A stretch of DNA of 64,000 nucleotides from Paludisphaera soli (GTDB lineage: Bacteria; Planctomycetota; Planctomycetia; Isosphaerales; Isosphaeraceae). Below, piece after piece: positions 1 to 64,000 of this stretch (position 1 is the first letter of the stretch; every line of letters begins with the position of its first letter). The stretch is from NCBI RefSeq assembly GCF_011064595.1, contig NZ_JAALJI010000001.1:186001-250000 (forward strand), read 5' to 3'. Both the position numbers and the translations under genes were made by a program. The notes beneath the pieces are model-generated. The model was given only the letters and a program-made list of their open reading frames with translations. It was not told the origin of the DNA and did not search any database.

Positions 1-1
1 C

Positions 2-763
2 GCCTGGCTGGCCGCGACGCTGGACCTCGACGCCCGCGCCGCCGAGGTCGTCGCCGAGCTGATCGAGGCCCAGGACCGCTGGAGCGAGACGCCGGGCGTC
101 GACTCGCTCCTGATCGAGGAGTTCCCCACGCCCCTCGAACCGGGATGGACCTACGCCTTCCACGCCCCCTTGAACCGCTCGGCGAGCGAGGCCCTCGGGC
201 GGGCCGTCTCGGCGCGGCTGGGGAGGCGGTTCGGCCGCGACGCGACGTTCCAGGCCGCCGACCTGGGCTGGACGATCCGCCTGCCCGACGACGTGCGGAT
301 CGACGAGGCCGACCTCGCCGAGATAGCGTCGCTCGACCGCCTGGCCGACGACGTGCTCGAAGGGGTCGACCGCGGCGAGCTGGCCGCGCGCCGATTCCGG
401 CACGTGGCGTCGACGGCGATGATGGTCCTGCGCAATCCCGAGCCCGGCAAGCGGGTGCGGGTCGGCGGGATGAACTGGGTCTCGACCCGGCTCTACCCGC
501 TGGTCAAGGCGGCCTGCCCCGACCACCCCCTGCTCCGGGAGACCCGCCGCGAGATCCTCCACGACGTGCTGGACGTCCCCGCCGCGCTGCGGTGGCTGGA
601 GACCCGGCCGACGATCCGGCTGCGGAGGCTGACGGCGCCCTCCCCGTTCGCGACCGCCTGGATCGCCCCCGGCGGCGACGAGCCGATGCAGTACGACTCG
701 CCGGCCGACGCCCTGCGGCGGCTCCACGCCCGGATGACCGCCGCGGCCGGAGGGTCGTCGTGA
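2..763 (+). CDS. Ligase-associated Lhr-like DEXH helicase, C-terminal part (5' end outside window)
   Basis: Only the last ~253 residues are present; the frame is open to the left edge, so the gene starts upstream. The visible part has no helicase motifs, which lie N-terminally in this family. It resembles the DEAD/H-associated C-terminal domain of Lhr-type helicases (the stretch FPTPLEPGWTYAFHAPLNR, then a run ending in the ADLGW region near residue 95). The next gene, overlapping by 4 bases, is a PdeM-type phosphoesterase. The pair helicase plus phosphoesterase is the known DNA-ligase-associated repair cassette, usually accompanied by an ATP-dependent ligase and an exonuclease, which would be expected upstream. 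The family assignment rests on the C-terminal region plus this neighbour. A role in DNA damage repair is inferred from the family, not from this fragment. Confidence 0.72.
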   Translation, partial: AWLAATLDLDARAAEVVAELIEAQDRWSETPGVDSLLIEEFPTPLEPGWTYAFHAPLNRSASEALGRAVSARLGRRFGRDATFQAADLGWTIRLPDDVRIDEADLAEIASLDRLADDVLEGVDRGELAARRFRHVASTAMMVLRNPEPGKRVRVGGMNWVSTRLYPLVKAACPDHPLLRETRREILHDVLDVPAALRWLETRPTIRLRRLTAPSPFATAWIAPGGDEPMQYDSPADALRRLHARMTAAAGGSS

Positions 764-1470
764 ACCCCGACGACGCGGCGTGCCACCCGCACGAGGGCTG
801 GCTGCTCAGCCCCGAGGGGGCGGCGATCCGGCCCGAGGCGGCGACCGCCGTCGTCGCCGACGTCCACCTGGGATACGAGTGGGCGCGCGGGGCGGCCGGC
901 GACTGCATCCCGGCCCACTCGCTGGCCGAGACCCGAGCCCGGCTCGAACGGCTCCTCGCCCGGGGCGGCATCCGACGGCTGATCGTCGCGGGCGACCTCG
1001 TCGAATCGCCCCGCCCGTGCGCCCGCACGGCCGCCGACGTCGCCCGGCTGGGAGACTGGCTGGCGGCGCGGGGCGTCGACCTCGTCGTGACCCTGGGCAA
1101 TCACGATCGCAGCCTGGCCGCCTCGCCGAGACCTCCGGCGATCCGCCCGAGCGAATGCGTCGCCGGCTGGACGGTCCAGCACGGCGACCGCCCGAGGGTC
1201 GGCGAACGCGCCGTGATCGGCCATCATCACCCGATCTTCCGGGCTTCGGGCCTGGCCTCGCCCTGCTACTTGGTCGGGCCGAGCCTCATCGTGCTGCCCG
1301 CGTTCTCGGCCAACGCCGCCGGGCTCGACGTCGTCGGCGGGGCGACGCCCGCCGCATGGGCCGACGCCGGGCTCCGCTGCGTCGTCGCCGCCGGCGAGGG
1401 CCTGCTCGATTTCGGGCCCATCGCCACCCTGGCCGAGCGACTCCGCCCCGCCGCCGCGCGGGTGGATTGA
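760..1470 (+). CDS. pdeM: Ligase-associated metallophosphoesterase PdeM
   Basis: A 236-residue calcineurin-like phosphoesterase. All metal-binding motifs are visible: ADVHLG with D34 and H36, GDLVE with D79, GNHD at 113-116, H141 in VQHGD, and GHHHP at 154-158. The start is a GTG that overlaps the helicase stop (GTGA), which indicates translational coupling. An in-frame upstream extension exists but reads as arginine-rich antisense-like sequence and is not the gene. The ligase-associated PdeM family acts on DNA or nucleotide phosphodiesters in a repair cassette with the helicase. Exact substrate cannot be read from sequence. No signal peptide is present, so it should be cytoplasmic. Confidence 0.85.
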   Translation: MNPDDAACHPHEGWLLSPEGAAIRPEAATAVVADVHLGYEWARGAAGDCIPAHSLAETRARLERLLARGGIRRLIVAGDLVESPRPCARTAADVARLGDWLAARGVDLVVTLGNHDRSLAASPRPPAIRPSECVAGWTVQHGDRPRVGERAVIGHHHPIFRASGLASPCYLVGPSLIVLPAFSANAAGLDVVGGATPAAWADAGLRCVVAAGEGLLDFGPIATLAERLRPAAARVD

Positions 1471-1539
1471 TCGGGCCGATCGGTCGATTTAGGATGAAGG
1501 CTCTGGTCCCGCTCGCGACCGTTTGAAGAAGGCCCCGTC

Positions 1540-1992
1540 ATGACAACCCTCGTGCGCGATATTCGGGGACCACGGCGAAGCCGGATCCTCGCCGCGGCGG
1601 TCGCCGCCCTCGGCTTCCTGCCGCTCGGCTGCGGCTTGTGGCCCTGGGAATCCGAGCCGATCTGGGGCCGGGTCGTCGCTCACGGCCGACCGGTCACCAA
1701 GGGGACGGTGATCCTGATGCCCGTCGCCGAGGACGTGACGACCTGGGGCGTCGGCCCGATCGACCCGACGGGTCGATTCGAGGTCAGTTCGTCCCGCCTG
1801 GACGTCCCCCTCCAGCCCGGCCGCTATCAGCTCTACATCCGGCCCCCGCATTACATCGACTCCAACACGCTGAAGCCCGCGCCCCCGCCCGGCTATGACG
1901 TGCCGGCGAAGTACATGGACCCCGCCCGGCCGATCATCACCGTCCACATCGGCGGCGAACCCACCCGGATCGACCTGACGCTCCAGGACTGA
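1540..1992 (+). CDS. Small lipoprotein with a carboxypeptidase-regulatory-like fold
   Basis: 150 residues. A basic N-terminus and hydrophobic stretch end in a lipobox LPLGC with C31 as the probable lipidated cysteine, so the mature protein should be membrane anchored. The body begins with a strand pattern (IWGRVVAHGRPVTKGTVILMP) seen in the many planctomycete lipoproteins with a beta-sandwich of the carboxypeptidase-regulatory or transthyretin-like type. It ends in a proline-rich segment and a final strand. The start has a good ribosome-binding site, GAAGAAGG, about 7 bases upstream. Function is unknown. It stands alone, 69 bases after pdeM, and faces the next gene convergently across two strong hairpins. 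Confidence 0.75.
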   Translation: MTTLVRDIRGPRRSRILAAAVAALGFLPLGCGLWPWESEPIWGRVVAHGRPVTKGTVILMPVAEDVTTWGVGPIDPTGRFEVSSSRLDVPLQPGRYQLYIRPPHYIDSNTLKPAPPPGYDVPAKYMDPARPIITVHIGGEPTRIDLTLQD

Positions 1993-2029
1993 ACCCGCCC
2001 GGGGGGAGAGGAAGCCGGAAACCACGAAA

Positions 2030-2064
2030 GGCGACGCCGTTCCCGGAGCCGGGAGGGCGTCGCC
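2030..2064. terminator. Hairpin between convergent genes
   Basis: GGCGACGCC (2030-2038) pairs perfectly with GGCGTCGCC (2056-2064), and the loop itself folds as TCCCGG/CCGGGA. Read on the minus strand it is followed by TTTCG, so it probably ends transcripts of the repeat protein at 2137-3711. Orientation is inferred. Confidence 0.55.
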
Positions 2065-2076
2065 CTTCGCGATTCG

Positions 2077-2111
2077 CCCCGGCCGCGACGGTTTCGGCGT
2101 CGCGGCCGGGG
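2077..2111. terminator. Second strong hairpin between convergent genes
   Basis: A perfect 14-bp stem, CCCCGGCCGCGACG (2077-2090) with its reverse complement (2098-2111) around a 7-base loop. The plus-strand flank downstream is T-rich (GTTTCTTCT), so it may terminate the lipoprotein transcript, or both converging transcripts. Confidence 0.55.
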
Positions 2112-2136
2112 GCGGTTCGGTTTCTTCTCGCTTCGA

Positions 2137-3711
2137 TCAGAAGCAGGTGAGGCAGGTGGGGACGACGACGGGGACCGTCGTGTACTGCTGGACGGCGACG
2201 GTCCTGGGGACGTAGCGGGCGACGACGCGATTGGTCGCGACGGGAACCTGCTCCGCCACGCAGACCGGAACCTGGCGGCTGGCGGTCTCCGCGACCATGC
2301 GAGTCTGGACGACCGGCACGTTCTCGACCCGCTCCTCGGCGACGTAGCTGCACGTCGTCACCGGGATCGACTCGACGCGTTCCTCGGCGACGTAGCGGCA
2401 GGTCTGGACCTCGTAAGGCTCCACCCGCTCCTCGGCGACGTAGTTGCAGGTCGTCACCGGGATCGACTCGACGCGCTCCTCCGCCACCATGTCACAGGTG
2501 CGAACCTCGTAGGGCTCGACCCGTTCCTCGTTGACGTAGCTGCAGGTCTGGACCTCGTAGGGCTCGACCCGCTCCTCGGCGACGTAGCGGCAGGTCTGGA
2601 CCTCGTAGGGCTCGACCCGCTCCTCGGCGACGTAGCGGCAGGTTGTCACGGGCGTGGACTCGACGCGTTCCTCGGCGACGTAGCGGCAGCGGGTCACGGG
2701 GACCTGGCGGACCATCGTCTCGCGGACGTAGGTCGTCTCCGAGACGTCGCGGGTGACGGGACGCGAGACGAAGACACGCTGGCTCACCGTCCGCGGCGGG
2801 CACTGCACGGCGACCGTGGCGGTCACCTTCTTCTTGTGCAGGCAGCCGAAGAGGCCGCGAGGCCGTTCGTAACCGCAGGGCTCGCACTCGCTGACCGGCA
2901 CGCGGACCTGACGCTCGACGACCGGCCCGGGGATGGTCGTGTACTGACGCTCGAAGTAGCCGGTCTCGACGACCTCCTGGCGGACCGTGGTGACCGGGCG
3001 GCAGACGGTGTACGGCTGATCGACCATGACCGTCTCGGTCACGGGCTTCATCACCGTGTAGCGTCGCTCCTGGTTGACCGTCTGGTAGACCGGCTTGGAG
3101 ACCGTATAGCGGCGCTCGCGACGCTCGGTCTGGTAGACCGGCTTCATGACCGAGTACCGCCGCTCCATCTTCTGGGTCTGGTAGACCGGCTTGGCGACGG
3201 TATAGCGCCGCTCCATCTGCTGGGTGCGCACCACCGGCTTCATGACCGTGTACTTGCGCTCCTGATTGACGGTCTGATACACGGGCTTGGTGACCGTATA
3301 CCGACGCTCGCGCCGTTCGGTCTGATACACGGGCTTCATGACCGTGTATTTGCGCTCCTGATTGACGGTCTGGTACACGGGCTTGGAGACCGTGTATTTG
3401 CGCTGGACGTACGAGGTCTCGGTCACGGGCCGCATGACGGTGTAGTTTTCCGTCTGGTAGGCCGTGCGATACCGCGTCTCCATGACGGTGACGGGCTCGT
3501 TCTCGTAGACGGTCTCATAAACCGTCTGATAGACGGTCTGCACCTGGGGGGCCAGGGCGACCACGCTCAGCTGAGTGGCGACGACCGGGGCCGGGGCGCA
3601 CGAGTGGCAGGCCCCGCCTCCGTAGGTGGCCCAGGCGGGCGAGGCGTACCCCGACAGCAGGGCCGCGGCGATGCCGGCGGCGAGCCGCCCGGCTTTCAAG
3701 GACGTAAACAT
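2137..3711 (-). CDS. Secreted protein built of two families of short Val/Tyr/Thr repeats
   Basis: 524 residues. The start is set by GAGGAG 7 bases before ATG and by a signal peptide directly after it, ending near PAWA at about residue 29. The next ~20 residues contain a CHSC pair. The N-terminal half is a repeat of the form RRYTVMKPVYQTERRE, with roughly ten copies alternating KPV and RPV. A central piece holds CEPCG and a KKK cluster. The C-terminal half repeats CRYVAEERVEPYEVQT with alternating EPYEVQ and ESIPVT variants. It ends with four to five short VVxxVP strands and a CLTCF tail. Strict alternation of polar and branched residues suggests beta-repeats, and the regularly spaced cysteines could form disulfides. 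Similar YTV-repeat proteins occur in planctomycetes with no known function; a cell-wall or surface role is inference. Confidence 0.8.
   Translation of the reverse strand: MFTSLKAGRLAAGIAAALLSGYASPAWATYGGGACHSCAPAPVVATQLSVVALAPQVQTVYQTVYETVYENEPVTVMETRYRTAYQTENYTVMRPVTETSYVQRKYTVSKPVYQTVNQERKYTVMKPVYQTERRERRYTVTKPVYQTVNQERKYTVMKPVVRTQQMERRYTVAKPVYQTQKMERRYSVMKPVYQTERRERRYTVSKPVYQTVNQERRYTVMKPVTETVMVDQPYTVCRPVTTVRQEVVETGYFERQYTTIPGPVVERQVRVPVSECEPCGYERPRGLFGCLHKKKVTATVAVQCPPRTVSQRVFVSRPVTRDVSETTYVRETMVRQVPVTRCRYVAEERVESTPVTTCRYVAEERVEPYEVQTCRYVAEERVEPYEVQTCSYVNEERVEPYEVRTCDMVAEERVESIPVTTCNYVAEERVEPYEVQTCRYVAEERVESIPVTTCSYVAEERVENVPVVQTRMVAETASRQVPVCVAEQVPVATNRVVARYVPRTVAVQQYTTVPVVVPTCLTCF
2310..2700 (-). 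repeat. Tandem CRYVAEERVE-type coding repeats
   Basis: Eight to nine units of about 16 codons. The core YVAEERVE is followed alternately by PYEVQTC or SIPVTTC. The alternation of two unit types suggests that a two-unit block was duplicated. Confidence 0.75.
3000..3450 (-). repeat. Tandem YTVxKPVYQT-type coding repeats
   Basis: About ten units of 15-16 codons inside the secreted repeat protein, each encoding an ERRYTV or ERKYTV core followed by KPV and a YQT segment. Copies are similar at the DNA level (recurrent gtgtatttgcgctcctgatt-type blocks), consistent with expansion by duplication. Confidence 0.75.
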
Positions 3712-4164
3712 GCGAAACTCCTCGGCGGATCCTCGGGCTTCCACCTCGCCGCCGGTCCGATGCGGACCGGCGGCCAGCCCCGAGGGAGTCGCTGTCTCGT
3801 CCCTGAGATAGCCCTCCCGACGTCAAACTCTCGGGCCCCTCGAAAACTCCCTCAAGAGGCCCACCGTGTTCTGCCGAAATCAATACGTTCGCGGCCCCTC
3901 AGGACCCCACGCAGTCGATTATAACACCCACCATTTTCGCGACTTTAGGATTTGGTGGGAATTCCCGGAGGCCGGGGTCCTCCTCTAGCGATCGCAACGT
4001 CTGGATCGAGGGGAAGGAGTGTATCCGTCAGGCGAAGGGGAGCAATCCGCGCGCCGTCGGGCGACTCGGTTCGACGCCTCCCCCATCAGGACTATACGCA
4101 AAACCCGCGTTCCGCGTGCGGAGATTCGAGACAAAGCCTCAAGCTCGAAGGCGGTTTGCAATAT
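3712..4164. other. Gap: leader of the repeat-protein gene and tail of the HEAT gene
   Basis: No supported gene in this 453-base stretch. A perfect -10 box on the minus strand lies at 3918-3923, giving a leader of roughly 200 bases before the repeat protein. A short inverted repeat (CGCG-GAA-CGCG on the minus strand, about 4109-4122, followed by TTTTG) may weakly terminate the HEAT-repeat gene. Small open frames here have no initiation signals. Confidence 0.5.
3918..3923 (-). promoter_or_regulatory. -10 box TATAAT for the repeat-protein gene
   Basis: The minus strand reads GTGTTATAATCGACT. No good -35 hexamer is found at 16-18 bases. The box lies 207 bases upstream of the start codon, so the transcript would have a long leader. 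Confidence 0.4.
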
Positions 4165-5151
4165 TTACAATTTGCGGCCCGATTGCAACTTTTGCAAAGC
4201 CTGCCCCGCCGAGCGTCGGAGCGGGGTTGAGCCCGATCGGGCGAGAGCTTCCAGCTCGGGTCGCAGGCCCGCGAAGGTCCCGATCTCGCCCGAACCCGCG
4301 AGCGCCTCGACCGCCTGGACCTGGATCGTGTCGACCAGATCCGAGAGGTCCGCGAGTTCAGGGCCGCGGACGGCCTCGCGAAGCTCCTCCGTCGCGAGCA
4401 TCTCGCGAAGCGGGCCGAGGGCCGAAGCGTCGCCCCGCCTGGCCAGCGCGATCGCGGCGTTGTAGCGCACGAAACGATCGGGGTCGTCCCGGGCCCGATC
4501 CGCCAGGGCTTCGGTCGCGCCCCGACCTCCACAGAAGCCGAGCGCGAACACGGCCAGGCGGCGCAGCTCGGGGGAGTCGGAGGCCCTCGCCGCCCCGCGG
4601 AGCGCGTCGATGACATGCGCCTCATCGAGCTTCCCTGCCAGCCGGGCGGCGTGGCGGGCGAGGCTCGCCGCGGCGGCCAGCCGCACGGGCTCGACCTGCC
4701 GGGCGTCGAGGGCGACGGCCAGCGTGGCGAGCGCGTCGACGGCGCGGCCGTCGGTCGACCGGGCGTCGAGCGTCTGGAACGTCCCGAGCGCCAGAGCCAG
4801 GTATCGCGTCATTTCGGGCTCCGAGGCTCCGGTCAGCTCGTCTTCGAGCATCGCGGTCAGCTCGCCCAGGAGTTCCGGGTCGCGGGCCAGGCCGGGATCG
4901 TTGCCGATGAGGGTCGCCAGCTCGTAGGCCGATCGCCAGCCGGCCGCACCCGAGCGGATCTCCCACACGTAGGCGAGCGCATCACGACCGCCCCCGGCCA
5001 GCCTGCCGAAGAGCAGCCAGACGGCCACGACCGCCAGGACCACCCCGGCCGGGATCAGGAAGAGCCGGGCGAAGAAGCCGGACGATGGAAGTTCGACCGG
5101 CGGCAGGTCCGGCGGTTCGCCCGGATCGATGGGCGGATTCGGGGAGGGCAT
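4165..5151 (-). CDS. Membrane-anchored HEAT-repeat protein
   Basis: 328 residues. A proline-rich cytoplasmic N-terminus (1-24) precedes one transmembrane helix at about 29-49 (FLIPAGVVLAVVAVWLLFG). The rest is almost entirely helical, with HEAT-like units such as EPVRLAAAASLARHAARLAG and DRFVRYNAAIALARRGD. HEAT repeats are protein-interaction scaffolds, and this one would lie on the side of the membrane opposite the short N-terminus or on the same side depending on topology. No catalytic motif is visible. It is monocistronic and divergent from the PEP-CTERM gene. A candidate promoter lies at 5246-5275. Function unknown. Confidence 0.78.
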   Translation of the reverse strand: MPSPNPPIDPGEPPDLPPVELPSSGFFARLFLIPAGVVLAVVAVWLLFGRLAGGGRDALAYVWEIRSGAAGWRSAYELATLIGNDPGLARDPELLGELTAMLEDELTGASEPEMTRYLALALGTFQTLDARSTDGRAVDALATLAVALDARQVEPVRLAAAASLARHAARLAGKLDEAHVIDALRGAARASDSPELRRLAVFALGFCGGRGATEALADRARDDPDRFVRYNAAIALARRGDASALGPLREMLATEELREAVRGPELADLSDLVDTIQVQAVEALAGSGEIGTFAGLRPELEALARSGSTPLRRSAGQALQKLQSGRKL

Positions 5152-5245
5152 GCTGCTCGTCGCCGCGGGATCGTCCGCGACGACGCCTCGCTGAAGGGAG
5201 TCGACCGTCGGGGGGAGGCGCCGGACTCGCTCCGGGCCATCCCCG

Positions 5246-5275
5246 AGTGTAGGTGCCGTCGACCGCCTCGGGCAA
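5246..5275 (-). promoter_or_regulatory. Candidate promoter of the HEAT-repeat gene
   Basis: Minus strand: TTGCCC, 18-base spacer, TACACT. The transcript would start about 95 bases before the ATG at 5151. Two hexamers each two mismatches from consensus, so only suggestive. Confidence 0.4.
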
Positions 5276-5328
5276 GCGCGTGCCGGATCGATCGCGACGG
5301 ATGGGCGAAGGCGATCGAGAATCCGGGA

Positions 5329-5357
5329 TTGACAGGTCGGGCGGTCCGGGCTTTAAT
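5329..5357 (+). promoter_or_regulatory. Sigma-70 type promoter of the PEP-CTERM gene
   Basis: TTGACA (5329-5334), 17-base spacer, TTTAAT (5352-5357). This is one of the two or three best housekeeping-type promoters in the window. It predicts a leader of about 225 bases before the start at 5590; the 5152-5589 gap holds no other supported feature apart from the opposite promoter. Confidence 0.6.
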
Positions 5358-5589
5358 CCCGTCGTCGCAGAACCTGGGTAGGCCGTTCGCGCGGTCGCCG
5401 GGGTTCGACGCCTGAAGCCCGGACGCCCACCTTCGACCTGACTCCTCGATCCCGATCCGGGCCCCGACGACCCTCCTCGGTCCTTCCTCGCGCCTCGGCG
5501 CGGCGGTCGGCCCGAGAATGCAGCAAGATGCGAATCACCAGGAGGTCAGGTCGCGCTCGTGGGATGCGAGCGTACGAAGGAACGTCGCC

Positions 5590-6447
5590 ATGCACCGGAT
5601 GCGAATCGACATCAGACGATGGATCTTACCCGCGTTCCTGCTCCCCCTCGGGGTGCTCGGCTCCGGCGCGAGAGCCGAGTTGATCCGCCCGCACGGGTTC
5701 CGCACCTATCCCAGCATCGCGGGGGAGATGGCGGGCGAGCAGACTTATGAATACGATCCCCGCTCGGAGACCGGCGTCTTTCGGGTCACGAACGCGCCTC
5801 ACGTGATCACGCTCGGCCCCGGTGGGCGACACATGATCGACGTGATGCCCGACGACGAGGGGACCCTCAACGAGACGCTCCAGCTCACCCTCGACCGCGA
5901 GGGGCGGCTCGTCGACGAGCCCGACAACAACTTCGAGCTGCACGGCTCGGTGACGATCGGCGGCCAGGTTTATGAGGGCCTGCTGCTCACCGGCCGCCCC
6001 ACCGCCTTCGGGGCCCAGTCCTTCGGCGAGAAGGCCGCCGGAGGCCCCGGCGTCTTCGACCTGAGCCTGAAAGTGACGGGGGGCAAGCTCGCGAGGGCGT
6101 TCGGCCCGGAAGCGTACTTCCGGATCACGCCCCAGGGAGGCGGGACGTTTCAGGGGACCTTCGCCGCCGACTTCTCGGGCGGTCGCCCGCTCACGAGCCT
6201 CCGGGCGTCTCGCGCGGAGAACGCCCCGATCCCGGTCCCCGAGCCCACCTTGCTGATCTTCGTGGCCACTTGCGGCGGGGGCTGCCTCGCCTCCCGCGCC
6301 CTGCGTCGGCGACGCTGCCGACGCCGGCAGGCCCTCGCGGCGTCGCTCAGTCGGCCTGCATCTGCGCCGACAACTTACCTAGCGCCTCGTTCTCGATCTG
6401 CCGCACTCGCTCCCTCGTCAGCCCGAGGGATTCGCCGATCTCTTTGA
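5590..6447 (+). CDS. PEP-CTERM sorting-domain protein
   Basis: 285 residues. AAGGA stands 8 bases before the chosen ATG, and a signal peptide follows (hydrophobic core at about 11-24, ending near ARAE). The mature part is beta-rich with no recognised enzyme domain. Near the C-terminus, VPEPTLLIFVATCGGGC followed by an arginine cluster is the tripartite PEP-CTERM signal (PEP, hydrophobic helix, basic tail), which exosortase systems use to sort exopolysaccharide-associated proteins. Normally such proteins end right after the basic cluster. Here the frame runs on for about 45 more residues and overlaps 101 bases with the convergent sigma-factor gene. A CAAX-type protease of the PEP-CTERM-associated kind is at 21543-22253; no exosortase is in the window. 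Confidence 0.75.
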   Translation: MHRMRIDIRRWILPAFLLPLGVLGSGARAELIRPHGFRTYPSIAGEMAGEQTYEYDPRSETGVFRVTNAPHVITLGPGGRHMIDVMPDDEGTLNETLQLTLDREGRLVDEPDNNFELHGSVTIGGQVYEGLLLTGRPTAFGAQSFGEKAAGGPGVFDLSLKVTGGKLARAFGPEAYFRITPQGGGTFQGTFAADFSGGRPLTSLRASRAENAPIPVPEPTLLIFVATCGGGCLASRALRRRRCRRRQALAASLSRPASAPTTYLAPRSRSAALAPSSARGIRRSL

Positions 6448-7183
6448 GCGTCTTCGGCGTCTCGTCGTTCAGGCCGAAGCGCATCCGGAGGACGGTCGCC
6501 TCGCGCTTGTCCATCTCGTCCAGGCGGTTCATGACGATCCGGAGGTTGTCGGCCTCGACCATCTCCACGTCCGGGGCGCGGGTGCGCTCGTCCATCAGCA
6601 TCTCGCCCAGGCTCCAGCCATTCTCGGGCTGGTCGGTCTGCGGGACGAGGTTGTAGACCTTGATCGCCTTCTTGACGATGGCCAGCTTCTTTTTGGGAAG
6701 CTTGAGGATCTTGGCGATCTCCTCGACCGTCGCGGCGCGTCCCAGGGTCTCCTGGAGCTCGGCCGAGGTCCGCCGCCACTTGAACAGCAGCTCCACCATG
6801 TAGGCGGGGATGCGGATCGGCTTGGCGGTGTTCACCAGCGCCCGCTTGATGGACTGCTTGATCCAGTAGCTGGCATAGGTGCTGAACCGGGTCCCCACGG
6901 CCGGATCGAACCCCTCGACCGCGCGAAGCAGGCCGAGGTTGCCCTCCTCGATCAGGTCTTGCAGGGCCAGTCCCTTGCCGACGTAGCCCCGGGCGATGTT
7001 GACGACGAGGCGGAGGTTCGCCCGCACCATCCGGTCGCGTGCGAGGTCGTCCCCGTCCGCGATCCGATACGCGAGCTGCTTCTCCTCGTCCGCGGTCAGC
7101 AGGGCCACTTCGTTGATCTCCCGGAGATAGGTCTCCAGGGGGCTCTGCACCGTGTCACGGCGATGTCGTCGAATCCGGGCCAT
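6347..7183 (-). CDS. Sigma-70 family RNA polymerase sigma factor (RpoD/RpoS-like, short)
   Basis: 278 residues, with regions 1.2 through 4.2 and no region 1.1. Region 1.2 is SPLETYLREINEVALLT. Region 2 contains NLRLVVNIARGY, the core-binding DLIEEGNLGLLRAVEGF and the -10 recognition segment TRFSTYASYWIKQSIKRAL. Region 4 ends with the -35 recognition helix in LKEIGESLGLTRERVRQIE. This is the layout of group 2 sigma factors, so it should direct RNA polymerase to a housekeeping-like promoter subset. The start has GAGGA 6 bases upstream. Its last 101 bases overlap the PEP-CTERM gene in antisense. Which regulon it serves cannot be told from sequence. Confidence 0.92.
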   Translation of the reverse strand: MARIRRHRRDTVQSPLETYLREINEVALLTADEEKQLAYRIADGDDLARDRMVRANLRLVVNIARGYVGKGLALQDLIEEGNLGLLRAVEGFDPAVGTRFSTYASYWIKQSIKRALVNTAKPIRIPAYMVELLFKWRRTSAELQETLGRAATVEEIAKILKLPKKKLAIVKKAIKVYNLVPQTDQPENGWSLGEMLMDERTRAPDVEMVEADNLRIVMNRLDEMDKREATVLRMRFGLNDETPKTLKEIGESLGLTRERVRQIENEALGKLSAQMQAD

Positions 7184-7763
7184 GAAGATCCTCGTTGTGT
7201 CGGTCGTAACAAGGTCCGCTCACGTCCCCGAGTCGGTAGACGAGAAACGAAGCCGAGACGGCGGGGCGGTCGGAGGATGCCCGCAGGGGGCCATTCGCCC
7301 CGCGAAGGCGCGACGGTTCGAAGCGAAGACTCCCGGGCCGACCTCCTGGATTCGGGGAATACATCCCCGCATCCGGGCGGCGTCCGCGGACAAATCCCGA
7401 CGGCAAGGCCGTGTTGCGACGGCCGGCGACGTCTCCCAGCCCCTCGCCGGCCCGTCGGGCGTGTCGCCCGGCCGCCGCCGTCTCAAGGTCGGGCCGTACC
7501 CCGCTCGCTCTCCGCTTCCCGCTGCACGCCCTCGCGACTCCGCCGCTCTCGGCTTGACAGACGAAATATCGGATCGTCGACGGTTGGATGATAAGCTGGG
7601 AGAGTATTGGAAAACTAGGATAAATTGTAAATGCATGGGACATGGGGGTTCGGGGGGATTTGCTGACGTCGATATCTGGGACGAGTGCCAGGAGTTTGCC
7701 GACTGCGGGGGCCGAGTAAGCTTTACTAAGATTACGCAGGCCAAAAAAACAATTACAAGATGG
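7184..7763. other. Gap with a sharp base-composition change
   Basis: The first ~370 bases are typical G+C-rich sequence without a convincing gene. From about 7560 to 7815 the sequence turns markedly A+T-richer (runs such as ccaaaaaaacaattac), unlike everything around it, then returns to normal inside the methyltransferase. A TTGACA stands at 7554-7559 but no matching -10 follows at 16-18 bases. The methyltransferase frame is open throughout, but its codon use there is atypical. Confidence 0.5.
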
Positions 7764-9032
7764 ATGCAAGAAAAGTTGAATGCGTGCTATGATGCTTGCG
7801 TTTATGATGGGGGTTCCGGCCGGCCCTGGAAGATCCTTCAGGGCGATTGCCTGGAGCATCTGAAGGCCCTGGGATCGGGGACGGTCGACCTGGCCTATCT
7901 CGACCCCCCATTCCACACCGGGCGGGTGCATCGCCTCACGGCCCGCGACCGCGCGACGGCGTACCAGTTCGACGACGTTTGGGAATCGCCCGACGCCTAT
8001 GCGGCGTTCCTGCTGGTGCGGTTGGAGGAGGTCCGGCGGGTGCTGGCCGACACCGGCTCCCTCTTCTTCCACTGCGGCCGCGACGCCGGGCACGTCGCGA
8101 GGGGGCTGCTGGATCAAGTCTTCGGACCGGGGCGCTTCCGGTCCGAGATCATCTGGCATTACCGGCGGTGGTCGAGCGGATCGTCGGCGTTGCTGCCGGC
8201 TCACCAGACGATCCACTACTACACGAAGACCGAATCTTATGTGTTCAACCCGATCTGGGAACCCTACTCGCCGGCGACGAACGTCGACCAGCTCCTCCAG
8301 CGGCGGCGGAGGGACGGCTCGAGGAAGGCGGTCTACGAGCGCGACGAGCAGGGCCGGCCGGTCCCCGCGGGCCCCAAGCGCGGGGTCCCGCTGGGCGACG
8401 TCTGGGACGTCCCGTACCTGAACCCGAAGGCGCGCGAGCGTACGGGCTATCCCACCCAGAAGCCGCTCGCGCTGCTGGAGCGGATCGTCACGCTGGCGAG
8501 CCGGCCCGGGGACGTCGTGCTCGACCCGTTCTGCGGCAGCGGGACCGCGCTGGTGGCGGCGGCCTCGCTCGGTCGGCGGGCGATCGGGATCGACCTTTCG
8601 GAGCAGGCCGTCGCGCTGACGCGGTCGAGGCTGGAGCGGCCGGTCCGGAGCCGTTCGCGGCTCATGGAACGCGGACGCGAGGCGTACCGCACGGCCGACC
8701 CCGCGAGCCTCGCGCTGCTGGACGGCCTGGATTGCGCCCCGGTGCATCGCAACGCCGGGATCGACGCGATCCTCAAGGAGCCGCACGACGGCCGCCCGGT
8801 CGCGGTGCGCGTCCAGCGCCCGGGGGAGACGCTCGCCGATTCGGCGGCGAAGCTCCGCCGGGCGGGCGCCTCGGCGCGGGCTTCGCGGATGTTCCTCGTC
8901 GTCCGGGAGCCGGTCGCGCCGGGCCAGGTCCCCGAGGGGGTGGAGGTGATCGAGGCCCCGGCCGCCGCGATCGCGAGGCGTCTGCGAGAGCACGCCGCGG
9001 GCGATCCCGAGGCATCGACTTCGGGCGCGTGA
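7764..9032 (+). CDS. Orphan site-specific DNA methyltransferase (beta-class N4/N6)
   Basis: 422 residues from the chosen ATG. Motif IV LDPPF (46-50) comes before motif I DPFCGSGT (254-261), the order of beta-class amino-methyltransferases such as CcrM and type III Mod subunits; the chemistry is transfer of a methyl group from S-adenosylmethionine to adenine N6 or cytosine N4. Between them are the usual HCGRDAGH and TQKP elements, TQKPLALLERI being the region just before motif I. The last ~110 residues form an extra domain (NAGIDAILKEPHDGRPVAVRV) of unknown role. No restriction enzyme gene is adjacent, so it is an orphan. The start is uncertain: an in-frame ATG at 7635 would add 43 residues from the A+T-rich stretch, and neither start has a good ribosome-binding site. 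Confidence 0.8.
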   Translation: MQEKLNACYDACVYDGGSGRPWKILQGDCLEHLKALGSGTVDLAYLDPPFHTGRVHRLTARDRATAYQFDDVWESPDAYAAFLLVRLEEVRRVLADTGSLFFHCGRDAGHVARGLLDQVFGPGRFRSEIIWHYRRWSSGSSALLPAHQTIHYYTKTESYVFNPIWEPYSPATNVDQLLQRRRRDGSRKAVYERDEQGRPVPAGPKRGVPLGDVWDVPYLNPKARERTGYPTQKPLALLERIVTLASRPGDVVLDPFCGSGTALVAAASLGRRAIGIDLSEQAVALTRSRLERPVRSRSRLMERGREAYRTADPASLALLDGLDCAPVHRNAGIDAILKEPHDGRPVAVRVQRPGETLADSAAKLRRAGASARASRMFLVVREPVAPGQVPEGVEVIEAPAAAIARRLREHAAGDPEASTSGA

Positions 9033-9067
9033 AAAAACGCCGCCCCGGGAGATCCCGGGGCGGCGTT
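9032..9067 (-). terminator. Rho-independent terminator of rpsA
   Basis: A perfect 14-bp stem, arms 9036-9049 and 9054-9067, loop AGAT. On the minus strand the hairpin is followed by a run of six T. It lies 43 bases after the rpsA stop and abuts the methyltransferase stop, so it may act on both. Confidence 0.85.
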
Positions 9068-9110
9068 CGCGATGACGACGTAGGGAGTGGGCGAGGCCGG
9101 TCGGCCGCGC

Positions 9111-10997
<1,887 letters not shown>

Positions 10998-11129
10998 GTG
11001 TTCGATTCGTGGATGTCTTCCGCCCGGGGCCGAGCCGCGGCCGCGGCGGACTCGCCGCCTCCCCACGACTCGCGCGACGCCCCGCGAAGGGCGAGAGGCG
11101 CGATCTCGAGAGGAACGGGCGAAAGCCGG

Positions 11130-11167
11130 AAAAACAAAAAACCACCCGACACGCGCCGGATGGGTGG
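11130..11167 (-). terminator. Terminator-like hairpin in the rpsA leader (possible attenuator)
   Basis: On the minus strand CCACCC (11162-11167) pairs with GGGTGG (11142-11147) around a 14-base loop and is followed by TTTTTTGTTTTT (11141-11130). It lies between the candidate rpsA promoter and the rpsA start, 133 bases upstream of the ATG, so reading through it would be required for S1 synthesis. Confidence 0.5.
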
Positions 11168-11177
11168 ACTCTGACGA

Positions 11178-11207
11178 ATCGTATCAGGGAAGCCGGGTCG
11201 ATGACAA
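11178..11207 (-). promoter_or_regulatory. rpsA: Candidate rpsA promoter
   Basis: Minus strand: TTGTCA (11207-11202), 18-base spacer, TACGAT (11183-11178). Both hexamers are close to consensus. It would start the transcript near 11171, just ahead of the terminator-like hairpin. Confidence 0.5.
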
Positions 11208-11368
11208 CCGCATTCGGCCCGGCTCTTGCAGAAGGGCCCGCGTCCGGGCGGCCTTGACCCCGCCCGCGGCCCGCGATAGCCTGCCCGTCGAGCGGAAGGC
11301 GACCGGCCCCCGCCCCGCCGAACGCGGGGGACGGCCGGCGACCTGCGCCGCCGCCGAGGTGTCCACGG

Positions 11369-11908
11369 ATGAGACGTCGCGCGACGAGGCGGGCCCGGCT
11401 GGCGGGCATGGGCGTGTTGTTGCTCTCGACCGGGTGCGCCCTCACGACGCCCCGGGTCCCCCCCCCCTCGCCCGAGAGCCAGGAGTTCGCGTTCTCCGCC
11501 GGCCAGGGCTCGCGCACCTTCGCCGCGCCCCCGTCGGCGGTCGTCCCGGCGGTCGCCGAGGCCCTCGGCGACCTCGGCTTGCAGGAGATCCGCCCCGCCC
11601 GCGACGGCACCGTCGTCCGCTACCAGGCCGTCACCGCCGACGACCGCTCCGCCTCGGTCACGATCCGGTCGCTCGGCGGGACCTCGCACGCCTCCGTCCG
11701 CGTGGGTTGGTTCGGCGACGAAGCCCTCGCTCGCGCGATCCTCGACCGCACCGCCGTCCGCCTTGGCCACAGCGATCCCGAGCCCATCCCCGACTCCGCC
11801 CCCAGCACCCCGGGCTCCAACCCCTTCTTCTCCCGGACCGCGATCCCCGACTCGGTCATGCTCCGCGACCAGGCCGACGCCGCCTACACCGATCGGGTCG
11901 TCCCCTGA
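11369..11908 (+). CDS. Small lipoprotein, DUF3568-like
   Basis: 179 residues. A very basic N-terminus, a short hydrophobic stretch and the lipobox LSTGC with C23 mark it as a lipoprotein. The middle (about residues 45-130) reads as a small alpha/beta domain: FAAPPSAVVPAVAEALGDLG, then DGTVVRYQAVTADDRSASVTIR. That pattern resembles the DUF3568-like lipoproteins, in which a helix precedes a set of strands. The C-terminal 40 residues are proline- and serine-rich. GAGGTG lies 9 bases before the start. It is divergent from rpsA and ends at a strong hairpin at 11989-12009. The function is unknown and the family match is tentative. Confidence 0.7.
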   Translation: MRRRATRRARLAGMGVLLLSTGCALTTPRVPPPSPESQEFAFSAGQGSRTFAAPPSAVVPAVAEALGDLGLQEIRPARDGTVVRYQAVTADDRSASVTIRSLGGTSHASVRVGWFGDEALARAILDRTAVRLGHSDPEPIPDSAPSTPGSNPFFSRTAIPDSVMLRDQADAAYTDRVVP

Positions 11909-11984
11909 TCGATCGCGGCGAGTCGAAGTCGCCGCGACGCGAATCGCCCGCCGCCGGTCCCGACCCTCGAACGCCTTCGAAACG

Positions 11985-12331
11985 CGAAAGCCGCCGGAGT
12001 CCGGCGGCTCTTACGTTGTCGCTTAGTTAGGCGAATCGTTGGCCCACTGCGGTCCGGGCCGATCGTCACATCCTTGTGAAATCGGGATCCGGACCGTGTG
12101 GCCGAACGTGAGGGGACGCCCCCGGCGAGGCCGGCGGAAGCCCCTCAAAAGGAAGGTCGAACCGGACGAGCGCATCCTTGCCGCCTGGAATCGAACCTTG
12201 AGCTTTGGAGTCGAGATCCGCGACGCCTGGAAGCGGCGTGCGGTGCGAGGGATGAAAGGATGAAATCGGAACAAGCAGGTGCAACGGCATGACACATTGT
12301 TGATGTTTTTTCGTCGTCATGTCGCGAACGA
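11985..12331 (-). ncRNA. Candidate minus-strand transcript of unknown nature
   Basis: A well-formed promoter on the minus strand (12337-12365) and a hairpin with T-rich flank (11989-12009) delimit about 345 bases with no recognised gene. Two small minus-strand frames fit inside: 12066-12320 (84 residues, ATG about 10 bases from the predicted transcript start, no ribosome-binding site) and 12023-12295 (90 residues, arginine-rich). Neither looks like a known protein and neither has a Shine-Dalgarno sequence. It may be a small RNA or a short unknown protein. It does not match tmRNA, RNase P RNA, 6S RNA or SRP RNA hallmarks that I could recall. Confidence 0.3.
11989..12009. terminator. Hairpin, probable bidirectional terminator
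   Basis: AGCCGCCGGA (11989-11998) pairs perfectly with TCCGGCGGCT (12000-12009) around one base. On the minus strand it is followed by TTCGCGTTT. It closes the lipoprotein gene on the plus strand and would also end the minus-strand unit proposed at 11985-12331. Confidence 0.55.
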
Positions 12332-12336
12332 ACGTC

Positions 12337-12365
12337 AAAATACGACCAATCCGCGTGCGAGTCAA
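12337..12365 (-). promoter_or_regulatory. Promoter reading into a region without a recognised gene
   Basis: Minus strand: TTGACT (12365-12360), 17-base spacer, TATTTT (12342-12337). The spacing is ideal and the surrounding sequence is A+T-richer than average. The predicted start is near 12330. Confidence 0.5.
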
Positions 12366-12820
12366 CCCTCCCTTTGATTTTTCTTCAGGCGACTCGCGGT
12401 CCGATTTCTCGCCCACGCCGGGTCCCGGGCGGCGTCCGGCGTGAGCCTCGGCCCGCGTCCGCCGCCCCTCGGGGCGACCCGGACGAGGCGCCGGGACGCG
12501 GCCACTCGGGCTCCGTCGCCGCCGACTCGGGGTCGTCGCGTTCCCGACGCGCCGTGCGGACATCCCGCATTCGCTCCCGGCGAGCCCGAGCGAGTGACAC
12601 TCGATTGGCCAAACTAGACGCCGCTCGAGCCGGCCCGCAGCATTGGTTTAATTTTACTGATCCCTTCATGAAACCTCTTGTTCGCGCGTGCCGACTCCGG
12701 GGCGCGACATCCGAGGGGTTCGCGCGTGTGGGGTCGGGGCGGGCACGCCCTATAATGGCCCTCGGGCGGGTCGTGCCGCCCCGACGGCTCGCGGGCGAGT
12801 CGCGAAGTCGAGGGGATCCG
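12366..12820. other. Gap upstream of the copper ATPase
   Basis: No supported gene in this 455-base stretch. The frame of the ATPase is open to 12374, but the N-terminal reading is arginine-rich and lacks initiation signals, so it is treated as non-coding. A perfect -10 box lies at 12751-12756. Confidence 0.5.
12751..12756 (+). promoter_or_regulatory. -10 box TATAAT of the copper ATPase gene
   Basis: The context is GCCCTATAATGGCCC. No recognisable -35 is present at 16-18 bases; a metal-sensing activator or a different sigma factor could compensate. The leader would be about 60 bases. Confidence 0.45.
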
Positions 12821-15379
12821 ATGCGAGGACCAGCCATGTCGAGCGCCACGGAGACGTGGGAAGTGCCCGTCCGGGGGATGACCTGCGGCCATTGCGTCCG
12901 CGCCGTGACGAAGGCGCTCGAGGCGACGCCGGGGGTGGCGTCGGCCGTCGTCGACCTGGCCGGAGCACGGGCCGAGGTCGCCGTCGATCCCGACCTGGCG
13001 CGTCGCGAGGCGTTGGCCAGGGCGATCCGGGATGCCGGCTACGAGACCGACGACGCGACCGCCCCGCCGCCGCCCCCCTCGCCCGAACTCGTGAGCATCG
13101 GCGGGCTCGTCCCGAAGGTGGACCCGACGGCGCCTGCGGCCCACTCGGCCCTGGAGGAGCCGCGCGAGGAGTGGGACCTGGCGATCGGCGGCATGCACTG
13201 CGCCAGCTGCGTCGTCCGGGTCGAGAAGGCCCTGAAGGACGTGCCCGGGGTCGAGGACGCTCGGGTCAACCTGGCGACGGAACGCGCGGCGGTGATCGTC
13301 GACCCGGCCCGGGTCGAAGTCGACGCCCTGGCCCGCGCCGCGGCCGTCGCCGGGTACTCGGCCCGGCGCGACGACCTGATGTTCGGGGCCCGAGCCGCCG
13401 CGCAGCTCCGCGAGGAGCGGGCGGCCGGCGTCGCCCTCTGGCGGCGCCGGCTGGTCGTGGGCGTGGTCGCGACCGTGCCGCTGGTCGCGCTCGCGATCGG
13501 CTCGATGGTCGTCCCGGCCTGGCATCATGCGGCCTGGGTCGGCTGGACGATGGCCGGCCTGGCGGCGTTCCTCCAGGTCTTCCTGGGCGGCCCCTACATC
13601 GCCGGGGCCTGGAAACGCCTGCGGCAGGGCTCGACCAACATGGACACCCTGATCGCCCTGGGGACGTCCACCGCCTTCCTCTACAGCCTCTTCCACCTGC
13701 TGAGAGGCCAGGTGCATCAGGCCCACTTCTTCATGGACGCCGGCCTGATTTTGACCCTGATCACGCTGGGCAAGTTCCTGGAAGTCCGCGCCCGGGGAAA
13801 CGCCGGCGCGGCGGTGGAGCGGCTGCTGGACCTGGCCCCCCGCACGGCGAGGCGGCTCGACGAGTCGGGCGGGTTCCTGGAAGTGCCGATCGCCGACCTG
13901 AAGCGGGGCGATCGGGTCCGCGTGCAGCCGGGCGAGGCCGTCCCGGTCGACGGCGACGTGCTGGAGGGCGAATCCGAGGTCGACGAGTCGATGCTCACCG
14001 GCGAGTCGATCCCGGTCGCCAAGCGGCCCGGCGACCGCGTCACCGGCGCGACGATGAACGGCGACGGCTCCTTGGTCGTCGAGGCCAGGCGGTTGGGCAA
14101 GGAGAGCGCCCTGGAGCAGATGGTCCGGCTCGTCCTCGCGGCCCAGGGATCGAAGGCGGGGGTGCAGCGACTGGCCGATCGGGTCTCCTCGGTCTTCGTC
14201 CCGGTCGTGCTCGCGATCGCGGCGGCGACGCTCCTGGGCTGGGGGCTCGCCACCGGCGATTGGGGGCGGGCCGTGCTCAACGCGGCGGCCGTGCTGATCA
14301 TCGCCTGCCCGTGCGCCCTGGGGCTGGCGACGCCGATGGCCGTCGCCGTGGCGACCGGCCGGGGCGCCCGCTCGGGCTTGTTCCTGCGCGAGGCGTCTTC
14401 GCTGGAGAAGATGGACCGGCTCGGCGCGATCGTCTTCGACAAGACGGGCACCCTGACCGAGGGCCGGCCCAGCCTCGTCGAGGCCCGCCCCCTGCCCGGC
14501 TGGGACGAGGCCGAGGTCGTCGCGCTGATGGCGGCGGCGGAGTCGTCGAGCGAGCACCCGCTCGCCAGGGCCTTCGAGGGCCGGGGGGACGGCCGCGCCG
14601 CGACCGATTTCCGGGCGATCCGGGGGCGGGGCGTCTCGGCGACCGTGGAAGGCCGCAAGGTGCTCGTCGGCTCGCGGGCCCTGCTGACGAGCCAGGGGGT
14701 CGACGTGTCGGCCCTCGACCCGATCGCCGAGGCCTGGGAGAATCAGGCGCGCACGGTCCTCTGCGCGGCGGTCGACGGCCAGGCCGTCGGGGCGGCGGCG
14801 TTGGCGGATCGCCTCAAGCCGCACGCCCGCGAAGTCGTGGCCGCGCTTCGCACGCGCGGCATGGACGTGTTCCTGCTGACCGGCGACAACCCCGCGACGG
14901 CCCGCGCCGTGGGGGCCGAACTGGGCCTGGCGGCCGATCGCGTGATCGCCGGCGTGTTGCCCGACGCGAAGGCCGCGAAGATCGGAGCGATTCGGGACGA
15001 ATTGAAGGGACGAGGGGTCGCGATGGTCGGCGACGGGCTCAACGACGCCCCCGCGCTGGCGGCGGCCGACGTCGGGATCGCGCTGGGGACCGGCGCCGAC
15101 CTGGCGAAGGCGGCGGCCGACGTGGTGGCGGCCTCGGGGGACCTCCAGGCGGTGCCCCGGGCGCTCGTGCTGGGGCGGGAAACGCTGCGGGCGATCCGCC
15201 AGAACTTGTTCTGGGCGTTCGCGTACAATACCCTGGGGATTCCCCTGGCGGCCCTCGGCCTCTTCGGCCGATACGGCCCGATGATCGCCGCGCTGGCGAT
15301 GTCGCTCAGCTCGGTCACGGTCGTCGCCCGCTCCGGCTGGCTCGCCAGGCTCGACCTCGACGAGTCGACCGGGACTTGA
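12821..15379 (+). CDS. copA: Cu(I)-translocating P1B-type ATPase
   Basis: 852 residues. Two heavy-metal-associated domains: GMTCGHC at 19-25 and GMHCASC at about 123-129. Then come eight predicted membrane helices, the actuator motif TGES, the transport motif CPC (about 496), the phosphorylation motif DKTGT (about 539), the SEHP motif and the hinge GDGLNDAP (about 738). The last two helices carry YN (FAYNTLG) and MSLSS, the Cu(I) signature, so copper export from the cytoplasm is the likely role. AGGGG is placed before the ATG at 12821; an in-frame ATG at 12836 with GAGGA is an alternative start. No copper chaperone or regulator is adjacent. Confidence 0.93.
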
Positions 15380-15426
15380 GGTCGGGCGCCCGTCGCTCCT
15401 CCGGTCGAAACGGAACGGAACGCTGT

Positions 15427-16521
15427 ATGGGCGATGAGCCGCCGGCCTCGCGAGGGCGCATCGCGTCCCTGGACCAGTTCCGGGGCTACACGGTCGCCGG
15501 GATGCTGCTCGTGAACTTCGTCGGCGGGCTGGACGCCTTCCATCCGATCTTCAAGCATCACAACACGTATTGCAGCTATGCCGATACGATCATGCCGCAG
15601 TTCTTCTTCGCGGTGGGGTTCTCGTACCGGCTGACTTTCCTGCGCAGGCTGGCGGAGCTGGGTCGGCGCGAGGCGTCCCTGGCCGTCGTGCGGCGGGCGC
15701 TGGGGCTGATCCTCGTCGGCTTCCTGCTCTATCACCTGGACGGCAAGGTCAAGACCTGGGATGAGTTGCGGTCGCTAGGCGTCTCGGGGTTCCTGGCGTC
15801 CGCCTTCCGCCGCGAGCTTTGCCAGACGCTCGTGCAGATCGCGATCACCTCGATCTGGATCCTGCCCGTCGTCGCGTCCTCGGCGCGGGCCCGGGTCCTG
15901 TACCTGATCGGCGGGGCGATCCTGCACCTGGTCTTCTCGAAGTGGTTCTACCTCGACTACGCCTGGAAAACCCCGGTGATCGACGGCGGCTGGCTCGGCA
16001 TCCTGAGCTGGGCGATCCCAATGCTCGCCGGCACGCTGGCCTACGACGCGATCGCCGCCCGCGACGACTCCGGACGCCCTCGGGCGTCCGCCGTGCCGAC
16101 CTTGCTGGCCTGGGGGGCCGTGATGATGCTCGCGGGCTATGGCCTCGCCTCGATGCGGGGCCTCGCCGCGCCGCCGTTCACGCCGCCGGCCGAGGGGTAC
16201 GTCGTGGACCTCTGGACGATGAGCCAGCGGACGGGGAGCGTCTCGTACATGACCTTCGCCGCCGGGGTCTCCCTGGCCGTCTACGCCCTGTTCGTCCTCG
16301 CATGCGACGCCCTGGGCTGGTCCATCGGCCTTTTTCGCACCTTCGGGACCAACGCCCTGGCGGCGTACATCCTGCATGGGATGGTCGCGGCGGCCGTGCG
16401 GCCCTATCTCCCGCGCGACGCGCCCCTCTGGTATGCGATCGCTGGGACGCTCCTCTACTTCGCGATCTGCTGGGGGCTGATTCGGTACCTGGAAAATAAC
16501 CGGCTGTTCCTCAAGCTGTGA
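15427..16521 (+). CDS. Multi-span membrane acyltransferase of the HGSNAT/DUF5009 type
   Basis: 364 residues with about ten hydrophobic segments. The N-terminal RIASLDQFRGYTVAGMLLVN is the hallmark of the heparan-alpha-glucosaminide N-acetyltransferase-like family: an Asp-x-x-Arg-Gly motif at the start of helix 1. The next conserved element is an HHNTYCSYADTIMPQFFFAVG segment with histidines in the first loop. These enzymes move acetyl groups across membranes to sugars. The substrate here is unknown; modification of an envelope glycan is plausible. It starts 47 bases after the copper ATPase with only a weak ribosome-binding site (GGAACG), so it could be cotranscribed. Functional coupling to copper export is not indicated. 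Confidence 0.8.
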   Translation: MGDEPPASRGRIASLDQFRGYTVAGMLLVNFVGGLDAFHPIFKHHNTYCSYADTIMPQFFFAVGFSYRLTFLRRLAELGRREASLAVVRRALGLILVGFLLYHLDGKVKTWDELRSLGVSGFLASAFRRELCQTLVQIAITSIWILPVVASSARARVLYLIGGAILHLVFSKWFYLDYAWKTPVIDGGWLGILSWAIPMLAGTLAYDAIAARDDSGRPRASAVPTLLAWGAVMMLAGYGLASMRGLAAPPFTPPAEGYVVDLWTMSQRTGSVSYMTFAAGVSLAVYALFVLACDALGWSIGLFRTFGTNALAAYILHGMVAAAVRPYLPRDAPLWYAIAGTLLYFAICWGLIRYLENNRLFLKL

Positions 16522-16658
16522 GCGGGATCGTCTTCCACCAGTGGGTGGCGACCGAGGAAGGGGCTTTGAGATGGCCCTTCGAGGGTTAGATTTCTCTTCC
16601 GGGATCTGCCGGCCCGCTACACTCTTGGGGCGTGGGGACGACTCCGAGGGAGCGAAGG

Positions 16659-16958
16659 ATGGGCTGGGCATCGCACTACATTGCTGGCCTCACACAGGGC
16701 GAAGCTGTGCAGTTCCGCCCCCGTGGCAACTCGATGCAGGGCAAGATCGAATCGGGACAGCTCTGCACGGTGGAGCCGATCGACCCGGCCACCTTGACGG
16801 TGGGCGACATCGTCCTGTGCAAGGTCAACGGGAGGGAATACCTCCACCTGGTCAAGGCGATCCAGGGGAGTCGCTTTCAGATCGGGAACAACCGGGGGAG
16901 GATCAACGGCTGGATCTCCGCCAGCTCGATCTTCGGAAAGTGCGTCCGAGTCGAGTGA
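16659..16958 (+). CDS. Minimal S24/S26-like serine peptidase domain
   Basis: 99 residues. GNSMQGKIESGQ (23-34) matches the nucleophile loop of the LexA/signal-peptidase clan, with S25 as the catalytic serine. HLVKAIQG supplies K66 at the position of the general base. The 41-residue spacing is close to that of LexA and UmuD. There is no transmembrane helix, no signal peptide and no DNA-binding domain, so it is neither a normal signal peptidase nor a LexA repressor. GAGGGAG 7 bases before this ATG decides the start; a GTG 27 bases upstream is less likely. The role is unknown. It could be a UmuD-like or maturation protease, or a sensor that lost its other domains. Confidence 0.72.
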   Translation: MGWASHYIAGLTQGEAVQFRPRGNSMQGKIESGQLCTVEPIDPATLTVGDIVLCKVNGREYLHLVKAIQGSRFQIGNNRGRINGWISASSIFGKCVRVE

Positions 16959-17000
16959 CAGGCCCGTCGCCACTGGGGACGGGAACGAGAGGACGAAAAC

Positions 17001-17040
17001 GGGACCGCCCCGCGGCCTGGCTGGCCAGCGGGTCGGTCCC
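17001..17040 (-). terminator. Terminator of the metalloprotease gene
   Basis: Two 13-base arms (17001-17013 and 17028-17040) pair with one mismatch, and on the minus strand the hairpin is followed by GTTTTC. It lies 32 bases after the metalloprotease stop and also close to the convergent peptidase gene. Confidence 0.65.
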
Positions 17041-17071
17041 GGAGTGTTGACGTCGACTCATCGAGGCTCGA

Positions 17072-20041
17072 TCAGAGGTCGCGGGTGTCGATCCGGGCTT
17101 CGAGGATCTTGGCGATCTTCTCCTTGCTCTCCTCCAGGTGGGCCCGGGTCGTGTCGTCGAGCTGGGCGCCCTTGGCGTCGAGTTCCTTGGCGATCTTGCC
17201 GGCGATCTCCTTGAGGTGGAGGCGGGCCAGCGAGCGGGCGTCGGCAGGGACGGATCCGCCGCCTCGGCCGTAGAGGACGACGTAGGCGGGGCCTTCGGCT
17301 CCGCCGCCGCCCGAGCCGATCACCATGGTCCCCAGACGCCGCAGGTGCTCGCGCTGGAGGTTCCGGCGGACCGTGGAGAGGCCCGGCTTGGGATCCTTCT
17401 CGTCCTTGGTCGGCAGCTTGTCCAGGTCGGCCCAGACGCCGTCGGTCAGGGCCCGGAAGACCTCGTCCACGCGGAGCGGCGAGGAGCCGGGGTTGGCCTG
17501 CAGCTCCTGGTTCTGGAGCCGCGAGAGGGTCGACGCGCCGAGGCAGTGGCCCAGCACGATGCGCTGGATGCCCAGGATCCGCTCATAGACCGAGATGTCG
17601 GCGTTCGGGCCCGAGAAGAGGCCCTCGTTGCCCCAGTGCATCCAGCGCTCGTTGCCGAGCCGCCGCATGACGGCGGGCGAGAAGGTGAACGGCTTGTCGG
17701 TCAGGATCTGCTCCGACACGAACTTCAGGCACTCGCGCTGCTTGTCGCCCGAGATGGGCTCGATCGGGTCGCGGGCGTCCTTGTCTGCCTTGTGATCGCG
17801 CGAGACCGACTGGCCGGCGACGTACTGCGAGGCCAGCGTCGCGGCGTTGCCCCACTGGTTGAGCAGGACGCTGAACGCCCGGCGCATCCGGGACCAGGAC
17901 TCGCCGTCCTTGACGACGCGCTCGTCCAGGTCCTTGAGCAGCTCGCTCGCCAGCTCGATGCGGTCCTTGGCGAACTGGCAGGGGTCGGAGCCCAGGTCCC
18001 AGCGGTTGACGTAGGGGTCGTCGTTGAGGACGACGTCCTCGTCGGTGGCGTAGATCAGGTCCTTCTCGGCGGCCCGCGCGGCGATCTTCTTCAGCTCGCC
18101 CGCCTCGTCGCCGTCGACCTGCTTGTAGCCGTACTCGATCGCCCAGTAGTCGTACGGGCCGAGGGTCGTGGAGTAGTAGTCGCCCTGCTTCTTGCCGCGA
18201 GGGGCGATGTTCACCGGGTTGTAGTCCATGACGCTGCCGCCCAGGCCCTTCTCGCGGGTGACGGCCGTGTCGTTGAGCTGGTCGGCGGTGAGCATGGTGC
18301 TGGACTTGAAGTTGTGGCGGAGGCCCAGCGAGTGGCCGACCTCGTGCATCACCACGTCCTTGATCGCCTGGCTGAGGAACTCCTCGGGCAGCTCATCCTT
18401 GATCTCGGGCTTCTTCTTCTCCTCGGGCTTGGGGGCCTCGTCCTTCTTCGCGCCGTCCTTGGGCGCGTCGGGCGAGGCGGTCGGGGCCTGGGGGCCGGAG
18501 AGGGAGATCGCGGCCAGGCTGAGGTCCTGGGTGAACCCCTGGTGGCGCTGGCAGAACCCCTGGGCGTTGCGGGCGAAGCTGCGGGCGAGCTGCCACTGGA
18601 GCAGGCTCTGGTCGGCCGGGATCAGCTCGGGGACCATCTGGCCCGGGAGCCGACTGAGCGGGTCGAGGCCGGGCATGGACGACGCCTGCGGCACGCCGTA
18701 TCCCATCTTGGAGGCCAGGATCGGGCTGACGACCTCGCCCAGGGCCAGCGGCGTGACCTGGGGCTCGCCGCCCATCGCGGTGGTGCTGCCGACGAGCAGG
18801 GCGTACTCCTGTTTCCAGTGGCGGATCCAGCTGGCGTCGAAGATCACGTCGCCGTCGATGATCTCGCCGGTCAGCGGGTTGGCCCGCACACAAGACATCG
18901 CCGAGCCCGACTCGCTGGCGACCCAGCGGAAGGTGCAGTAGTTCGTGTCCTCGGGGTCGAAATCATCACGCCCCTCCTCCTGCCAGCGGACGGCGAGCGC
19001 GTTCTTGAAGCCGATCTTCTCGAACGCCTTGTTCCATTCGAGGATCCCCTCCTCGACGTACGGCCGGTACTCCTGGGGGACGTTGTCCTCGACGTACCAG
19101 ACGATCTGCTTCTTGGGGGGGGAGAGCTTGGCCTTGGGGTCGGACTTCTCCAGCCGCCAGCGGTAGATCATGCGGACGAAGTTGCCGTCCTGACTGCTGC
19201 TGCCAAAGTCCTTCGCGGCCGAGAGGAAGTAGCCCACGCGGTCGTCGGCCGGGCGGCTGCGGAAGCCGGCGTCCGGGGTCTTCATGATGCTGTAGTGGAT
19301 CACCACCGTCAGCCCGCGCGGGTCGGCCACGCCGCCGTCGCCGCCGCGCCCGCCGCCCCGGCCGGAGTAGGTCGTCTCCAGCTGCAGTTCGAGGTTGTTC
19401 GGGAACCCCTTGACCTTCTGCCAGGTGCTCCGCGAACGGTCGATCGAACCCAGGCCGAGTTGGGCGAAGTCGGTCATGAAGACGTCGGACAGGTCGATCA
19501 GCGGGGTGCCCCCCCGCATCATGTTGACCGTGACGATGGGCAGGGCCATCAGGATCGAGTCGGTGTAGTTCTGCTTGACCGCCTTGTCGATCGGCGTGCC
19601 GGCCGGGGCCTTGTAGTGGATGTTGCGGCGGACGACCTGGATGCGGTCGCCGACCCGCTTGAAGATCAGGACGAGGTCGTCATCCCCCACCGGCATGCCG
19701 GCGTTGGCCATCCCCTTGGCGATCGTGACCGGAACCAGGAGCGTTTGGTTGAACTGGTCCGGGCGGATCTCGGCGTAGAGGTGGTCGCCGGTCTTGTAGA
19801 GGGTGAAGAGGCCGTCGATCTTCTCGGCGTCCTTGGTCACCTCGTTGAAGTCGCGGAAGTTGCCCTGCGGGCCCGGACGCCCGCCGCCCTGGGCGGCCCG
19901 AGCGGCGGCGATGGCCTCGCCGACGTCGAGCTTGGCGGCCTCTTGAGACGGGGCGTCCGTCGTCCCCTCCTGCGCCTTCGCGGCCGGGAACGCCGCCAGC
20001 GCCAGGGACGTCAAGACCCCGAAACGACCGATGCGCGTCAT
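17072..20041 (-). CDS. Secreted zinc-dependent metalloprotease (DUF5117/DUF4953 type)
   Basis: 989 residues. GAGGAGG upstream and a signal peptide with a PAAKA end (residues 1-22) set the start. The N-terminal ~350 residues resemble the DUF5117/DUF5118 prodomain region, with a low-complexity Gly/Arg patch near 220. The active site HEVGHSLGLRHNF (about 563-575) is a met-zincin HExxHxxGxxH site. It is preceded by an Lys/Pro/Glu-rich linker (about 530-550) and followed by the Met-turn segment SVMDYN. The C-terminus is helical and charged. The family is common in planctomycetes and Bacteroidetes and is expected to act outside the cytoplasm; the substrate is unknown. The gene is monocistronic with its own terminator. 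Confidence 0.85.
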   Translation of the reverse strand: MTRIGRFGVLTSLALAAFPAAKAQEGTTDAPSQEAAKLDVGEAIAAARAAQGGGRPGPQGNFRDFNEVTKDAEKIDGLFTLYKTGDHLYAEIRPDQFNQTLLVPVTIAKGMANAGMPVGDDDLVLIFKRVGDRIQVVRRNIHYKAPAGTPIDKAVKQNYTDSILMALPIVTVNMMRGGTPLIDLSDVFMTDFAQLGLGSIDRSRSTWQKVKGFPNNLELQLETTYSGRGGGRGGDGGVADPRGLTVVIHYSIMKTPDAGFRSRPADDRVGYFLSAAKDFGSSSQDGNFVRMIYRWRLEKSDPKAKLSPPKKQIVWYVEDNVPQEYRPYVEEGILEWNKAFEKIGFKNALAVRWQEEGRDDFDPEDTNYCTFRWVASESGSAMSCVRANPLTGEIIDGDVIFDASWIRHWKQEYALLVGSTTAMGGEPQVTPLALGEVVSPILASKMGYGVPQASSMPGLDPLSRLPGQMVPELIPADQSLLQWQLARSFARNAQGFCQRHQGFTQDLSLAAISLSGPQAPTASPDAPKDGAKKDEAPKPEEKKKPEIKDELPEEFLSQAIKDVVMHEVGHSLGLRHNFKSSTMLTADQLNDTAVTREKGLGGSVMDYNPVNIAPRGKKQGDYYSTTLGPYDYWAIEYGYKQVDGDEAGELKKIAARAAEKDLIYATDEDVVLNDDPYVNRWDLGSDPCQFAKDRIELASELLKDLDERVVKDGESWSRMRRAFSVLLNQWGNAATLASQYVAGQSVSRDHKADKDARDPIEPISGDKQRECLKFVSEQILTDKPFTFSPAVMRRLGNERWMHWGNEGLFSGPNADISVYERILGIQRIVLGHCLGASTLSRLQNQELQANPGSSPLRVDEVFRALTDGVWADLDKLPTKDEKDPKPGLSTVRRNLQREHLRRLGTMVIGSGGGGAEGPAYVVLYGRGGGSVPADARSLARLHLKEIAGKIAKELDAKGAQLDDTTRAHLEESKEKIAKILEARIDTRDL

Positions 20042-20308
20042 GAAGCCCTCCTCGAACCGTGAGATGAAGAATCTTGATGCCGTCGCGCAAGGACGCCCGG
20101 GGGCGGCCGACGAGGGGGAGAGGGTCCGCCTTGGGGGAAAGCCGGAAGGCCGTGAGAACCGGCCCGCTCTCCCCAGGGCGTGCGACCCTTTCATCCTGCC
20201 GAACGCCTTCGGAGTTTGCAAGCTCGGGAGCCGGTGTTCAGGCGTGATCCGGCGCGTTTCGGGCGAGCCTGGCGATTGTAGGAGATACGCCGAGGGCTCC
20301 CGGAGGGT

Positions 20309-21520
20309 TCAAATGGGCTGAACCTCGGCGTCGAGTTCGAGGACTCCCTCCTCGCGCAGATGCTCGGCGATCGCCACGAGCTTGCGGCGAGCGTCGACCA
20401 GATTCGCGGGGAGGGCCGATTCGGGGATCTGGTTCAGGGCCCGGAGCCCCGCCACTGGGCGCTCCAGGCGGCGGATCAGGATCTCGGCGAGCTTGAGGCG
20501 GATCTTCGGCGAAGGGAGGTTGGACTCGTTCAAATACGCCTGCATGACCCCCGCGGCGTCCTCCCAGGCCTGGGCGGCGGCCAGCGCCTTGATCAAGTCG
20601 ACGCGCTCGGGGTCGGGGGGCCGCCAGCCCTTCAACCGGCGTCGCGTGGCCCGGTAGAATCCGATGGCCGCCTCGGTCTCCTCAGCGTCCAGGTGCGCCC
20701 GGAGCGTCCGTAGCGCCACCACGTCCGGGGCCTCGCCGGCCGCCTTCGCCTTCCGGGCCTTGGACACCTTTTTCTGGACCTTCTCGACGAGCGATTGGTG
20801 CGGCTTGCGCTTGGTCGGCCGGTGCATCGTCCCGGTCCGGCCGTGTTTCATGCGCGAGAGCAAGTCCCAGCCCTCGCAATCGACCAGATCCAGCTTCAAC
20901 AGGATCAGTCCCAGCCCCACGCCCGCGATCGCCCCCGTGGCGTGGGCGAGGGCCGACGATACCGCCAGCGACTGGCTCACGGCCGAGACCAGGCTCGCCG
21001 TCAGCACTTCCCAGGCGATGTAGAACGCCGCGAACCAGATGATCGGGATCTCGGGCTGGAAGACCAGCAGACGCATGAAGCCCGAGAGGATCACCAGGCA
21101 GTACAGGTCGTTGCGCGGGGCCCAGATCATGCACAGCGCCATCAGGCCGTAGATCGCGCCCGAGGCGCCCAGCATGTGGTGGCTCCCCGCCGGGTCGGCC
21201 AGGAGCTGGATCGTGCCGCTCTGGAAAACCCCCATCGCCAGGTAGACCGCGAGGAAGCCGAAGAACCCCAGCTTGCCCTCGACGATGATCCCGAAGGCCC
21301 AGAGGAACAGCAGGTTGCCCAGGAGGTGCATGATCCCGGCGTGGAGGAAGATGTTCGTCACCCACTGGACCGGATGCACGCCGCCGCCCAGCTCCAGCAT
21401 CCACTCCGTGTGCCGGCCGTACGGGTCGGCCGCGAACGCCAGGACGCAGGCGACCATCACGCCGACCGTGGCGATCGGCCGGTGGTAGATCGGGGCGTCG
21501 GTCCCCCAGGGGATGATCAT
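20309..21520 (-). CDS. Rhomboid intramembrane serine protease with a long C-terminal extension
   Basis: 403 residues. The rhomboid core spans about residues 15-215 with six to seven helices. HAGIMHLLGN gives H65 and N69 of the oxyanion region, GASGAIYG gives the nucleophile S120, and H193 in ALAHATG completes the dyad. The last ~170 residues are soluble, basic at first (KKVSKARKAKAAG) and then helical. Extensions of this kind occur in planctomycete rhomboids but have no known function. GAGGAGGG precedes the start. It is the last gene of a three-gene operon, 22 bases after the CAAX-type protease. Rhomboids cleave membrane-anchored substrates, which could include surface proteins here; that is inference. 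Confidence 0.87.
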   Translation of the reverse strand: MIIPWGTDAPIYHRPIATVGVMVACVLAFAADPYGRHTEWMLELGGGVHPVQWVTNIFLHAGIMHLLGNLLFLWAFGIIVEGKLGFFGFLAVYLAMGVFQSGTIQLLADPAGSHHMLGASGAIYGLMALCMIWAPRNDLYCLVILSGFMRLLVFQPEIPIIWFAAFYIAWEVLTASLVSAVSQSLAVSSALAHATGAIAGVGLGLILLKLDLVDCEGWDLLSRMKHGRTGTMHRPTKRKPHQSLVEKVQKKVSKARKAKAAGEAPDVVALRTLRAHLDAEETEAAIGFYRATRRRLKGWRPPDPERVDLIKALAAAQAWEDAAGVMQAYLNESNLPSPKIRLKLAEILIRRLERPVAGLRALNQIPESALPANLVDARRKLVAIAEHLREEGVLELDAEVQPI

Positions 21521-21542
21521 GCTGGCCCTCCTCGACCGGGGC

Positions 21543-22253
21543 TCACCAGTATTTCCACGACCTGGTGGCGATCACGTAGACGCCGAGCGCCAGGTTCGCG
21601 ACGACGTGGCTGATCACGCACGCCGAGATCGACTTCGTGTACGCCAGCAGTCCCGCCCAGAGCAGGCCCGTCAGGAACGCCGGCAGCCATTCGGGATGAG
21701 CCAGCGCGAACGCCCCCGCGCTGACGAGGGCCGCCGTCCAGGTCACCCGGCCGATGGGGACCTTCCAGAACTCCTGGTCGATCAGCCATCGGATCAGGAA
21801 CGACCGCCAGAACAGCTCCTCGAACACCGGCACCAGCAGCACCAGCCCCAGCATCCGGACGAGGATGAAGCCCACCCGCGCCGCCGGGCTCAGCACCTCG
21901 GGATCGAACGCCTGACGCCCGCCCCCCATGAACGGCAGGTCGGGATAGAGCCCGTCGAGCCCGATCCAGAGGCCGACCACGACGAGTCCGGTCGCCACCG
22001 CGAGGGCGACGTCCCGCACCCCAGGCGCGGGACGAAGGTCGCTCCAGGTCGTCCGGTAGTACCACATGATCGCCGCCACCACCGCCGCCTTCGCCGCGTA
22101 GGCCGGCGGGTACCAGCCCGGGCCGGGCAGGTAGCCCTCCAGGCTGGAGAGTGCGACGTAGGCGAACATCGGCGCGATGTAGGGCATGAAGTCGCGTGTC
22201 ACCGTGGGCAGCGCGTCGAACGTCTCGCGGGGGGCTTCGACCGGGGCGGACAT
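21543..22253 (-). CDS. CAAX-type intramembrane metalloprotease, PEP-CTERM-associated family (TIGR03008-like)
   Basis: 236 residues with about seven hydrophobic segments. The CPBP/Abi signature is complete: EELFWR (E145, E146, R150), H186 in ALAHPEW, and SHVVAN (H216, N220). The overall length and the SSLEGYLPGPGWYPPAYAAK opening match the CAAX-prenyl-protease-related family (TIGR03008) found with exosortase/PEP-CTERM systems. A PEP-CTERM protein is encoded at 5590-6447. AAGGAG precedes the start. The gap to the HAD gene upstream is 17 bases and to the rhomboid downstream 22 bases, so all three are likely cotranscribed. The true substrate is unknown. No exosortase gene lies in the window. Confidence 0.82.
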   Translation of the reverse strand: MSAPVEAPRETFDALPTVTRDFMPYIAPMFAYVALSSLEGYLPGPGWYPPAYAAKAAVVAAIMWYYRTTWSDLRPAPGVRDVALAVATGLVVVGLWIGLDGLYPDLPFMGGGRQAFDPEVLSPAARVGFILVRMLGLVLLVPVFEELFWRSFLIRWLIDQEFWKVPIGRVTWTAALVSAGAFALAHPEWLPAFLTGLLWAGLLAYTKSISACVISHVVANLALGVYVIATRSWKYW

Positions 22254-22270
22254 CGGGGTTCTCCTTGCGA

Positions 22271-22927
22271 TCAGGCGCCCAGCCGCTCGAGCAGCGCGGG
22301 GGCGTCGAGACGGGGGACGATCAGGTCGGCCAGGCCGAGGCCCTCGGCAACGCTGTGCGTGTGCGGCACGGCTACCACGAAGGCCCCCGCCGCGCGCGCC
22401 GCGGCGACGCCGGCCGGGCTGTCCTCCAGCACCATAAGACGTTCGGGGGCCACGCCGAAACCTTCGGCCGCCTTCAGGTAGATTTCCGGCTCGGGCTTGC
22501 CCCGCTCCACGTCCTCCGACCCCAGGATGAATGCGAACCGCTCGCGGAGCCCGTGCCCCCCCAGCAGCCGTTCGGCGTGGGCCCGCTTCGAGGACGTGGC
22601 GACGGCCTTCGGCACGTCGCCCCGCTCCAGCCGATCGAGCAGCGTCAGCAGGCCCGGCGTGGGCGCGGCGTCGGTGTCCAGCACGGCGAGGTAGCGTTCG
22701 CGGACGTCGGCCAGCAGCTCCTGGGGGTCGGCGTCGAGCCCGCTCATCGTCTGGAGGATGTGCCCGGCCTCGACGGCGCGCCGGCCGATCATCGCCGCCA
22801 TCATCTCGGCCGTGAATCGAGCCCCGCGGGCCTCCAGCGCCTCGCAGGCGACGCGGAAGAAGAGGGCCTCGGTGTCGAACATCAGGCCGTCGAGGTCGAA
22901 CGCCACGGCGTCAATCGTTGCTTGCAT
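22271..22927 (-). CDS. HAD-superfamily hydrolase, phosphoglycolate phosphatase/beta-phosphoglucomutase type
   Basis: 218 residues. Motif I is FDLDGLMFDTE with nucleophile D11 and acid D13. Motif II is ATSSKRA, motif III a lysine in GKPEPEIY, and motif IV LEDSPAGV with the metal-binding aspartates. The helical cap lies between motifs I and II. These enzymes hydrolyse or isomerise small phosphorylated metabolites, often sugar phosphates; the specificity cannot be read here. It heads the HAD/CAAX/rhomboid operon, and GAGGACG lies just before the ATG. The metabolic link to the two membrane proteases is unclear. It diverges from the aldo/keto reductase across about 210 bases. Confidence 0.85.
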   Translation of the reverse strand: MQATIDAVAFDLDGLMFDTEALFFRVACEALEARGARFTAEMMAAMIGRRAVEAGHILQTMSGLDADPQELLADVRERYLAVLDTDAAPTPGLLTLLDRLERGDVPKAVATSSKRAHAERLLGGHGLRERFAFILGSEDVERGKPEPEIYLKAAEGFGVAPERLMVLEDSPAGVAAARAAGAFVVAVPHTHSVAEGLGLADLIVPRLDAPALLERLGA

Positions 22928-23066
22928 CGTCCTCGGAGTTCCCCGGACCCGGAAAGCCTCCCGCCCATCCCCGGGCGGTCGATCCGAAAAGCTTACCGTC
23001 TCGCCGGTCGGTTCGCATCACCGCATGGTTTGTGCACGGGAGACCGCGGCGCGTTCCCCGGCGCGC

Positions 23067-23072
23067 TAGAAT
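23067..23072 (+). promoter_or_regulatory. -10 box TAGAAT of the aldo/keto reductase gene
   Basis: The context CGCTAGAATGGCG resembles that of the copper ATPase -10 (CCCTATAATGGCC), including the GG two bases after. No -35 is recognised. The leader would be about 60 bases, as for the ATPase. Confidence 0.4.
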
Positions 23073-23137
23073 GGCGCGAGGTCCCCCGCCCGGGGCGTGG
23101 GGACGCCGGCCAGGCCACCTTGATGCAGGAGTCGCAG

Positions 23138-24091
23138 ATGGAAAAGCGGAAGATCGGCCGTTCGGAGCTGGAGGTCGTCCCGCTCGCCCTGGGGGGCAAC
23201 GTGTTCGGTTGGACGATCGACGAGGCGGCGTCGTTCCGGATCCTCGACGCCTTCGTCGCCGCCGGCCTCGACTTCATCGACACGGCCGACGTCTACTCCC
23301 GATGGGCCGCCGGCAACCAGGGGGGCGAGTCCGAAACCATCCTGGGCAGGTGGCTCAGGCAGTCCGGCAAGCGCGACCAGATCGTCCTGGCGACCAAGGT
23401 CGGCATGGACATGGGCGACGGCAAGAAGGGCCTGAGCAAGGCCTACATCCTCCGCGCCGTCGAGGACTCGCTGAAGCGATTGCAGACCGACCGCATCGAC
23501 CTCTACCAGACCCACAAGGACGAGGACCCCGGCACGCCCCAGCAGGAGACGCTGGAAGCCTACGACCACCTCATCAAGCAGGGGAAGGTCCGCGTCATCG
23601 GCGCCTCGAACTTCACCGCCGCGCGGCTCGCCGAGGCCCTCAAGATCGCCGCCGAGCACGGCCTGCCGCGATACGAGTGCCTCCAACCCCACTACAACCT
23701 CGTCGAGCGAGCCGGCTACGAGGCCGAGCTGGAGCCGCTCTGCCGCCGGGAGAACATCGGCGTCATCCCGTACTATTCGCTCGCCAGCGGCTTCCTGACC
23801 GGCAAGTACCGGAGCGAGGCCGACCTGTCCAAGTCCGCCGCGCGGAGCGGGAACGTCAAGAAGTACCTCAACGACCGCGGCTTCCGCGTGGTCAAAGCGC
23901 TCGACGAGGTCGCCGCCGCCCTGAACGCCAAGCCCGCGAGCGTCGCCCTCGCCTGGCTCATCGCCCGCCCCGGCATCACCGCCCCCATCGCCAGCGCGAC
24001 GAGCGTCGAACAGCTCGACGACCTGATCCAGGCCGTGGATCTCAAGCTGGACGCCGGGGCGATCCGGAAGCTGGACGAGGCCGGCGCGTGA
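23138..24091 (+). CDS. Aldo/keto reductase
   Basis: 317 residues, the usual length. The catalytic tetrad is visible: D48 in FIDTAD, Y53 in DVYSRW, K87 in ATKVG and H126 in QTHKD. NADPH-binding residues are expected in the C-terminal third (ASATSVEQLDDL). The barrel repeats are regular, and DGKKGLSKAYILRAVEDSLK is the standard helix region. The start with CAGGAG 7 bases upstream is preferred over an ATG 15 bases earlier that lacks one. Cytoplasmic reduction of aldehydes or ketones is the general role; the substrate is unknown. It is monocistronic and followed directly by a REP-like repeat. Confidence 0.93.
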   Translation: MEKRKIGRSELEVVPLALGGNVFGWTIDEAASFRILDAFVAAGLDFIDTADVYSRWAAGNQGGESETILGRWLRQSGKRDQIVLATKVGMDMGDGKKGLSKAYILRAVEDSLKRLQTDRIDLYQTHKDEDPGTPQQETLEAYDHLIKQGKVRVIGASNFTAARLAEALKIAAEHGLPRYECLQPHYNLVERAGYEAELEPLCRRENIGVIPYYSLASGFLTGKYRSEADLSKSAARSGNVKKYLNDRGFRVVKALDEVAAALNAKPASVALAWLIARPGITAPIASATSVEQLDDLIQAVDLKLDAGAIRKLDEAGA

Positions 24092-24127
24092 GGCCGTCCG
24101 CCTGAGCGTCCGGCCGCCTCGTCGAAA

Positions 24128-24173
24128 GGGAGCATCACGAGGGGAGCCTTGTAGGGTGGGCACCGCCCACCGC
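24128..24173 (+). repeat. REP-like element upstream of the RAYT gene
   Basis: GGTGGGC (24155-24161), loop ACC, GCCCACC (24165-24171) form a perfect small palindrome. It is preceded by GGAGCATCACGAGGGGAG, which recurs at 25788-25805. The unit starts GTAGGGTGGGCACC as in the copy at 25660. Confidence 0.75.
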
Positions 24174-24202
24174 TTTGAGGCCCCGGAATGGAGGGGCGGA
24201 CG

Positions 24203-24778
24203 TTGCCCAACTACCGTCGCGCTTACGTCCCGGGTGGCACCGTCTTCCTGACGGTCGTCACGTACCGTCGCGCGCCGATCCTCGACGGACCGGCGAATGT
24301 GGCAAGGCTGCGGCAGGCGCTCGGGCAGGTGATGTGCGAGACACCATTTCGCATCCCCGCGGCGGTTGTCCTCCCGGATCACGCGCATTTCCTCTGGTCA
24401 CTCCCCCGGGGTGACGCGGATTACTCGCGCCGCGTCGGCCGGATGAAGGTCCTGTTCACCCGATCGCTCCAGGGGCGCGGGGTGGCCAGCGTCGGCACCA
24501 GTCGGTCGAGGCACCGCCACCGCGAAAGCGACGTCTGGCAGCGGCGGTTCTGGGAGCACACCGTCGAGAGCGAGGAGGAGTTCGAAGCCCTCATGGAGTA
24601 CATCCATTACAATCCAGTGCGGCACGGGTTGACGTCGTGTCCCCACCTCTGGCCGTACTCGAGCTTCGACCGTTGGGTCCAAGCCGGTCTCTACCCCAAG
24701 CATTGGGGTTGTAGTTGCGACGGCCGAACGCCAGTGTTGAAGCCCAATCAGCAAGTCGAGGAAATAGCCGGCGAATGA
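24203..24778 (+). CDS. REP-associated tyrosine transposase (RAYT, IS200-like Y1 family)
   Basis: 191 residues. The typical opening PNYRRAYVPGGTVFLTVVTY is followed by the metal-binding HUH-type motif in LPDHAHFLW and the catalytic tyrosine in YIHYNPVRHG. These are single-domain Y1 nucleases that act on REP palindromes as single strands. A TTG start with GGAGGGG 6 bases before it matches the family N-terminus; an ATG 15 bases upstream is possible but has no ribosome-binding site. Downstream, the sequence is less G+C-rich than the core genome. REP-like palindromes lie on both sides (24128-24173, 24788-24818, 25661-25722, 25786-25850), as expected for a REP/RAYT pair. All catalytic residues are intact, so it may be active. 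Confidence 0.88.
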   Translation: MPNYRRAYVPGGTVFLTVVTYRRAPILDGPANVARLRQALGQVMCETPFRIPAAVVLPDHAHFLWSLPRGDADYSRRVGRMKVLFTRSLQGRGVASVGTSRSRHRHRESDVWQRRFWEHTVESEEEFEALMEYIHYNPVRHGLTSCPHLWPYSSFDRWVQAGLYPKHWGCSCDGRTPVLKPNQQVEEIAGE

Positions 24779-24787
24779 CCCCGGGGG

Positions 24788-24818
24788 GCGATGCCCACCC
24801 TGCTGGACTTGCCGGCGT
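24788..24818 (+). repeat. Half REP element downstream of the RAYT gene
   Basis: GATGCCCACCCTGCTGGACTT, then TGCCGGCG, matches the right arm and flank of the copy at 25711-25737 (TGCCCACCCTACTGGACTTG, then GCCGGCGAA). It lies 10 bases after the RAYT stop. Confidence 0.65.
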
Positions 24819-24951
24819 TGGAAGCCAAGGCTGTCAGTACGGTAGTGGTGCTTGGGTCCATCGACGAAGCTCTCCCAGGTGTCGGAACGAGTGCGGCCAC
24901 GCCGTCCGACGAGCCATCCTAAGTCCACCCCAGACGCCGAAACGACCGGAC

Positions 24952-25494
24952 TTACGCTTCCTTCGCCTGTTCCGGGTCGATGGCCCAGAGCACGTTGTCC
25001 GGCCTGATGGCGACATCGACCCCGCATCCAGGGCATGTCACCTCTTCGTCGCCCGTCCACGGGTAAGTTCGAGCCTGGATGACGAGTAAACGCAGGGTGC
25101 TCACGAGGAACTTCTGACACACCGGGCAGCGGACCGACATGAGCACTGCTTCGTTATTGACCCGGTAGTTCTGGAAGAGATTCGGACCTACCCTCTGCCG
25201 CAAGATCCGCAACCGATCTTTGATGGTCGCTCGCTGCTCTTCCGGGCAGCCATGGTCAACGATGTAATGGAGCAGGCGGTCGAAGGGGAAATGGAGCGAG
25301 GTCCCCTTTCCGTCCCCCCATGCCCCGTTCGCCTGGAGGGCTGGACTGAAGCTCCGACAGTCCGGCGATATGGTGACGGCCCCCACGCCGCATTCTTGAG
25401 CTTGAGGGGTGCTGCACCACTCATCGCAGAGCCCCTGAAGACGAGTATGCCCAAGATACATCACTTCGGGGAACGGCTCGAACGGCTCCGACAT
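24952..25494 (-). CDS. Hypothetical zinc-ribbon protein
   Basis: 180 residues, not recognised. Two cysteine knuckles, CPVC (123-126) and CPGC (154-157), form a zinc ribbon in the C-terminal third. Other cysteines lie at positions 23, 27, 35, 46 and 83. The N-terminal part is mixed alpha/beta without known motifs. The start is supported by a GGAG 9 bases upstream; a longer frame to 25560 lacks one. The gene is visibly less G+C-rich than its neighbours and sits between REP-like repeats beside the RAYT gene, so it is probably an acquired gene. Possible roles include nucleic-acid binding; nothing in the sequence proves it. Confidence 0.6.
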   Translation of the reverse strand: MSEPFEPFPEVMYLGHTRLQGLCDEWCSTPQAQECGVGAVTISPDCRSFSPALQANGAWGDGKGTSLHFPFDRLLHYIVDHGCPEEQRATIKDRLRILRQRVGPNLFQNYRVNNEAVLMSVRCPVCQKFLVSTLRLLVIQARTYPWTGDEEVTCPGCGVDVAIRPDNVLWAIDPEQAKEA

Positions 25495-25660
25495 GGATGT
25501 GGTCTCCAAGGCGTGTAGGATATCGACGTACAGTGTACGCCTGCTTCCGCACGAAGGCAAGCGAATGTTGCCTTCTCAGGGTTTCACCCACGAAATTCGG
25601 GGGATGGCGCATGCTGAAGACCGGCAGTGTCACCCATCTATCCCCATAACTTCAGCCATG

Positions 25661-25722
25661 TAGGGTGGGCACCGCCGACCGGGATTAGTCCACGGCCTAG
25701 CAGGTGGGCGGTGCCCACCCTA
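25661..25722. repeat. Complete REP-like inverted pair
   Basis: Left arm TAGGGTGGGCACCGCC (25661-25676) and right arm (25707-25722) are perfect 16-base reverse complements, separated by 30 bases. The arms match the RAYT-flanking copies. This would form a long hairpin or a BIME-like pair of REPs. Confidence 0.8.
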
Positions 25723-25785
25723 CTGGACTTGGCCGGCGAATGATGCGGAAGTTCGTCGTCCGCACGAGGGACTGCCAAACTTCGA

Positions 25786-25850
25786 AAAGGAGCATCACGA
25801 GGGGAGGAAGGATGTGCCGTCCGCTTGCGCGTCGGGCTCCTCCCCTCGTG
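25786..25850. repeat. Second palindromic element sharing sequence with the RAYT flank
   Basis: CACGAGGGGAGGA (25796-25808) and its reverse complement (25838-25850) form a perfect 13-bp stem. The left arm with its flank GGAGCATCACGAGGGGA also occurs at 24129-24145. The rest of the 25495-25927 gap holds nothing else recognisable. The element is 78 bases beyond the stop of the minus-strand RdgC-like gene and could act as its terminator. Confidence 0.65.
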
Positions 25851-25927
25851 GCTCAAATCGGGGCGGAGGCTGCGGGGCCGAGGAGGTCGCAAACGACCCC
25901 GGCGGCCTTCGCCCGCGTCTCGGGAGG

Positions 25928-27109
25928 TCAGGCGGCGGCGGTGAGCCAGCGCTTGATTCGGCCGACTTCTTCGGCCCAGGAGTTGGCGGTCTTGCGGGCG
26001 CGGTAGGCGTCGAAGAGGAGGTCGAGCGTCTCGGCGAAGTGCCGGAGGCCGTCGATCCGCTCGCACTTCGCCTCGTAAGGGGCGAGTCGTTCCTCGGGCT
26101 TCGGGAGCTGGGCGCCGGTGACGGCGAGGCTCTCGGCCTGGATGGTGAACTCGTACTGCATGCCGTGGCGGACGACGATCAGGCCGGCCTTGCGCGGGAG
26201 CTTGCCGGACTGCAGGGCGCGGAAGGCCTCGGGGAGCCGCGTCGGCGAGTCGTCGGTCAGGCTGTCGCGGCCGGTCTCGCCGCGGGGGCAGTCCAGGGTC
26301 AGGGTCTTGGCCAGCATCACGGCGACTTCGGTGCCGTCGGAGAGCGGGATGGTGTCGCTCTCGTTCTGGAGCTGGTGCCAGAGCCAGACCAGGAACTCGT
26401 TGCCCAGGTGGTCGAGCATGTTCGGGGCCTTCTCGGCCCAGGCGACGGTGGAGAGCTGGTCGCCGCTGTCGCCGCCGTAGAGGTTCAGCGAGCCCTCGCC
26501 GAGCTTCTGCGCGACCCGGTCGGACTCGGCCAGCGACTCGTGCGAGCCCATCGCCAGCGACCCGGCGGTGATCGGCTCCAGGGGACGCTCGAAGGTCTCG
26601 CGGAAGAGCGCCGTGGCCCGCTCGACGACGTTCGAGCTGGTGGAGCCGACGTAGAGGATCTCCTGGCGGCCGTCCCAGAGGATCGGGTAGTGGTTGCTGC
26701 GGCGGAACCGGCCGTCGGAGGCCTCGGACTCGGCGCGGGCCTTGGCGGCCTCCTTCGCCTCGGTGCGCTGGGCCCTCGTCGGCGTGCCGCTCGGGTTCAT
26801 GGCGGCGCGGGCGTCCAGCTCGATCTGGGTGTAGGCCTTCAGCAGGGTGCCGGGGATCTTGTCGGTGTCGACCCGGATCGAGGCGTGGAGGGCGTCGTTG
26901 ATGAGGTTCTTGGCGAGGTCGAAATTGACGTCGAGGACGTGGCCGCCGCCCCCCCAGCCGGTGCTGACGCCGTCGGTCGGCTCGGCGGGGCTGTGCTTGC
27001 CGATCTTGTGGCTTTCCAGCTTCTCCAGCGTCTCCTCGGAGAACGGCAGCGGCGACGGGCCGCCCACGCGGAACCGGGTGAAAGTCATTCGTCCGTTCAG
27101 GAAGCCCAT
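25928..27109 (-). CDS. RdgC-like protein (tentative)
   Basis: 393 residues, not firmly recognised. The layout resembles RdgC, a DNA-binding ring protein that modulates RecA: an N-terminal strand and loop (GFLNGRMTFTRFRV), a central charged helix (AQRTEAKEAAKARAESEAS), then a strand (YPILWDGRQEILYVGSTS) and an amphipathic helix with a phenylalanine-rich end (ATALFRETF). It is longer than the ~300 residues of classical RdgC, with extra C-terminal sequence. GAGGAGG precedes the ATG. It is transcribed after YajQ with a 160-base gap. Its position at the edge of the REP/RAYT island may be chance. If not RdgC, it is an unknown planctomycete family; confidence is limited. Confidence 0.5.
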   Translation of the reverse strand: MGFLNGRMTFTRFRVGGPSPLPFSEETLEKLESHKIGKHSPAEPTDGVSTGWGGGGHVLDVNFDLAKNLINDALHASIRVDTDKIPGTLLKAYTQIELDARAAMNPSGTPTRAQRTEAKEAAKARAESEASDGRFRRSNHYPILWDGRQEILYVGSTSSNVVERATALFRETFERPLEPITAGSLAMGSHESLAESDRVAQKLGEGSLNLYGGDSGDQLSTVAWAEKAPNMLDHLGNEFLVWLWHQLQNESDTIPLSDGTEVAVMLAKTLTLDCPRGETGRDSLTDDSPTRLPEAFRALQSGKLPRKAGLIVVRHGMQYEFTIQAESLAVTGAQLPKPEERLAPYEAKCERIDGLRHFAETLDLLFDAYRARKTANSWAEEVGRIKRWLTAAA

Positions 27110-27269
27110 CCGTCGTCCTCCTCGATTATCCGTCCGGGCGGCCTCTCGCCGTTCCGCGAGCCCGGATCTGTTCCGCCGACCATAGGAGATCGGCGTCGGG
27201 AGGACTTCGCTTCACACCGCGGACGCCGGCAGGGCACTCGACCTTGCCGGCGCGGTGCGGTCGATTTGG

Positions 27270-27767
27270 TCAGGTGAAGTTGACAAACTGGAGAGGGTAT
27301 TCCGGCCCGTTCTCCTTCAGGTGGGCGATCACCGCCTGGAGGTCGTCCACCTTCTTGCCCGTGATCCGGACCTTGTCGTCCATGATCTGGGCCTGCACCT
27401 TGATCTTCATCTGCTTGACCTCCTTCACGATCTTGCGGGCGTCTTCCGACTCGATCCCGGAGTGGATCGTCATCGTCTCGCGCACCGAGTCGTGGGTGGC
27501 CTCTTCCAGCTTGCCGCGGACCACGGCGTTCACCGGCACACCGCGCTTGGCCATCTTCTCCTTGAGGACCTGGAGGACGGTCTCCAGCTGCCCTTTGTGG
27601 TCGCCCGTCAGGGTCAGGGTGTTGTCCTTCTTGTTGTACTCGATCGCCGCCTTGGTCCCCTTGAAGTCGTACCGCACGGTGCACTCGTGCTGGGCCTGCG
27701 TGACGGCGTTGTGCATCTCGACCTGATTGATCTCGCTGACCACGTCGAACGAATGGTTGTCGGCCAC
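27270..27767 (-). CDS. yajQ: YajQ family nucleotide-binding protein
   Basis: 165 residues, the standard length. The YajQ fold is two ferredoxin-like domains. The family hallmarks are visible: SFDVVSEINQVEMHNAV near the start, RYDFKGTKAAIE at about 32-43, VNAVVRGKLEEATHDSVR in the middle, and the C-terminal KVRITGKKVDDLQAVIAHL. Members bind nucleic acids or cyclic di-GMP in some bacteria. The start is a GTG (GTGGCCGAC) with GGGGAG about 12 bases away. A candidate promoter lies at 27842-27870. No clear operon partner exists; the RdgC-like gene follows 160 bases downstream. Confidence 0.95.
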   Translation of the reverse strand: MADNHSFDVVSEINQVEMHNAVTQAQHECTVRYDFKGTKAAIEYNKKDNTLTLTGDHKGQLETVLQVLKEKMAKRGVPVNAVVRGKLEEATHDSVRETMTIHSGIESEDARKIVKEVKQMKIKVQAQIMDDKVRITGKKVDDLQAVIAHLKENGPEYPLQFVNFT

Positions 27768-27841
27768 GGCTGCTGCGGCTCCCCTCGGGCTGGCGTGTCA
27801 AGTCGATGCGCACGGCCCCCGCGGGCTCGCGCAAACCTTTA

Positions 27842-27870
27842 CGAATACCAATCTGACGCGACGGCGGCAA
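27842..27870 (-). promoter_or_regulatory. Candidate promoter of yajQ
   Basis: Minus strand: TTGCCG, 17-base spacer, TATTCG. Predicted leader about 70 bases. Moderate match only. Confidence 0.35.
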
Positions 27871-27905
27871 GACGAGCGTCGACGCGTCTCGCGGGGGTAG
27901 GCGGC

Positions 27906-29210
27906 TCAGAAGATCCGCAGGACGCTCACGGCGATCATCACCGCCAGGCCGACCAGCAGCGGCGCGACGACCCGGCGGATCAGGCTGGTCCCCGGCTGGT
28001 CCGCGAGGCGCGCGCACATGGCGACCACGGCCGCCGCCGGGCTCATGGTCCGGCCGAAATGGGCGCCGAGGGCCGCCAGCGTGCCGATCCGCACCGGGTC
28101 GAGCCCGAGCTGCTCGGCGGCCGGGACGAAGAATTCCATGATCGCCACCGCCGGCGCGATCCCGCTCCCCGACACCACCCCCAGGCCCCACGGCAGGAGC
28201 GCCGAGGCCGCCGGCGCGAGCCCCGGGCGATCGGCCAGGAGCCGCACCAGCACCTGGATCAGGCCGCTGCGTCGAACCCCCTCGGCGAACGTCGAGGCGG
28301 CCACGATCAGCGAGATGACGTGCGTGTACGCGTACCCCGCCCCCTCGAAGAACTCGTGGGCCAGCCGCGATCCCGACCTCGGCGCGGCGGCCCACGCCAG
28401 CGAGACGCCGACGAGCATCGCCGACAGGATCTTCGACGGGCCCGCGAACTCGGCCAGGGGCGAGGCGTCGCCCATCGCCCCGTCGACGAACAGGATCGCC
28501 AGCGGCGCGACCGGGATCATCGCCTTGAACACATTGACGCGCGGTTCTTCGAGGCCGTAGCCGGCCGGTTCCGGCTCCACCCCCTCCCCCGCCCCGGCCC
28601 GTCGCGCGGCGAGGATCCAGAAGGTCAGCAGGGCCGCGCCGCAGGCGATGAAGTTGAGCGGGGCCTGGCGCGAGACCACGTCGTGGCCGGCGATCCCGGT
28701 CAGCTCGGAGAGCTTCCGCATCTCGACCGCGCCGGGGTTGAACAGCTCGCCCCCCATCGACGCCCCCATCAGGAGCACCGCGCCGGCCGTCGCGGCGTCG
28801 AGCCCGCCGGCCCGCAGCAAGGGGATCAGGATCGGCCCCAGCACGGCCGCCGTCCCCGCCTGGCTGACGATCGTCGTGTTGACGAGGTAGCCCGCCGCGA
28901 TCCCCCCCGGCACGAGGAACGCCGGGGCCCGCCGCAGCGGCCGAAGCAGCAGGCGGACCATCTCGCGGTCGCATCCCGTCACGCGCAGGACGTAGGCGAA
29001 CCCCATCGCCGAGCCGATCGGCACGATGGTCGCCGGGTTGGCCATCTCGGCGGCGACCTTGGCCGTCATCTCGACCATCCCCGGCCCCGCCGCCGCCGCG
29101 AACAAGGGGAGCGCCCCCAGCAGGAGCACCAGGCGGACGTCGACGCGGCGCACCGTCAGGAACACGACCGCGGCGAGGTCGACGACGGCGATCCAGGCGA
29201 GGGTTGTCAT
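27906..29210 (-). CDS. DcuC-type C4-dicarboxylate/anion permease
   Basis: 434 residues with 11-13 hydrophobic segments. The central segment reads VLLMGASMGGELFNPGAVE, a glycine-rich loop with an NPGA turn that is characteristic of DcuC transporters, and NTTIVSQAGTAA precedes it. DcuC proteins exchange or take up dicarboxylates such as succinate and fumarate; the ion specificity here is unproven. The ATG start places the first helix at residue 2. An upstream in-frame extension to 29387 reads as basic low-complexity sequence and is not likely coding. The gene lies 118 bases after the PepSY gene and its ribosome-binding site is weak. Confidence 0.8.
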   Translation of the reverse strand: MTTLAWIAVVDLAAVVFLTVRRVDVRLVLLLGALPLFAAAAGPGMVEMTAKVAAEMANPATIVPIGSAMGFAYVLRVTGCDREMVRLLLRPLRRAPAFLVPGGIAAGYLVNTTIVSQAGTAAVLGPILIPLLRAGGLDAATAGAVLLMGASMGGELFNPGAVEMRKLSELTGIAGHDVVSRQAPLNFIACGAALLTFWILAARRAGAGEGVEPEPAGYGLEEPRVNVFKAMIPVAPLAILFVDGAMGDASPLAEFAGPSKILSAMLVGVSLAWAAAPRSGSRLAHEFFEGAGYAYTHVISLIVAASTFAEGVRRSGLIQVLVRLLADRPGLAPAASALLPWGLGVVSGSGIAPAVAIMEFFVPAAEQLGLDPVRIGTLAALGAHFGRTMSPAAAVVAMCARLADQPGTSLIRRVVAPLLVGLAVMIAVSVLRIF

Positions 29211-29328
29211 GGACGATTCGATCTCGGGGCGCACGACCGGGGAAACGGCATCGCCCCGATCTTGCGGCCCGACCGGCCCCCGCACAAGGGCGAGCCGCCC
29301 CGCCGTCGGCTTTCTCCCCGGCCGAGCG

Positions 29329-30039
29329 TCAGACCTGCGCCGCCTCGGCCGGCTCCGCGGCCCGGGCCGCCTCCAGGCGCGCGGCACGGCGGGCCGCCAG
29401 GTCCTGCAGCGCCGGATGGGTCGTCGCCGCGACGGCGCGGGCGGGCTCGGCGAGCCGTTGGCGGGCGCTCGCCCGCTTGCGCATCCAGGGCACGGCCCAG
29501 AGGTAGATCCCCGTCAGCGTCAGCAAAATGATGGTGCCGCTGGTCAGGTCCACGACGAGCTTGCCGACCGTGCCGAACAGCTTGCCCGAGTGCAGGTCGT
29601 CCACCACTTTCGCCCAGTTGATCACCCCCGCCTGGCGGGCGTCGAGGCTCATGCCGTACTTCGAGGAGACGGCCCCCGTCGTCGCGTCGATCTGGACCTC
29701 ATGACCCTCGCCTTGCGAGACCTTGTACACCAGCCTTCCGCGCTCGTCCTTCAGCTCGATCTTCTCGAACGGCCCGTCCCCCAGGTGCTCACGCGACAGC
29801 TCCAGCGCCCGGGCGAAGCCTACCGGGAGGGCCGTGAAGTCGAACGAAGCGGTCAGGGCCCCGGTCGGGCCCTTCTTCGGCTCGGCTCGGTGGAAGAACA
29901 AATCCTTGTGGTTGAGCAGCAGCCCGGTGGCGGCGACCACCAGGATGAACAGCGAGAGGAAGAGGCCCCCCCACGAATGCCACTCGCGGAACTTGACCAG
30001 CAGCCAGTTCTTGTTGGCGGAGGCGGGCTTCTTCGACAT
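29329..30039 (-). CDS. PepSY-domain membrane protein
   Basis: 236 residues. The first helix (about 25-44, HSWGGLFLSLFILVVAATGL) and the LNHKDL segment after it are typical of PepSY-associated transmembrane proteins. A PepSY-like region follows (GFARALELSREHLGDGPFEK, YKVSQGEGHEVQIDATTGAV). A second helix lies at about 165-186 (SGTIILLTLTGIYLWAVPW). The tail is alanine- and arginine-rich. Family members are often linked to iron uptake or respiration; no iron-related gene is adjacent here. GAGAG precedes the ATG. It is located 58 bases after the DUF1559 gene and may share its transcript. Confidence 0.82.
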   Translation of the reverse strand: MSKKPASANKNWLLVKFREWHSWGGLFLSLFILVVAATGLLLNHKDLFFHRAEPKKGPTGALTASFDFTALPVGFARALELSREHLGDGPFEKIELKDERGRLVYKVSQGEGHEVQIDATTGAVSSKYGMSLDARQAGVINWAKVVDDLHSGKLFGTVGKLVVDLTSGTIILLTLTGIYLWAVPWMRKRASARQRLAEPARAVAATTHPALQDLAARRAARLEAARAAEPAEAAQV

Positions 30040-30097
30040 CGTGCTCTCTCGGTCGGTGGGACGGATGGGCGCGTCGGCGGTCGGCTTCCCGAATCGA

Positions 30098-31018
30098 TCA
30101 GTCGAGCGCGTCGATGATCTCGCCGTTGGCCCGCGTCAGGACGGCGCCGAAGGTCCGGGGCGAGATGGTCGCCTTGAGGAACCGGACCGAGCCGTCGCCG
30201 AAGCTGGCGTTGGCCCCGCCCGGATGGAAGGCGTAGACGGCCTGGTCGTTGCAGCAGTTGATCGCGCACGAGCCGATCCCCGCGCAGCCCCCCTGCACGA
30301 ACAGCTTGGGGTCGAACCCGGTGGCGTGGCTCGCCCAGCCGGTCTTCACGTTGACGCCGCCGGTGGTCTTGCCGGACCGCCAGACCTCGGGCTTGCCGGC
30401 GCACTCCATGTACATGACGCTGTTCGACAGGCCGTCGGTCACCTGCTGGAGGTAGTTCGCGGTCTTGACCTTCTTCGTCAGCATCGCCTTGTCGTCGCCG
30501 ATCCCCATCCCCAGCGATTCCAGATAGGTCTTCTCGCCGCTGCCGATCCCGCTCGGGGCCATGTAGTCGGCGGCCGAGGCGGTGAACGGCACCCCCCCCT
30601 CGGTCGCCGAGAACGAGCGGTCGGCCCTGGGCGTCGAGGGGCAGACGAAGACGGCGAGCTGGGTCTTCACCGTGGTGGCGTTCCCGGCGTCGTACCAGTT
30701 CATCGCGATGTTGTAGGTGTTGTGGAGCACGGCCTGCTCCACGTGCGGGAGCATCTGGACGCCGGGGCCGACCTTGTTGACGTTCGTGTCGCTGAGACGG
30801 TCGCCGAACGGGAGGTGGCCCTGGCTGGTCTCCAGGTTCAGCATCGCCAGCGAGATCTGCTTGAGGTTGTTCACGCACTGCATCCGGCGGGCGGCCTCGC
30901 GGGCCGCCTGAACGGCCGGGAGCAGCAGCGCGATCAGGACCGCGATGATCGCGATGACGACGAGCAGCTCGATCAGCGTGAATCCCTGGGGGGCGGAGGC
31001 GTCGCGGCGTCGCGTCAT
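30098..31018 (-). CDS. DUF1559 prepilin-like protein
   Basis: 306 residues. The N-terminus has the type II/IV prepilin cleavage site [24 protein letters not shown] (residues 11 on; cleavage after G12, methylated F13) and a long helix. Then come the family markers [19 protein letters not shown] and, near the C-terminus, the [10 protein letters not shown] motif, preceded by a GGxxxSFG turn. These are extremely numerous in planctomycetes and probably form pseudopilus or surface fibres. Cysteines ([19 protein letters not shown]) likely form disulfides. GAGGA 8 bases upstream defines the start, and the ATG overlaps the stop of the upstream lipoprotein (ATGA). Confidence 0.95.
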
Positions 31019-31461
31019 CGTCGTTTTCCTCGGGAAGGGCCCGTGAGCCGGAGCGTGGGGGGCTCCGCGGAGGCCGGGCCGGCTTGAACTTGCAGGTCGG
31101 TGCTCTCGACTCGGGAGTAGCGTTCGGGCAGGAGGTTGGGGCCCTGGTCTTCGCCGTCCTCGCCGGCCATCGGATGCCAGACGATCGTCACCTTGTAGGC
31201 GCCCTCGGGGGCCCCGTCGCCGGGATCCAGCGTGCCGGCCTCGAACGTCCCGTCCTCGCCGGTCACGGCCGTCGGCCGCCACCCCGGGCCGTCGAACTGC
31301 GGGTGGAAGACCAGCTCGGCCCCGGCGACGGGCATGTCGTTGAAGAGCAGGCGTCCCCGGAGCGGCGTCAGCGGGGGGCGTCGGTCGTCACAACCCGCGA
31401 GGCACGCCAACGTCAGGATCGCGACCACGACGCGACCGCGAGCAAATCCGGCGTCGGTCAT
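31015..31461 (-). CDS. Small lipoprotein with a carboxypeptidase-regulatory-like fold, coupled to DUF1559
   Basis: 148 residues. Lipobox LAGC with C24. The mature part is a single beta-sandwich domain: [21 protein letters not shown], then [27 protein letters not shown]. This is the same fold type as the lipoprotein at 1540-1992. Such genes are regularly paired with DUF1559 genes in planctomycetes, and here the stop overlaps the DUF1559 start (ATGA). Function unknown; possibly a structural partner of the pseudopilin. GGAGGA lies 11 bases before the start. Confidence 0.8.
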
Positions 31462-31985
31462 CGCGTCGAGGATCCTCCATGCGGCGGGCGGGGCTTCCAG
31501 GACCGACGCGTGATTGAAGACATGGGGGTTTTGTGGGACTGCGACTCAATGTCAACAGGCTTAGTCTACGGGGAGACGCGGAGTCGAGTCAAGCGGGCCG
31601 ACGCCGATCGCCCCTCGTTCTTCTTATCACTCCATGGACGGTGCCGGCTGGCGGACATCGACCCGTGGCCTCTCGGCAACAACCGGCTACGCCGAGCTTT
31701 CCCAGACCATCGTGACATCAGGGATGCCGCGCTTCGGGATCATCGGCCGGTGGAATCGGGCCGAGCGAATGTCGCCAGAAATCCTGCGAAAGCGCGCCGA
31801 TCGAACCCAATCCAGGTGGCCCTGGATCGAATCCAAGCTTCAATCCAGAAAGGTCTTGCGGCAGATGGGTTCCATTCTCGGTCGGCGCGAACGAAGCCAA
31901 TTTCCGGCACCTCGCGGTGGGGCGAACTGGTGAGTCTGGAAGCATTGGCGCCCTGCCGCATGGGAGATTTCTATCGGCCGCGAAT
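31462..31985. other. Gap without a supported gene
   Basis: A TTGACA on the minus strand (31557-31552) could be the -35 of the lipoprotein/DUF1559 operon, but no good -10 follows. A short imperfect hairpin ATCCAGG/CCTGGAT lies near 31815. The small open frames are not supported. Confidence 0.4.
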
Positions 31986-32327
31986 TCAGGCGGCCTGGCC
32001 GCACTCGCACGGAGTCTCCGCCCCGATCCCCGCCCGTCCACACGAGGGGCACTCGCCGCGCCGGCGTCGGGCGCGGCCCCATCGCTCGGCGGAGTTGAAT
32101 CGCTCGGAGAGCCAGGCCATCGGCAGGTACAGCGCGGCGGCGAGCAGCCCCGGCCCCCAGCCATGTCGTCGGCCGAGTGCAATGGCGGCGAGGAGCGGCG
32201 TCGCCGCGAGCACGTCCAGGAGGCCGAAGCCCTCGCAGGAGTTGCGCGGGCTGAGCCACTTCGGAGCCAGGCCGGGCTGGATCTTCAGGAGGCGGTGGAG
32301 TGGAGAAGTGGGCGACTTATTTGCCAC
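31986..32327 (-). CDS. Small membrane protein with a C-terminal zinc ribbon
   Basis: 113 residues, not recognised. One or two hydrophobic segments occupy about residues 35-70 (LLDVLAATPLLAAIALG, LLAAALYLPMAWL). The C-terminus has CPSCG (about 93-97) and a CECG pair, a zinc-ribbon pattern. The start is taken as a GTG with weak support. It follows the dehydratase by 27 bases on the same strand and is likely part of the thrS/dehydratase transcript. Confidence 0.5.
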   Translation of the reverse strand: MANKSPTSPLHRLLKIQPGLAPKWLSPRNSCEGFGLLDVLAATPLLAAIALGRRHGWGPGLLAAALYLPMAWLSERFNSAERWGRARRRRGECPSCGRAGIGAETPCECGQAA

Positions 32328-32354
32328 GGGTCGAACTTCATCGGTGGCCGAGCA

Positions 32355-33344
32355 TCAGAGCCACTGGGCCGCGAGGGTCTGGAAGAACGGGCCCACGTCG
32401 ACGTTGCCGCCGCTGAGCACCGCGCCGATCCGCCGGCCTTGCAGGTCGAGCCGGCGTTCCAGGATCGGGGCGACGACGACGGCGCTGGAGGGCTCGACGA
32501 CGATCTTGAGCCGTTCCCAGAGGAAGCGGAGGGCGTCGAGGATGCCGGCCTCGCTCGCGGTCTCGATCCGGTCCACCCGGCGGGAGACGACGGCGAAGGG
32601 GCGTGCGCCCAGGCTGGTGCGAAGGCCGTCGGCGATGGTCCGTGGGTCGCCCGAGGGCTCGATCCGGCCCGAGGCCAGCGAGCGACGGGCGTCGTCGGCT
32701 CGCTCGGGCTCGACGCCGATCACGAGCGTCTGCGGCGACCGGGCCTTGACCGCGAGGGCCGTCCCGGCGATCAGCCCGCCGCCGCCGACGGGCACGATCA
32801 CGGCGTCGAGCGGGCCGGCCTGGTCGAGCAACTCCCAGGCGGCGGTCGCCTGGCCGGCGATGACGTTCCAGTCGTCGAACGGATGGACGAGCGTCAGCCC
32901 CTTGCGGGCGATCTCGTCGGCCACGGCGGCTTCGCGGGCGGCGAGGGTCGGCTCGCAGAGCCGGATCGACGCGCCGTACCCGGCGGTCGCCGCCTTCTTG
33001 ATCTCGGGCGCGGTGCGGGGCATGACGACCGTGACCGGGATCGCCAGCAGCTTCCCCGCGAGGGCCAGCGCCTGGGCGTGGTTCCCCGAGGAGTGCGTCA
33101 CCACCCCCGCCGCCTTGCTCGCGTCGTCGAGCTGCAACAGGGCGTTCATCGCCCCCCGGAACTTGAACGCCCCGACGCGCTGGAGGTTCTCGCACTTCAG
33201 GAAGACCGAGGAGCCGGCCCGCTCGTCGAGCGTCCGCGAGGTCATCACGGGCGTGACGCGGGCCCAGGGCTTCAGCCGCTCGACGGCCTCGCGGATCTGC
33301 GGCTCGCCGATCGGTACGGCGGCCGGCGCGGCCTCAATACTCAT
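32355..33344 (-). CDS. Threonine/serine dehydratase-like PLP enzyme
   Basis: 329 residues. The PLP lysine is K61 in VGAFKFRGA, the phosphate-binding loop is VGGGGLIAG (about 187-195), and SSGNHAQA is the substrate loop. There is no C-terminal ACT domain, so this is the short catabolic or racemase-like form (threonine dehydratase IlvA/TdcB or serine racemase group), not the regulated biosynthetic enzyme. Deamination of threonine to 2-ketobutyrate or of serine to pyruvate is likely. It overlaps the end of thrS by 11 bases, so the two are translationally coupled; a threonine synthetase with a threonine-degrading enzyme is a plausible functional pairing. Confidence 0.87.
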
Positions 33345-35544
33345 GGTTGGCGCCCGACTCCTCGCCTGTCGTCGCCGGGGCGAGCGGGGCGGCCTGGTGG
33401 AAGGTGCGTTCGTCGTCCTCCTTGCGGACGCGGGCGAGGGCGTCTTCGAGGCTCATGACGCCGAGGTCGCCGGCGACGCGGTCGCGGTAGGCGACGTTGC
33501 CGGCCTCGGCCTCCTTGGCGCCGACGACGAACATCACGGGGGTCTTGTCGAGCTGGGCGTCGCGGATCTTGGCCCCGATCTTCTCCGGGCGGTGGTCCAT
33601 GGAGGCGCGGAAGCCGGCGTCGGTCAGCCGCTTGAGGACGCTCTCCGCGTAGTCGGCCGCCTTGTCGGAGATCGGCAGGATGCGGACCTGCTCGGGCGCG
33701 AGCCAGAGCGGGAAGGCCCCGGCGAAGTGCTCGATCAGGATCCCCATGAACCGCTCCATGCTGCCGAACGGCGCGCGATGGATCATGACCGGCCGATGCG
33801 GGTGGTTGTCGGCCCCGATGTACTCCAGGCCGAACCGCTCGGGGAGTACGTAGTCGAGCTGGACCGTGCCGAGCTGCCACTGGCGGCCGATGCAGTCGCG
33901 TACGATGAAGTCGGCCTTGGGGCCGTAGAAGGCCGCCTCGCCGGCCGCCTCCTCGTACGGCAGGGCCATCTCGTCGAGGACCGAGCGGATGTCTTCCTCG
34001 GCCTGGCGCCAGGTGTCGCCGGCGGCCCCCTGGTACTTGGGGTCCTCGGGGTCGTGCTTGGAGAGTCGGAGCTTGTAGTCGGTCAGGCCGAGCGACCCGA
34101 GGATGTGCTGGGTCAGCTCCATGGTCGACCGGAACTCGCCGCGGACCTGCTCCGGGGTGCAGAACAGGTGGGCGTCGTCCTGGGTGAAGCCCCGGACGCG
34201 GGTCATCCCCGACAGCTCGCCCGACTGCTCGTAGCGGTAGACGGTGCCGAACTCGGCCAGCCGCAGCGGCAACTCGCGGTAGCTCCGCGGCTGGGCGGCG
34301 AAGATCTGGATGTGGTGCGGGCAGTTCATCGGCTTGAGCAGGTATTCCTCGAACTCGCAGGTCTGTTCGAGGTAGCCGATCCGCTCCGCCACGCTCATCT
34401 CGAAGAACGGCCGGGTGAATTTCGTCTCCGACGAGGCGTCGGGTAGGCGTTCGGGGATGCCCGCCTTGCCGAGCAGCACGCGCTGGGCGTCGTCGTCGAG
34501 GCTGCCGGCGATCAGGCCGTCGAGCAGCTCCTTGGCGGAGGCGTCGGCCGGCATCTTGAGGGTCGGGAACTGCGAATCCTTGTAGTACGGATAGTGGCCG
34601 CTGGTCTTGTACAGGTCCACCTTGCCGATGTGCGGGGTGTAGACCGGCTGATACCCGCGCTTGATCAGCTCGGCCTTCATGAAGGTCTCGAGCAGGCCGC
34701 GAATGACGGCGCCCTTGGGCATCCAGAGGATCAGGCCGGGGCCGACCAGCTGCGAGATCGTGAACAGCCCCAGCTCCTTGCCGAGCTTGCGGTGGTCGCG
34801 CTTGCGGGCCTCCTCGACCTGGGCGAGATAGGCGTCCAGCTCCTTCTTGTCGAAGAACGCAGTGCCGTAGAGCCGCTGGAGCATCGGCCGGTCGGTCCGC
34901 CCCTTCCAGTACGACCCGGCGATGGAGAGGAGCTTGAACGCCCCCACCTTGCCGGCGTTGGGGATGTGCGGCCCCCGGCAGAGGTCCACGAACTCCCCCT
35001 GGCGGTAGAAGCTGAGGACGCCGAACTTCGCCAGCTCCTCGTCGATGTGCTCCACCTTGAGGGTCTGGCCGAGGTCGGCGACGAACTCTCGGGCCTTGTC
35101 GGCCGGCAGGCTGAACCGCTCGAAGGGCTCGGCGTCCTTGGTGATCTTGGCCATCTCGGCCTCGATCGCCGGGAAGTCGTCCTCGGAGATGCTCCGGCCG
35201 TCGACCTCCATGTCGTAGTAGAAGCCGTTGGTCGTGGTCGGGCCGAAGGCCAGTCGGACGCCCGGGAACAGCCGCATGACCGCGCGGGCCATGATGTGCG
35301 CGGTGGAGTGCCGCAGCACGTCCAGCGCCTCGCGGTCGCGGGACGTGAGCAGGCGCAGCTCGATCGCCTCGCGCGTCGGGTCGCCGTTCTCCAGCGGGCG
35401 GTCCAGGTCGACGATCGTCCCGTCGACGACCGCGGCGACCGACGCCTCGGCCAGCCGCTTGCCGATCCCGGCGGCGACCTCGCGCGGGCTGGTCCCCTCG
35501 GGATATTCCTTGACCGACCCATCCGGCAGCTTGATCTGGAGCAT
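33334..35544 (-). CDS. thrS: Threonyl-tRNA synthetase
   Basis: 736 residues, about 95 longer than E. coli ThrRS. Domains in order: TGS (1-64), the editing domain with HSTAH (79-83) and the C-R-G-P-H site (189-193), then the class II catalytic core. Motif 2 is [13 protein letters not shown] (449-461), the zinc-binding region includes KPMNCPHH (404-411), and motif 3 holds [11 protein letters not shown]. The anticodon domain follows (about 620-705). Two features are unusual: an insertion at about 328-398 between [11 protein letters not shown] and KPMNCP, and a 29-residue disordered tail. The ATG with a signal-free start gives the typical TGS N-terminus. The enzyme is essential for translation. 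It is divergent from the membrane dehydrogenase. Confidence 0.97.
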
Positions 35545-35803
35545 CTTCGACCGAGTCTCCGCTCTCCCCGAACCCCGCGCGGGCCGGGGCCTCCCCCGCG
35601 CTCGCCACAAGCCCCCAAGCGTACCCGACGGGCCGACCGCCGCACAATGTCAAGGGGGTCGGCGGCCGCCGGCGACGGCGACGGCCGGGCTTGCGGATTG
35701 CCAGGCCGGACGGCCCGGGTTACCTTCCTTGGTCTGGCGGGTCCGGTGTCGCGGCCCCGGATCCCAGTCCCACCCTCGACGCCGCGTCCATGCCGGGTGA
35801 CTC

Positions 35804-38767
35804 ATGAATCGACGCCTCCGGGCGGGGCTCGCCCTGCTAGCCTTCGGCCTCGCCGGGGCCGACGAGCCGCTGCCTCGCTTCGCGCCGCTGGATCCGGCCG
35901 AGGCCTCGAAGTCGTTCCGCGTCCAGGGGGGATTCCGGCTCGACCTCCTGGCCGCCGAGCCCCTGGTCATGGACCCCGTGGCGGCGTCCTACGACGAGGA
36001 CGGTCGGCTCTACGTCGTCGAGATGACCGACTACCCCCACGTCGACGCCGATAAGGATCGGCCGTTCGCCGACAACCAGGACCCGCCGGTCGGCCGCGTC
36101 CGGATCCTGGTCGACGACGACGGCGACGGCGTCTTCGACCGGGCCGAGATCTTCGCCGACAAGCTGTCGTGGCCGACCGGCGTCGCCGTCTGGAAGGGGG
36201 GCGTCTTCGTCGCCGCGACGCCGGACGTCTGGTATCTGAAGGACCACGACGGCGACCTCAGGGCCGACGAGCGCCGCCAGGTCCTGACCGGCTTCCGCAA
36301 GTACAACGTCCAGGCGGTGATGAACAACCTCCAGTGGGGCCTGGACCACAAGGTCTACGGCGCCGGCTCCAGCAACGGCGGCAAGATCCGCGCGGCCGAC
36401 GCTCCGGAAGGGACTGGGGTCGACGTCGCCCGCCGCGACTTCCGGTTCGACCCCGAGAACGCGGGAGTCGAGGTCCTCTCGGGCGGCGCGCGGTTCGGGA
36501 ACACCTTCGACGATTCGGGGAACCGCTTCCTCTGCGATATCCGCAACCCGGCCGAGCACGTCGTCCTCCCGGCGCGCTACCTGGCCCGCAACCTGTTCCT
36601 CCCCACGCCCCGCGTCCTGAACGACGCGGCCGAGGCCGGCGACGCCGTGCCGATGTTCCGCATCAGCCCCCCCGAGCCCTGGCGCGAACTCCGGGCGAGG
36701 CGCTGGACGGAGGTCGGCAAGGCGATGCCCCGCAGCGAGCTGGTGGCCGGCGGCAGCCTGACGTCGTCGAGCGGCCTGACGGTCTACCGCGGCGACGCCT
36801 ACCCCGAGGCCTACCGGGGCCAGCTCTTCCTGGGCGAGGTCGCGAACAACCTGATCCACCGCATGGCCGTCGAGCCCGACGGCGTCACCTTCCGCGCCCG
36901 CCGAGCCGACGACAAGGTCGAGTTCGCCGCCTCGACCGACACCTGGTTCCGCCCGGTCAACTTCGTGAACGCCCCCGACGGGACCCTGCACGTCCTGGAC
37001 ATGTACCGCGAGACGATCGAACACCCCTGGTCGATCCCCGAGGACATCCTCAAGCGGCTCGACCTCCGCAGCGGCGAAGACCGGGGCCGGATCTACCGCC
37101 TGTCCCCGCCCAACTTCGCGCGCAGGCCGACCCCGAAGCTGAGGGCCGCCGGCACGGCCGAACTGGTGAGCCTGCTGGAGCACCCCAACGGCTGGCACCG
37201 CGAAACCGCCCATCGGCTGATCTTCGAGCGTCAGGACGCCGCCGCCGTCCCGCTCTTGAAGGCCCTGCTCCGCGATTCGACGCGGGCCGAGGGTCGGCTC
37301 CACGCCCTGTACTCGCTGGCGGGGCTGGACGCGCTGGGCGACGACGACTTGAAGGCGGCCCTGGGTGACGCCTCGCCGCACGTCCGGGAGCATGCCGTGC
37401 TGCTGGCCGAGCCTCGGCTCGGCGACGCGTCGGAGCTTCGCACGGCGGTCCTGGCCCTGGCCGACGACTCGGCCCCCAGGGTCCGCTTCCAGGTCGCGTT
37501 CACGCTGGGCGAGATCGCCGGCGAGGGGGTCGCCCCGGCCCTGGCGAAGATCGCGCGGCGGGACGCGGCCGATCCCTGGATCCGGACGGCAGTCCTCAGC
37601 TCGGCGACGGTCGATCCGGCCGGCCTGTTCGAGCGGCTGCGGGACGATGCCGAGTTCGCCGCCGGGCCAGGCGCCCCCATCCTGCGGTCGCTCGCCCTGG
37701 TCGTCGGCGCCCGGGGGCGGGCCGACGAGATCGGCCGGGTCCTCGCCTCGCTGGCCCTAGGCGCGCGAGACGACGGGGCGGTGGAGGTTGCGCTCGGGCT
37801 GGGGGACGGGCTGTCGCGGAATCGTCGTCGGCTCTCGGCGCTGGCGGATCTGGCCCCTCCCTCAGCGGCCTGGCTGGACGCGCTCTTCGCCGACGCCGCG
37901 ACGATCGCCTCCGACGGAGCCGAGCCCCCCGCCCGGCGAGCCCGGGCCGCCGCGATCCTCGGCCAGTCGGATTACGATCGGGCCGCAGCGGTCCTCACCC
38001 CGCTGATCGGGCCGAGCGAGCCCCCCGCGTTGCAATCGGCGGCGGTGAAGGCCCTCGCCGGGTTCGACCGGCCGGAGGTGGCTGCGACTCTGCTCGGGCC
38101 GTGGAAGGGCTACACGCCGGGGCTGCGGGCGGAGGTCGTCGCTTTGCTCCTGGGCCGTCGGACCTGGCTCGGCCCGCTGCTCGACGCCGTGCAGGCGGGG
38201 ACGGTCGCGCCGGGGCAGATCCCGCCGACCCGCCGGACCTTGCTCCTGAAGGACGCCGACCCCGCCGTCCGCGCCCGCGCCGAGGCCCTGTTCGCGGCCG
38301 AGTCCATCGGCCCTCGCGCCGAGGCGGTCGCGAAGTTCCTCCCGGCCCTGGCGAAGCCCGGCGACCCCGATCGGGGCCGGGCCGTCTTCGACCGCGAATG
38401 CCTCTCCTGCCACAAGGTCGGCGAGCGCGGCCACGCGGTCGGCCCCAACCTCGCCGGGGTCCGCCGGCGCACGGCCGAGGAGATCCTGAGGAGCATCCTC
38501 GACCCGAATCGCGAGGTCTCGCCCGAGTTCCTCGAATACACCGTGGCCCTCGACGACGGCCGGGTCGCCTCCGGGCTCGTCGCCGCCGAGACCCCCGCGA
38601 GCGTCACGCTGCGGGGCCGCGAGGGGCTGGAGCAGACCCTCCTGCGCCGCAACGTCGCGGAGATCGCCGGCACCGGCAAGTCGCTGATGCCCGAGGGGCT
38701 GGAGACGACCGTGACGCCGACGGAGATGGCCGACTTGATCGCCTTCCTCCTGCGGATCCAGGATTGA
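35804..38767 (+). CDS. PVC-type membrane-bound dehydrogenase with cytochrome c-like domain (TIGR02604/TIGR02603)
   Basis: 987 residues. A signal peptide of about 20 residues is followed by a beta-propeller-like dehydrogenase domain (about 35-460, including DGRLYVVEMTDYP and WPTGVAVWKGG). HEAT-like repeats cover about 460-820. A C-terminal heme-binding domain carries CLSCH (C866, C869, H870). These are the hallmarks of the planctomycete families TIGR02604 and TIGR02603, which are abundant and probably oxidise sugars or other substrates at the membrane, passing electrons to heme c. The substrate is unknown. No good ribosome-binding site precedes the ATG. The next two amidohydrolase-fold genes follow on the same strand within 17 bases. 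Confidence 0.93.
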   Translation: MNRRLRAGLALLAFGLAGADEPLPRFAPLDPAEASKSFRVQGGFRLDLLAAEPLVMDPVAASYDEDGRLYVVEMTDYPHVDADKDRPFADNQDPPVGRVRILVDDDGDGVFDRAEIFADKLSWPTGVAVWKGGVFVAATPDVWYLKDHDGDLRADERRQVLTGFRKYNVQAVMNNLQWGLDHKVYGAGSSNGGKIRAADAPEGTGVDVARRDFRFDPENAGVEVLSGGARFGNTFDDSGNRFLCDIRNPAEHVVLPARYLARNLFLPTPRVLNDAAEAGDAVPMFRISPPEPWRELRARRWTEVGKAMPRSELVAGGSLTSSSGLTVYRGDAYPEAYRGQLFLGEVANNLIHRMAVEPDGVTFRARRADDKVEFAASTDTWFRPVNFVNAPDGTLHVLDMYRETIEHPWSIPEDILKRLDLRSGEDRGRIYRLSPPNFARRPTPKLRAAGTAELVSLLEHPNGWHRETAHRLIFERQDAAAVPLLKALLRDSTRAEGRLHALYSLAGLDALGDDDLKAALGDASPHVREHAVLLAEPRLGDASELRTAVLALADDSAPRVRFQVAFTLGEIAGEGVAPALAKIARRDAADPWIRTAVLSSATVDPAGLFERLRDDAEFAAGPGAPILRSLALVVGARGRADEIGRVLASLALGARDDGAVEVALGLGDGLSRNRRRLSALADLAPPSAAWLDALFADAATIASDGAEPPARRARAAAILGQSDYDRAAAVLTPLIGPSEPPALQSAAVKALAGFDRPEVAATLLGPWKGYTPGLRAEVVALLLGRRTWLGPLLDAVQAGTVAPGQIPPTRRTLLLKDADPAVRARAEALFAAESIGPRAEAVAKFLPALAKPGDPDRGRAVFDRECLSCHKVGERGHAVGPNLAGVRRRTAEEILRSILDPNREVSPEFLEYTVALDDGRVASGLVAAETPASVTLRGREGLEQTLLRRNVAEIAGTGKSLMPEGLETTVTPTEMADLIAFLLRIQD

Positions 38768-38784
38768 ACTCGGGGGCTCCGCGA

Positions 38785-39567
38785 ATGATCTGGGACGTCC
38801 ACACCCATCTCGCCGGCAGCGGCGAGAAGACACCCGAGGAGTCGATCGCCCGCCTGATCGTGGCCGCCGACCGGATGGGGATCGACCGCCTGGTCGTCTT
38901 CATGGGCGACCCCTGGTCCTACGACCCCTCGCCGGCCGACCTGACGCGGCAGAACGACCAGGTGCTCAAGGCGCTCGACCACTGGCATCACCGGGCCTTC
39001 GGCTTCGTCTACGTGAGCGTCAACCACGTTGAGGCCAGCCTCCGCGAGATCGACCGCTGCGTCCGCGACGGGCCGATGGTGGGCCTCAAGCTCTGGGTCG
39101 CCGGGCGATGCGACTCGCCCGAGGCCGACGCCCTCGTCCTCCACGCCCAGGGCCTCAAGGCGCTCGTGTTCCAGCACACCTGGATCAAGGCCCAGGGCAA
39201 CCTGCCCGGCGAATCGACCCCGATGGATCTGGCCACGCTGGCGTCCAGGCATCCCGAGGCGTCCCTCGTCTGCGGCCACGTCGGCGGCCAGTGGGAGCTG
39301 GGCGTCCGGGCCGTCCGGTCGGCCTCGAACGTCGCGGTCGACCTCGGGGGCGTCGACGCGACGGCCGGGATCGTGGAGGCGGCCGTCCGCGAGCTGGGGG
39401 CCGAACGGGTCCTGTACGGCAGCGACGCCCCCGGCCGGAGCTTCGCCACCCAGCTCGCCAAGGTCCACGGGGCCGACATCTCGGAAGCCGACCGCCGGCT
39501 CGTCCTGGGCGAGAACCTCCGACGCCTGCTCCGGCCCATCCTCCAGGCCAAGGGGATCGAGGCATGA
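38785..39567 (+). CDS. Amidohydrolase-superfamily protein, intact metal site
   Basis: 260 residues, TIM-barrel amidohydrolase type (decarboxylase-like, AH2). The ligands are visible: WDVHTHLAG (H6, H8), FQHTW, CGHVGG and the C-terminal YGSDAPG with its aspartate. Loops differ from PTE-type hydrolases. These act on amide, ester or carboxyl bonds; the substrate is not predictable. Located 17 bases after the dehydrogenase, probably in one operon. Its stop overlaps the next start (ATGA). Confidence 0.8.
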   Translation: MIWDVHTHLAGSGEKTPEESIARLIVAADRMGIDRLVVFMGDPWSYDPSPADLTRQNDQVLKALDHWHHRAFGFVYVSVNHVEASLREIDRCVRDGPMVGLKLWVAGRCDSPEADALVLHAQGLKALVFQHTWIKAQGNLPGESTPMDLATLASRHPEASLVCGHVGGQWELGVRAVRSASNVAVDLGGVDATAGIVEAAVRELGAERVLYGSDAPGRSFATQLAKVHGADISEADRRLVLGENLRRLLRPILQAKGIEA

Positions 39568-40337
39568 TCGACGTCAACGTGTCGCTCTCCCGCTACCCCT
39601 TCCGCCGACTCCCGTGCGACGAGCCCGAGGCCCTCGTGGCGCGGCTTCGGGGCCTGGGCGTGACCGAGGCCTGGGCCGGCAGCTTCGACGCCCTGCTTCA
39701 CCGGGACCTGGCCGCCGTGAACGCGCGGACCGCGGAGACCTGCCGCCGCCACGGCGACGGCCTGCTGCGGCCGTTCGGTGCGGTCGACCCGACCCTTCCC
39801 GACTGGCGGGAGGAGCTACGGCGGTGCCAGGAAGTCCACGCGATGCCCGGCGTCCGGCTGCATCCCGGTTACCATGGCTACGGCCTCGACGTCCCCGCCT
39901 TCGCCGAGCTGCTGGACGAGGCCGGCGGGCGGGGGCTGGTCGTCCAGATCGCGGTCCGGATGGAGGACGAGCGGACCCTGCACCCGCTCCTGAAGGCCCT
40001 GCCGAGGACCGACCCGGCCCCGCTGATCCCGCTGCTCGCCCGCCCTTCGCAGCCGAGGGTCGTCCTGCTCAACGCCCTGCGGACGGTGTCCGGCGAGCCG
40101 CTTCGGCGGCTCCTGGCGGCCGGCGAGGTCTGGGTCGACGTCGGGATGCTCGAAGGGCTGGAGGGGATCAAGCGGCTCGTCGCGCAGGTCGGCATCGACC
40201 GGCTGCTCCTGGGCTCGCACGCCCCGTTTTACGTCCCCGAGGCGGCGCACCTGCAGCTCAAGGAGTCGGCCCTGTCCGCCGCGCAGGCCGAGGCGCTCAC
40301 GCGGGGGAACGCCCGGCGGATCCTGCCGGCCCCTTGA
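39564..40337 (+). CDS. Amidohydrolase-fold protein with degenerate metal ligands
   Basis: 257 residues, a paralogue of the preceding gene in length and layout. The family's N-terminal HxH is replaced: the sequence reads IDVNVSLSRYPFRR, with N5 and S7 in the histidine positions. The C-terminal aspartate motif is replaced too: LGSHAPFY instead of YGSDAPG. HPGYHGYG in the middle retains a histidine-rich loop. It is thus probably not a normal metal-dependent hydrolase; it may be a partner subunit or have a different chemistry. It is translationally coupled to the active-looking paralogue (ATGA). Confidence 0.75.
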   Translation: MIDVNVSLSRYPFRRLPCDEPEALVARLRGLGVTEAWAGSFDALLHRDLAAVNARTAETCRRHGDGLLRPFGAVDPTLPDWREELRRCQEVHAMPGVRLHPGYHGYGLDVPAFAELLDEAGGRGLVVQIAVRMEDERTLHPLLKALPRTDPAPLIPLLARPSQPRVVLLNALRTVSGEPLRRLLAAGEVWVDVGMLEGLEGIKRLVAQVGIDRLLLGSHAPFYVPEAAHLQLKESALSAAQAEALTRGNARRILPAP

Positions 40338-40355
40338 GCGGTCCGTCGCCCGCGC

Positions 40356-40781
40356 TCAGGGCTCGATCTCGAAGAACGAGGCGATGCGGGTGACGCGAAA
40401 GATCTCCATCAGGTCGGCGTCCATGTGACGGAGGGTCAGCCGCCCCTGCGCGGCCAGGACGCGTTTGCGGAGCGCGAGCAGGCGACCCAGGGCCTCGCTG
40501 GCGATGTAGTGGACGTCCCGCAGGTCCAGGACCAGGCGTTCGCCCGGGCGAAGCTCGACGGCCTGGAGGAACTGATCGAGCGGGTGGGCCTGGATCAGGT
40601 CCCCCCGGGGGCGAACCACGGGGTCGCCGTCGTCGTCCCAGGCGAACCAGACGCCCCGTCCGCATCGGCCGCAGGGAGCGTCGGGGACGTCGATCGGGAG
40701 GGGTTCGCCGCAGGCCGGGCAGCGCGGGCCCGTGACGTTCGTGGTCAAGGCCGTGGCCTCTCGGGGGGCTTCGCGGTTCAT
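40356..40781 (-). CDS. STAS-domain protein with an N-terminal zinc ribbon
   Basis: 141 residues. CPACG (21-25) and CGRCG (37-41) form a zinc ribbon. A STAS domain follows: [26 protein letters not shown], in which the serine in IASEALG is at the phosphorylation position of anti-sigma factor antagonists. The pairing with a zinc ribbon is uncommon. In this operon it follows pdxH with a 4-base overlap. STAS proteins bind and release anti-sigma factors or act in stressosomes; a partner kinase is not in this operon. The Ser/Thr kinases further right are of another type. Confidence 0.75.
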
Positions 40782-41416
40782 GGGGAGAGCCGCTCGATCG
40801 TCCAGGCGGCGGCGTCGCTCAGGCGATAGCGGAGCCGGTCGTGCAGCCGACTGGGTCGCCCCTGCCAGAACTCCAGGGCGTCCGGGAGGACGCGGAAGCC
40901 CCCCCAGTAGTCGGGGCGGGGTACGGCGCCGTCGGCGTGCTTCGCCTCGTACTCGCGGAAGAGCGATTCCAGGTGCTCGCGACCGGGGATCACCCGGCTC
41001 TGCTTCGAGACCCAGGCCCCCAGCCGCGAGCCGACGGGACGGCTGTGAAAGTACTCCTCGGACTCCTCGGTCGAGACCCGTTCGACCGCGCCCTCGACCG
41101 CGACCTGACGCTCCAGCTCTTTCCAGAAGAAGAGCATCGTCGCGCGGGGGTTGGCGGCCAGCTCGCGCCCCTTGCGGCTCTCGTAGTTGGTGAAGAAGGT
41201 GAGGCCCCGCGCGTCGCAGCCCTTCAGCAGGACGATCCGCGCCGAAGGGCGGCCGTCGGGCGTGGCGGTGGCGAGGGTCGCGGCGTTGGGCTCGACGACG
41301 CCGGAGGCCAGCGCCTCGGCGAACCAGCGCTCGAACTGCCGGAGCGGGTCGGGGTCCAGGTCCTGCTCGTCCAGGCGATGCCGGGCATACTCTTGACGGA
41401 GTTCGGACAGGCTCAT
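40778..41416 (-). CDS. pdxH: Pyridoxamine 5'-phosphate oxidase
   Basis: 212 residues, standard length. Conserved segments: SARIVLLKG (FMN site), [25 protein letters not shown], the [14 protein letters not shown] strip and the C-terminal [16 protein letters not shown]. It makes pyridoxal phosphate from pyridoxine or pyridoxamine phosphate using FMN and oxygen. The gene lies 7 bases after the AGE epimerase and overlaps the STAS gene by 4 bases, so three genes form one operon. PLP supply and the neighbouring enzymes have no obvious joint pathway. Confidence 0.95.
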
Positions 41417-41423
41417 CGGTCGT

Positions 41424-42767
41424 TCACTTTCCGGGGGTTTCCGGGGCTTCCCAAAGCCGCGCGACGTTCATCAGCGCCCGCGACGTGTGGTAGTCGGCCT
41501 TCCAGGGGCTGGCCTTCGCGCCGTCGCCGCGGCGACGGCCGTCGCGCTCGGCCTCGGCGTACCAGCCGCCGAACTCGGGGTCGATGAGGCTCCGCTCAAT
41601 GAACCCCCACTGCGCGGCGAGGGCGCCGGTGTAGCGATCGGTCTGGCGGCCGAACTTGCGGTCGAGCATCGCCAGGGCGTTCAGCCCCTCGGCCTGGGTC
41701 CACCAGACCTTGGTGCGGTCGTACGCGGCGGCGGCGAAAGCGTCTCCCTTGTCGTAGAAGCCGCCGAACTCCTCGTCCCAGCCCCAGTCCAGGGCGTGGT
41801 CCACGAGGCCCCGCGCGACCTTCCACGTCGCCTCGTCGTCGGGCATGTGGGGCGCCTCGGCGGCCTCGACCAGCAGGTAGGCCGTCTCGACGTCGTGGCC
41901 GAACGAGTCGTGCGCGGGCACCGCCCGCCAGTCGCGGGTGAGGTAAACGTTGAGGGCCCCGGGCTCGACGGCGATCTTGTCGCGGACGATGTGGAACGCC
42001 TCGCGAAGGCGCTCGCGGACGATCGGCCGGTCGTCCACCTTCGCCAGCTCGGCCAGGGCCTCCAGCAGGTGGATGTGGGAGTTCATCGTCTTGTAGCCGT
42101 AGTAGACCCCCAGTCGGTCCTGGCGCTTCGCGACGGGGGCGGCCGGGTCGTAGCCGGTGATCGCCGTGCCATCACGTCGGACGGCCTCGAACCAGCCGCC
42201 GTGCTGGGGGTCGTGGGCGTGGGCTTCGAGCCAGTCGAAGGCGTCTCGGGCGACTTTCAGGGCCAGCTCGTCGCCCCCCACAGCCCGCACCTTGGCGGCG
42301 GCGTAGACGACGAACGCGGTCCCGTAGACGTGCTTCTCGTCCCCCAGCGCGGGGTCGAGGCGGCCGTCGGCGTCGAGCATCCAGTGGAAGCCCCCCTGCT
42401 CCACGTCGCGCATCACGCCGTCCAGGAACGCCAGGCCGTGGCGGGCGTAGCCCAGATACTCGTCGCGTCGCGAGGGGTCGAACTCGGCGAAGGCGGCGGC
42501 CGTCCAGGTCATGCGGGCCTGGTAGACGAGGAACTTCGACCGATCCGGCCGGACGGTCCAGTCTCGGTCGATCTCCTGGTGGAATCCGCCGACCTCGCGG
42601 TCGACGGCCGCCGGATGCCAGCGGGCCATCTCGGCGGCCAGGATCCCCCGGAGTTTCGCGGCGGTCGGGGGCGAGGGGGCCGGACCGTCGGCCCCGGCGA
42701 AGATCGGCAACAGCGCGGCGGCGACGGCGAAGATCGCCAGGTTCCGCGTCCTCGATTCGGCTTGCAT
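41424..42767 (-). CDS. AGE-family (N-acylglucosamine 2-epimerase-like) enzyme, exported
   Basis: 447 residues. A signal peptide (residues 1-26: [17 protein letters not shown]) is followed by an (alpha/alpha)6 barrel. Hallmarks are [11 protein letters not shown] at about 60-70, the HDVETAYLL segment at about 278-286, and [10 protein letters not shown] and [11 protein letters not shown] in the last helices, the usual catalytic histidine and glutamate regions. Export is unusual, since well studied AGE epimerases are cytoplasmic. Substrate is likely a sugar or disaccharide (AGE, cellobiose 2-epimerase or mannosyl-isomerase type). The start at 42767 is chosen for the signal peptide; a frame extension upstream exists. 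Confidence 0.85.
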
Positions 42768-42838
42768 CGGCGGCTCGATCCCCCCGGGCCGGCGGCGGCG
42801 GGCGGGAAATCGTCCGTCGCGACGGCTCACGAATTCGG

Positions 42839-42868
42839 ATTATCGCCATAAGGGGAGGTCGAGGGCAA
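42839..42868 (-). promoter_or_regulatory. Candidate promoter of the epimerase/pdxH/STAS operon
   Basis: Minus strand: TTGCCC, 18-base spacer, GATAAT. The predicted leader is about 65 bases. Confidence 0.4.
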
Positions 42869-42922
42869 CGGGCGAGGCGGTTTCGCCCCGCGCCGTCCCC
42901 CCCGGCGGACGCGGGGGACGGC

Positions 42923-42952
42923 TTGTCAACGGCGAGGGCCGGAGGTTAGCCT
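42923..42952 (+). promoter_or_regulatory. Candidate promoter of the ECF sigma/kinase operon
   Basis: TTGTCA, 18-base spacer, TAGCCT. Only a moderate match. An autoregulated ECF promoter could equally be present and would not look like this. Confidence 0.3.
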
Positions 42953-43052
42953 GGGGCGACCGATCAGCGCCCTGGGCCGGGGCGAGCCGGTGCTTGGGAT
43001 CCAGGACGGGACGCCGGGACTGATCGCCCGGCCGGGCCGAGGAGGCGAATCC

Positions 43053-43661
43053 ATGTCGGTCGGCGACCCTTCGGTGCGGGAAGACAGCCAGTTGGCCGAC
43101 TTCCTGAGGCGGATCCAGCAGGGGGACGAGGGGGCCGCCCGCGAGCTCCTGCAGAGGTTCGAGCCCGAGGTCCGGCTGGTGGTGCGGCGTCAGCTCCCCC
43201 GGCTGCTGCGCTCGCGGTTCGACTCCCTGGACTTCCTGCAGAGCGTCTGGGGGAGCTTCTTCCGGCGGATGCGCGACGCGCCGACGGATTTCGAGGATTC
43301 GCGGCATCTTGTCGCCTTCCTGGCTCGGGCTGCGAAGAACAAGGTGATCGACGAGTATCGCCGCGCCGCCAGCCTGAAGAACGACATGCACCGGGAGGAG
43401 CCCCTCTGGGGCGACGGCCGCCGCCCCAGGGAGGTCGCCGACCCGATCGACTCGCCGAGCGAGGTGGCGCAGGCGCACGAGGTCTTCGATCGCCTGCACG
43501 CACTCCTGCCCGAGGAGCGGCGGACGATCCTCGAGCTCAAGGCGCAGGGCCTTTCGAGCAGGGACATCGGCGACCGCCTGGGCGTCAGCGAGAGGACCGT
43601 GCAGCGGGTGCTCGAGGAGCTGAGGCGGCGCATGGAGTCGGAGTGGGAGCCGGCCGGATGA
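43053..43661 (+). CDS. ECF-subfamily sigma factor, planctomycete type
   Basis: 202 residues. Region 2 runs SQLADFLRRIQQGDEGAARELLQRFEP to DFLQSVWGSFFRR (residues 11-75). Region 4 ends with LKAQGLSSRDIGDRLGVSERTVQRVLEELRRRM (about 160-195), a helix-turn-helix. The 202-residue length is typical of planctomycete ECF factors, which lack a cognate anti-sigma gene and are instead coupled to a Ser/Thr kinase. GAGGAGG precedes the ATG at 43053. The stop overlaps the kinase start (ATGA). It is likely activated by the downstream kinase, by analogy with STK-linked ECF groups; this is inference. Confidence 0.93.
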   Translation: MSVGDPSVREDSQLADFLRRIQQGDEGAARELLQRFEPEVRLVVRRQLPRLLRSRFDSLDFLQSVWGSFFRRMRDAPTDFEDSRHLVAFLARAAKNKVIDEYRRAASLKNDMHREEPLWGDGRRPREVADPIDSPSEVAQAHEVFDRLHALLPEERRTILELKAQGLSSRDIGDRLGVSERTVQRVLEELRRRMESEWEPAG

Positions 43662-46600
43662 GCGTAGGCGCCTGGGGCCGGACGTGGGAGGACGCCTCGA
43701 CGCCCTCCGCGGCCCGCCTCACGAGACGATACGAGCGCGCCTGGCGCGACGCCGAGGCGTCGGGCTCGCGGCCCGACCCCCGGCTCTTCCTCGCCGGCTG
43801 GTCGGAGCCCGGCGGCTTCCCCGGGGCCCGGCTCGCCCTGCTCCGCACCGACATGTCGCTCCGCTGGGAGTCCGGCCAGCGGCCCTCGGCCGACTGGTAC
43901 GCCGACCACTTCCCCGAGCTGGGCGAGGACACGATCGTCGCCCTCATCTACGAGGAGTTCTGCCTCCGCGAGGAGGCCGGCGAGGCCCCCGACGCCGACG
44001 CCTTCCTCGGCCGCTACCCCGCCTACGCCGAGCCCCTGCGGCGGGTGCTGGACATCCACAAGCTCGTGGGGACGGCCTCCACGTCGGCCTTCCAGGGCGA
44101 ATCGACCTCGCTGGAGGCCGAGGACGACGACGCCCCCCGGCCCCGGTTCCCCGAGGCGGGCGACGCCATCGCCGGGTTCCAGCTCGTGGAGGAGCTGGGG
44201 CGGGGCTCGTTCGCGCGCGTCTTCCTCGCCCGCGAGACCCAGCTCGCCGACCGGCTGGTGGCGCTCAAGCTCAGCCTCCGGGGCTCGCGCGAGCCCCAGA
44301 CACTGGCGCGGCTCCAGCACACCCACATCGTCCCGGTCCACTCCCACCGGGTCGACTCCGCGACCGGGCTCCACCTGCTCTGCATGCCTTATTTCGGCCG
44401 GGTCACGCTGGCGCGGGTGCTCTCCGAGGTGGAGCGGGCGGGGGGCGGGGAGCCCCCCGCCGGCGCGGCCCTGGTCGAGGCGCTCGACCGCCTGGAGCCC
44501 GCCGACGGCGCCCCCTCCGGGCCGTCGACGGGGCGACAGTCGCTGGCCGCGCGGTCCTTCGCCCGGGCGGTGGCCTGGTGGGGCGCCCGGCTCGCCGAGG
44601 CGCTCGGCCACGCGCACGACCGGGGCGTCCTGCACCGCGACGTCAAGCCGTCCAACGTCCTGATCGCGGCCGACGGCACCCCCATGCTCCTGGACTTCAA
44701 CCTGGCCCACGAGGCGATCCCGTCCGACGAGCCGGGCCGGCCGACCGCGAGCCTGGGCGGCACCGTCGACTACATGGCGCCCGAGCACCTGGAAGGCCTG
44801 GCCGAGGCCCGCGGCGACGCCATTGACGCCCGCTCCGACGTCTTCTCGATGGGCGTGATGCTCTACGAGGCCGTGTTCGGCGAGAAGCCGTTCGCCCCCC
44901 CGCGCAAGTCCGGCTCGGTCGTCGAGGCCCTGCTGCTCGCGGCCGACGAACGCCGCGAGCCCCGCGGCCTCTTCCCCGCCGGCTCGTCCGTCCCCGCCCC
45001 CCTCCGGGCCGTCCTGCGGCGCTGCCTGGCCCCCGCCCCGGCCGACCGCTACCAGTCGGCGGAAGAGCTGGCGATCGATCTCCAGGCCGTCGCCGACGAC
45101 CTCCCCCTGGCCTACGCGCGCGAGCCCGTCTGGAGCCGCGCGGCCCGCCGGCTCCGCCGCAATCGCATCCGGTTCGTCACCGCGGCCCTCGTGCTGCTCT
45201 CGTGCGCGGCGGCCGGGGCGGCGGCGATCAACCTGAGCATCGAGCGGACCGACCGCTTCGCCCAGGCCGGGCTCCGGCTCAAGCGCGGCGACGACCTGCT
45301 GGAGCGTCGCGAGTACGACAAGGCGGCCCTCCAGTTCGAAGCCGCGCTGCAGTTCGCCGGCGGGCCCGACCAGGGCTTCGTCGGCCGGGTCTTCGACTGG
45401 CGGAACGCGCGCGACCTGGCCGAACGGATGCGGATCCGGCTCGCCGAGCCCGACGCCTACAGCGATCTCGAACGTCTCGAAGAGCTGGCCAAGGAGAAGA
45501 AGAAGCTCGCCGACCGGTCGGCCTCCCGCCGCCGCGACGCCGAGGCCGTCCACGAGGCCTCGGAATCGCTGCGGATGCGGTTCGTCGGCATCGGCGGGGA
45601 CCGGGCCGGCGCGGCCGAGGAACTCCAACGCCTGCTCAAGCCGTTCTTCGTCCTGGGCCAGAAGGACTGGACCACGCTGCGGCACAACCTGAACATGCTC
45701 GACGCCGACGAGATGGCACGCCTCGAATCCGAGGTGAACGAGCTGCTCTTCCTCTGGATGGTCGGCGTCGAGTCGGCGCTCCCGGCGGTCGGCTCGCCGG
45801 TCGGGCCGGACGGCGGCAAGGCCGCCGCGGCGGCCGTCGAGGTCTGCGACAAGGCGCTCCGGTTCGTCGCACCCGCGGGCCCGTGGCTCGAGCTTCGGGA
45901 CCGCTTCCAGGCCCGGCTCGAAGGACCATGCCGGCCTCCGTCGGCCATCGCCGAGCCCCGCGTCGGCGATGAGAAGTCGGCGCTCGCCTGTTTCCAGTGG
46001 GGGATCCTCAACTCCAGCCGCCGCGACCCCGACCGCGCCATTGAATGGCTCCAGCGCGCCGTGCGGATCGACTGGTCGAACTACTGGTATCAGTTCTATC
46101 TCGGCTACCTGGAAGACGAGGGGGGCTGGGAGGACGACGCCCTCGACTCGTACAGCGTGGCCGCGGCCGTGAAGCCCGATTCCCCCTGGGTCCTCTTCAG
46201 CCGGGCGCGGCTCTATCGCAAGAAGGGCCGGTGGAACTGGGCCGTCGAGGACCTGGAGCGGTCCCTGGCCCTGATGGGGGACCGGCCGGAATCGCTCAAG
46301 GTCCGCCTGGAGCTGGGCTACATCCACCAGGCCCTCGGCGACTTCGCCGGGGCCCGCGCCCAGTACCTCGAGGTCGTGCGGGCCGACCCGACGGACGACC
46401 TGGGCCGGGCGGCGCGGCTGAACCTCGCCAACCTCGACGCCGAGTCGGGCTCGGTCGAGCAGGCGCAGGCGGGCTACGGCGAGGTGCTGTCGATCGACCC
46501 GGAAGACTCGGTGGCGCGGCTCAGCCGGGCGCTGCTGGACCTCCGCGAAGGGCGGCCGGGCGCGGCCGCCTCGGCGCTCGACCAGTTGATCCCGAGCGAG

Positions 46601-47581
46601 CGTCGCGGCCCGGCGCGGAGCGACCTGCTGGCGACCCGCGCGGTCGTCCGCATGATGCTCGAACGCGACGACGAGGCCCTGGCCGACGCCCGCGAGGCCC
46701 TCCGGCTCGACCCCACGCCCTCCCGCGTCCGGCTCGTCGATCGCGCGCTGCTGGCCGCCGGCCGCTACGAGGACCTCCAGCTCGACCGGCCCGAGGAACT
46801 GGCCCGCTTCCCCCTCGGGGGCGCGTCGCTCCGGTCGGACCTGCTGACGGCCGAGACGCGCATCGCCGAGGCGGCGAAGGGGAGGCCGGAGTCGGCCTAT
46901 CGCTCCCAGACCACCCGCGCCGTCATCCTTTCGGCCCTGGGCCGTCATGGCGAGGCGCTGCGCGCGGCCGAGGGGGCGCTCGTGGCATCGAACCGGAATT
47001 CGGCCGACGCCCACCTGATCGCGGCTCGGGTCGCACGCCGCGCCGGGGACCGCGCCCGGGCGCTGGCGGAGGTCGACGAGGGCCTGGGGCTTGCGCCCGA
47101 CGACGCCGGCCTGCTGGAGCTTCTCGGCACGCTTCGGGTCGAGGGGGGGGACGCCGCGGCCGGGCTCCAGGACCTGGAGCTGGCGATCGCCCGCGCCGGC
47201 GGGACCTTCGCCCGCGCCCGCAGGGCCGAGGCGCTTCGCGTCCTCGGCCGGGTCGACGAGGCCGCCCGGGAATGGACCTCGGTCCTGCGCCGCGACCCCG
47301 AGTCTTCCGCCGCGTATCTCGGCCGGGCGCGTTGCTACCTCGCCCTGCCCGACCCCTGGATCGAGTCCGCCCTGGTCGACCTGGAGCAGGCCGCCTCGTG
47401 GGCGCGCGACGACACGGAGACGGAGCTCGGCGTCTTGATCGCCTACGCCCGCTGCCTGCGGGACCGGCCCGACCGGTTCCCGCGCTGGCTCACCCTGGCG
47501 AGACGATCGGCGTGGAGCCTGCGCGGCCGCCCCCTGCCCTGGCTCGACGAGCTCCTCGAATCCTGGACCTGGCCCCTCTGA
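43658..47581 (+). CDS. Membrane Ser/Thr protein kinase with TPR-rich extracytoplasmic or C-terminal part
   Basis: 1307 residues. An N-terminal conserved segment (about 10-120) carries YERAW and DTIVALIYEEFCLREEAGE and may bind the sigma factor. The kinase domain starts at LGRGSFARVF (about 176). It has VALKLSL (ATP lysine), LHRDVKPSNV (catalytic aspartate, about 325) and DFNLA in place of DFG (about 346). YMAPEHL and DVFSMGVMLYEAV follow. An insertion of about 45 residues rich in Gly, Pro and Ala lies in the N-lobe to C-lobe region. A membrane helix at about 506-527 is followed by roughly 780 residues of TPR-like repeats. It is translationally coupled to the ECF sigma factor. Confidence 0.92.
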   Translation: MSVGAWGRTWEDASTPSAARLTRRYERAWRDAEASGSRPDPRLFLAGWSEPGGFPGARLALLRTDMSLRWESGQRPSADWYADHFPELGEDTIVALIYEEFCLREEAGEAPDADAFLGRYPAYAEPLRRVLDIHKLVGTASTSAFQGESTSLEAEDDDAPRPRFPEAGDAIAGFQLVEELGRGSFARVFLARETQLADRLVALKLSLRGSREPQTLARLQHTHIVPVHSHRVDSATGLHLLCMPYFGRVTLARVLSEVERAGGGEPPAGAALVEALDRLEPADGAPSGPSTGRQSLAARSFARAVAWWGARLAEALGHAHDRGVLHRDVKPSNVLIAADGTPMLLDFNLAHEAIPSDEPGRPTASLGGTVDYMAPEHLEGLAEARGDAIDARSDVFSMGVMLYEAVFGEKPFAPPRKSGSVVEALLLAADERREPRGLFPAGSSVPAPLRAVLRRCLAPAPADRYQSAEELAIDLQAVADDLPLAYAREPVWSRAARRLRRNRIRFVTAALVLLSCAAAGAAAINLSIERTDRFAQAGLRLKRGDDLLERREYDKAALQFEAALQFAGGPDQGFVGRVFDWRNARDLAERMRIRLAEPDAYSDLERLEELAKEKKKLADRSASRRRDAEAVHEASESLRMRFVGIGGDRAGAAEELQRLLKPFFVLGQKDWTTLRHNLNMLDADEMARLESEVNELLFLWMVGVESALPAVGSPVGPDGGKAAAAAVEVCDKALRFVAPAGPWLELRDRFQARLEGPCRPPSAIAEPRVGDEKSALACFQWGILNSSRRDPDRAIEWLQRAVRIDWSNYWYQFYLGYLEDEGGWEDDALDSYSVAAAVKPDSPWVLFSRARLYRKKGRWNWAVEDLERSLALMGDRPESLKVRLELGYIHQALGDFAGARAQYLEVVRADPTDDLGRAARLNLANLDAESGSVEQAQAGYGEVLSIDPEDSVARLSRALLDLREGRPGAAASALDQLIPSERRGPARSDLLATRAVVRMMLERDDEALADAREALRLDPTPSRVRLVDRALLAAGRYEDLQLDRPEELARFPLGGASLRSDLLTAETRIAEAAKGRPESAYRSQTTRAVILSALGRHGEALRAAEGALVASNRNSADAHLIAARVARRAGDRARALAEVDEGLGLAPDDAGLLELLGTLRVEGGDAAAGLQDLELAIARAGGTFARARRAEALRVLGRVDEAAREWTSVLRRDPESSAAYLGRARCYLALPDPWIESALVDLEQAASWARDDTETELGVLIAYARCLRDRPDRFPRWLTLARRSAWSLRGRPLPWLDELLESWTWPL

Positions 47582-47641
47582 GCCGGGTCGAGTCGCGTCG
47601 AGTCGACCGGTTCGTCGTCGCCGCCGGCCGAGTCCCGTAAG

Positions 47642-49573
47642 TCAGCGGGCGGGCTTGCGACGGCGGGCGTGGCGGGACTTGCGGACGAGCTTCTTGCGGG
47701 CGAAGGCGACGAGGTCGGGATAGAGCGGGCCGGTCGCCAGGCCGAGGCCGATGAGGAACCCGACGGCCCGCGTGGCCAGGCCCGCGCGGGCGATTTCGGC
47801 CCTTCGCGGGTCGGGCTCCAGCTCGGAGTCCGCCTCCAGGGCGTCGACGATGAGTTCGTCCATCTCGGCCTGCCGCTGGAGGTTCTCGGCGAGGGCCTCG
47901 GCCTCATTGCGGGCGTCGTTGCGGCCCAAGCCGCCGACCAGGATGGGGACGCCCCCCGCGCCGCGGAGGCTGGCGAGCGCGTCGTCCCCGCCCCGCTCTC
48001 GGTCGGCGACGGCGTCGGCCCTGTCGGCCGCCGCGCGTCGGGCGCGGGAGGAGGCGAAGCCGAGATACAGGCCCAGGTCGTGATCGCCCAGCACGTCCGC
48101 CGCGTCGGGGCCGGAACGACCGCCGCGCGCCGTGGATGGGGTGGGGTCGTCGGTCTCGGTCGCCAGGGCCGGCCCGAGTGCCGCGGCGGTGCGCGAAACC
48201 AGGGGACCGAGGAAGACCGAGGGGGCCTCCTCCTCGTCGGCTATCTCCACCTCGTCCGGCCCCGTCGCCGCCTCGGCCGATCGGTCCGCGTCGGCGACCA
48301 GGCCGCCGGACGTCGCCCCGCCGCCGTCCTCAGAGGTCGAGGCCCCGCCCGCGGCCGACGGGGTCGTGACCCCTTCGTGCGTCGCGGTCGGGAGATAGAT
48401 GACGTAGGAGGTCCCCGCGCCGATCGTGCCGACCGACGCGAAGGTCCGGCCCCCCTCGTCCTTGGGGCTGGGGCTGGCGTCGCTCCGCTGGACGTTGAAC
48501 TCGAACGGGCCCGGGCTCCAGGATGCGGGGGGGGCCTCGTCGCTCCCCCCGGGCGCGGCGGGATCGCCCCCGCCGTCGATCGGTGGGAAGCCGTCGGTCT
48601 GGATCACGCGGACCAACAGTTCGCCCCCCCGAGGGGCTCCATGGATCGTCACGAGCAGGCTCTGCCCCGTCTCGTCCGTCACGGAGGCGACGCCGGCGAT
48701 GGCGGCCAGGACCTTGCCGTTGGGGCCCATGAGGTAGATCTGATCGACCTTGAAGGTCGGGGGCCTGGGCCCTCCGTAGGCCTCGTCTCGACCTTCGGCT
48801 CTCACCGCCAGCTTGATCAGATTCGTCACCGGCCCGACGGGGATTCGAAACGAGGTCGAGTACTCGCCGGCCGCGAGCGTGCTGTTGACGGTGTAGTCGG
48901 TGGTCCAGGGGACCCTGGGGGTGACGGCCATCTCCTCGGGCGTCGGAGGGCCGTACTGGATCTCGGCCGGGGGGTCGAAAGGCCATTCCGCGGGAGGACC
49001 TTGCAATTCCTCCGCCCGGCCGCCCTCCGCGCCGGTGAGGAAGGCTTGGTCGAAGGGCGGACCCTGGATCGAGGACCACGTGTTGCCCGCCGCATCTTCC
49101 AGGAACAGCTCAGACTGCTGCTTTCGGGCGGCGGCGAGCTGGTTGAGCAGGATCGGCGGGGGCGGGGGCGCCGGTGGAAAAACGGCCGCGATGGACTCGG
49201 CCGGCGGGAAATCCGGCGCGTTGGATCCCGGGGCCGGCGGATAATTAGCCGCCTCCTCCTCGCCGCGACCTCCATCGGCCTGACTCGCGACCTGAAAGGG
49301 ACCGAACCCCGCCGATCCAACCGGGGACGATGGGAACCATGGCAGGTACTGGACGAAGCCCGCGCCGGCCGGAGGCGACGCAGGCCAGGCGAGGCTCGTC
49401 GGGCCCCAGGCCGTCGATCCGACGTCCGCGCTCAGGAGCATCCTGGGCTCCAGAGTCTCCAGATTGCCGAGACTAGGTGGGCGACGAAGGACGGTGGGCG
49501 TGCAACGATGGCGCGATCGGCGTCCTAGCCGGCCTATTTGGTGCCATGGTCCATGCACGGTTGTCGCCACCAT
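47642..49573 (-). CDS. LEPR-XLL surface protein with C-terminal membrane anchor
   Basis: 643 residues. Near the N-terminus, ETLEPRMLLSAD (39-50) is the LEPR-XLL motif of planctomycete surface proteins. The region after it is proline- and glycine-rich, and the middle is beta-rich (YTVNSTLAAGEYSTSFRIPVG, VDQIYLMGPNGKVLAAI). The C-terminus has a hydrophobic helix (AVGFLIGLGLATGPLYPDL) followed by a strongly basic tail (RKSRHARRRKPAR), which resembles a sorting anchor. No classical signal peptide is evident, as is usual for LEPR proteins. GGAG just before the ATG supports this start; a GTG 27 bases upstream is possible. Function unknown. It is divergent from the macroglobulin gene. Confidence 0.75.
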   Translation of the reverse strand: MVATTVHGPWHQIGRLGRRSRHRCTPTVLRRPPSLGNLETLEPRMLLSADVGSTAWGPTSLAWPASPPAGAGFVQYLPWFPSSPVGSAGFGPFQVASQADGGRGEEEAANYPPAPGSNAPDFPPAESIAAVFPPAPPPPPILLNQLAAARKQQSELFLEDAAGNTWSSIQGPPFDQAFLTGAEGGRAEELQGPPAEWPFDPPAEIQYGPPTPEEMAVTPRVPWTTDYTVNSTLAAGEYSTSFRIPVGPVTNLIKLAVRAEGRDEAYGGPRPPTFKVDQIYLMGPNGKVLAAIAGVASVTDETGQSLLVTIHGAPRGGELLVRVIQTDGFPPIDGGGDPAAPGGSDEAPPASWSPGPFEFNVQRSDASPSPKDEGGRTFASVGTIGAGTSYVIYLPTATHEGVTTPSAAGGASTSEDGGGATSGGLVADADRSAEAATGPDEVEIADEEEAPSVFLGPLVSRTAAALGPALATETDDPTPSTARGGRSGPDAADVLGDHDLGLYLGFASSRARRAAADRADAVADRERGGDDALASLRGAGGVPILVGGLGRNDARNEAEALAENLQRQAEMDELIVDALEADSELEPDPRRAEIARAGLATRAVGFLIGLGLATGPLYPDLVAFARKKLVRKSRHARRRKPAR

Positions 49574-50035
49574 CGGTCTCCATCGGCATGCTTCCGTCAC
49601 AATGTTGGACCGGAAACGGATTCTATAGTTTGCTTCCTGCTTGTCGAGCGAAGTTGCGAGGTTTGTTCGGAAACGTCATCCACCCGCTCGCGCCTCGGCG
49701 AGACTCTTCGCCTTATAGGACCACCTCGAAATCGGGCGACTTCCGGCGACAGGTCGCGTCGATTTCTTGAGGATTTCCGGATTTCGACGGCTCAAGCGCT
49801 CCATCAGGCCGGTCGCCGACGTCTCATGCCTAAGGAATCCGCGTCTCAAACGTGGAACATCCGAGACGCCTCGAACCCCGACGTGGGATGATCCGTCCGG
49901 AACTTCGAGCCTTCCGGGGTCATCAAAGGTCGCATCAAGGCTCCCGTTTCAAGGCTTTCGTCGCCCGCGTGATGGTGCGTGGCGCATCCGGGCGACGGTC
50001 GTCCCTTGTCCTTTCCACTCGTGGAGGCTGGTCCC
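49574..50035. other. Gap between the LEPR and macroglobulin genes
   Basis: A divergent intergenic region. It holds one promoter for the LEPR gene (49620-49647). No plus-strand promoter could be identified for the large gene at 50036. The frame upstream of 50036 is open only to a weak GTG. Confidence 0.5.
49620..49647 (-). promoter_or_regulatory. Promoter of the LEPR-XLL gene
   Basis: Minus strand: TCGACA (49647-49642), 16-base spacer, TAGAAT (49625-49620). The predicted transcript start near 49613 leaves only a short leader, which favours the ATG at 49573 over the GTG at 49600. Confidence 0.5.
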
Positions 50036-53000
50036 TTGACGCCAAGACGTCTGCCACTCGTCGGGTTCTTGATCGCCGCGGCGGGATTCGCCGGTGCGTC
50101 GGCCCTCGCCGACGACCCGGTCCCGACGCCGGCCCGATCCGAGGCCAAGGGGAGCCCCCCGCCCCCGGCGCCCGCGATCCCGGGCGATGTGGTCGCCGCG
50201 TTGCAGGAGAAGAAGTTCGCCGAGGCCCGCGCGGCCCTCGCCGGGCTCCGCGGGAAGGCGACCGACGACGACGAGCAGGCGTACCTGGAATTCCTCGCCG
50301 CCGTGGCCGATCGCCTGGAAGGTCGCCGCGACCCGGCCCGCGAATCGCTCCGCAGGGCGATGGAGGCGCATCCCCGAAGCGTCTGGATCCCGAAGATCCG
50401 CTACGAGCTGGCGAACCTGGAGCTGGCGTCGGGCGACCCGGCCCGCGCCGAGGAGCTGGCGAGGGCCTCGGCCCTCCCGCTCCTCGCCGACGAGCGCAAG
50501 GACCGTCTGGCCGACGTCTACAAGGCGTTCGCCCGGGGCCTGCTCAAGCCCGACGACCCGGTGACGCCCCCCGATCCCCAGGGGGCGCGCGAACTCCTGA
50601 TCCAGGCCCGGTTGCTGGCCAAGGGGGCCGTCGCGAAGGCCGGGCTGACCGTCGAGATCGCCGAGGCGAGCCGGCTGATCGGCGATCACGCCCGTGCGGT
50701 CGAGGAGCTGGGAGCCCGCCTGAAGGACTATCCCGACGTCCCCGGTCGCTCGGCCGTCCGGCTCGCTCTCGGCGAGGCCCTTCGCGACGCCGGCCGCCCG
50801 GTCGACGCCCGCCTCGCCTGGACCGACCTGGCTCGCGACGTCGAGGCGATGAAGCCCGAGGCGAGGACCCGGGCCGACGACGAGGCCCGCGCGCTGGCCC
50901 TCGCCCAGATCCCGGCGACCTACGGCGTGCCGGCCCCCCCCGACGAGTCCAGCCTGACCCTGGGCGTCGCCGCGCTCCGGCGGTTCCTCGCCGCCTATCC
51001 GGCGCATCCCCGGGCGGTCCGCGCGGCGTTCGACGTGGGCGAGTCGCAGCGAGCGCGGGGCAAGAGCGACGCCGCCCTGGCCGCCTTCGCGAGCTTCCTG
51101 AACGGGGAGGGCTTCAAGGCGGAATCCGAGGAAGCCCGCAAGGACCTGGCCGAACTGTCGATGACGGCCACCTACCTCTCGGGCGAGATCCTGCTGGGCC
51201 AGGGCCGTTTCGACGAGGCGGTGGCCGCGTGGGAGGGCTACCTGGCGAAGTTCCCGAACGGCCCCCGGAGCGCCGACGCCCAGCGGTCGATCCTGGAGGC
51301 GGGGCTGCGCAAGGCCGACGACCAGATCCGCCTCGGCCGATACGCCGAGGCCCGCGCCCTCTGGTCCGCCTTCGTCGCGGGCAACCCGCTCGACCCGCGC
51401 GTGCCGGAGATCCTCTTCCAGGTCGGCCAGAGCCACCTGCCGGAGAAGCAGTTCGACCAGGCCGTCGCCGCCTGGTCGACGCTCCTCGGCAAGTTCCCCG
51501 GGACCGAGCCGGCGGCCCACGCGCAGTTCCTCGCCTCCTCCATCCTGGAGGTTGAGAAAGGGATGCTCGCCGAGGCCGTCGAAGGCTACAAGAAGATCCA
51601 GGTCCAGCCCTGGGCCGCCCAGGCCGCGCAACGGATCGCGGTCATGGAGACCAAGGCGCTGACGGTCGTCACCCCGCGCGGGTTCCGGAGCGGCGAGACG
51701 GCGGTCCTCAAGATCGCGACCCGCAACCTGGAGCGGCTCACCTTCACGGCGTACAAGCTCAACGCCGAGTCGTACTTCCGCAAGAAGCACGGCTTCGAGA
51801 ACGTCGAGGCCCTGGATATCGGCCTGGTCGCCCCCGACGCCGAGTGGACCGAGGACGTCCCGGGCTTCGCCCGCCTCAAGCCGGTCGAAACCGACTACGC
51901 GCTGACGAAGCTGGAATCGCCGGGGGTCTACGTGGTGAAGGTGACGGACCAGAAGTCGCTCCAGGCGACCACGCTGGTCGTCGCCAGCGACCTCGACGCG
52001 ATCGTGAAGACCTCGCGCGAGCAGGTGCTGGTCTTCGCCCAGGACATGAAGACCGGCAAGGGTCGGCCCAACGCGCGCGTGCTCGTCGCCGACGCCGGCC
52101 AGGTCGTCCTCGAAGCCGCGACCGGCCCCGACGGCGTGCTGCTCCACGACTGGAAGCCCCCGCGCGAAGGGGGCTGCCGCCTCACCTACCTCGTGGTCGA
52201 CGGCCCGCACGTCGCCGGCTCCCACCTGGGCGTGCAGGCGGGCGTCTCGCAGGGTCTGGCCGCGAGGGCCTACCTCGACACGGATCGCCCCGCGTACCGG
52301 CCCGGCCAGACCGTCCAGATCCGCGGCGTCGTCCGCGAGACGAAGGACGGGCAATACGCCAACGTCCCCGGCACGGTCTATCGGTTCGAGACGATCGACG
52401 CCGCAGGTCGGCGGATCGTCGCCCGCGACGTGACCCTCTCGGAGTTCGGCACCTTCCACGAGACGGTTCCGCTCGACTCCTCGGCCCCGGTGGGGACTTA
52501 CCAGCTCCGCGTGTTCCAGCCCGGCAAGAGCGAGTTCGCCGGGGCGTTCGAGGTCCAGTCGTATCAGCTCCAGCCGATCGACCTGACGATCGCGCTGCCG
52601 AGGACCGTCTACTACCGCGGCGAGACCGTCGAGGCCGACGTGATCGCCCGCTTCCACTACGGCGTCCCGGCGGCGAATCGTCCCGTCGAGGTAACGCTCC
52701 CCGACGGGCGGACGGTTCGGGGCTCCACCGACGGCGAAGGCAAGTTCCACGTCGCCTTCCCGACCGAGGGCTACGCCGAGGAGCAAGGGCTGCGGCTGGT
52801 CGCGAACCTCCCGCAGGACGGCGTCCAGGCCGTCGGCGCCCTGCGACTGGCGGTCAAGGCGTTCGCGATCCAGGTCGAGACGACTCGCGACGTCTACCTG
52901 GGCGGCGAGACGTTCGACGTGACGGTGCGGACGTCCGACGCCCAGGGCGAGCCCATGGCGCAGGAGCTTTCGGCGGCCCTGGTGAAGATCGTCGACGACC

Positions 53001-56000
53001 ACGGGCGGGCCGTGGAGCGCGAAATCGAGCGGAAGCCGGTCGCGACCGATAAGTTGGGACTCGGCTCCGTGGCCTTCCGCGCCGACGACGAGCGCGGGGG
53101 CCGGTTCCTCGTTCGGGTCGCAGGGACCGACCGATTCGGCAACGCGATCGTCGCCGACCGGAGCCTTTACGTCTCCGGCAAAGACGACGAGACGACCCTG
53201 CGGCTGATCGCCGACCGCACCCGATTCAAGGTCGGCGAGCCGGCGAAGGTGAACCTCCACAGCCGCGGACGCGCCGGGACGGCCCTCCTGACGTGGGACG
53301 CAGACCGCATCCTCACTTACAAGATCGTGACCCTGGCCGAGGGGGACAACGCGGTCGGCTGGGATGTGGAGGGGCCGCAGTTCCCGAACTTCACCCTGAC
53401 CGCGACCCGGATGTGGCGCGACAAGCTCGACCACGCGCGGCTCGACCTGGCGGTCGAACGCGACCTGCGCGTGACCGTCGCCCCGACGAAGCCGCGGGTC
53501 GGACCCGGCGAGCCGGTCGAGCTGGAGGTGACGACCGTCGACCAGCTCGGCCGCCCGGTCGCCGCCGAGGTGTCGCTCGCCGTCGTCGATCAGGCCTTGC
53601 TGCGACGTTTCGCCGACCCGCACCCGCCGATCGGCCGCTTCTTCTACGATCAGACGCGAATCGGGGCCTTCGCCGTCTCCTCCACCAACACGTTCCGCTA
53701 CGCCCCGGACACCACGGCCGTCGCCAGCGCGATCGTCGACGAGGCCGAGCGGGCCGCCGCGGCGCTCGCCAACGCCGAGAGCCAGGAGGTCATGCGTCGC
53801 AAGCTCGCAGTCCTCGCCCCGATGGCCGCGGCACCGGCGGAAGCCCCGGCGCGCGGGGGAACGATGGCAGGGGGAGGGATGATGGGGGTGGGCGGGGCGC
53901 TCGCCGAGGATCGCGACAAGGCGGGCCGTTGGTCCGAGCAAGACATGCCTGGGCTCATGACCCAGGCGGGACAGGCCCTGGGATCGGACGCGAAGGCGGA
54001 GAACTTCGCGTTCTACGCCAAGAATCACGGCGACGTGGCGCTGGGTCTGGATTTCGTGAAAAGCCGAGAGTCCGCCGCCCCGCGCGAGCGGCATGCCGAG
54101 ACGGCCTACTGGAACCCGGCGGTCGTCACCGGGGCGGACGGCAGGGCGAAGGTGACCTTCCCCGCCCCGTCGGCCCTCTCGGAGTACCGGATCACGGCGA
54201 AGGGAGTCACCGGGGCCGAGACCCTCGTCGGCGAGGCGGCCTCGACCGTCCAGGTCCGCAAGGACTTCTTCGTCGACCTGAAGGTGCCGCCCGCCCTCAC
54301 GCAGGGCGACGCGCCGCGGTTCCTCGCACGGCTCCACCATGTGGGAGTCGCGGGGCCGGTCACACTCAAGCTCGCCGTGGCGGCCGGCGGCCGCTCGCAG
54401 GTCTTCCCGAAGACGATCGAGGTGAAGGGCGACGGCGTCGACGAGGTGCTGTTCGATCCCGTCGAGGCCGGCGAAGGCCCGATGCGGCTGACGCTCTCGG
54501 CGACCCTCGGCGAGAAATCCGACGAGGTCGCGGCCGAGTTGCCCGTGCGGCCCTGGGGAGTGCAGGCCTTCGCGTCGGCCTCGGGGTCGAGCGGCGACGG
54601 CGCCACGGTGTTCGTCGGCCTTCCTCAGGGACGCTCGTATGAGAATCCGGCGATGCGGATCGTCGTCTCGCCGAGCCTGGAGCGGATGATCGTCGAGGCG
54701 GCCCTGGGCGACGGCGTCCGCCCGCTCGACGCCGCGAAACTCGTCGCCTGGAACGGCTTCGCCCCCGAGACGACCGCCGACCGCGCGGCGGATTTGCTCG
54801 CGGCCACCTCGGCGCTCCAGTACCTCCGCAAGGTCCGGCCCGGCGACTCGGGCGACGCCCGCCGTCTGGTCGATCGGATCCGGGGCATCGTCTCGCAACT
54901 GACCGCTTCCCAGCGCGAGGACGGGAGTTGGGGGTGGATGGCCGCCGCGCCCGACCGGCCCGAGAACAACGCGCAGGTCGCCGGCGGCGACCGCTTCACG
55001 TCGGCCTCGGCGTTCTGGGCCCTGGCCTCGGCCGAGGACCTGGGGCTCCAGCCCGACCCGGGCGTGCGCGACCGGGCCGCCGCCTGGCTCAACTCCGCGA
55101 TCACCGGGACCAACCCCCGCGACCGCGACGCCCGCGCGGCGATCCTCCACGCCCTAAGCCTCCGCAAGCTCGCCGGCTTCGAGGCCGCCAACAGCCTGAA
55201 CCGCGAGCGTCAGAACCTCTCGAACGGCGCCCTGGCTTACCTGGCCCTGACCTTCGCCAACCTGGGCAGGCCCGAGCTGGCCGGCGAGGCGCTGGCGATC
55301 CTCGGCCCGAAGGCGAAGGCCGAGACCCCCGCGCCCGGCCGTCGGCCGATGCTCTCGTGGGAGGGCTCGGGCCAGTCGGCCGGACTGCGCTCGACGGCCG
55401 AGACCACGGCCCTCGTCTGCCTAGCCTACGCCCGCACCCGCCCTCAGGCTCCCGAGCTGGCCCAGGGGGTCGACTCGCTGGAGGCCCATCGTTCCGGCCT
55501 GGGCTGGAATCCCCGCAAGGCCCGGGGGCCGGCCGTCGCCGCGCTCGCCGCGTTCCACGGCAAGGGCCCGGAGGGCGGCGGCCGCTACAAGCTGACGATC
55601 ACCGTCAACGACCGCAAGGTCTCCGAGATCGACGTCGCCGGCGCGGCCGAGGCCGTCGAGGTCGCCGTGCCGGTCGACGCCGTGAAGGCGAACGACGCCA
55701 ACCGCGTCGCCTTCGCCATCGAGGGCCGCGGCACGTTCCATTACGCCGTCGAGCTGACCGGCTTCACCCGCGAGTTCGGGCCGGACCAGAATCGAGACGG
55801 CCGCCCCGCGATCGTCGACAGGCGCGTCTACTGGCCGACCGACCCGGAGCTGGACGGCAGGAAGCTCCCCGTCGGCTTCGGAGTCGCGGTGAACCCGGCG
55901 ACCTTCGAAAACGTGGCGACGCAGACGACGCTCGGCGGCAAGGCCCGCGTCGGCTTGGTCGTCTGGCGCAACATCCCGTCCGACACGCCGGACTGGGAGC

Positions 56001-58147
56001 GCGACTTCCTGATCGTCGAGGAACGGCTCCCCGCCGGGACGACGCTCATCGAGGGCTCGGTCGTCAGCTCGGCCGCCTCGTTCACGCTCGCCGACGGCGT
56101 CCTCACGTTCTACTTCCCGCCCGACCGCAACCCCGGCGGCCTCCAGTACGACGTCTTCGGCGTGCTCCCCGGCAAGTACCGGACGCTGCCGACCTCGGTC
56201 CGGAGCGCGGACGAGCCGGGCCGATTCCACGTCGGCGAGCCGGGCTCGTTCGGAGTCCTCGCCCCCGGCGAGCCGAATGGGGACCAAATCCGCACGACGC
56301 CCGACGAGCTGTACGCGCGGGGTAAGGCCCTCTTCGACGGCGGCAAGCTCGCCGAGGCCGCCGCGCCGCTCGAAGCCCTGTTCAACGACTGGACCTTGCG
56401 CGACGACGTGGCCAAGGACGCCTCGCGGATGCTCCTGCTGATCACCGTCGCCAATTACGACGCCCGCAAGATCGTGCGGTACTTCGAGGTCGTCAAGGAA
56501 CGCTCGCCCGAGCTGATCCTGACGTTCGACCAGCTGCAGGTGATCGGCAAGGCGTACCGCGACATCGACGAGCCCGAGCGGGCCATGATCGTCTGGCGGG
56601 GCCTGATCGAGGCCGGGTACGTCGAGGACGCCCGCGTCGGCGAGCTGCTCCGCCAGCGCGGCGAGCCCCTGGAGGCGGCGACGTACCTCGTCGACCTCTG
56701 GCGGCGGTACCCGAACACGCCGACGATCGAGGCCGACTTCTTCGGCCTCTCGCAGATCGTCGCCGACGCCGCCGCGCGGGCCGTCGACGACCCGGTCCTG
56801 CGGCGGAAGCTCGCCGCGGCCGGCGTCACGCGGTCGGGGCTGCTGCTGCAATCGGCCCGGATGATCCAGACCTTCCTGGCCCAGTCGCCGACGAACCCGA
56901 CGGCCGACGAGGCCAGCCTGGCCCTGCTGGGGACTCTCCTGGAGCTGGAGGACCACGACGGCGCCGTGAAGGCGGCGGCGCGCTACGCGGCGATGTACCC
57001 CAGGAGCCCGTTCCTGGACGGCTTCCAGTACAGCCAGGCCCTGGCGGACTTCCACCTGGGCCGCTACGACGAGGCCGTGACGCTGGCCGAGGCGATCGCC
57101 AAAGCGACGTACAAGGACGCCTCCGGCGTCGAGACGCCCAGCCCGAACAAGTGGCAGGCGATCTACATCCTGGGCCAGATCTTCGACGCCCGCCGCATGC
57201 CGGCCCGGGCCCTCGACTACTACCGACAGGCGGCCGACCGCTTCACCGACGCCGCCGACGCCGTCGCGTACTACACGCGGAAGAGCCTCCGCGTCGACGA
57301 GGTCACGGTGGTCCGGCCCCCGGCCGAGCCGGCCGTGGCGGCGGGGGGCGGTCTCCGCAACATCGCGGTCGCACCCGAGGAGGGGGCGGCCCCGGCCCTG
57401 GACGGCAAGGCCCGGATCACGCTGACCTACCGCAACGTCGCCCGCGTCGACGTGACCGTCCACCCCGTCGACCTGATGCAGCTCTATCTGGCCCGACGCA
57501 ACCTCGACGCGATCGCCGGCGTCGACCTGGCGGGGATCACGCCGCTGTTCGAGCAGTCGGTGACGCTCGGGTCGGGCGACGACTACGAGGACAGGACGAA
57601 AGTCATCGAGCTGCCCCTCGCCAAGAACGGCGCGTATCTCGTCATGATCCGGGGGGGGGACCTCTACGCCTCGGGCGTGGTCCTGGTGTCGCCCCTGGAA
57701 GTGGACGTTTTGGAAGAGGCGGCGCCCGGCCGCGTCCGGGTCGTCGTCCGCGACGCCCGCTCGAAGTCGCCCGCCAGCCGCGTCCAGGTGAAGGTCGTCG
57801 GCTCGGCCGACCCGGAGTTCCAGTCCGGCGAGACCGACCTCCGGGGCGTCTACTCGGCCGAGGGGCTGAACGGGGCCGCCACCGTGGTCGTCCGCAAGGG
57901 GGCCTCGGAATACGCGTTCCACCGGGGGACGACCCATCTAGGGACGCCGCCGGCCGCGAACGAGCCGGCCGAGGGGAGGCCGCAGCTCCAGGCCGGCAAG
58001 CCCGGCGATCCCAACCAGTCGCTCGACGCCAACCTGCGGATGCTCAATCAGAGCAACAGCATGAAGCAGATCGAGCGGCTCCAGAACCGCTACCAGGTCG
58101 TCCCGCCGGAAAAGGCCCCGGGCGCGGCGGCCGGCGAATTCCGCTGA
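50036..58147 (+). CDS. Giant alpha-2-macroglobulin-like protein without a visible thioester
   Basis: 2703 residues. The start is a TTG with GGAGG 8 bases before it. A signal peptide of about 22 residues follows (LVGFLIAAAGFAGASALA). Residues 25-520 are helical TPR-like repeats. Next come macroglobulin (MG) domains with the MG2 opening DTDRPAYRPGQTVQIRGVVR near 745. The A2M core YWNPAVVTGADGRAKVTFP lies near 1357, after a Gly/Met/Ala-rich stretch (about 1260-1290) at the position of a bait region. The helical toroid (about 1540-1840) lacks the CxEQ thioester. A DUF11-like region, TPR-like repeats and another beta domain follow. Bacterial A2M proteins trap proteases at the envelope; this variant cannot bond covalently and may be structural. 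Confidence 0.82.
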   Translation: MTPRRLPLVGFLIAAAGFAGASALADDPVPTPARSEAKGSPPPPAPAIPGDVVAALQEKKFAEARAALAGLRGKATDDDEQAYLEFLAAVADRLEGRRDPARESLRRAMEAHPRSVWIPKIRYELANLELASGDPARAEELARASALPLLADERKDRLADVYKAFARGLLKPDDPVTPPDPQGARELLIQARLLAKGAVAKAGLTVEIAEASRLIGDHARAVEELGARLKDYPDVPGRSAVRLALGEALRDAGRPVDARLAWTDLARDVEAMKPEARTRADDEARALALAQIPATYGVPAPPDESSLTLGVAALRRFLAAYPAHPRAVRAAFDVGESQRARGKSDAALAAFASFLNGEGFKAESEEARKDLAELSMTATYLSGEILLGQGRFDEAVAAWEGYLAKFPNGPRSADAQRSILEAGLRKADDQIRLGRYAEARALWSAFVAGNPLDPRVPEILFQVGQSHLPEKQFDQAVAAWSTLLGKFPGTEPAAHAQFLASSILEVEKGMLAEAVEGYKKIQVQPWAAQAAQRIAVMETKALTVVTPRGFRSGETAVLKIATRNLERLTFTAYKLNAESYFRKKHGFENVEALDIGLVAPDAEWTEDVPGFARLKPVETDYALTKLESPGVYVVKVTDQKSLQATTLVVASDLDAIVKTSREQVLVFAQDMKTGKGRPNARVLVADAGQVVLEAATGPDGVLLHDWKPPREGGCRLTYLVVDGPHVAGSHLGVQAGVSQGLAARAYLDTDRPAYRPGQTVQIRGVVRETKDGQYANVPGTVYRFETIDAAGRRIVARDVTLSEFGTFHETVPLDSSAPVGTYQLRVFQPGKSEFAGAFEVQSYQLQPIDLTIALPRTVYYRGETVEADVIARFHYGVPAANRPVEVTLPDGRTVRGSTDGEGKFHVAFPTEGYAEEQGLRLVANLPQDGVQAVGALRLAVKAFAIQVETTRDVYLGGETFDVTVRTSDAQGEPMAQELSAALVKIVDDHGRAVEREIERKPVATDKLGLGSVAFRADDERGGRFLVRVAGTDRFGNAIVADRSLYVSGKDDETTLRLIADRTRFKVGEPAKVNLHSRGRAGTALLTWDADRILTYKIVTLAEGDNAVGWDVEGPQFPNFTLTATRMWRDKLDHARLDLAVERDLRVTVAPTKPRVGPGEPVELEVTTVDQLGRPVAAEVSLAVVDQALLRRFADPHPPIGRFFYDQTRIGAFAVSSTNTFRYAPDTTAVASAIVDEAERAAAALANAESQEVMRRKLAVLAPMAAAPAEAPARGGTMAGGGMMGVGGALAEDRDKAGRWSEQDMPGLMTQAGQALGSDAKAENFAFYAKNHGDVALGLDFVKSRESAAPRERHAETAYWNPAVVTGADGRAKVTFPAPSALSEYRITAKGVTGAETLVGEAASTVQVRKDFFVDLKVPPALTQGDAPRFLARLHHVGVAGPVTLKLAVAAGGRSQVFPKTIEVKGDGVDEVLFDPVEAGEGPMRLTLSATLGEKSDEVAAELPVRPWGVQAFASASGSSGDGATVFVGLPQGRSYENPAMRIVVSPSLERMIVEAALGDGVRPLDAAKLVAWNGFAPETTADRAADLLAATSALQYLRKVRPGDSGDARRLVDRIRGIVSQLTASQREDGSWGWMAAAPDRPENNAQVAGGDRFTSASAFWALASAEDLGLQPDPGVRDRAAAWLNSAITGTNPRDRDARAAILHALSLRKLAGFEAANSLNRERQNLSNGALAYLALTFANLGRPELAGEALAILGPKAKAETPAPGRRPMLSWEGSGQSAGLRSTAETTALVCLAYARTRPQAPELAQGVDSLEAHRSGLGWNPRKARGPAVAALAAFHGKGPEGGGRYKLTITVNDRKVSEIDVAGAAEAVEVAVPVDAVKANDANRVAFAIEGRGTFHYAVELTGFTREFGPDQNRDGRPAIVDRRVYWPTDPELDGRKLPVGFGVAVNPATFENVATQTTLGGKARVGLVVWRNIPSDTPDWERDFLIVEERLPAGTTLIEGSVVSSAASFTLADGVLTFYFPPDRNPGGLQYDVFGVLPGKYRTLPTSVRSADEPGRFHVGEPGSFGVLAPGEPNGDQIRTTPDELYARGKALFDGGKLAEAAAPLEALFNDWTLRDDVAKDASRMLLLITVANYDARKIVRYFEVVKERSPELILTFDQLQVIGKAYRDIDEPERAMIVWRGLIEAGYVEDARVGELLRQRGEPLEAATYLVDLWRRYPNTPTIEADFFGLSQIVADAAARAVDDPVLRRKLAAAGVTRSGLLLQSARMIQTFLAQSPTNPTADEASLALLGTLLELEDHDGAVKAAARYAAMYPRSPFLDGFQYSQALADFHLGRYDEAVTLAEAIAKATYKDASGVETPSPNKWQAIYILGQIFDARRMPARALDYYRQAADRFTDAADAVAYYTRKSLRVDEVTVVRPPAEPAVAAGGGLRNIAVAPEEGAAPALDGKARITLTYRNVARVDVTVHPVDLMQLYLARRNLDAIAGVDLAGITPLFEQSVTLGSGDDYEDRTKVIELPLAKNGAYLVMIRGGDLYASGVVLVSPLEVDVLEEAAPGRVRVVVRDARSKSPASRVQVKVVGSADPEFQSGETDLRGVYSAEGLNGAATVVVRKGASEYAFHRGTTHLGTPPAANEPAEGRPQLQAGKPGDPNQSLDANLRMLNQSNSMKQIERLQNRYQVVPPEKAPGAAAGEFR

Positions 58148-58152
58148 GAATC

Positions 58153-58199
58153 GCGACGACCCGGCCCGCCCCGCTCGCGTGGGCGGGCCGGGTCGTCGC
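58153..58199. terminator. Strong bidirectional terminator hairpin
   Basis: A perfect 19-bp stem (58153-58171 with 58181-58199) around a 9-base loop, directly after the macroglobulin stop and before the end of the convergent HD-GYP gene. No T-run follows in either direction, so it may be rho-assisted or simply stabilise mRNA. Confidence 0.6.
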
Positions 58200-58207
58200 T
58201 CGGCGCG

Positions 58208-59362
58208 TCATCGCCGTCCCAGGGTCACGTCGACGGCGCCGATGAGGCTCTCCCCCAGGCCCTTCTGGCGGATCGCCTCCACATCCATCCGGCAGGCGAA
58301 CAGGGCGTCGATCACGGCGGGGTCCCACTGCACGCCGCGGCCCTTCTTGAGGATCTCGTCGATCTGCATCGGCGAGAGCCGCCGGCGGTACGGCCGGTTG
58401 CTCGACATCGCGTCGAACGAGTCGGCGACGGCCAGGATGCGGGCCTCGATCGGGATCTCGTCCCCCTCCAGGTGGTCCGGGTAGCCCGAGCCGTCGAGGC
58501 TCTCGTGGTGGTGCCGGACCCCCGGCATGATGTGGCGGAGCTTCTTCAGGTCCTGCAGGATCGTCACCCCGATCTCGACATGCTCCTGGATGCGGTGATA
58601 TTCCTGGGGCGTCAGCGGCCCGGTCTTCTTGAGCACCTCGTCGTCGATGCCGATCTTGCCGATGTCGTGCAGGAGGCCGGCGAGGTAGAGGTCGCTGCGC
58701 TTCTGCGGCGGCATCCCCAGCTCCTGGGCCAGCCGCACGGCGATCCGGGCGACCCGCTCGGAGTGGCCCGAGGTGTACGGATCCTTGGCGTCGATCGCGG
58801 TCGTCAGCGCGCGGATGATGCCGAAGAGCAGGTCCTTCAGCTCCGCGTAGATCGTCGCGTTGTTCGCCTGAGTGGCGATGAGCGAGGCGATGTACTGGGC
58901 CCGCTCGACTTCCAGCGGGCCGATGGCCTGGCCCGACTGGGGATTGACGACCACCAGCGCCCCGGCCGATCCGGCGGCGACGACCGCGAAGCTCCGCACC
59001 GACTCGGGTGCCGGGGCCGGCCCCGCCTGGGCGTCGTCGACGATCTGGACCGCGTCCCGGGCGAAGGGCGCCGCGAGCAGTCGATAGTCCGAGGCCGAGA
59101 CGCCGAGGACCTCCCCGCTGACGATGACCTCCTCGTAATCGCTCGCCGGCACCCACGCGGTCGCCTCCACGCCCAGCGACGCTCGCAGGACGTTCGTCGC
59201 CAGGGTCTGGAACCGCGACGGGGCGTCCGAGATCTTGAGCCGGCGGATCAAGCGGCCGATCACGACGTGCTCCCCCTCCTCCACGGTCGTCGAGCCTTCC
59301 GCGCCGTCGATCATCCTGGAGGGGTCGACCTGTGACGCCCGCTCCTGGGGTTCCGCGTGCAT
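58208..59362 (-). CDS. GAF-like plus HD-GYP domain signalling protein
   Basis: 384 residues. Residues 30-165 resemble a GAF-type sensor domain. The HD-GYP domain has H200, GLLHDIGKIGI with the HD pair (232-233), HVEIG, HHHESLDGSGYP (283-294) and the final metal-binding D313-S-F-D-A. HD-GYP proteins degrade cyclic di-GMP or related cyclic dinucleotides; all the metal-binding residues are here, so it should be active. GGGAGG before the ATG at 59362 fixes the start. It is divergent from the second kinase and convergent with the macroglobulin. The signal sensed by the GAF part is unknown. Confidence 0.9.
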   Translation of the reverse strand: MHAEPQERASQVDPSRMIDGAEGSTTVEEGEHVVIGRLIRRLKISDAPSRFQTLATNVLRASLGVEATAWVPASDYEEVIVSGEVLGVSASDYRLLAAPFARDAVQIVDDAQAGPAPAPESVRSFAVVAAGSAGALVVVNPQSGQAIGPLEVERAQYIASLIATQANNATIYAELKDLLFGIIRALTTAIDAKDPYTSGHSERVARIAVRLAQELGMPPQKRSDLYLAGLLHDIGKIGIDDEVLKKTGPLTPQEYHRIQEHVEIGVTILQDLKKLRHIMPGVRHHHESLDGSGYPDHLEGDEIPIEARILAVADSFDAMSSNRPYRRRLSPMQIDEILKKGRGVQWDPAVIDALFACRMDVEAIRQKGLGESLIGAVDVTLGRR

Positions 59363-59651
59363 GTTCGATCCTCCCCTCGGCCCATGGCTCGACCCCCGAC
59401 GGGGGATCGGACTTCCGTCACCCACGGAGAAGCTTAGGACACGTCTCGCCGCGGCGTCGGGAAACCCGGCCCGTCCCGGCCGCGCGTCGCCCGGACGCCA
59501 CACGCCCTGGACAACCCGCACGGCGAAGCCTAGTGGATTGGATGGGAGATCGCGCGGTCGACCTTCCGGATCGTCGGGGATCCGGCCCGGGTCGCGGACG
59601 ACGGGACGCCCCCCGTCGCAAGACCTTCCCGTTGGAGAGGGCCCCAGACTC

Positions 59652-62600
59652 ATGGCCGGCGACCGCTCGAGCGAGAGGGAAGACGAGGCGCTGTTCGCAG
59701 CCTGGGATCTCGAATCGGACCGATCGATCGAATCCTTCCGCCCGTCTCGGGTCGGCGCCCCCGGGCCGCACGTCAAGCCCGGCGGCCGATCGTCGCGCCC
59801 CGGGGAGATCGAGGGCGTCGAGGACCGGAGCGAACGCCGGGCGGGCTCCGCCGGCGGATCCCCCGCCGTCGATCTCGGGGCCGTACCCGACACGATCGAG
59901 TATCGGGACGGCGAGGGCCCCCGGCGGGCCTCCCGCCCGTCGGGCGCGACCGTCGAGCTGCCCCGGCCCGGCGAAGAGGTCGCGGGGTTCCGCCTGATCG
60001 CCGAGCTGGGCCGGGGGGCCTTCGCCCGCGTCTTTCTCGCCGAGGAGGCGAGCCTCGGCGGCCGGCACGTCGCCCTCAAGATCTCGGCGGCCGAAGGGGA
60101 CGAGCCCCAGATCCTGGCCCGGCTCCAGCACGCCCACATCGTGCCCGTCCACTCGGTGCGCGACGACCCGGAGACCGGGCTTCGCCTGCTCTGCATGCCG
60201 TTCCTCGGCGGGGCGAACCTGGCCCAGGTCATGGAGGAGACGCACGCCTCCCGGGCGTCGAACGCGAAGGGGCGGAGCCTCGTGGAGGCCCTCGACCAGC
60301 TCAGCCGACGTTTCCCCTCGCATGTGGAGGAGAGCCTCGCCGCGAGCCGGAGGCCTCCCCAACGCCCGCGGTCCGGCTCGCGGACGCTGTCGCGAGACGG
60401 GCATTCCCTCCGCATCGATCCCCCGGCGGCCCGCTCGCGAGGCCCCGCCGAAGCTGAGCCGTGCGATCGCCCCTCGAGGCGGTTCGCCCGCCTGCGTGGG
60501 ATGCTCGACCGGGGCGCCCACCGCGCGAGTTCCGGCCGCTCGGGGCCCGAGGACGACATGGAGCCCTCGCGACGGTTCCTCCGAGGGGCCGACGTGGTGC
60601 GGGCCTCGGTCTGGATCGTCGCCCGGCTGGCCGAGGGCCTGGAGCATGCCCACTCGCGGGGCCTCCTTCATCGCGACCTGAAGCCTTCGAACGTGCTGAT
60701 CGCGGCCGACGGCACTCCGATGCTTCTGGACTTCAACCTCGCGGTCGACTCCGACGGCGCCGACCCGGGCGACGAGACGGTCGCCCGGGCGATGCTCGGC
60801 GGGACGCTCCCCTACATGGCCCCCGAACACCTGGACGCGCTCGACCCCGAGGGCACAACGCCTCCCGACGCCGTCGACGAGCGATCCGACCTCTACTCCC
60901 TGGGCCTGATCCTCTTCGAGATGATCGCCGGGGAGCCGGCCTTCGAGGCGGTCCCTCGCGTCGGCAGCTCGCTCCAGGCCCTTCGCCGGATGGTCGAGGA
61001 GCGACGACGGCCCCCCCCTTCGCTCCGAGCCCGCGTCCCCGGCGTCCCCCCCAGCCTCGCGGCCCTGACGGCGAAGTGCCTCGACCCCGATCCGTCCCGG
61101 CGGCATCGGAGCGCGGGGGACCTCGCGGAGGACCTGCGCCGCTTCCTCGACGACCTGCCCATGAAGCACGCGCCCGAGCCCAGCCTGGTCGAGCGGGGCC
61201 GGAAGTGGGCTCGTCGGCATCCGGCGCTCAGCTCGTCGACCTCGACGGCCCTGGCGTGCACCGTCCTCCTTGGAGTGACGGTCGTCTGCGCGATCCAGAC
61301 CTATGAGGCGATGCAGGGGCTCCAGGCGAGGCTCAAGCTCCGGGCCTTCCTGCACGACGCCCTGGAATGCCGTTTCCTGCTCAACACGTTCGACGAGGAG
61401 GACGCACGGCTCAGACGCGGCGTCGACCTCGCCGCGTCGACCCTGAAAGCCGTCGGGACCGAAGGCTCGGGACCGGGGTGGAAGGGCGGGGCGAGTTGGG
61501 TCGGGAGGCTCACGACGGACGAGCAGGCCGCCGTGCGGCTCGCGGCCGCCGACCTCGTCCTGGAGGAAGTGCACGCCCGGGTGGTCCTGGCGGGACGGCG
61601 GGGATCCGAGGAACGCCGCCGCGAGACCCTGAACAGGGCGATCGCGAGGCTCGACCGGCTGCAGGCGAGCCTCGATCCGGCGCCTTCCATCCTGTTCCGC
61701 CAGCGTTCGCGCTACCGCGCGGCGCTGGGGGACGGCCCGGGTGCGGAGGCCGACCGCGCCGAGGCCGAGTCGCGCATCCCCTCGACCTGCCACGAGTGGA
61801 CGGACCTGGGGATGTTCCTGCTCTCGACCGGCGACGTGGCCGGCGCCGAGCAAGCCCTGGGTCGCGCGCTGGCCCTCGACGTGACCTCGTTCTGGGCCTG
61901 GTTCGGGCTGGGTCACTGCCACTTCGAGCAGGGGCGGTTCGCCGAGGCCGCCGGCGACTTCACCGCCTGCGCCGTGAGCCGCCCGGAATTCGCCTGGGGC
62001 CACTTCAATCGGGGGCTCGCGCTGGCCCGCGCCGGGCGGCCGGCCGAGGCCCGCGACGCCTACTCCCGGGCGCTCGCCATCGATCCCGACTTCATCGAGG
62101 CCCGCGTCGACCGCGGGATGGTCGAGCTGGAACTCGGCGACGCGGCCGCCGCCGAGGCCGACCTGCGGCTCGGCCTCGGCCGAGGCCGTCGCGATCGCTG
62201 GGTGCTGGCGGCGCTCGGCGACGCCCTCTCCCGCCAGGACAAGACGTCCGAGGCCGAACGGCTGTACGCGGACCTCCTGTCCCGCTCGCCTCGCGATGCG
62301 GCGGTCCGGACGGCGCGGGGGCTCGTCCGGCTCCAGTACGATCCGAAGGGGGCGAAGGAGGATTTCGCGGCCGTCCTGGCCGACGAGCCTCGCCACGGCA
62401 TGGCCCACTACGGCATGGCCCGGACGATCCGGGAGTCCGACCCGGCCGCCGCCCTGGATCACCTGGACCGGGCCTTGCAGGCCGAACCCGACCTGTTCGA
62501 GGCCGTGGAGCTGCGGGCGCTGGAGCGGGCTCGCCGCGGCGATCGCGGTGCCCTCGACGACGTCGAGCGGCTGGTCGGGAGGCCCACCCCCAACCGCCTC

Positions 62601-62801
62601 TACAACGCGGCCTGCACCCTGACGATCCTCGGGCGGGCGTCGGGCGACGAGGCCGACCTCGCGCGGGCGGTCGACCTGCTCGGCCGGGCGATCCTCGGCG
62701 GATTCCCCAAAGAGGCGGCCGCCGCCGACCCGGACCTGGCGGCCCTCCGCGGGCGGAGTGACTTCGCCAAGGTCATGGATGGGTCGGCCGTCGGCCGTTG
62801 A
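59652..62801 (+). CDS. Second membrane Ser/Thr protein kinase with TPR tail
   Basis: 1049 residues, a paralogue of the kinase at 43658. The N-terminus (1-100) is low-complexity. The kinase domain begins at LGRGAFARVF (about 120); VALKIS supplies the lysine, LLHRDLKPSNV lies near 338-348 and DFNLA near 360, again with Asn in place of Gly. An insertion of about 115 residues, rich in Arg, Ser and Pro, sits between the ATP pocket and the catalytic loop. A membrane helix lies at about 530-550. The C-terminal ~430 residues are TPR repeats. It is not coupled to a sigma factor. A weak GGAGAGGG lies 11 bases before the ATG. An insertion sequence begins directly after the stop, so the natural 3' end may be disturbed. 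Confidence 0.88.
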   Translation: MAGDRSSEREDEALFAAWDLESDRSIESFRPSRVGAPGPHVKPGGRSSRPGEIEGVEDRSERRAGSAGGSPAVDLGAVPDTIEYRDGEGPRRASRPSGATVELPRPGEEVAGFRLIAELGRGAFARVFLAEEASLGGRHVALKISAAEGDEPQILARLQHAHIVPVHSVRDDPETGLRLLCMPFLGGANLAQVMEETHASRASNAKGRSLVEALDQLSRRFPSHVEESLAASRRPPQRPRSGSRTLSRDGHSLRIDPPAARSRGPAEAEPCDRPSRRFARLRGMLDRGAHRASSGRSGPEDDMEPSRRFLRGADVVRASVWIVARLAEGLEHAHSRGLLHRDLKPSNVLIAADGTPMLLDFNLAVDSDGADPGDETVARAMLGGTLPYMAPEHLDALDPEGTTPPDAVDERSDLYSLGLILFEMIAGEPAFEAVPRVGSSLQALRRMVEERRRPPPSLRARVPGVPPSLAALTAKCLDPDPSRRHRSAGDLAEDLRRFLDDLPMKHAPEPSLVERGRKWARRHPALSSSTSTALACTVLLGVTVVCAIQTYEAMQGLQARLKLRAFLHDALECRFLLNTFDEEDARLRRGVDLAASTLKAVGTEGSGPGWKGGASWVGRLTTDEQAAVRLAAADLVLEEVHARVVLAGRRGSEERRRETLNRAIARLDRLQASLDPAPSILFRQRSRYRAALGDGPGAEADRAEAESRIPSTCHEWTDLGMFLLSTGDVAGAEQALGRALALDVTSFWAWFGLGHCHFEQGRFAEAAGDFTACAVSRPEFAWGHFNRGLALARAGRPAEARDAYSRALAIDPDFIEARVDRGMVELELGDAAAAEADLRLGLGRGRRDRWVLAALGDALSRQDKTSEAERLYADLLSRSPRDAAVRTARGLVRLQYDPKGAKEDFAAVLADEPRHGMAHYGMARTIRESDPAAALDHLDRALQAEPDLFEAVELRALERARRGDRGALDDVERLVGRPTPNRLYNAACTLTILGRASGDEADLARAVDLLGRAILGGFPKEAAAADPDLAALRGRSDFAKVMDGSAVGR

Positions 62802-64000
62802 AATTTCGGACCCTTCACTGAGGCCTGCACTTTCCGGGTGAATGTATATGTCATGCGGCCAGGCTGAGCAGCCTTTCGGCGGTGGCCTGAATTTCTGCCT
62901 CGGTAGCCCCCGGGCGTAGAGTCGCACGGATCTCCTCTCCCAGCAATTCGCGACGCCAGGCCCGCCGCTTGTCCGCGTGGCTCGGACGGCGTGACGCCTT
63001 ATCCCACGACGAGGCCGAGCGGTCTACTAACTCCTCCTCCTCCTTCCGACCCCAGGCCCATACTTCGGTCATCGTGAACGTCCATAGGCAGACGTGGAAC
63101 GCCCCGATGTTCGCCCAGAAGAACCGGACCTGCTGCTGGCCCGCCCCGACGACCTGCTTGACCTCGCGGAAGGTGATCTCCAGGCTGAACCGGTCGGCGA
63201 CCGTCCCCAGGATGTCGGCGACGCTCGCCGAGGTGTCGGTGCAGAAGATCGCCCGCCAGCCGGTCGGCTCGTCCACCAGCACCACCCGGATCACCCCGCC
63301 GGCCGGACGCCAGGTCGCCAGGAACGTCTTGTGCTTCTTGACCGTGGCGACCCCGTACAGGGTGAGCGTCTCAGTGGACCAGCCGCGCCTTTGGCCACCC
63401 CGCTTGGCCAGCTCAATCACGTCCGGGCCGTAGGTCCGGGGGCGGCCTCGCTTGCCCGCAGGCCGTGGGCCGGGGACGCTCCGCAGGGCGGCGTCCTTGC
63501 GGAGCCGGCTGACGACCGTCATGCCCAGGGCCTTCGCCGGCTTGAGGAACTCCTTGTTGGCGTAGGCGCCGTCGGCGACCACCCAGATCGGCAACCCCAG
63601 CAGGTCCAGCCACGGCTTGGCCCACCGCAGCAATTCGACGGTCAGTTGCAGCTTGGTGCGGAACGCGGGCCGATGCTTCGGATCGAGGCCCGGCAGGTCC
63701 ACCTTGCGGACGTAGAGCCGGGCCAGCAGCGGCAGGGCGACGACTCTCCACGCCGGATGGGCCACGAGCAGAGCCAGGACGACGAAGACGTGCCCGTAGA
63801 CGTAGGGCGATCCGGCCGGGCCGGGGGTCGGGTTGTGATGGACGCCGGCGCCCTGCACCTGCGGGCCATATCGCTTGGTGGGGGTGTCGTCCAGGGCGAG
63901 GGTCAGCCGCGTGGCCCCCTTGAGCAGCGGCCGGACCACCTCGGTCAGCAGGCGTCGGGCGATGCGATCGGCCCGCTTGCCGGCCGCCGCGACGGCGACG
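62802..64000 (-). mobile_element. IS701/IS4-like insertion sequence (right end; left end outside window)
   Basis: The element begins within about 50 bases after the kinase stop. Its terminal repeat cannot be defined because only one end is visible. The A+T-richer stretch AATGTATATGTCATG just outside the transposase stop is a candidate end region. Confidence 0.6.
62851..64000 (-). CDS. DDE transposase, IS701/IS4-like (5' end outside window)
   Basis: At least 383 residues, open to the right edge. The DDE triad is visible: D in LDDTPTKRYGP, D in VADGAYANKE and E in LEITFREVKQ. HHNPTPGP and VYGHVFVVLAL are typical of IS701-like transposases. A GTG at 63939 is not the real start, since the frame continues upstream with plausible sequence (KRADRIARRLLTEVV). 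No frameshift was seen, so the enzyme is likely intact. Confidence 0.85.
   Translation of the reverse strand, partial: VAVAAAGKRADRIARRLLTEVVRPLLKGATRLTLALDDTPTKRYGPQVQGAGVHHNPTPGPAGSPYVYGHVFVVLALLVAHPAWRVVALPLLARLYVRKVDLPGLDPKHRPAFRTKLQLTVELLRWAKPWLDLLGLPIWVVADGAYANKEFLKPAKALGMTVVSRLRKDAALRSVPGPRPAGKRGRPRTYGPDVIELAKRGGQRRGWSTETLTLYGVATVKKHKTFLATWRPAGGVIRVVLVDEPTGWRAIFCTDTSASVADILGTVADRFSLEITFREVKQVVGAGQQQVRFFWANIGAFHVCLWTFTMTEVWAWGRKEEEELVDRSASSWDKASRRPSHADKRRAWRRELLGEEIRATLRPGATEAEIQATAERLLSLAA

Follow-up and report, generated by a model that had tools for sequence, protein, structure and literature searches.

A REP/RAYT island between two convergent genes

The window analyzed here is a stretch of 64,000 nucleotides, positions 186001-250000 of contig C1 in the 7.97-Mb, 197-contig genome of Paludisphaera soli (here the own genome, G000). 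The locus lies between an aldo/keto reductase gene on the plus strand (23135-24091, PF00248) and a convergent 393-aa gene on the minus strand (25928-27109). The latter, which we had presumed to be 'rdgC-like', has no Pfam or NCBIfam match and is hence called unnamed. Between the two lie, in order, a REP, a RAYT (REP-associated tyrosine transposase) gene, an inverted REP, a zinc-ribbon-like gene and an inverted REP pair.

The first REP (24151-24171, plus strand) contains the palindrome reported in the original prediction, GGTGGGC-ACC-GCCCACC, with a perfect 7-bp stem and a GTAG foot in front of it. The RAYT gene (24188-24778, plus strand) encodes 196 aa and is followed by an inverted REP (24783-24803, minus strand) with a GCAG foot and two mismatches to the consensus, one of them in the stem. 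This element had been described as a half copy; it is in fact whole, if slightly degenerate. The three features form a compact REP-RAYT-inverted REP core of 653 bp (24151-24803). Beyond the core come the accessory gene (24952-25494, minus strand), which encodes 180 aa with two CxxC pairs, and two further REPs, the left with one stem mismatch (25660-25680, plus strand) and the right perfect (25703-25723, minus strand). Inverted at short distance and 20/21 complementary, the two make up a 64-bp pair of the REPIN or BIME type (25660-25723). A perfect 16-bp inverted pair had been placed at 25661-25722; the pair stands, while the full REPs carry the left-stem mismatch. The anatomy of the locus is established, and the match to the RAYT family model together with the inverted REPs that frame the gene bears out its description as a REP/RAYT island.

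The RAYT gene and its relatives

The window RAYT scores 171 bits against the NCBIfam model REP_Tyr_transpos (NF047646, cut-off 80) and 31.5 bits against Pfam PF01797 (cut-off 23), and reaches 20 bits against the IS200 model NF033573, whose cut-off is 55. Its HUH (residues 65-67) and tyrosine (Tyr138) site is intact, as had been proposed: H65-A-H67 and Y138 are invariant in 13/13 aligned RAYT sequences, the window's included. The gene is present as a single copy in the own genome, with two remote relatives (33% and 32%).

Scanning the named genomes returned at least 590 matched stretches, at least 581 of which were confirmed as RAYT relatives; the best 80 were kept. The nearest relatives among the matches listed are cyanobacterial and planctomycete. 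Hairpins with a GTAGG or GTGGG foot and a stem of at least 7 flank the RAYT on both sides at 51/80 loci (best 80 of at least 581), compared with 0/369 control windows from the same loci, and at 45 of these best 80 a plus-strand hairpin upstream is combined with a minus-strand hairpin downstream. A looser hairpin rule, applied to the same 80 of at least 581, found some hairpin at 75/80 loci and the motif on both sides at 49/80. In the window too, GT[AG]G-footed palindromes lie on both sides of the gene, the upstream one perfect and the downstream one degenerate, and we counted the degenerate downstream REP against reading the core as a REPtron. Stems vary between the loci compared and the foot is mostly constant, a pattern known for RAYT/REP pairs from the sections of PMC6006769 available to us.

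At four of the loci (L152, L165, L167 and L218) a REP-like match lies within the RAYT gene itself, a situation described in part of PMC6006769 for TnpA-REP subclass 2.4. Additional REPs also occur 0.5-8 kb from the RAYT in some of the best 80 loci, a count without a background estimate on which we base no claim. RAYT relatives were seen on 24 plasmid records, all below 60% identity and 12 of them from Escherichia, with nine predicted to be conjugative and two mobilizable. The 15 that were listed include six E. coli records carrying the name rayT and four larger than 1 Mb, and the plasmid copies were set aside as evidence on mobility in either direction.

REPs in the own genome and its congeners

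The exact REP palindrome, with a free loop, occurs at 12 places in the own genome and the reversed pattern at none; the REPs are therefore not due to chance. With foot and palindrome allowed up to one mismatch, and the reversed pattern on both strands as control, the own genome holds 26 matches against 6 + 5 = 11, which confirms that the REP recurs elsewhere and establishes a REP family. Across the five congeners the total is clearly above control only in G003 (34 against 6 + 3 = 9). The totals of G001 (17 against 11 + 6 = 17, with 5 exact matches) and G005 (9 against 2 + 6 = 8) equal or approach the control and are uninformative, and G002 and G004 hold one match (control 5 + 6) and two (control 4 + 9), respectively.

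No close RAYT is present in G002, G003 or G004. The difference between 26 matches in the own genome and one or two in G002 and G004 counts in favor of the REPtron reading. The 34 matches of G003 speak against a simple link between RAYT and REP, although a lost RAYT would explain them. G003 itself has ten or so regular REP pairs 53-60 bp apart, perhaps left behind by such a lost RAYT.

In the own genome, 23 of the 26 matches merge into 15 units (C1:741464, C126:44880 and C149:7541 were excluded by eye as not being REPs), and 9/15 units, again counted by eye, are inverted pairs. Next to a REP cluster near 62.96 kb of contig C79 lies a separate dispersed repeat, some 65-90 bp long and matched many times across the own genome (L087:5958-6023).

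The accessory gene and other REP-bearing spots

As the original prediction had it, the island contains a zinc-ribbon gene of low G+C content, 60.8% compared with 70.7% across the window, and of 634 stretches of 600 bp its own ranks third lowest. Homologues are found in 3/148 genomes including the own and in 0/5 congeners, which establishes its accessory status. The G062 homologue (39%) aligns from the same methionine, and that of G008 (37%) is only partial, with an internal stop. The gene has no family above cut-off in Pfam or NCBIfam, and an origin as a phage gene found no match in the phage collection.

A second ORF between REPs, at 84.3 kb of contig C176, has a similar distribution, being present in 5/99 genomes including the own and in none of the five congeners. 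At six other loci, homologues of these two genes carry no GTAG or GTGG hairpin at the gene ends, and REP flanking of the homologues was rejected for these six loci; in L092 one 6-bp hairpin lies about 600 bp away.

Most likely, the zinc-ribbon gene is a passenger acquired by an intergenic spot that tolerates additions. In its plainest form, this means that REPs and foreign genes gather at the spot independently of one another, with no functional link between the RAYT and the gene, and we regard such passive accumulation as somewhat the better bet. The passengers' lack of REP flanks elsewhere agrees with it, as does the REP-pair spot at C1:637-642 kb, where the spacing of the flanking genes is different in each of the five congeners. 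That variable spot (L086) holds two REP pairs which, by eye, enclose a short CxxC ORF. Passive accumulation alone does not account for the way REPs and ORFs alternate in G001, as described below. It is compatible with our preferred reading of the locus, of which it is the plainest version.

An empty site in G002 and a duplicated palindrome arm

On the aldo/keto reductase side only G001 and G002 are informative among the five congeners (in G005 the contig stops at this point, and the stretches compared in G003 and G004 contain no such gene). Both flanking genes are adjacent in G002, with no RAYT or REP in between, so that the island at 24.1-25.9 kb is missing from this congener and an empty site is established. 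The absent segment comprises 1,635 bp (24147-25781) and was either inserted here or lost there, a direction of change that is left to inference: the flanking-gene trees (short alignments, supports 62-95) fit both a loss of the island and its original absence in G002.

The palindrome at 25796-25850 had been put forward as a second element of the REP system. It is a palindrome, and its right-flank alignment to G002 scores 81 (best of 300 shuffles 32). Because G002 keeps it without the island or a RAYT, it is resident DNA, probably a terminator common to the two convergent genes, and its identity as a REP is ruled out. The reuse of a segment of this palindrome beside the upstream REP was correctly noted: its left arm is duplicated at the island's left edge, as a 25-bp direct repeat (24122-24146 and 25782-25806, plus strand) that is 24/25 identical (best of 150 random placements 19/25). 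Its copies bracket 24147-25781, the left edge lying 4 bp from GTAG and the right edge 58 bp past CTAC. Another 22 bp (24093-24114 and 25816-25837, 86%) are also shared, in the opposite order.

It had been suggested that the flank pieces occur in a different order, as if several mobilization events had reshuffled them. The opposite order holds for the 22-bp piece; the flank segment, however, is not dispersed. It has two exact copies in the genome, both at this locus, and its other matches, at 2-3 mismatches, number 17 against 14 with the reversed pattern, which rules it out as a dispersed repeat. Since the palindrome arm is not dispersed genome-wide, and belongs to a palindrome that G002 keeps without a RAYT, repeated mobilization of the flank pieces is unsupported, and the reshuffling comes down mainly to the duplication of a single arm of a resident palindrome. 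The simplest reading is a single local duplication at the island edge plus accumulation of REPs, which does not account for the 22-bp piece in opposite order. Target duplication, local duplication and recombination are all possible origins of the edge repeat.

Were the repeat a target-site duplication, the whole 1,635-bp island could have arrived in one insertion. Such an event would fit the near-perfect repeat at the edges of exactly the segment that G002 lacks, and the right-flank homology to G002, which begins at about 25780, 2 bp ahead of the repeat. The left side does not match this picture, as the left flank with its repeat copy scores 29 against G002, no better than the best of 300 shuffles (33), and the 22-bp piece runs in the opposite order. 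IS200/IS605 members are said, in the part of PMC2817692 seen, to make no larger target duplications, and the near-identical units of G025 (below) have none. G001 moreover has a related RAYT at the corresponding position, and the RAYT may hence predate the near-identical repeat. We therefore consider a single insertion rather improbable.

A broken RAYT at the corresponding locus of G001

At the same locus, G001 has a RAYT that is broken, with 73% identity over residues 3-121 and the remainder in another frame, along with roughly 5 kb of further sequence. The latter includes four ORFs: a member of the erythromycin-esterase family (PF05139, 133.9 bits), an unnamed ORF of 310 aa, a DUF1254/DUF1214 ORF and one of 92 aa with CxxC pairs. 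The window's zinc-ribbon gene has no match in G001. REPs at six boundaries separate the four ORFs and the broken RAYT, and 17/18 REP-like matches (up to 4 mismatches) in the 11-kb stretch fall inside the island, a count in which one palindrome may appear on both strands.

This arrangement raises the question of whether REPs delimit cassettes, such that the RAYT would cut at distant REPs and move or capture the intervening DNA, the zinc-ribbon gene would be cargo, and the island one state of a changing array. The different gene content of G001 between its REPs would fit this, as would the accessory ORF between REPs on C176. REP units also cluster: five adjacent pairs among the 15 units are no more than 1.7 kb apart, compared with a maximum of three (mean 0.05) in 20,000 random placements, although random placement ignores gene avoidance, most REPs being intergenic, and also possible local hopping; a concentration of REPs around their RAYT is described in the part of PMC8266576 consulted. 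A REP-bearing 1.2-kb segment of C79 is missing from all five congeners (flanks at most 15 bp apart in four, 218 bp in G005); this insert, however, ends away from the REPs. Several of the G001 REPs are degenerate (3-4 mismatches), and no two REP units of G003 lie within 1.7 kb of each other despite its 34 matches. With passenger homologues also free of end hairpins at six other loci, we think REP-delimited cassettes an unlikely explanation of the island.

Near-identical REP-RAYT-REP units in G025

In G025, a genome of the same family, each of the six exact REPs of the local type terminates one of three RAYT-holding units (L234, G025:C1:690699-691332; L235, G025:C1:1489177-1489831; L236, G025:C1:5738965-5739619), and two further matches at 2 mismatches are the same palindromes on the opposite strand. 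Two of the units, of 655 bp each, are identical at 634/655 positions (96.8%) with their 187-aa ORFs intact, and the third is 76% identical, its RAYT in pieces. Similarity between the 655-bp units stretches 2 bp to the left of GTAG and 6 bp (CTTACT) to the right of CTAC; beyond this the flanks are unrelated, with neither a direct repeat of at least 5 bp beside the units nor a target duplication. These twins look like signs of IS-like mobility and hint at jumping of the complete unit. Gene conversion and segmental duplication are conceivable alternatives, but both boundaries of the unit coincide with REP feet, which argues for transposition.

G029 and G012 contain one RAYT pair each whose members are mutual nearest relatives among the 18 compared (71% and 67%). 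The REPs differ between the copies in both genomes, and clean ends were not seen. In G029 (L241/L242, RAYTs 71% identical) the flanking REPs share their first bases (GTAGGGTGGG) and diverge further in, possibly an instance of REP switching.

Discussion

We consider it highly probable that the window contains a GTAG-class REPtron lodged between two convergent genes, together with a REP pair and an accessory passenger gene. Judged by homology, its RAYT would be a Y1 HUH single-strand transposase that would bind GTAG-tagged hairpins as single-stranded DNA and cut and rejoin beside them. Cutting and rejoining of this kind may spread REP pairs (BIME/REPIN) such as the one at 25660-25723, and both the activity of the RAYT and its role as maker of that pair are inferred. 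The zinc-ribbon gene between the core and the REP pair would then be a passenger gathered in a tolerant intergenic spot. The island directly adjoins the resident palindrome, the left arm of which now lies on both sides.

The locus resembles known REPtrons (RAYT, or TnpA-REP) in its match to the RAYT model, its HUH and tyrosine residues, the GTAG foot, the inverted REPs on both sides and the presence of REP pairs elsewhere in the genome, as far as these systems are described in the sections of PMC2817692, PMC3733652, PMC6006769 and PMC8266576 available. A Haemophilus influenzae REP tabulated in PMC2817692, in the part seen, has the same core as the window REP (GTAGGGTGGGC..AGCCCACC), and GTAG repeats have been reported in the Planctomycetes group (PMC3733652, in part). 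Differences from known REPtrons are the low copy number in the own genome (15 merged units), the accessory genes between REPs in the window and G001, and the fact that in G025 the unit itself is multi-copy. The 64-bp inverted pair and the other pairs in the genome likewise resemble the REPIN/BIME elements of PMC3116915, as described in the part consulted; the foot-adjacent bases of the own genome, by contrast, are often AGTYYN (by eye), and the window pair has its stem mismatch. With IS200/IS605 the system shares a Y1 HUH transposase bordered by palindromes and, in G025, multi-copy units without target duplication, while the window RAYT falls below the IS200 cut-off and its unit is single copy.

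According to a passage of PMC8266576, tnpAREP mobility has no evidence behind it. PMC3686654, in the part seen, describes genomes whose second RAYT occupies a novel site and interprets this as duplication or horizontal acquisition; this weighs against priority for the mobility of the unit, and we claim none. On RAYTs combined with gene cassettes or cargo, the literature searched yielded a single paper, a Pseudomonas genome comparison (PMC3390384).

The window REPtron thus belongs to a known kind, and the points worth following are the mobility of the unit, as seen in G025, and the REP-bounded accessory genes of the window and G001. In these planctomycetes the REP-RAYT-REP unit may be a compact self-mobile element rather than a domesticated one, and the same machinery may shuffle single genes between REPs, in the window and G001, to give a REP-bounded cassette array. 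We offer this combination as a speculation that is probably wrong as a whole; of its two parts, the self-mobile unit is the better supported. The clean-ended twins of G025, the empty site of G002 and the broken relative of G001 provide defined ends and targets for testing cutting and joining. Should REPs delimit gene cassettes as well, they would offer a route of gene gain.
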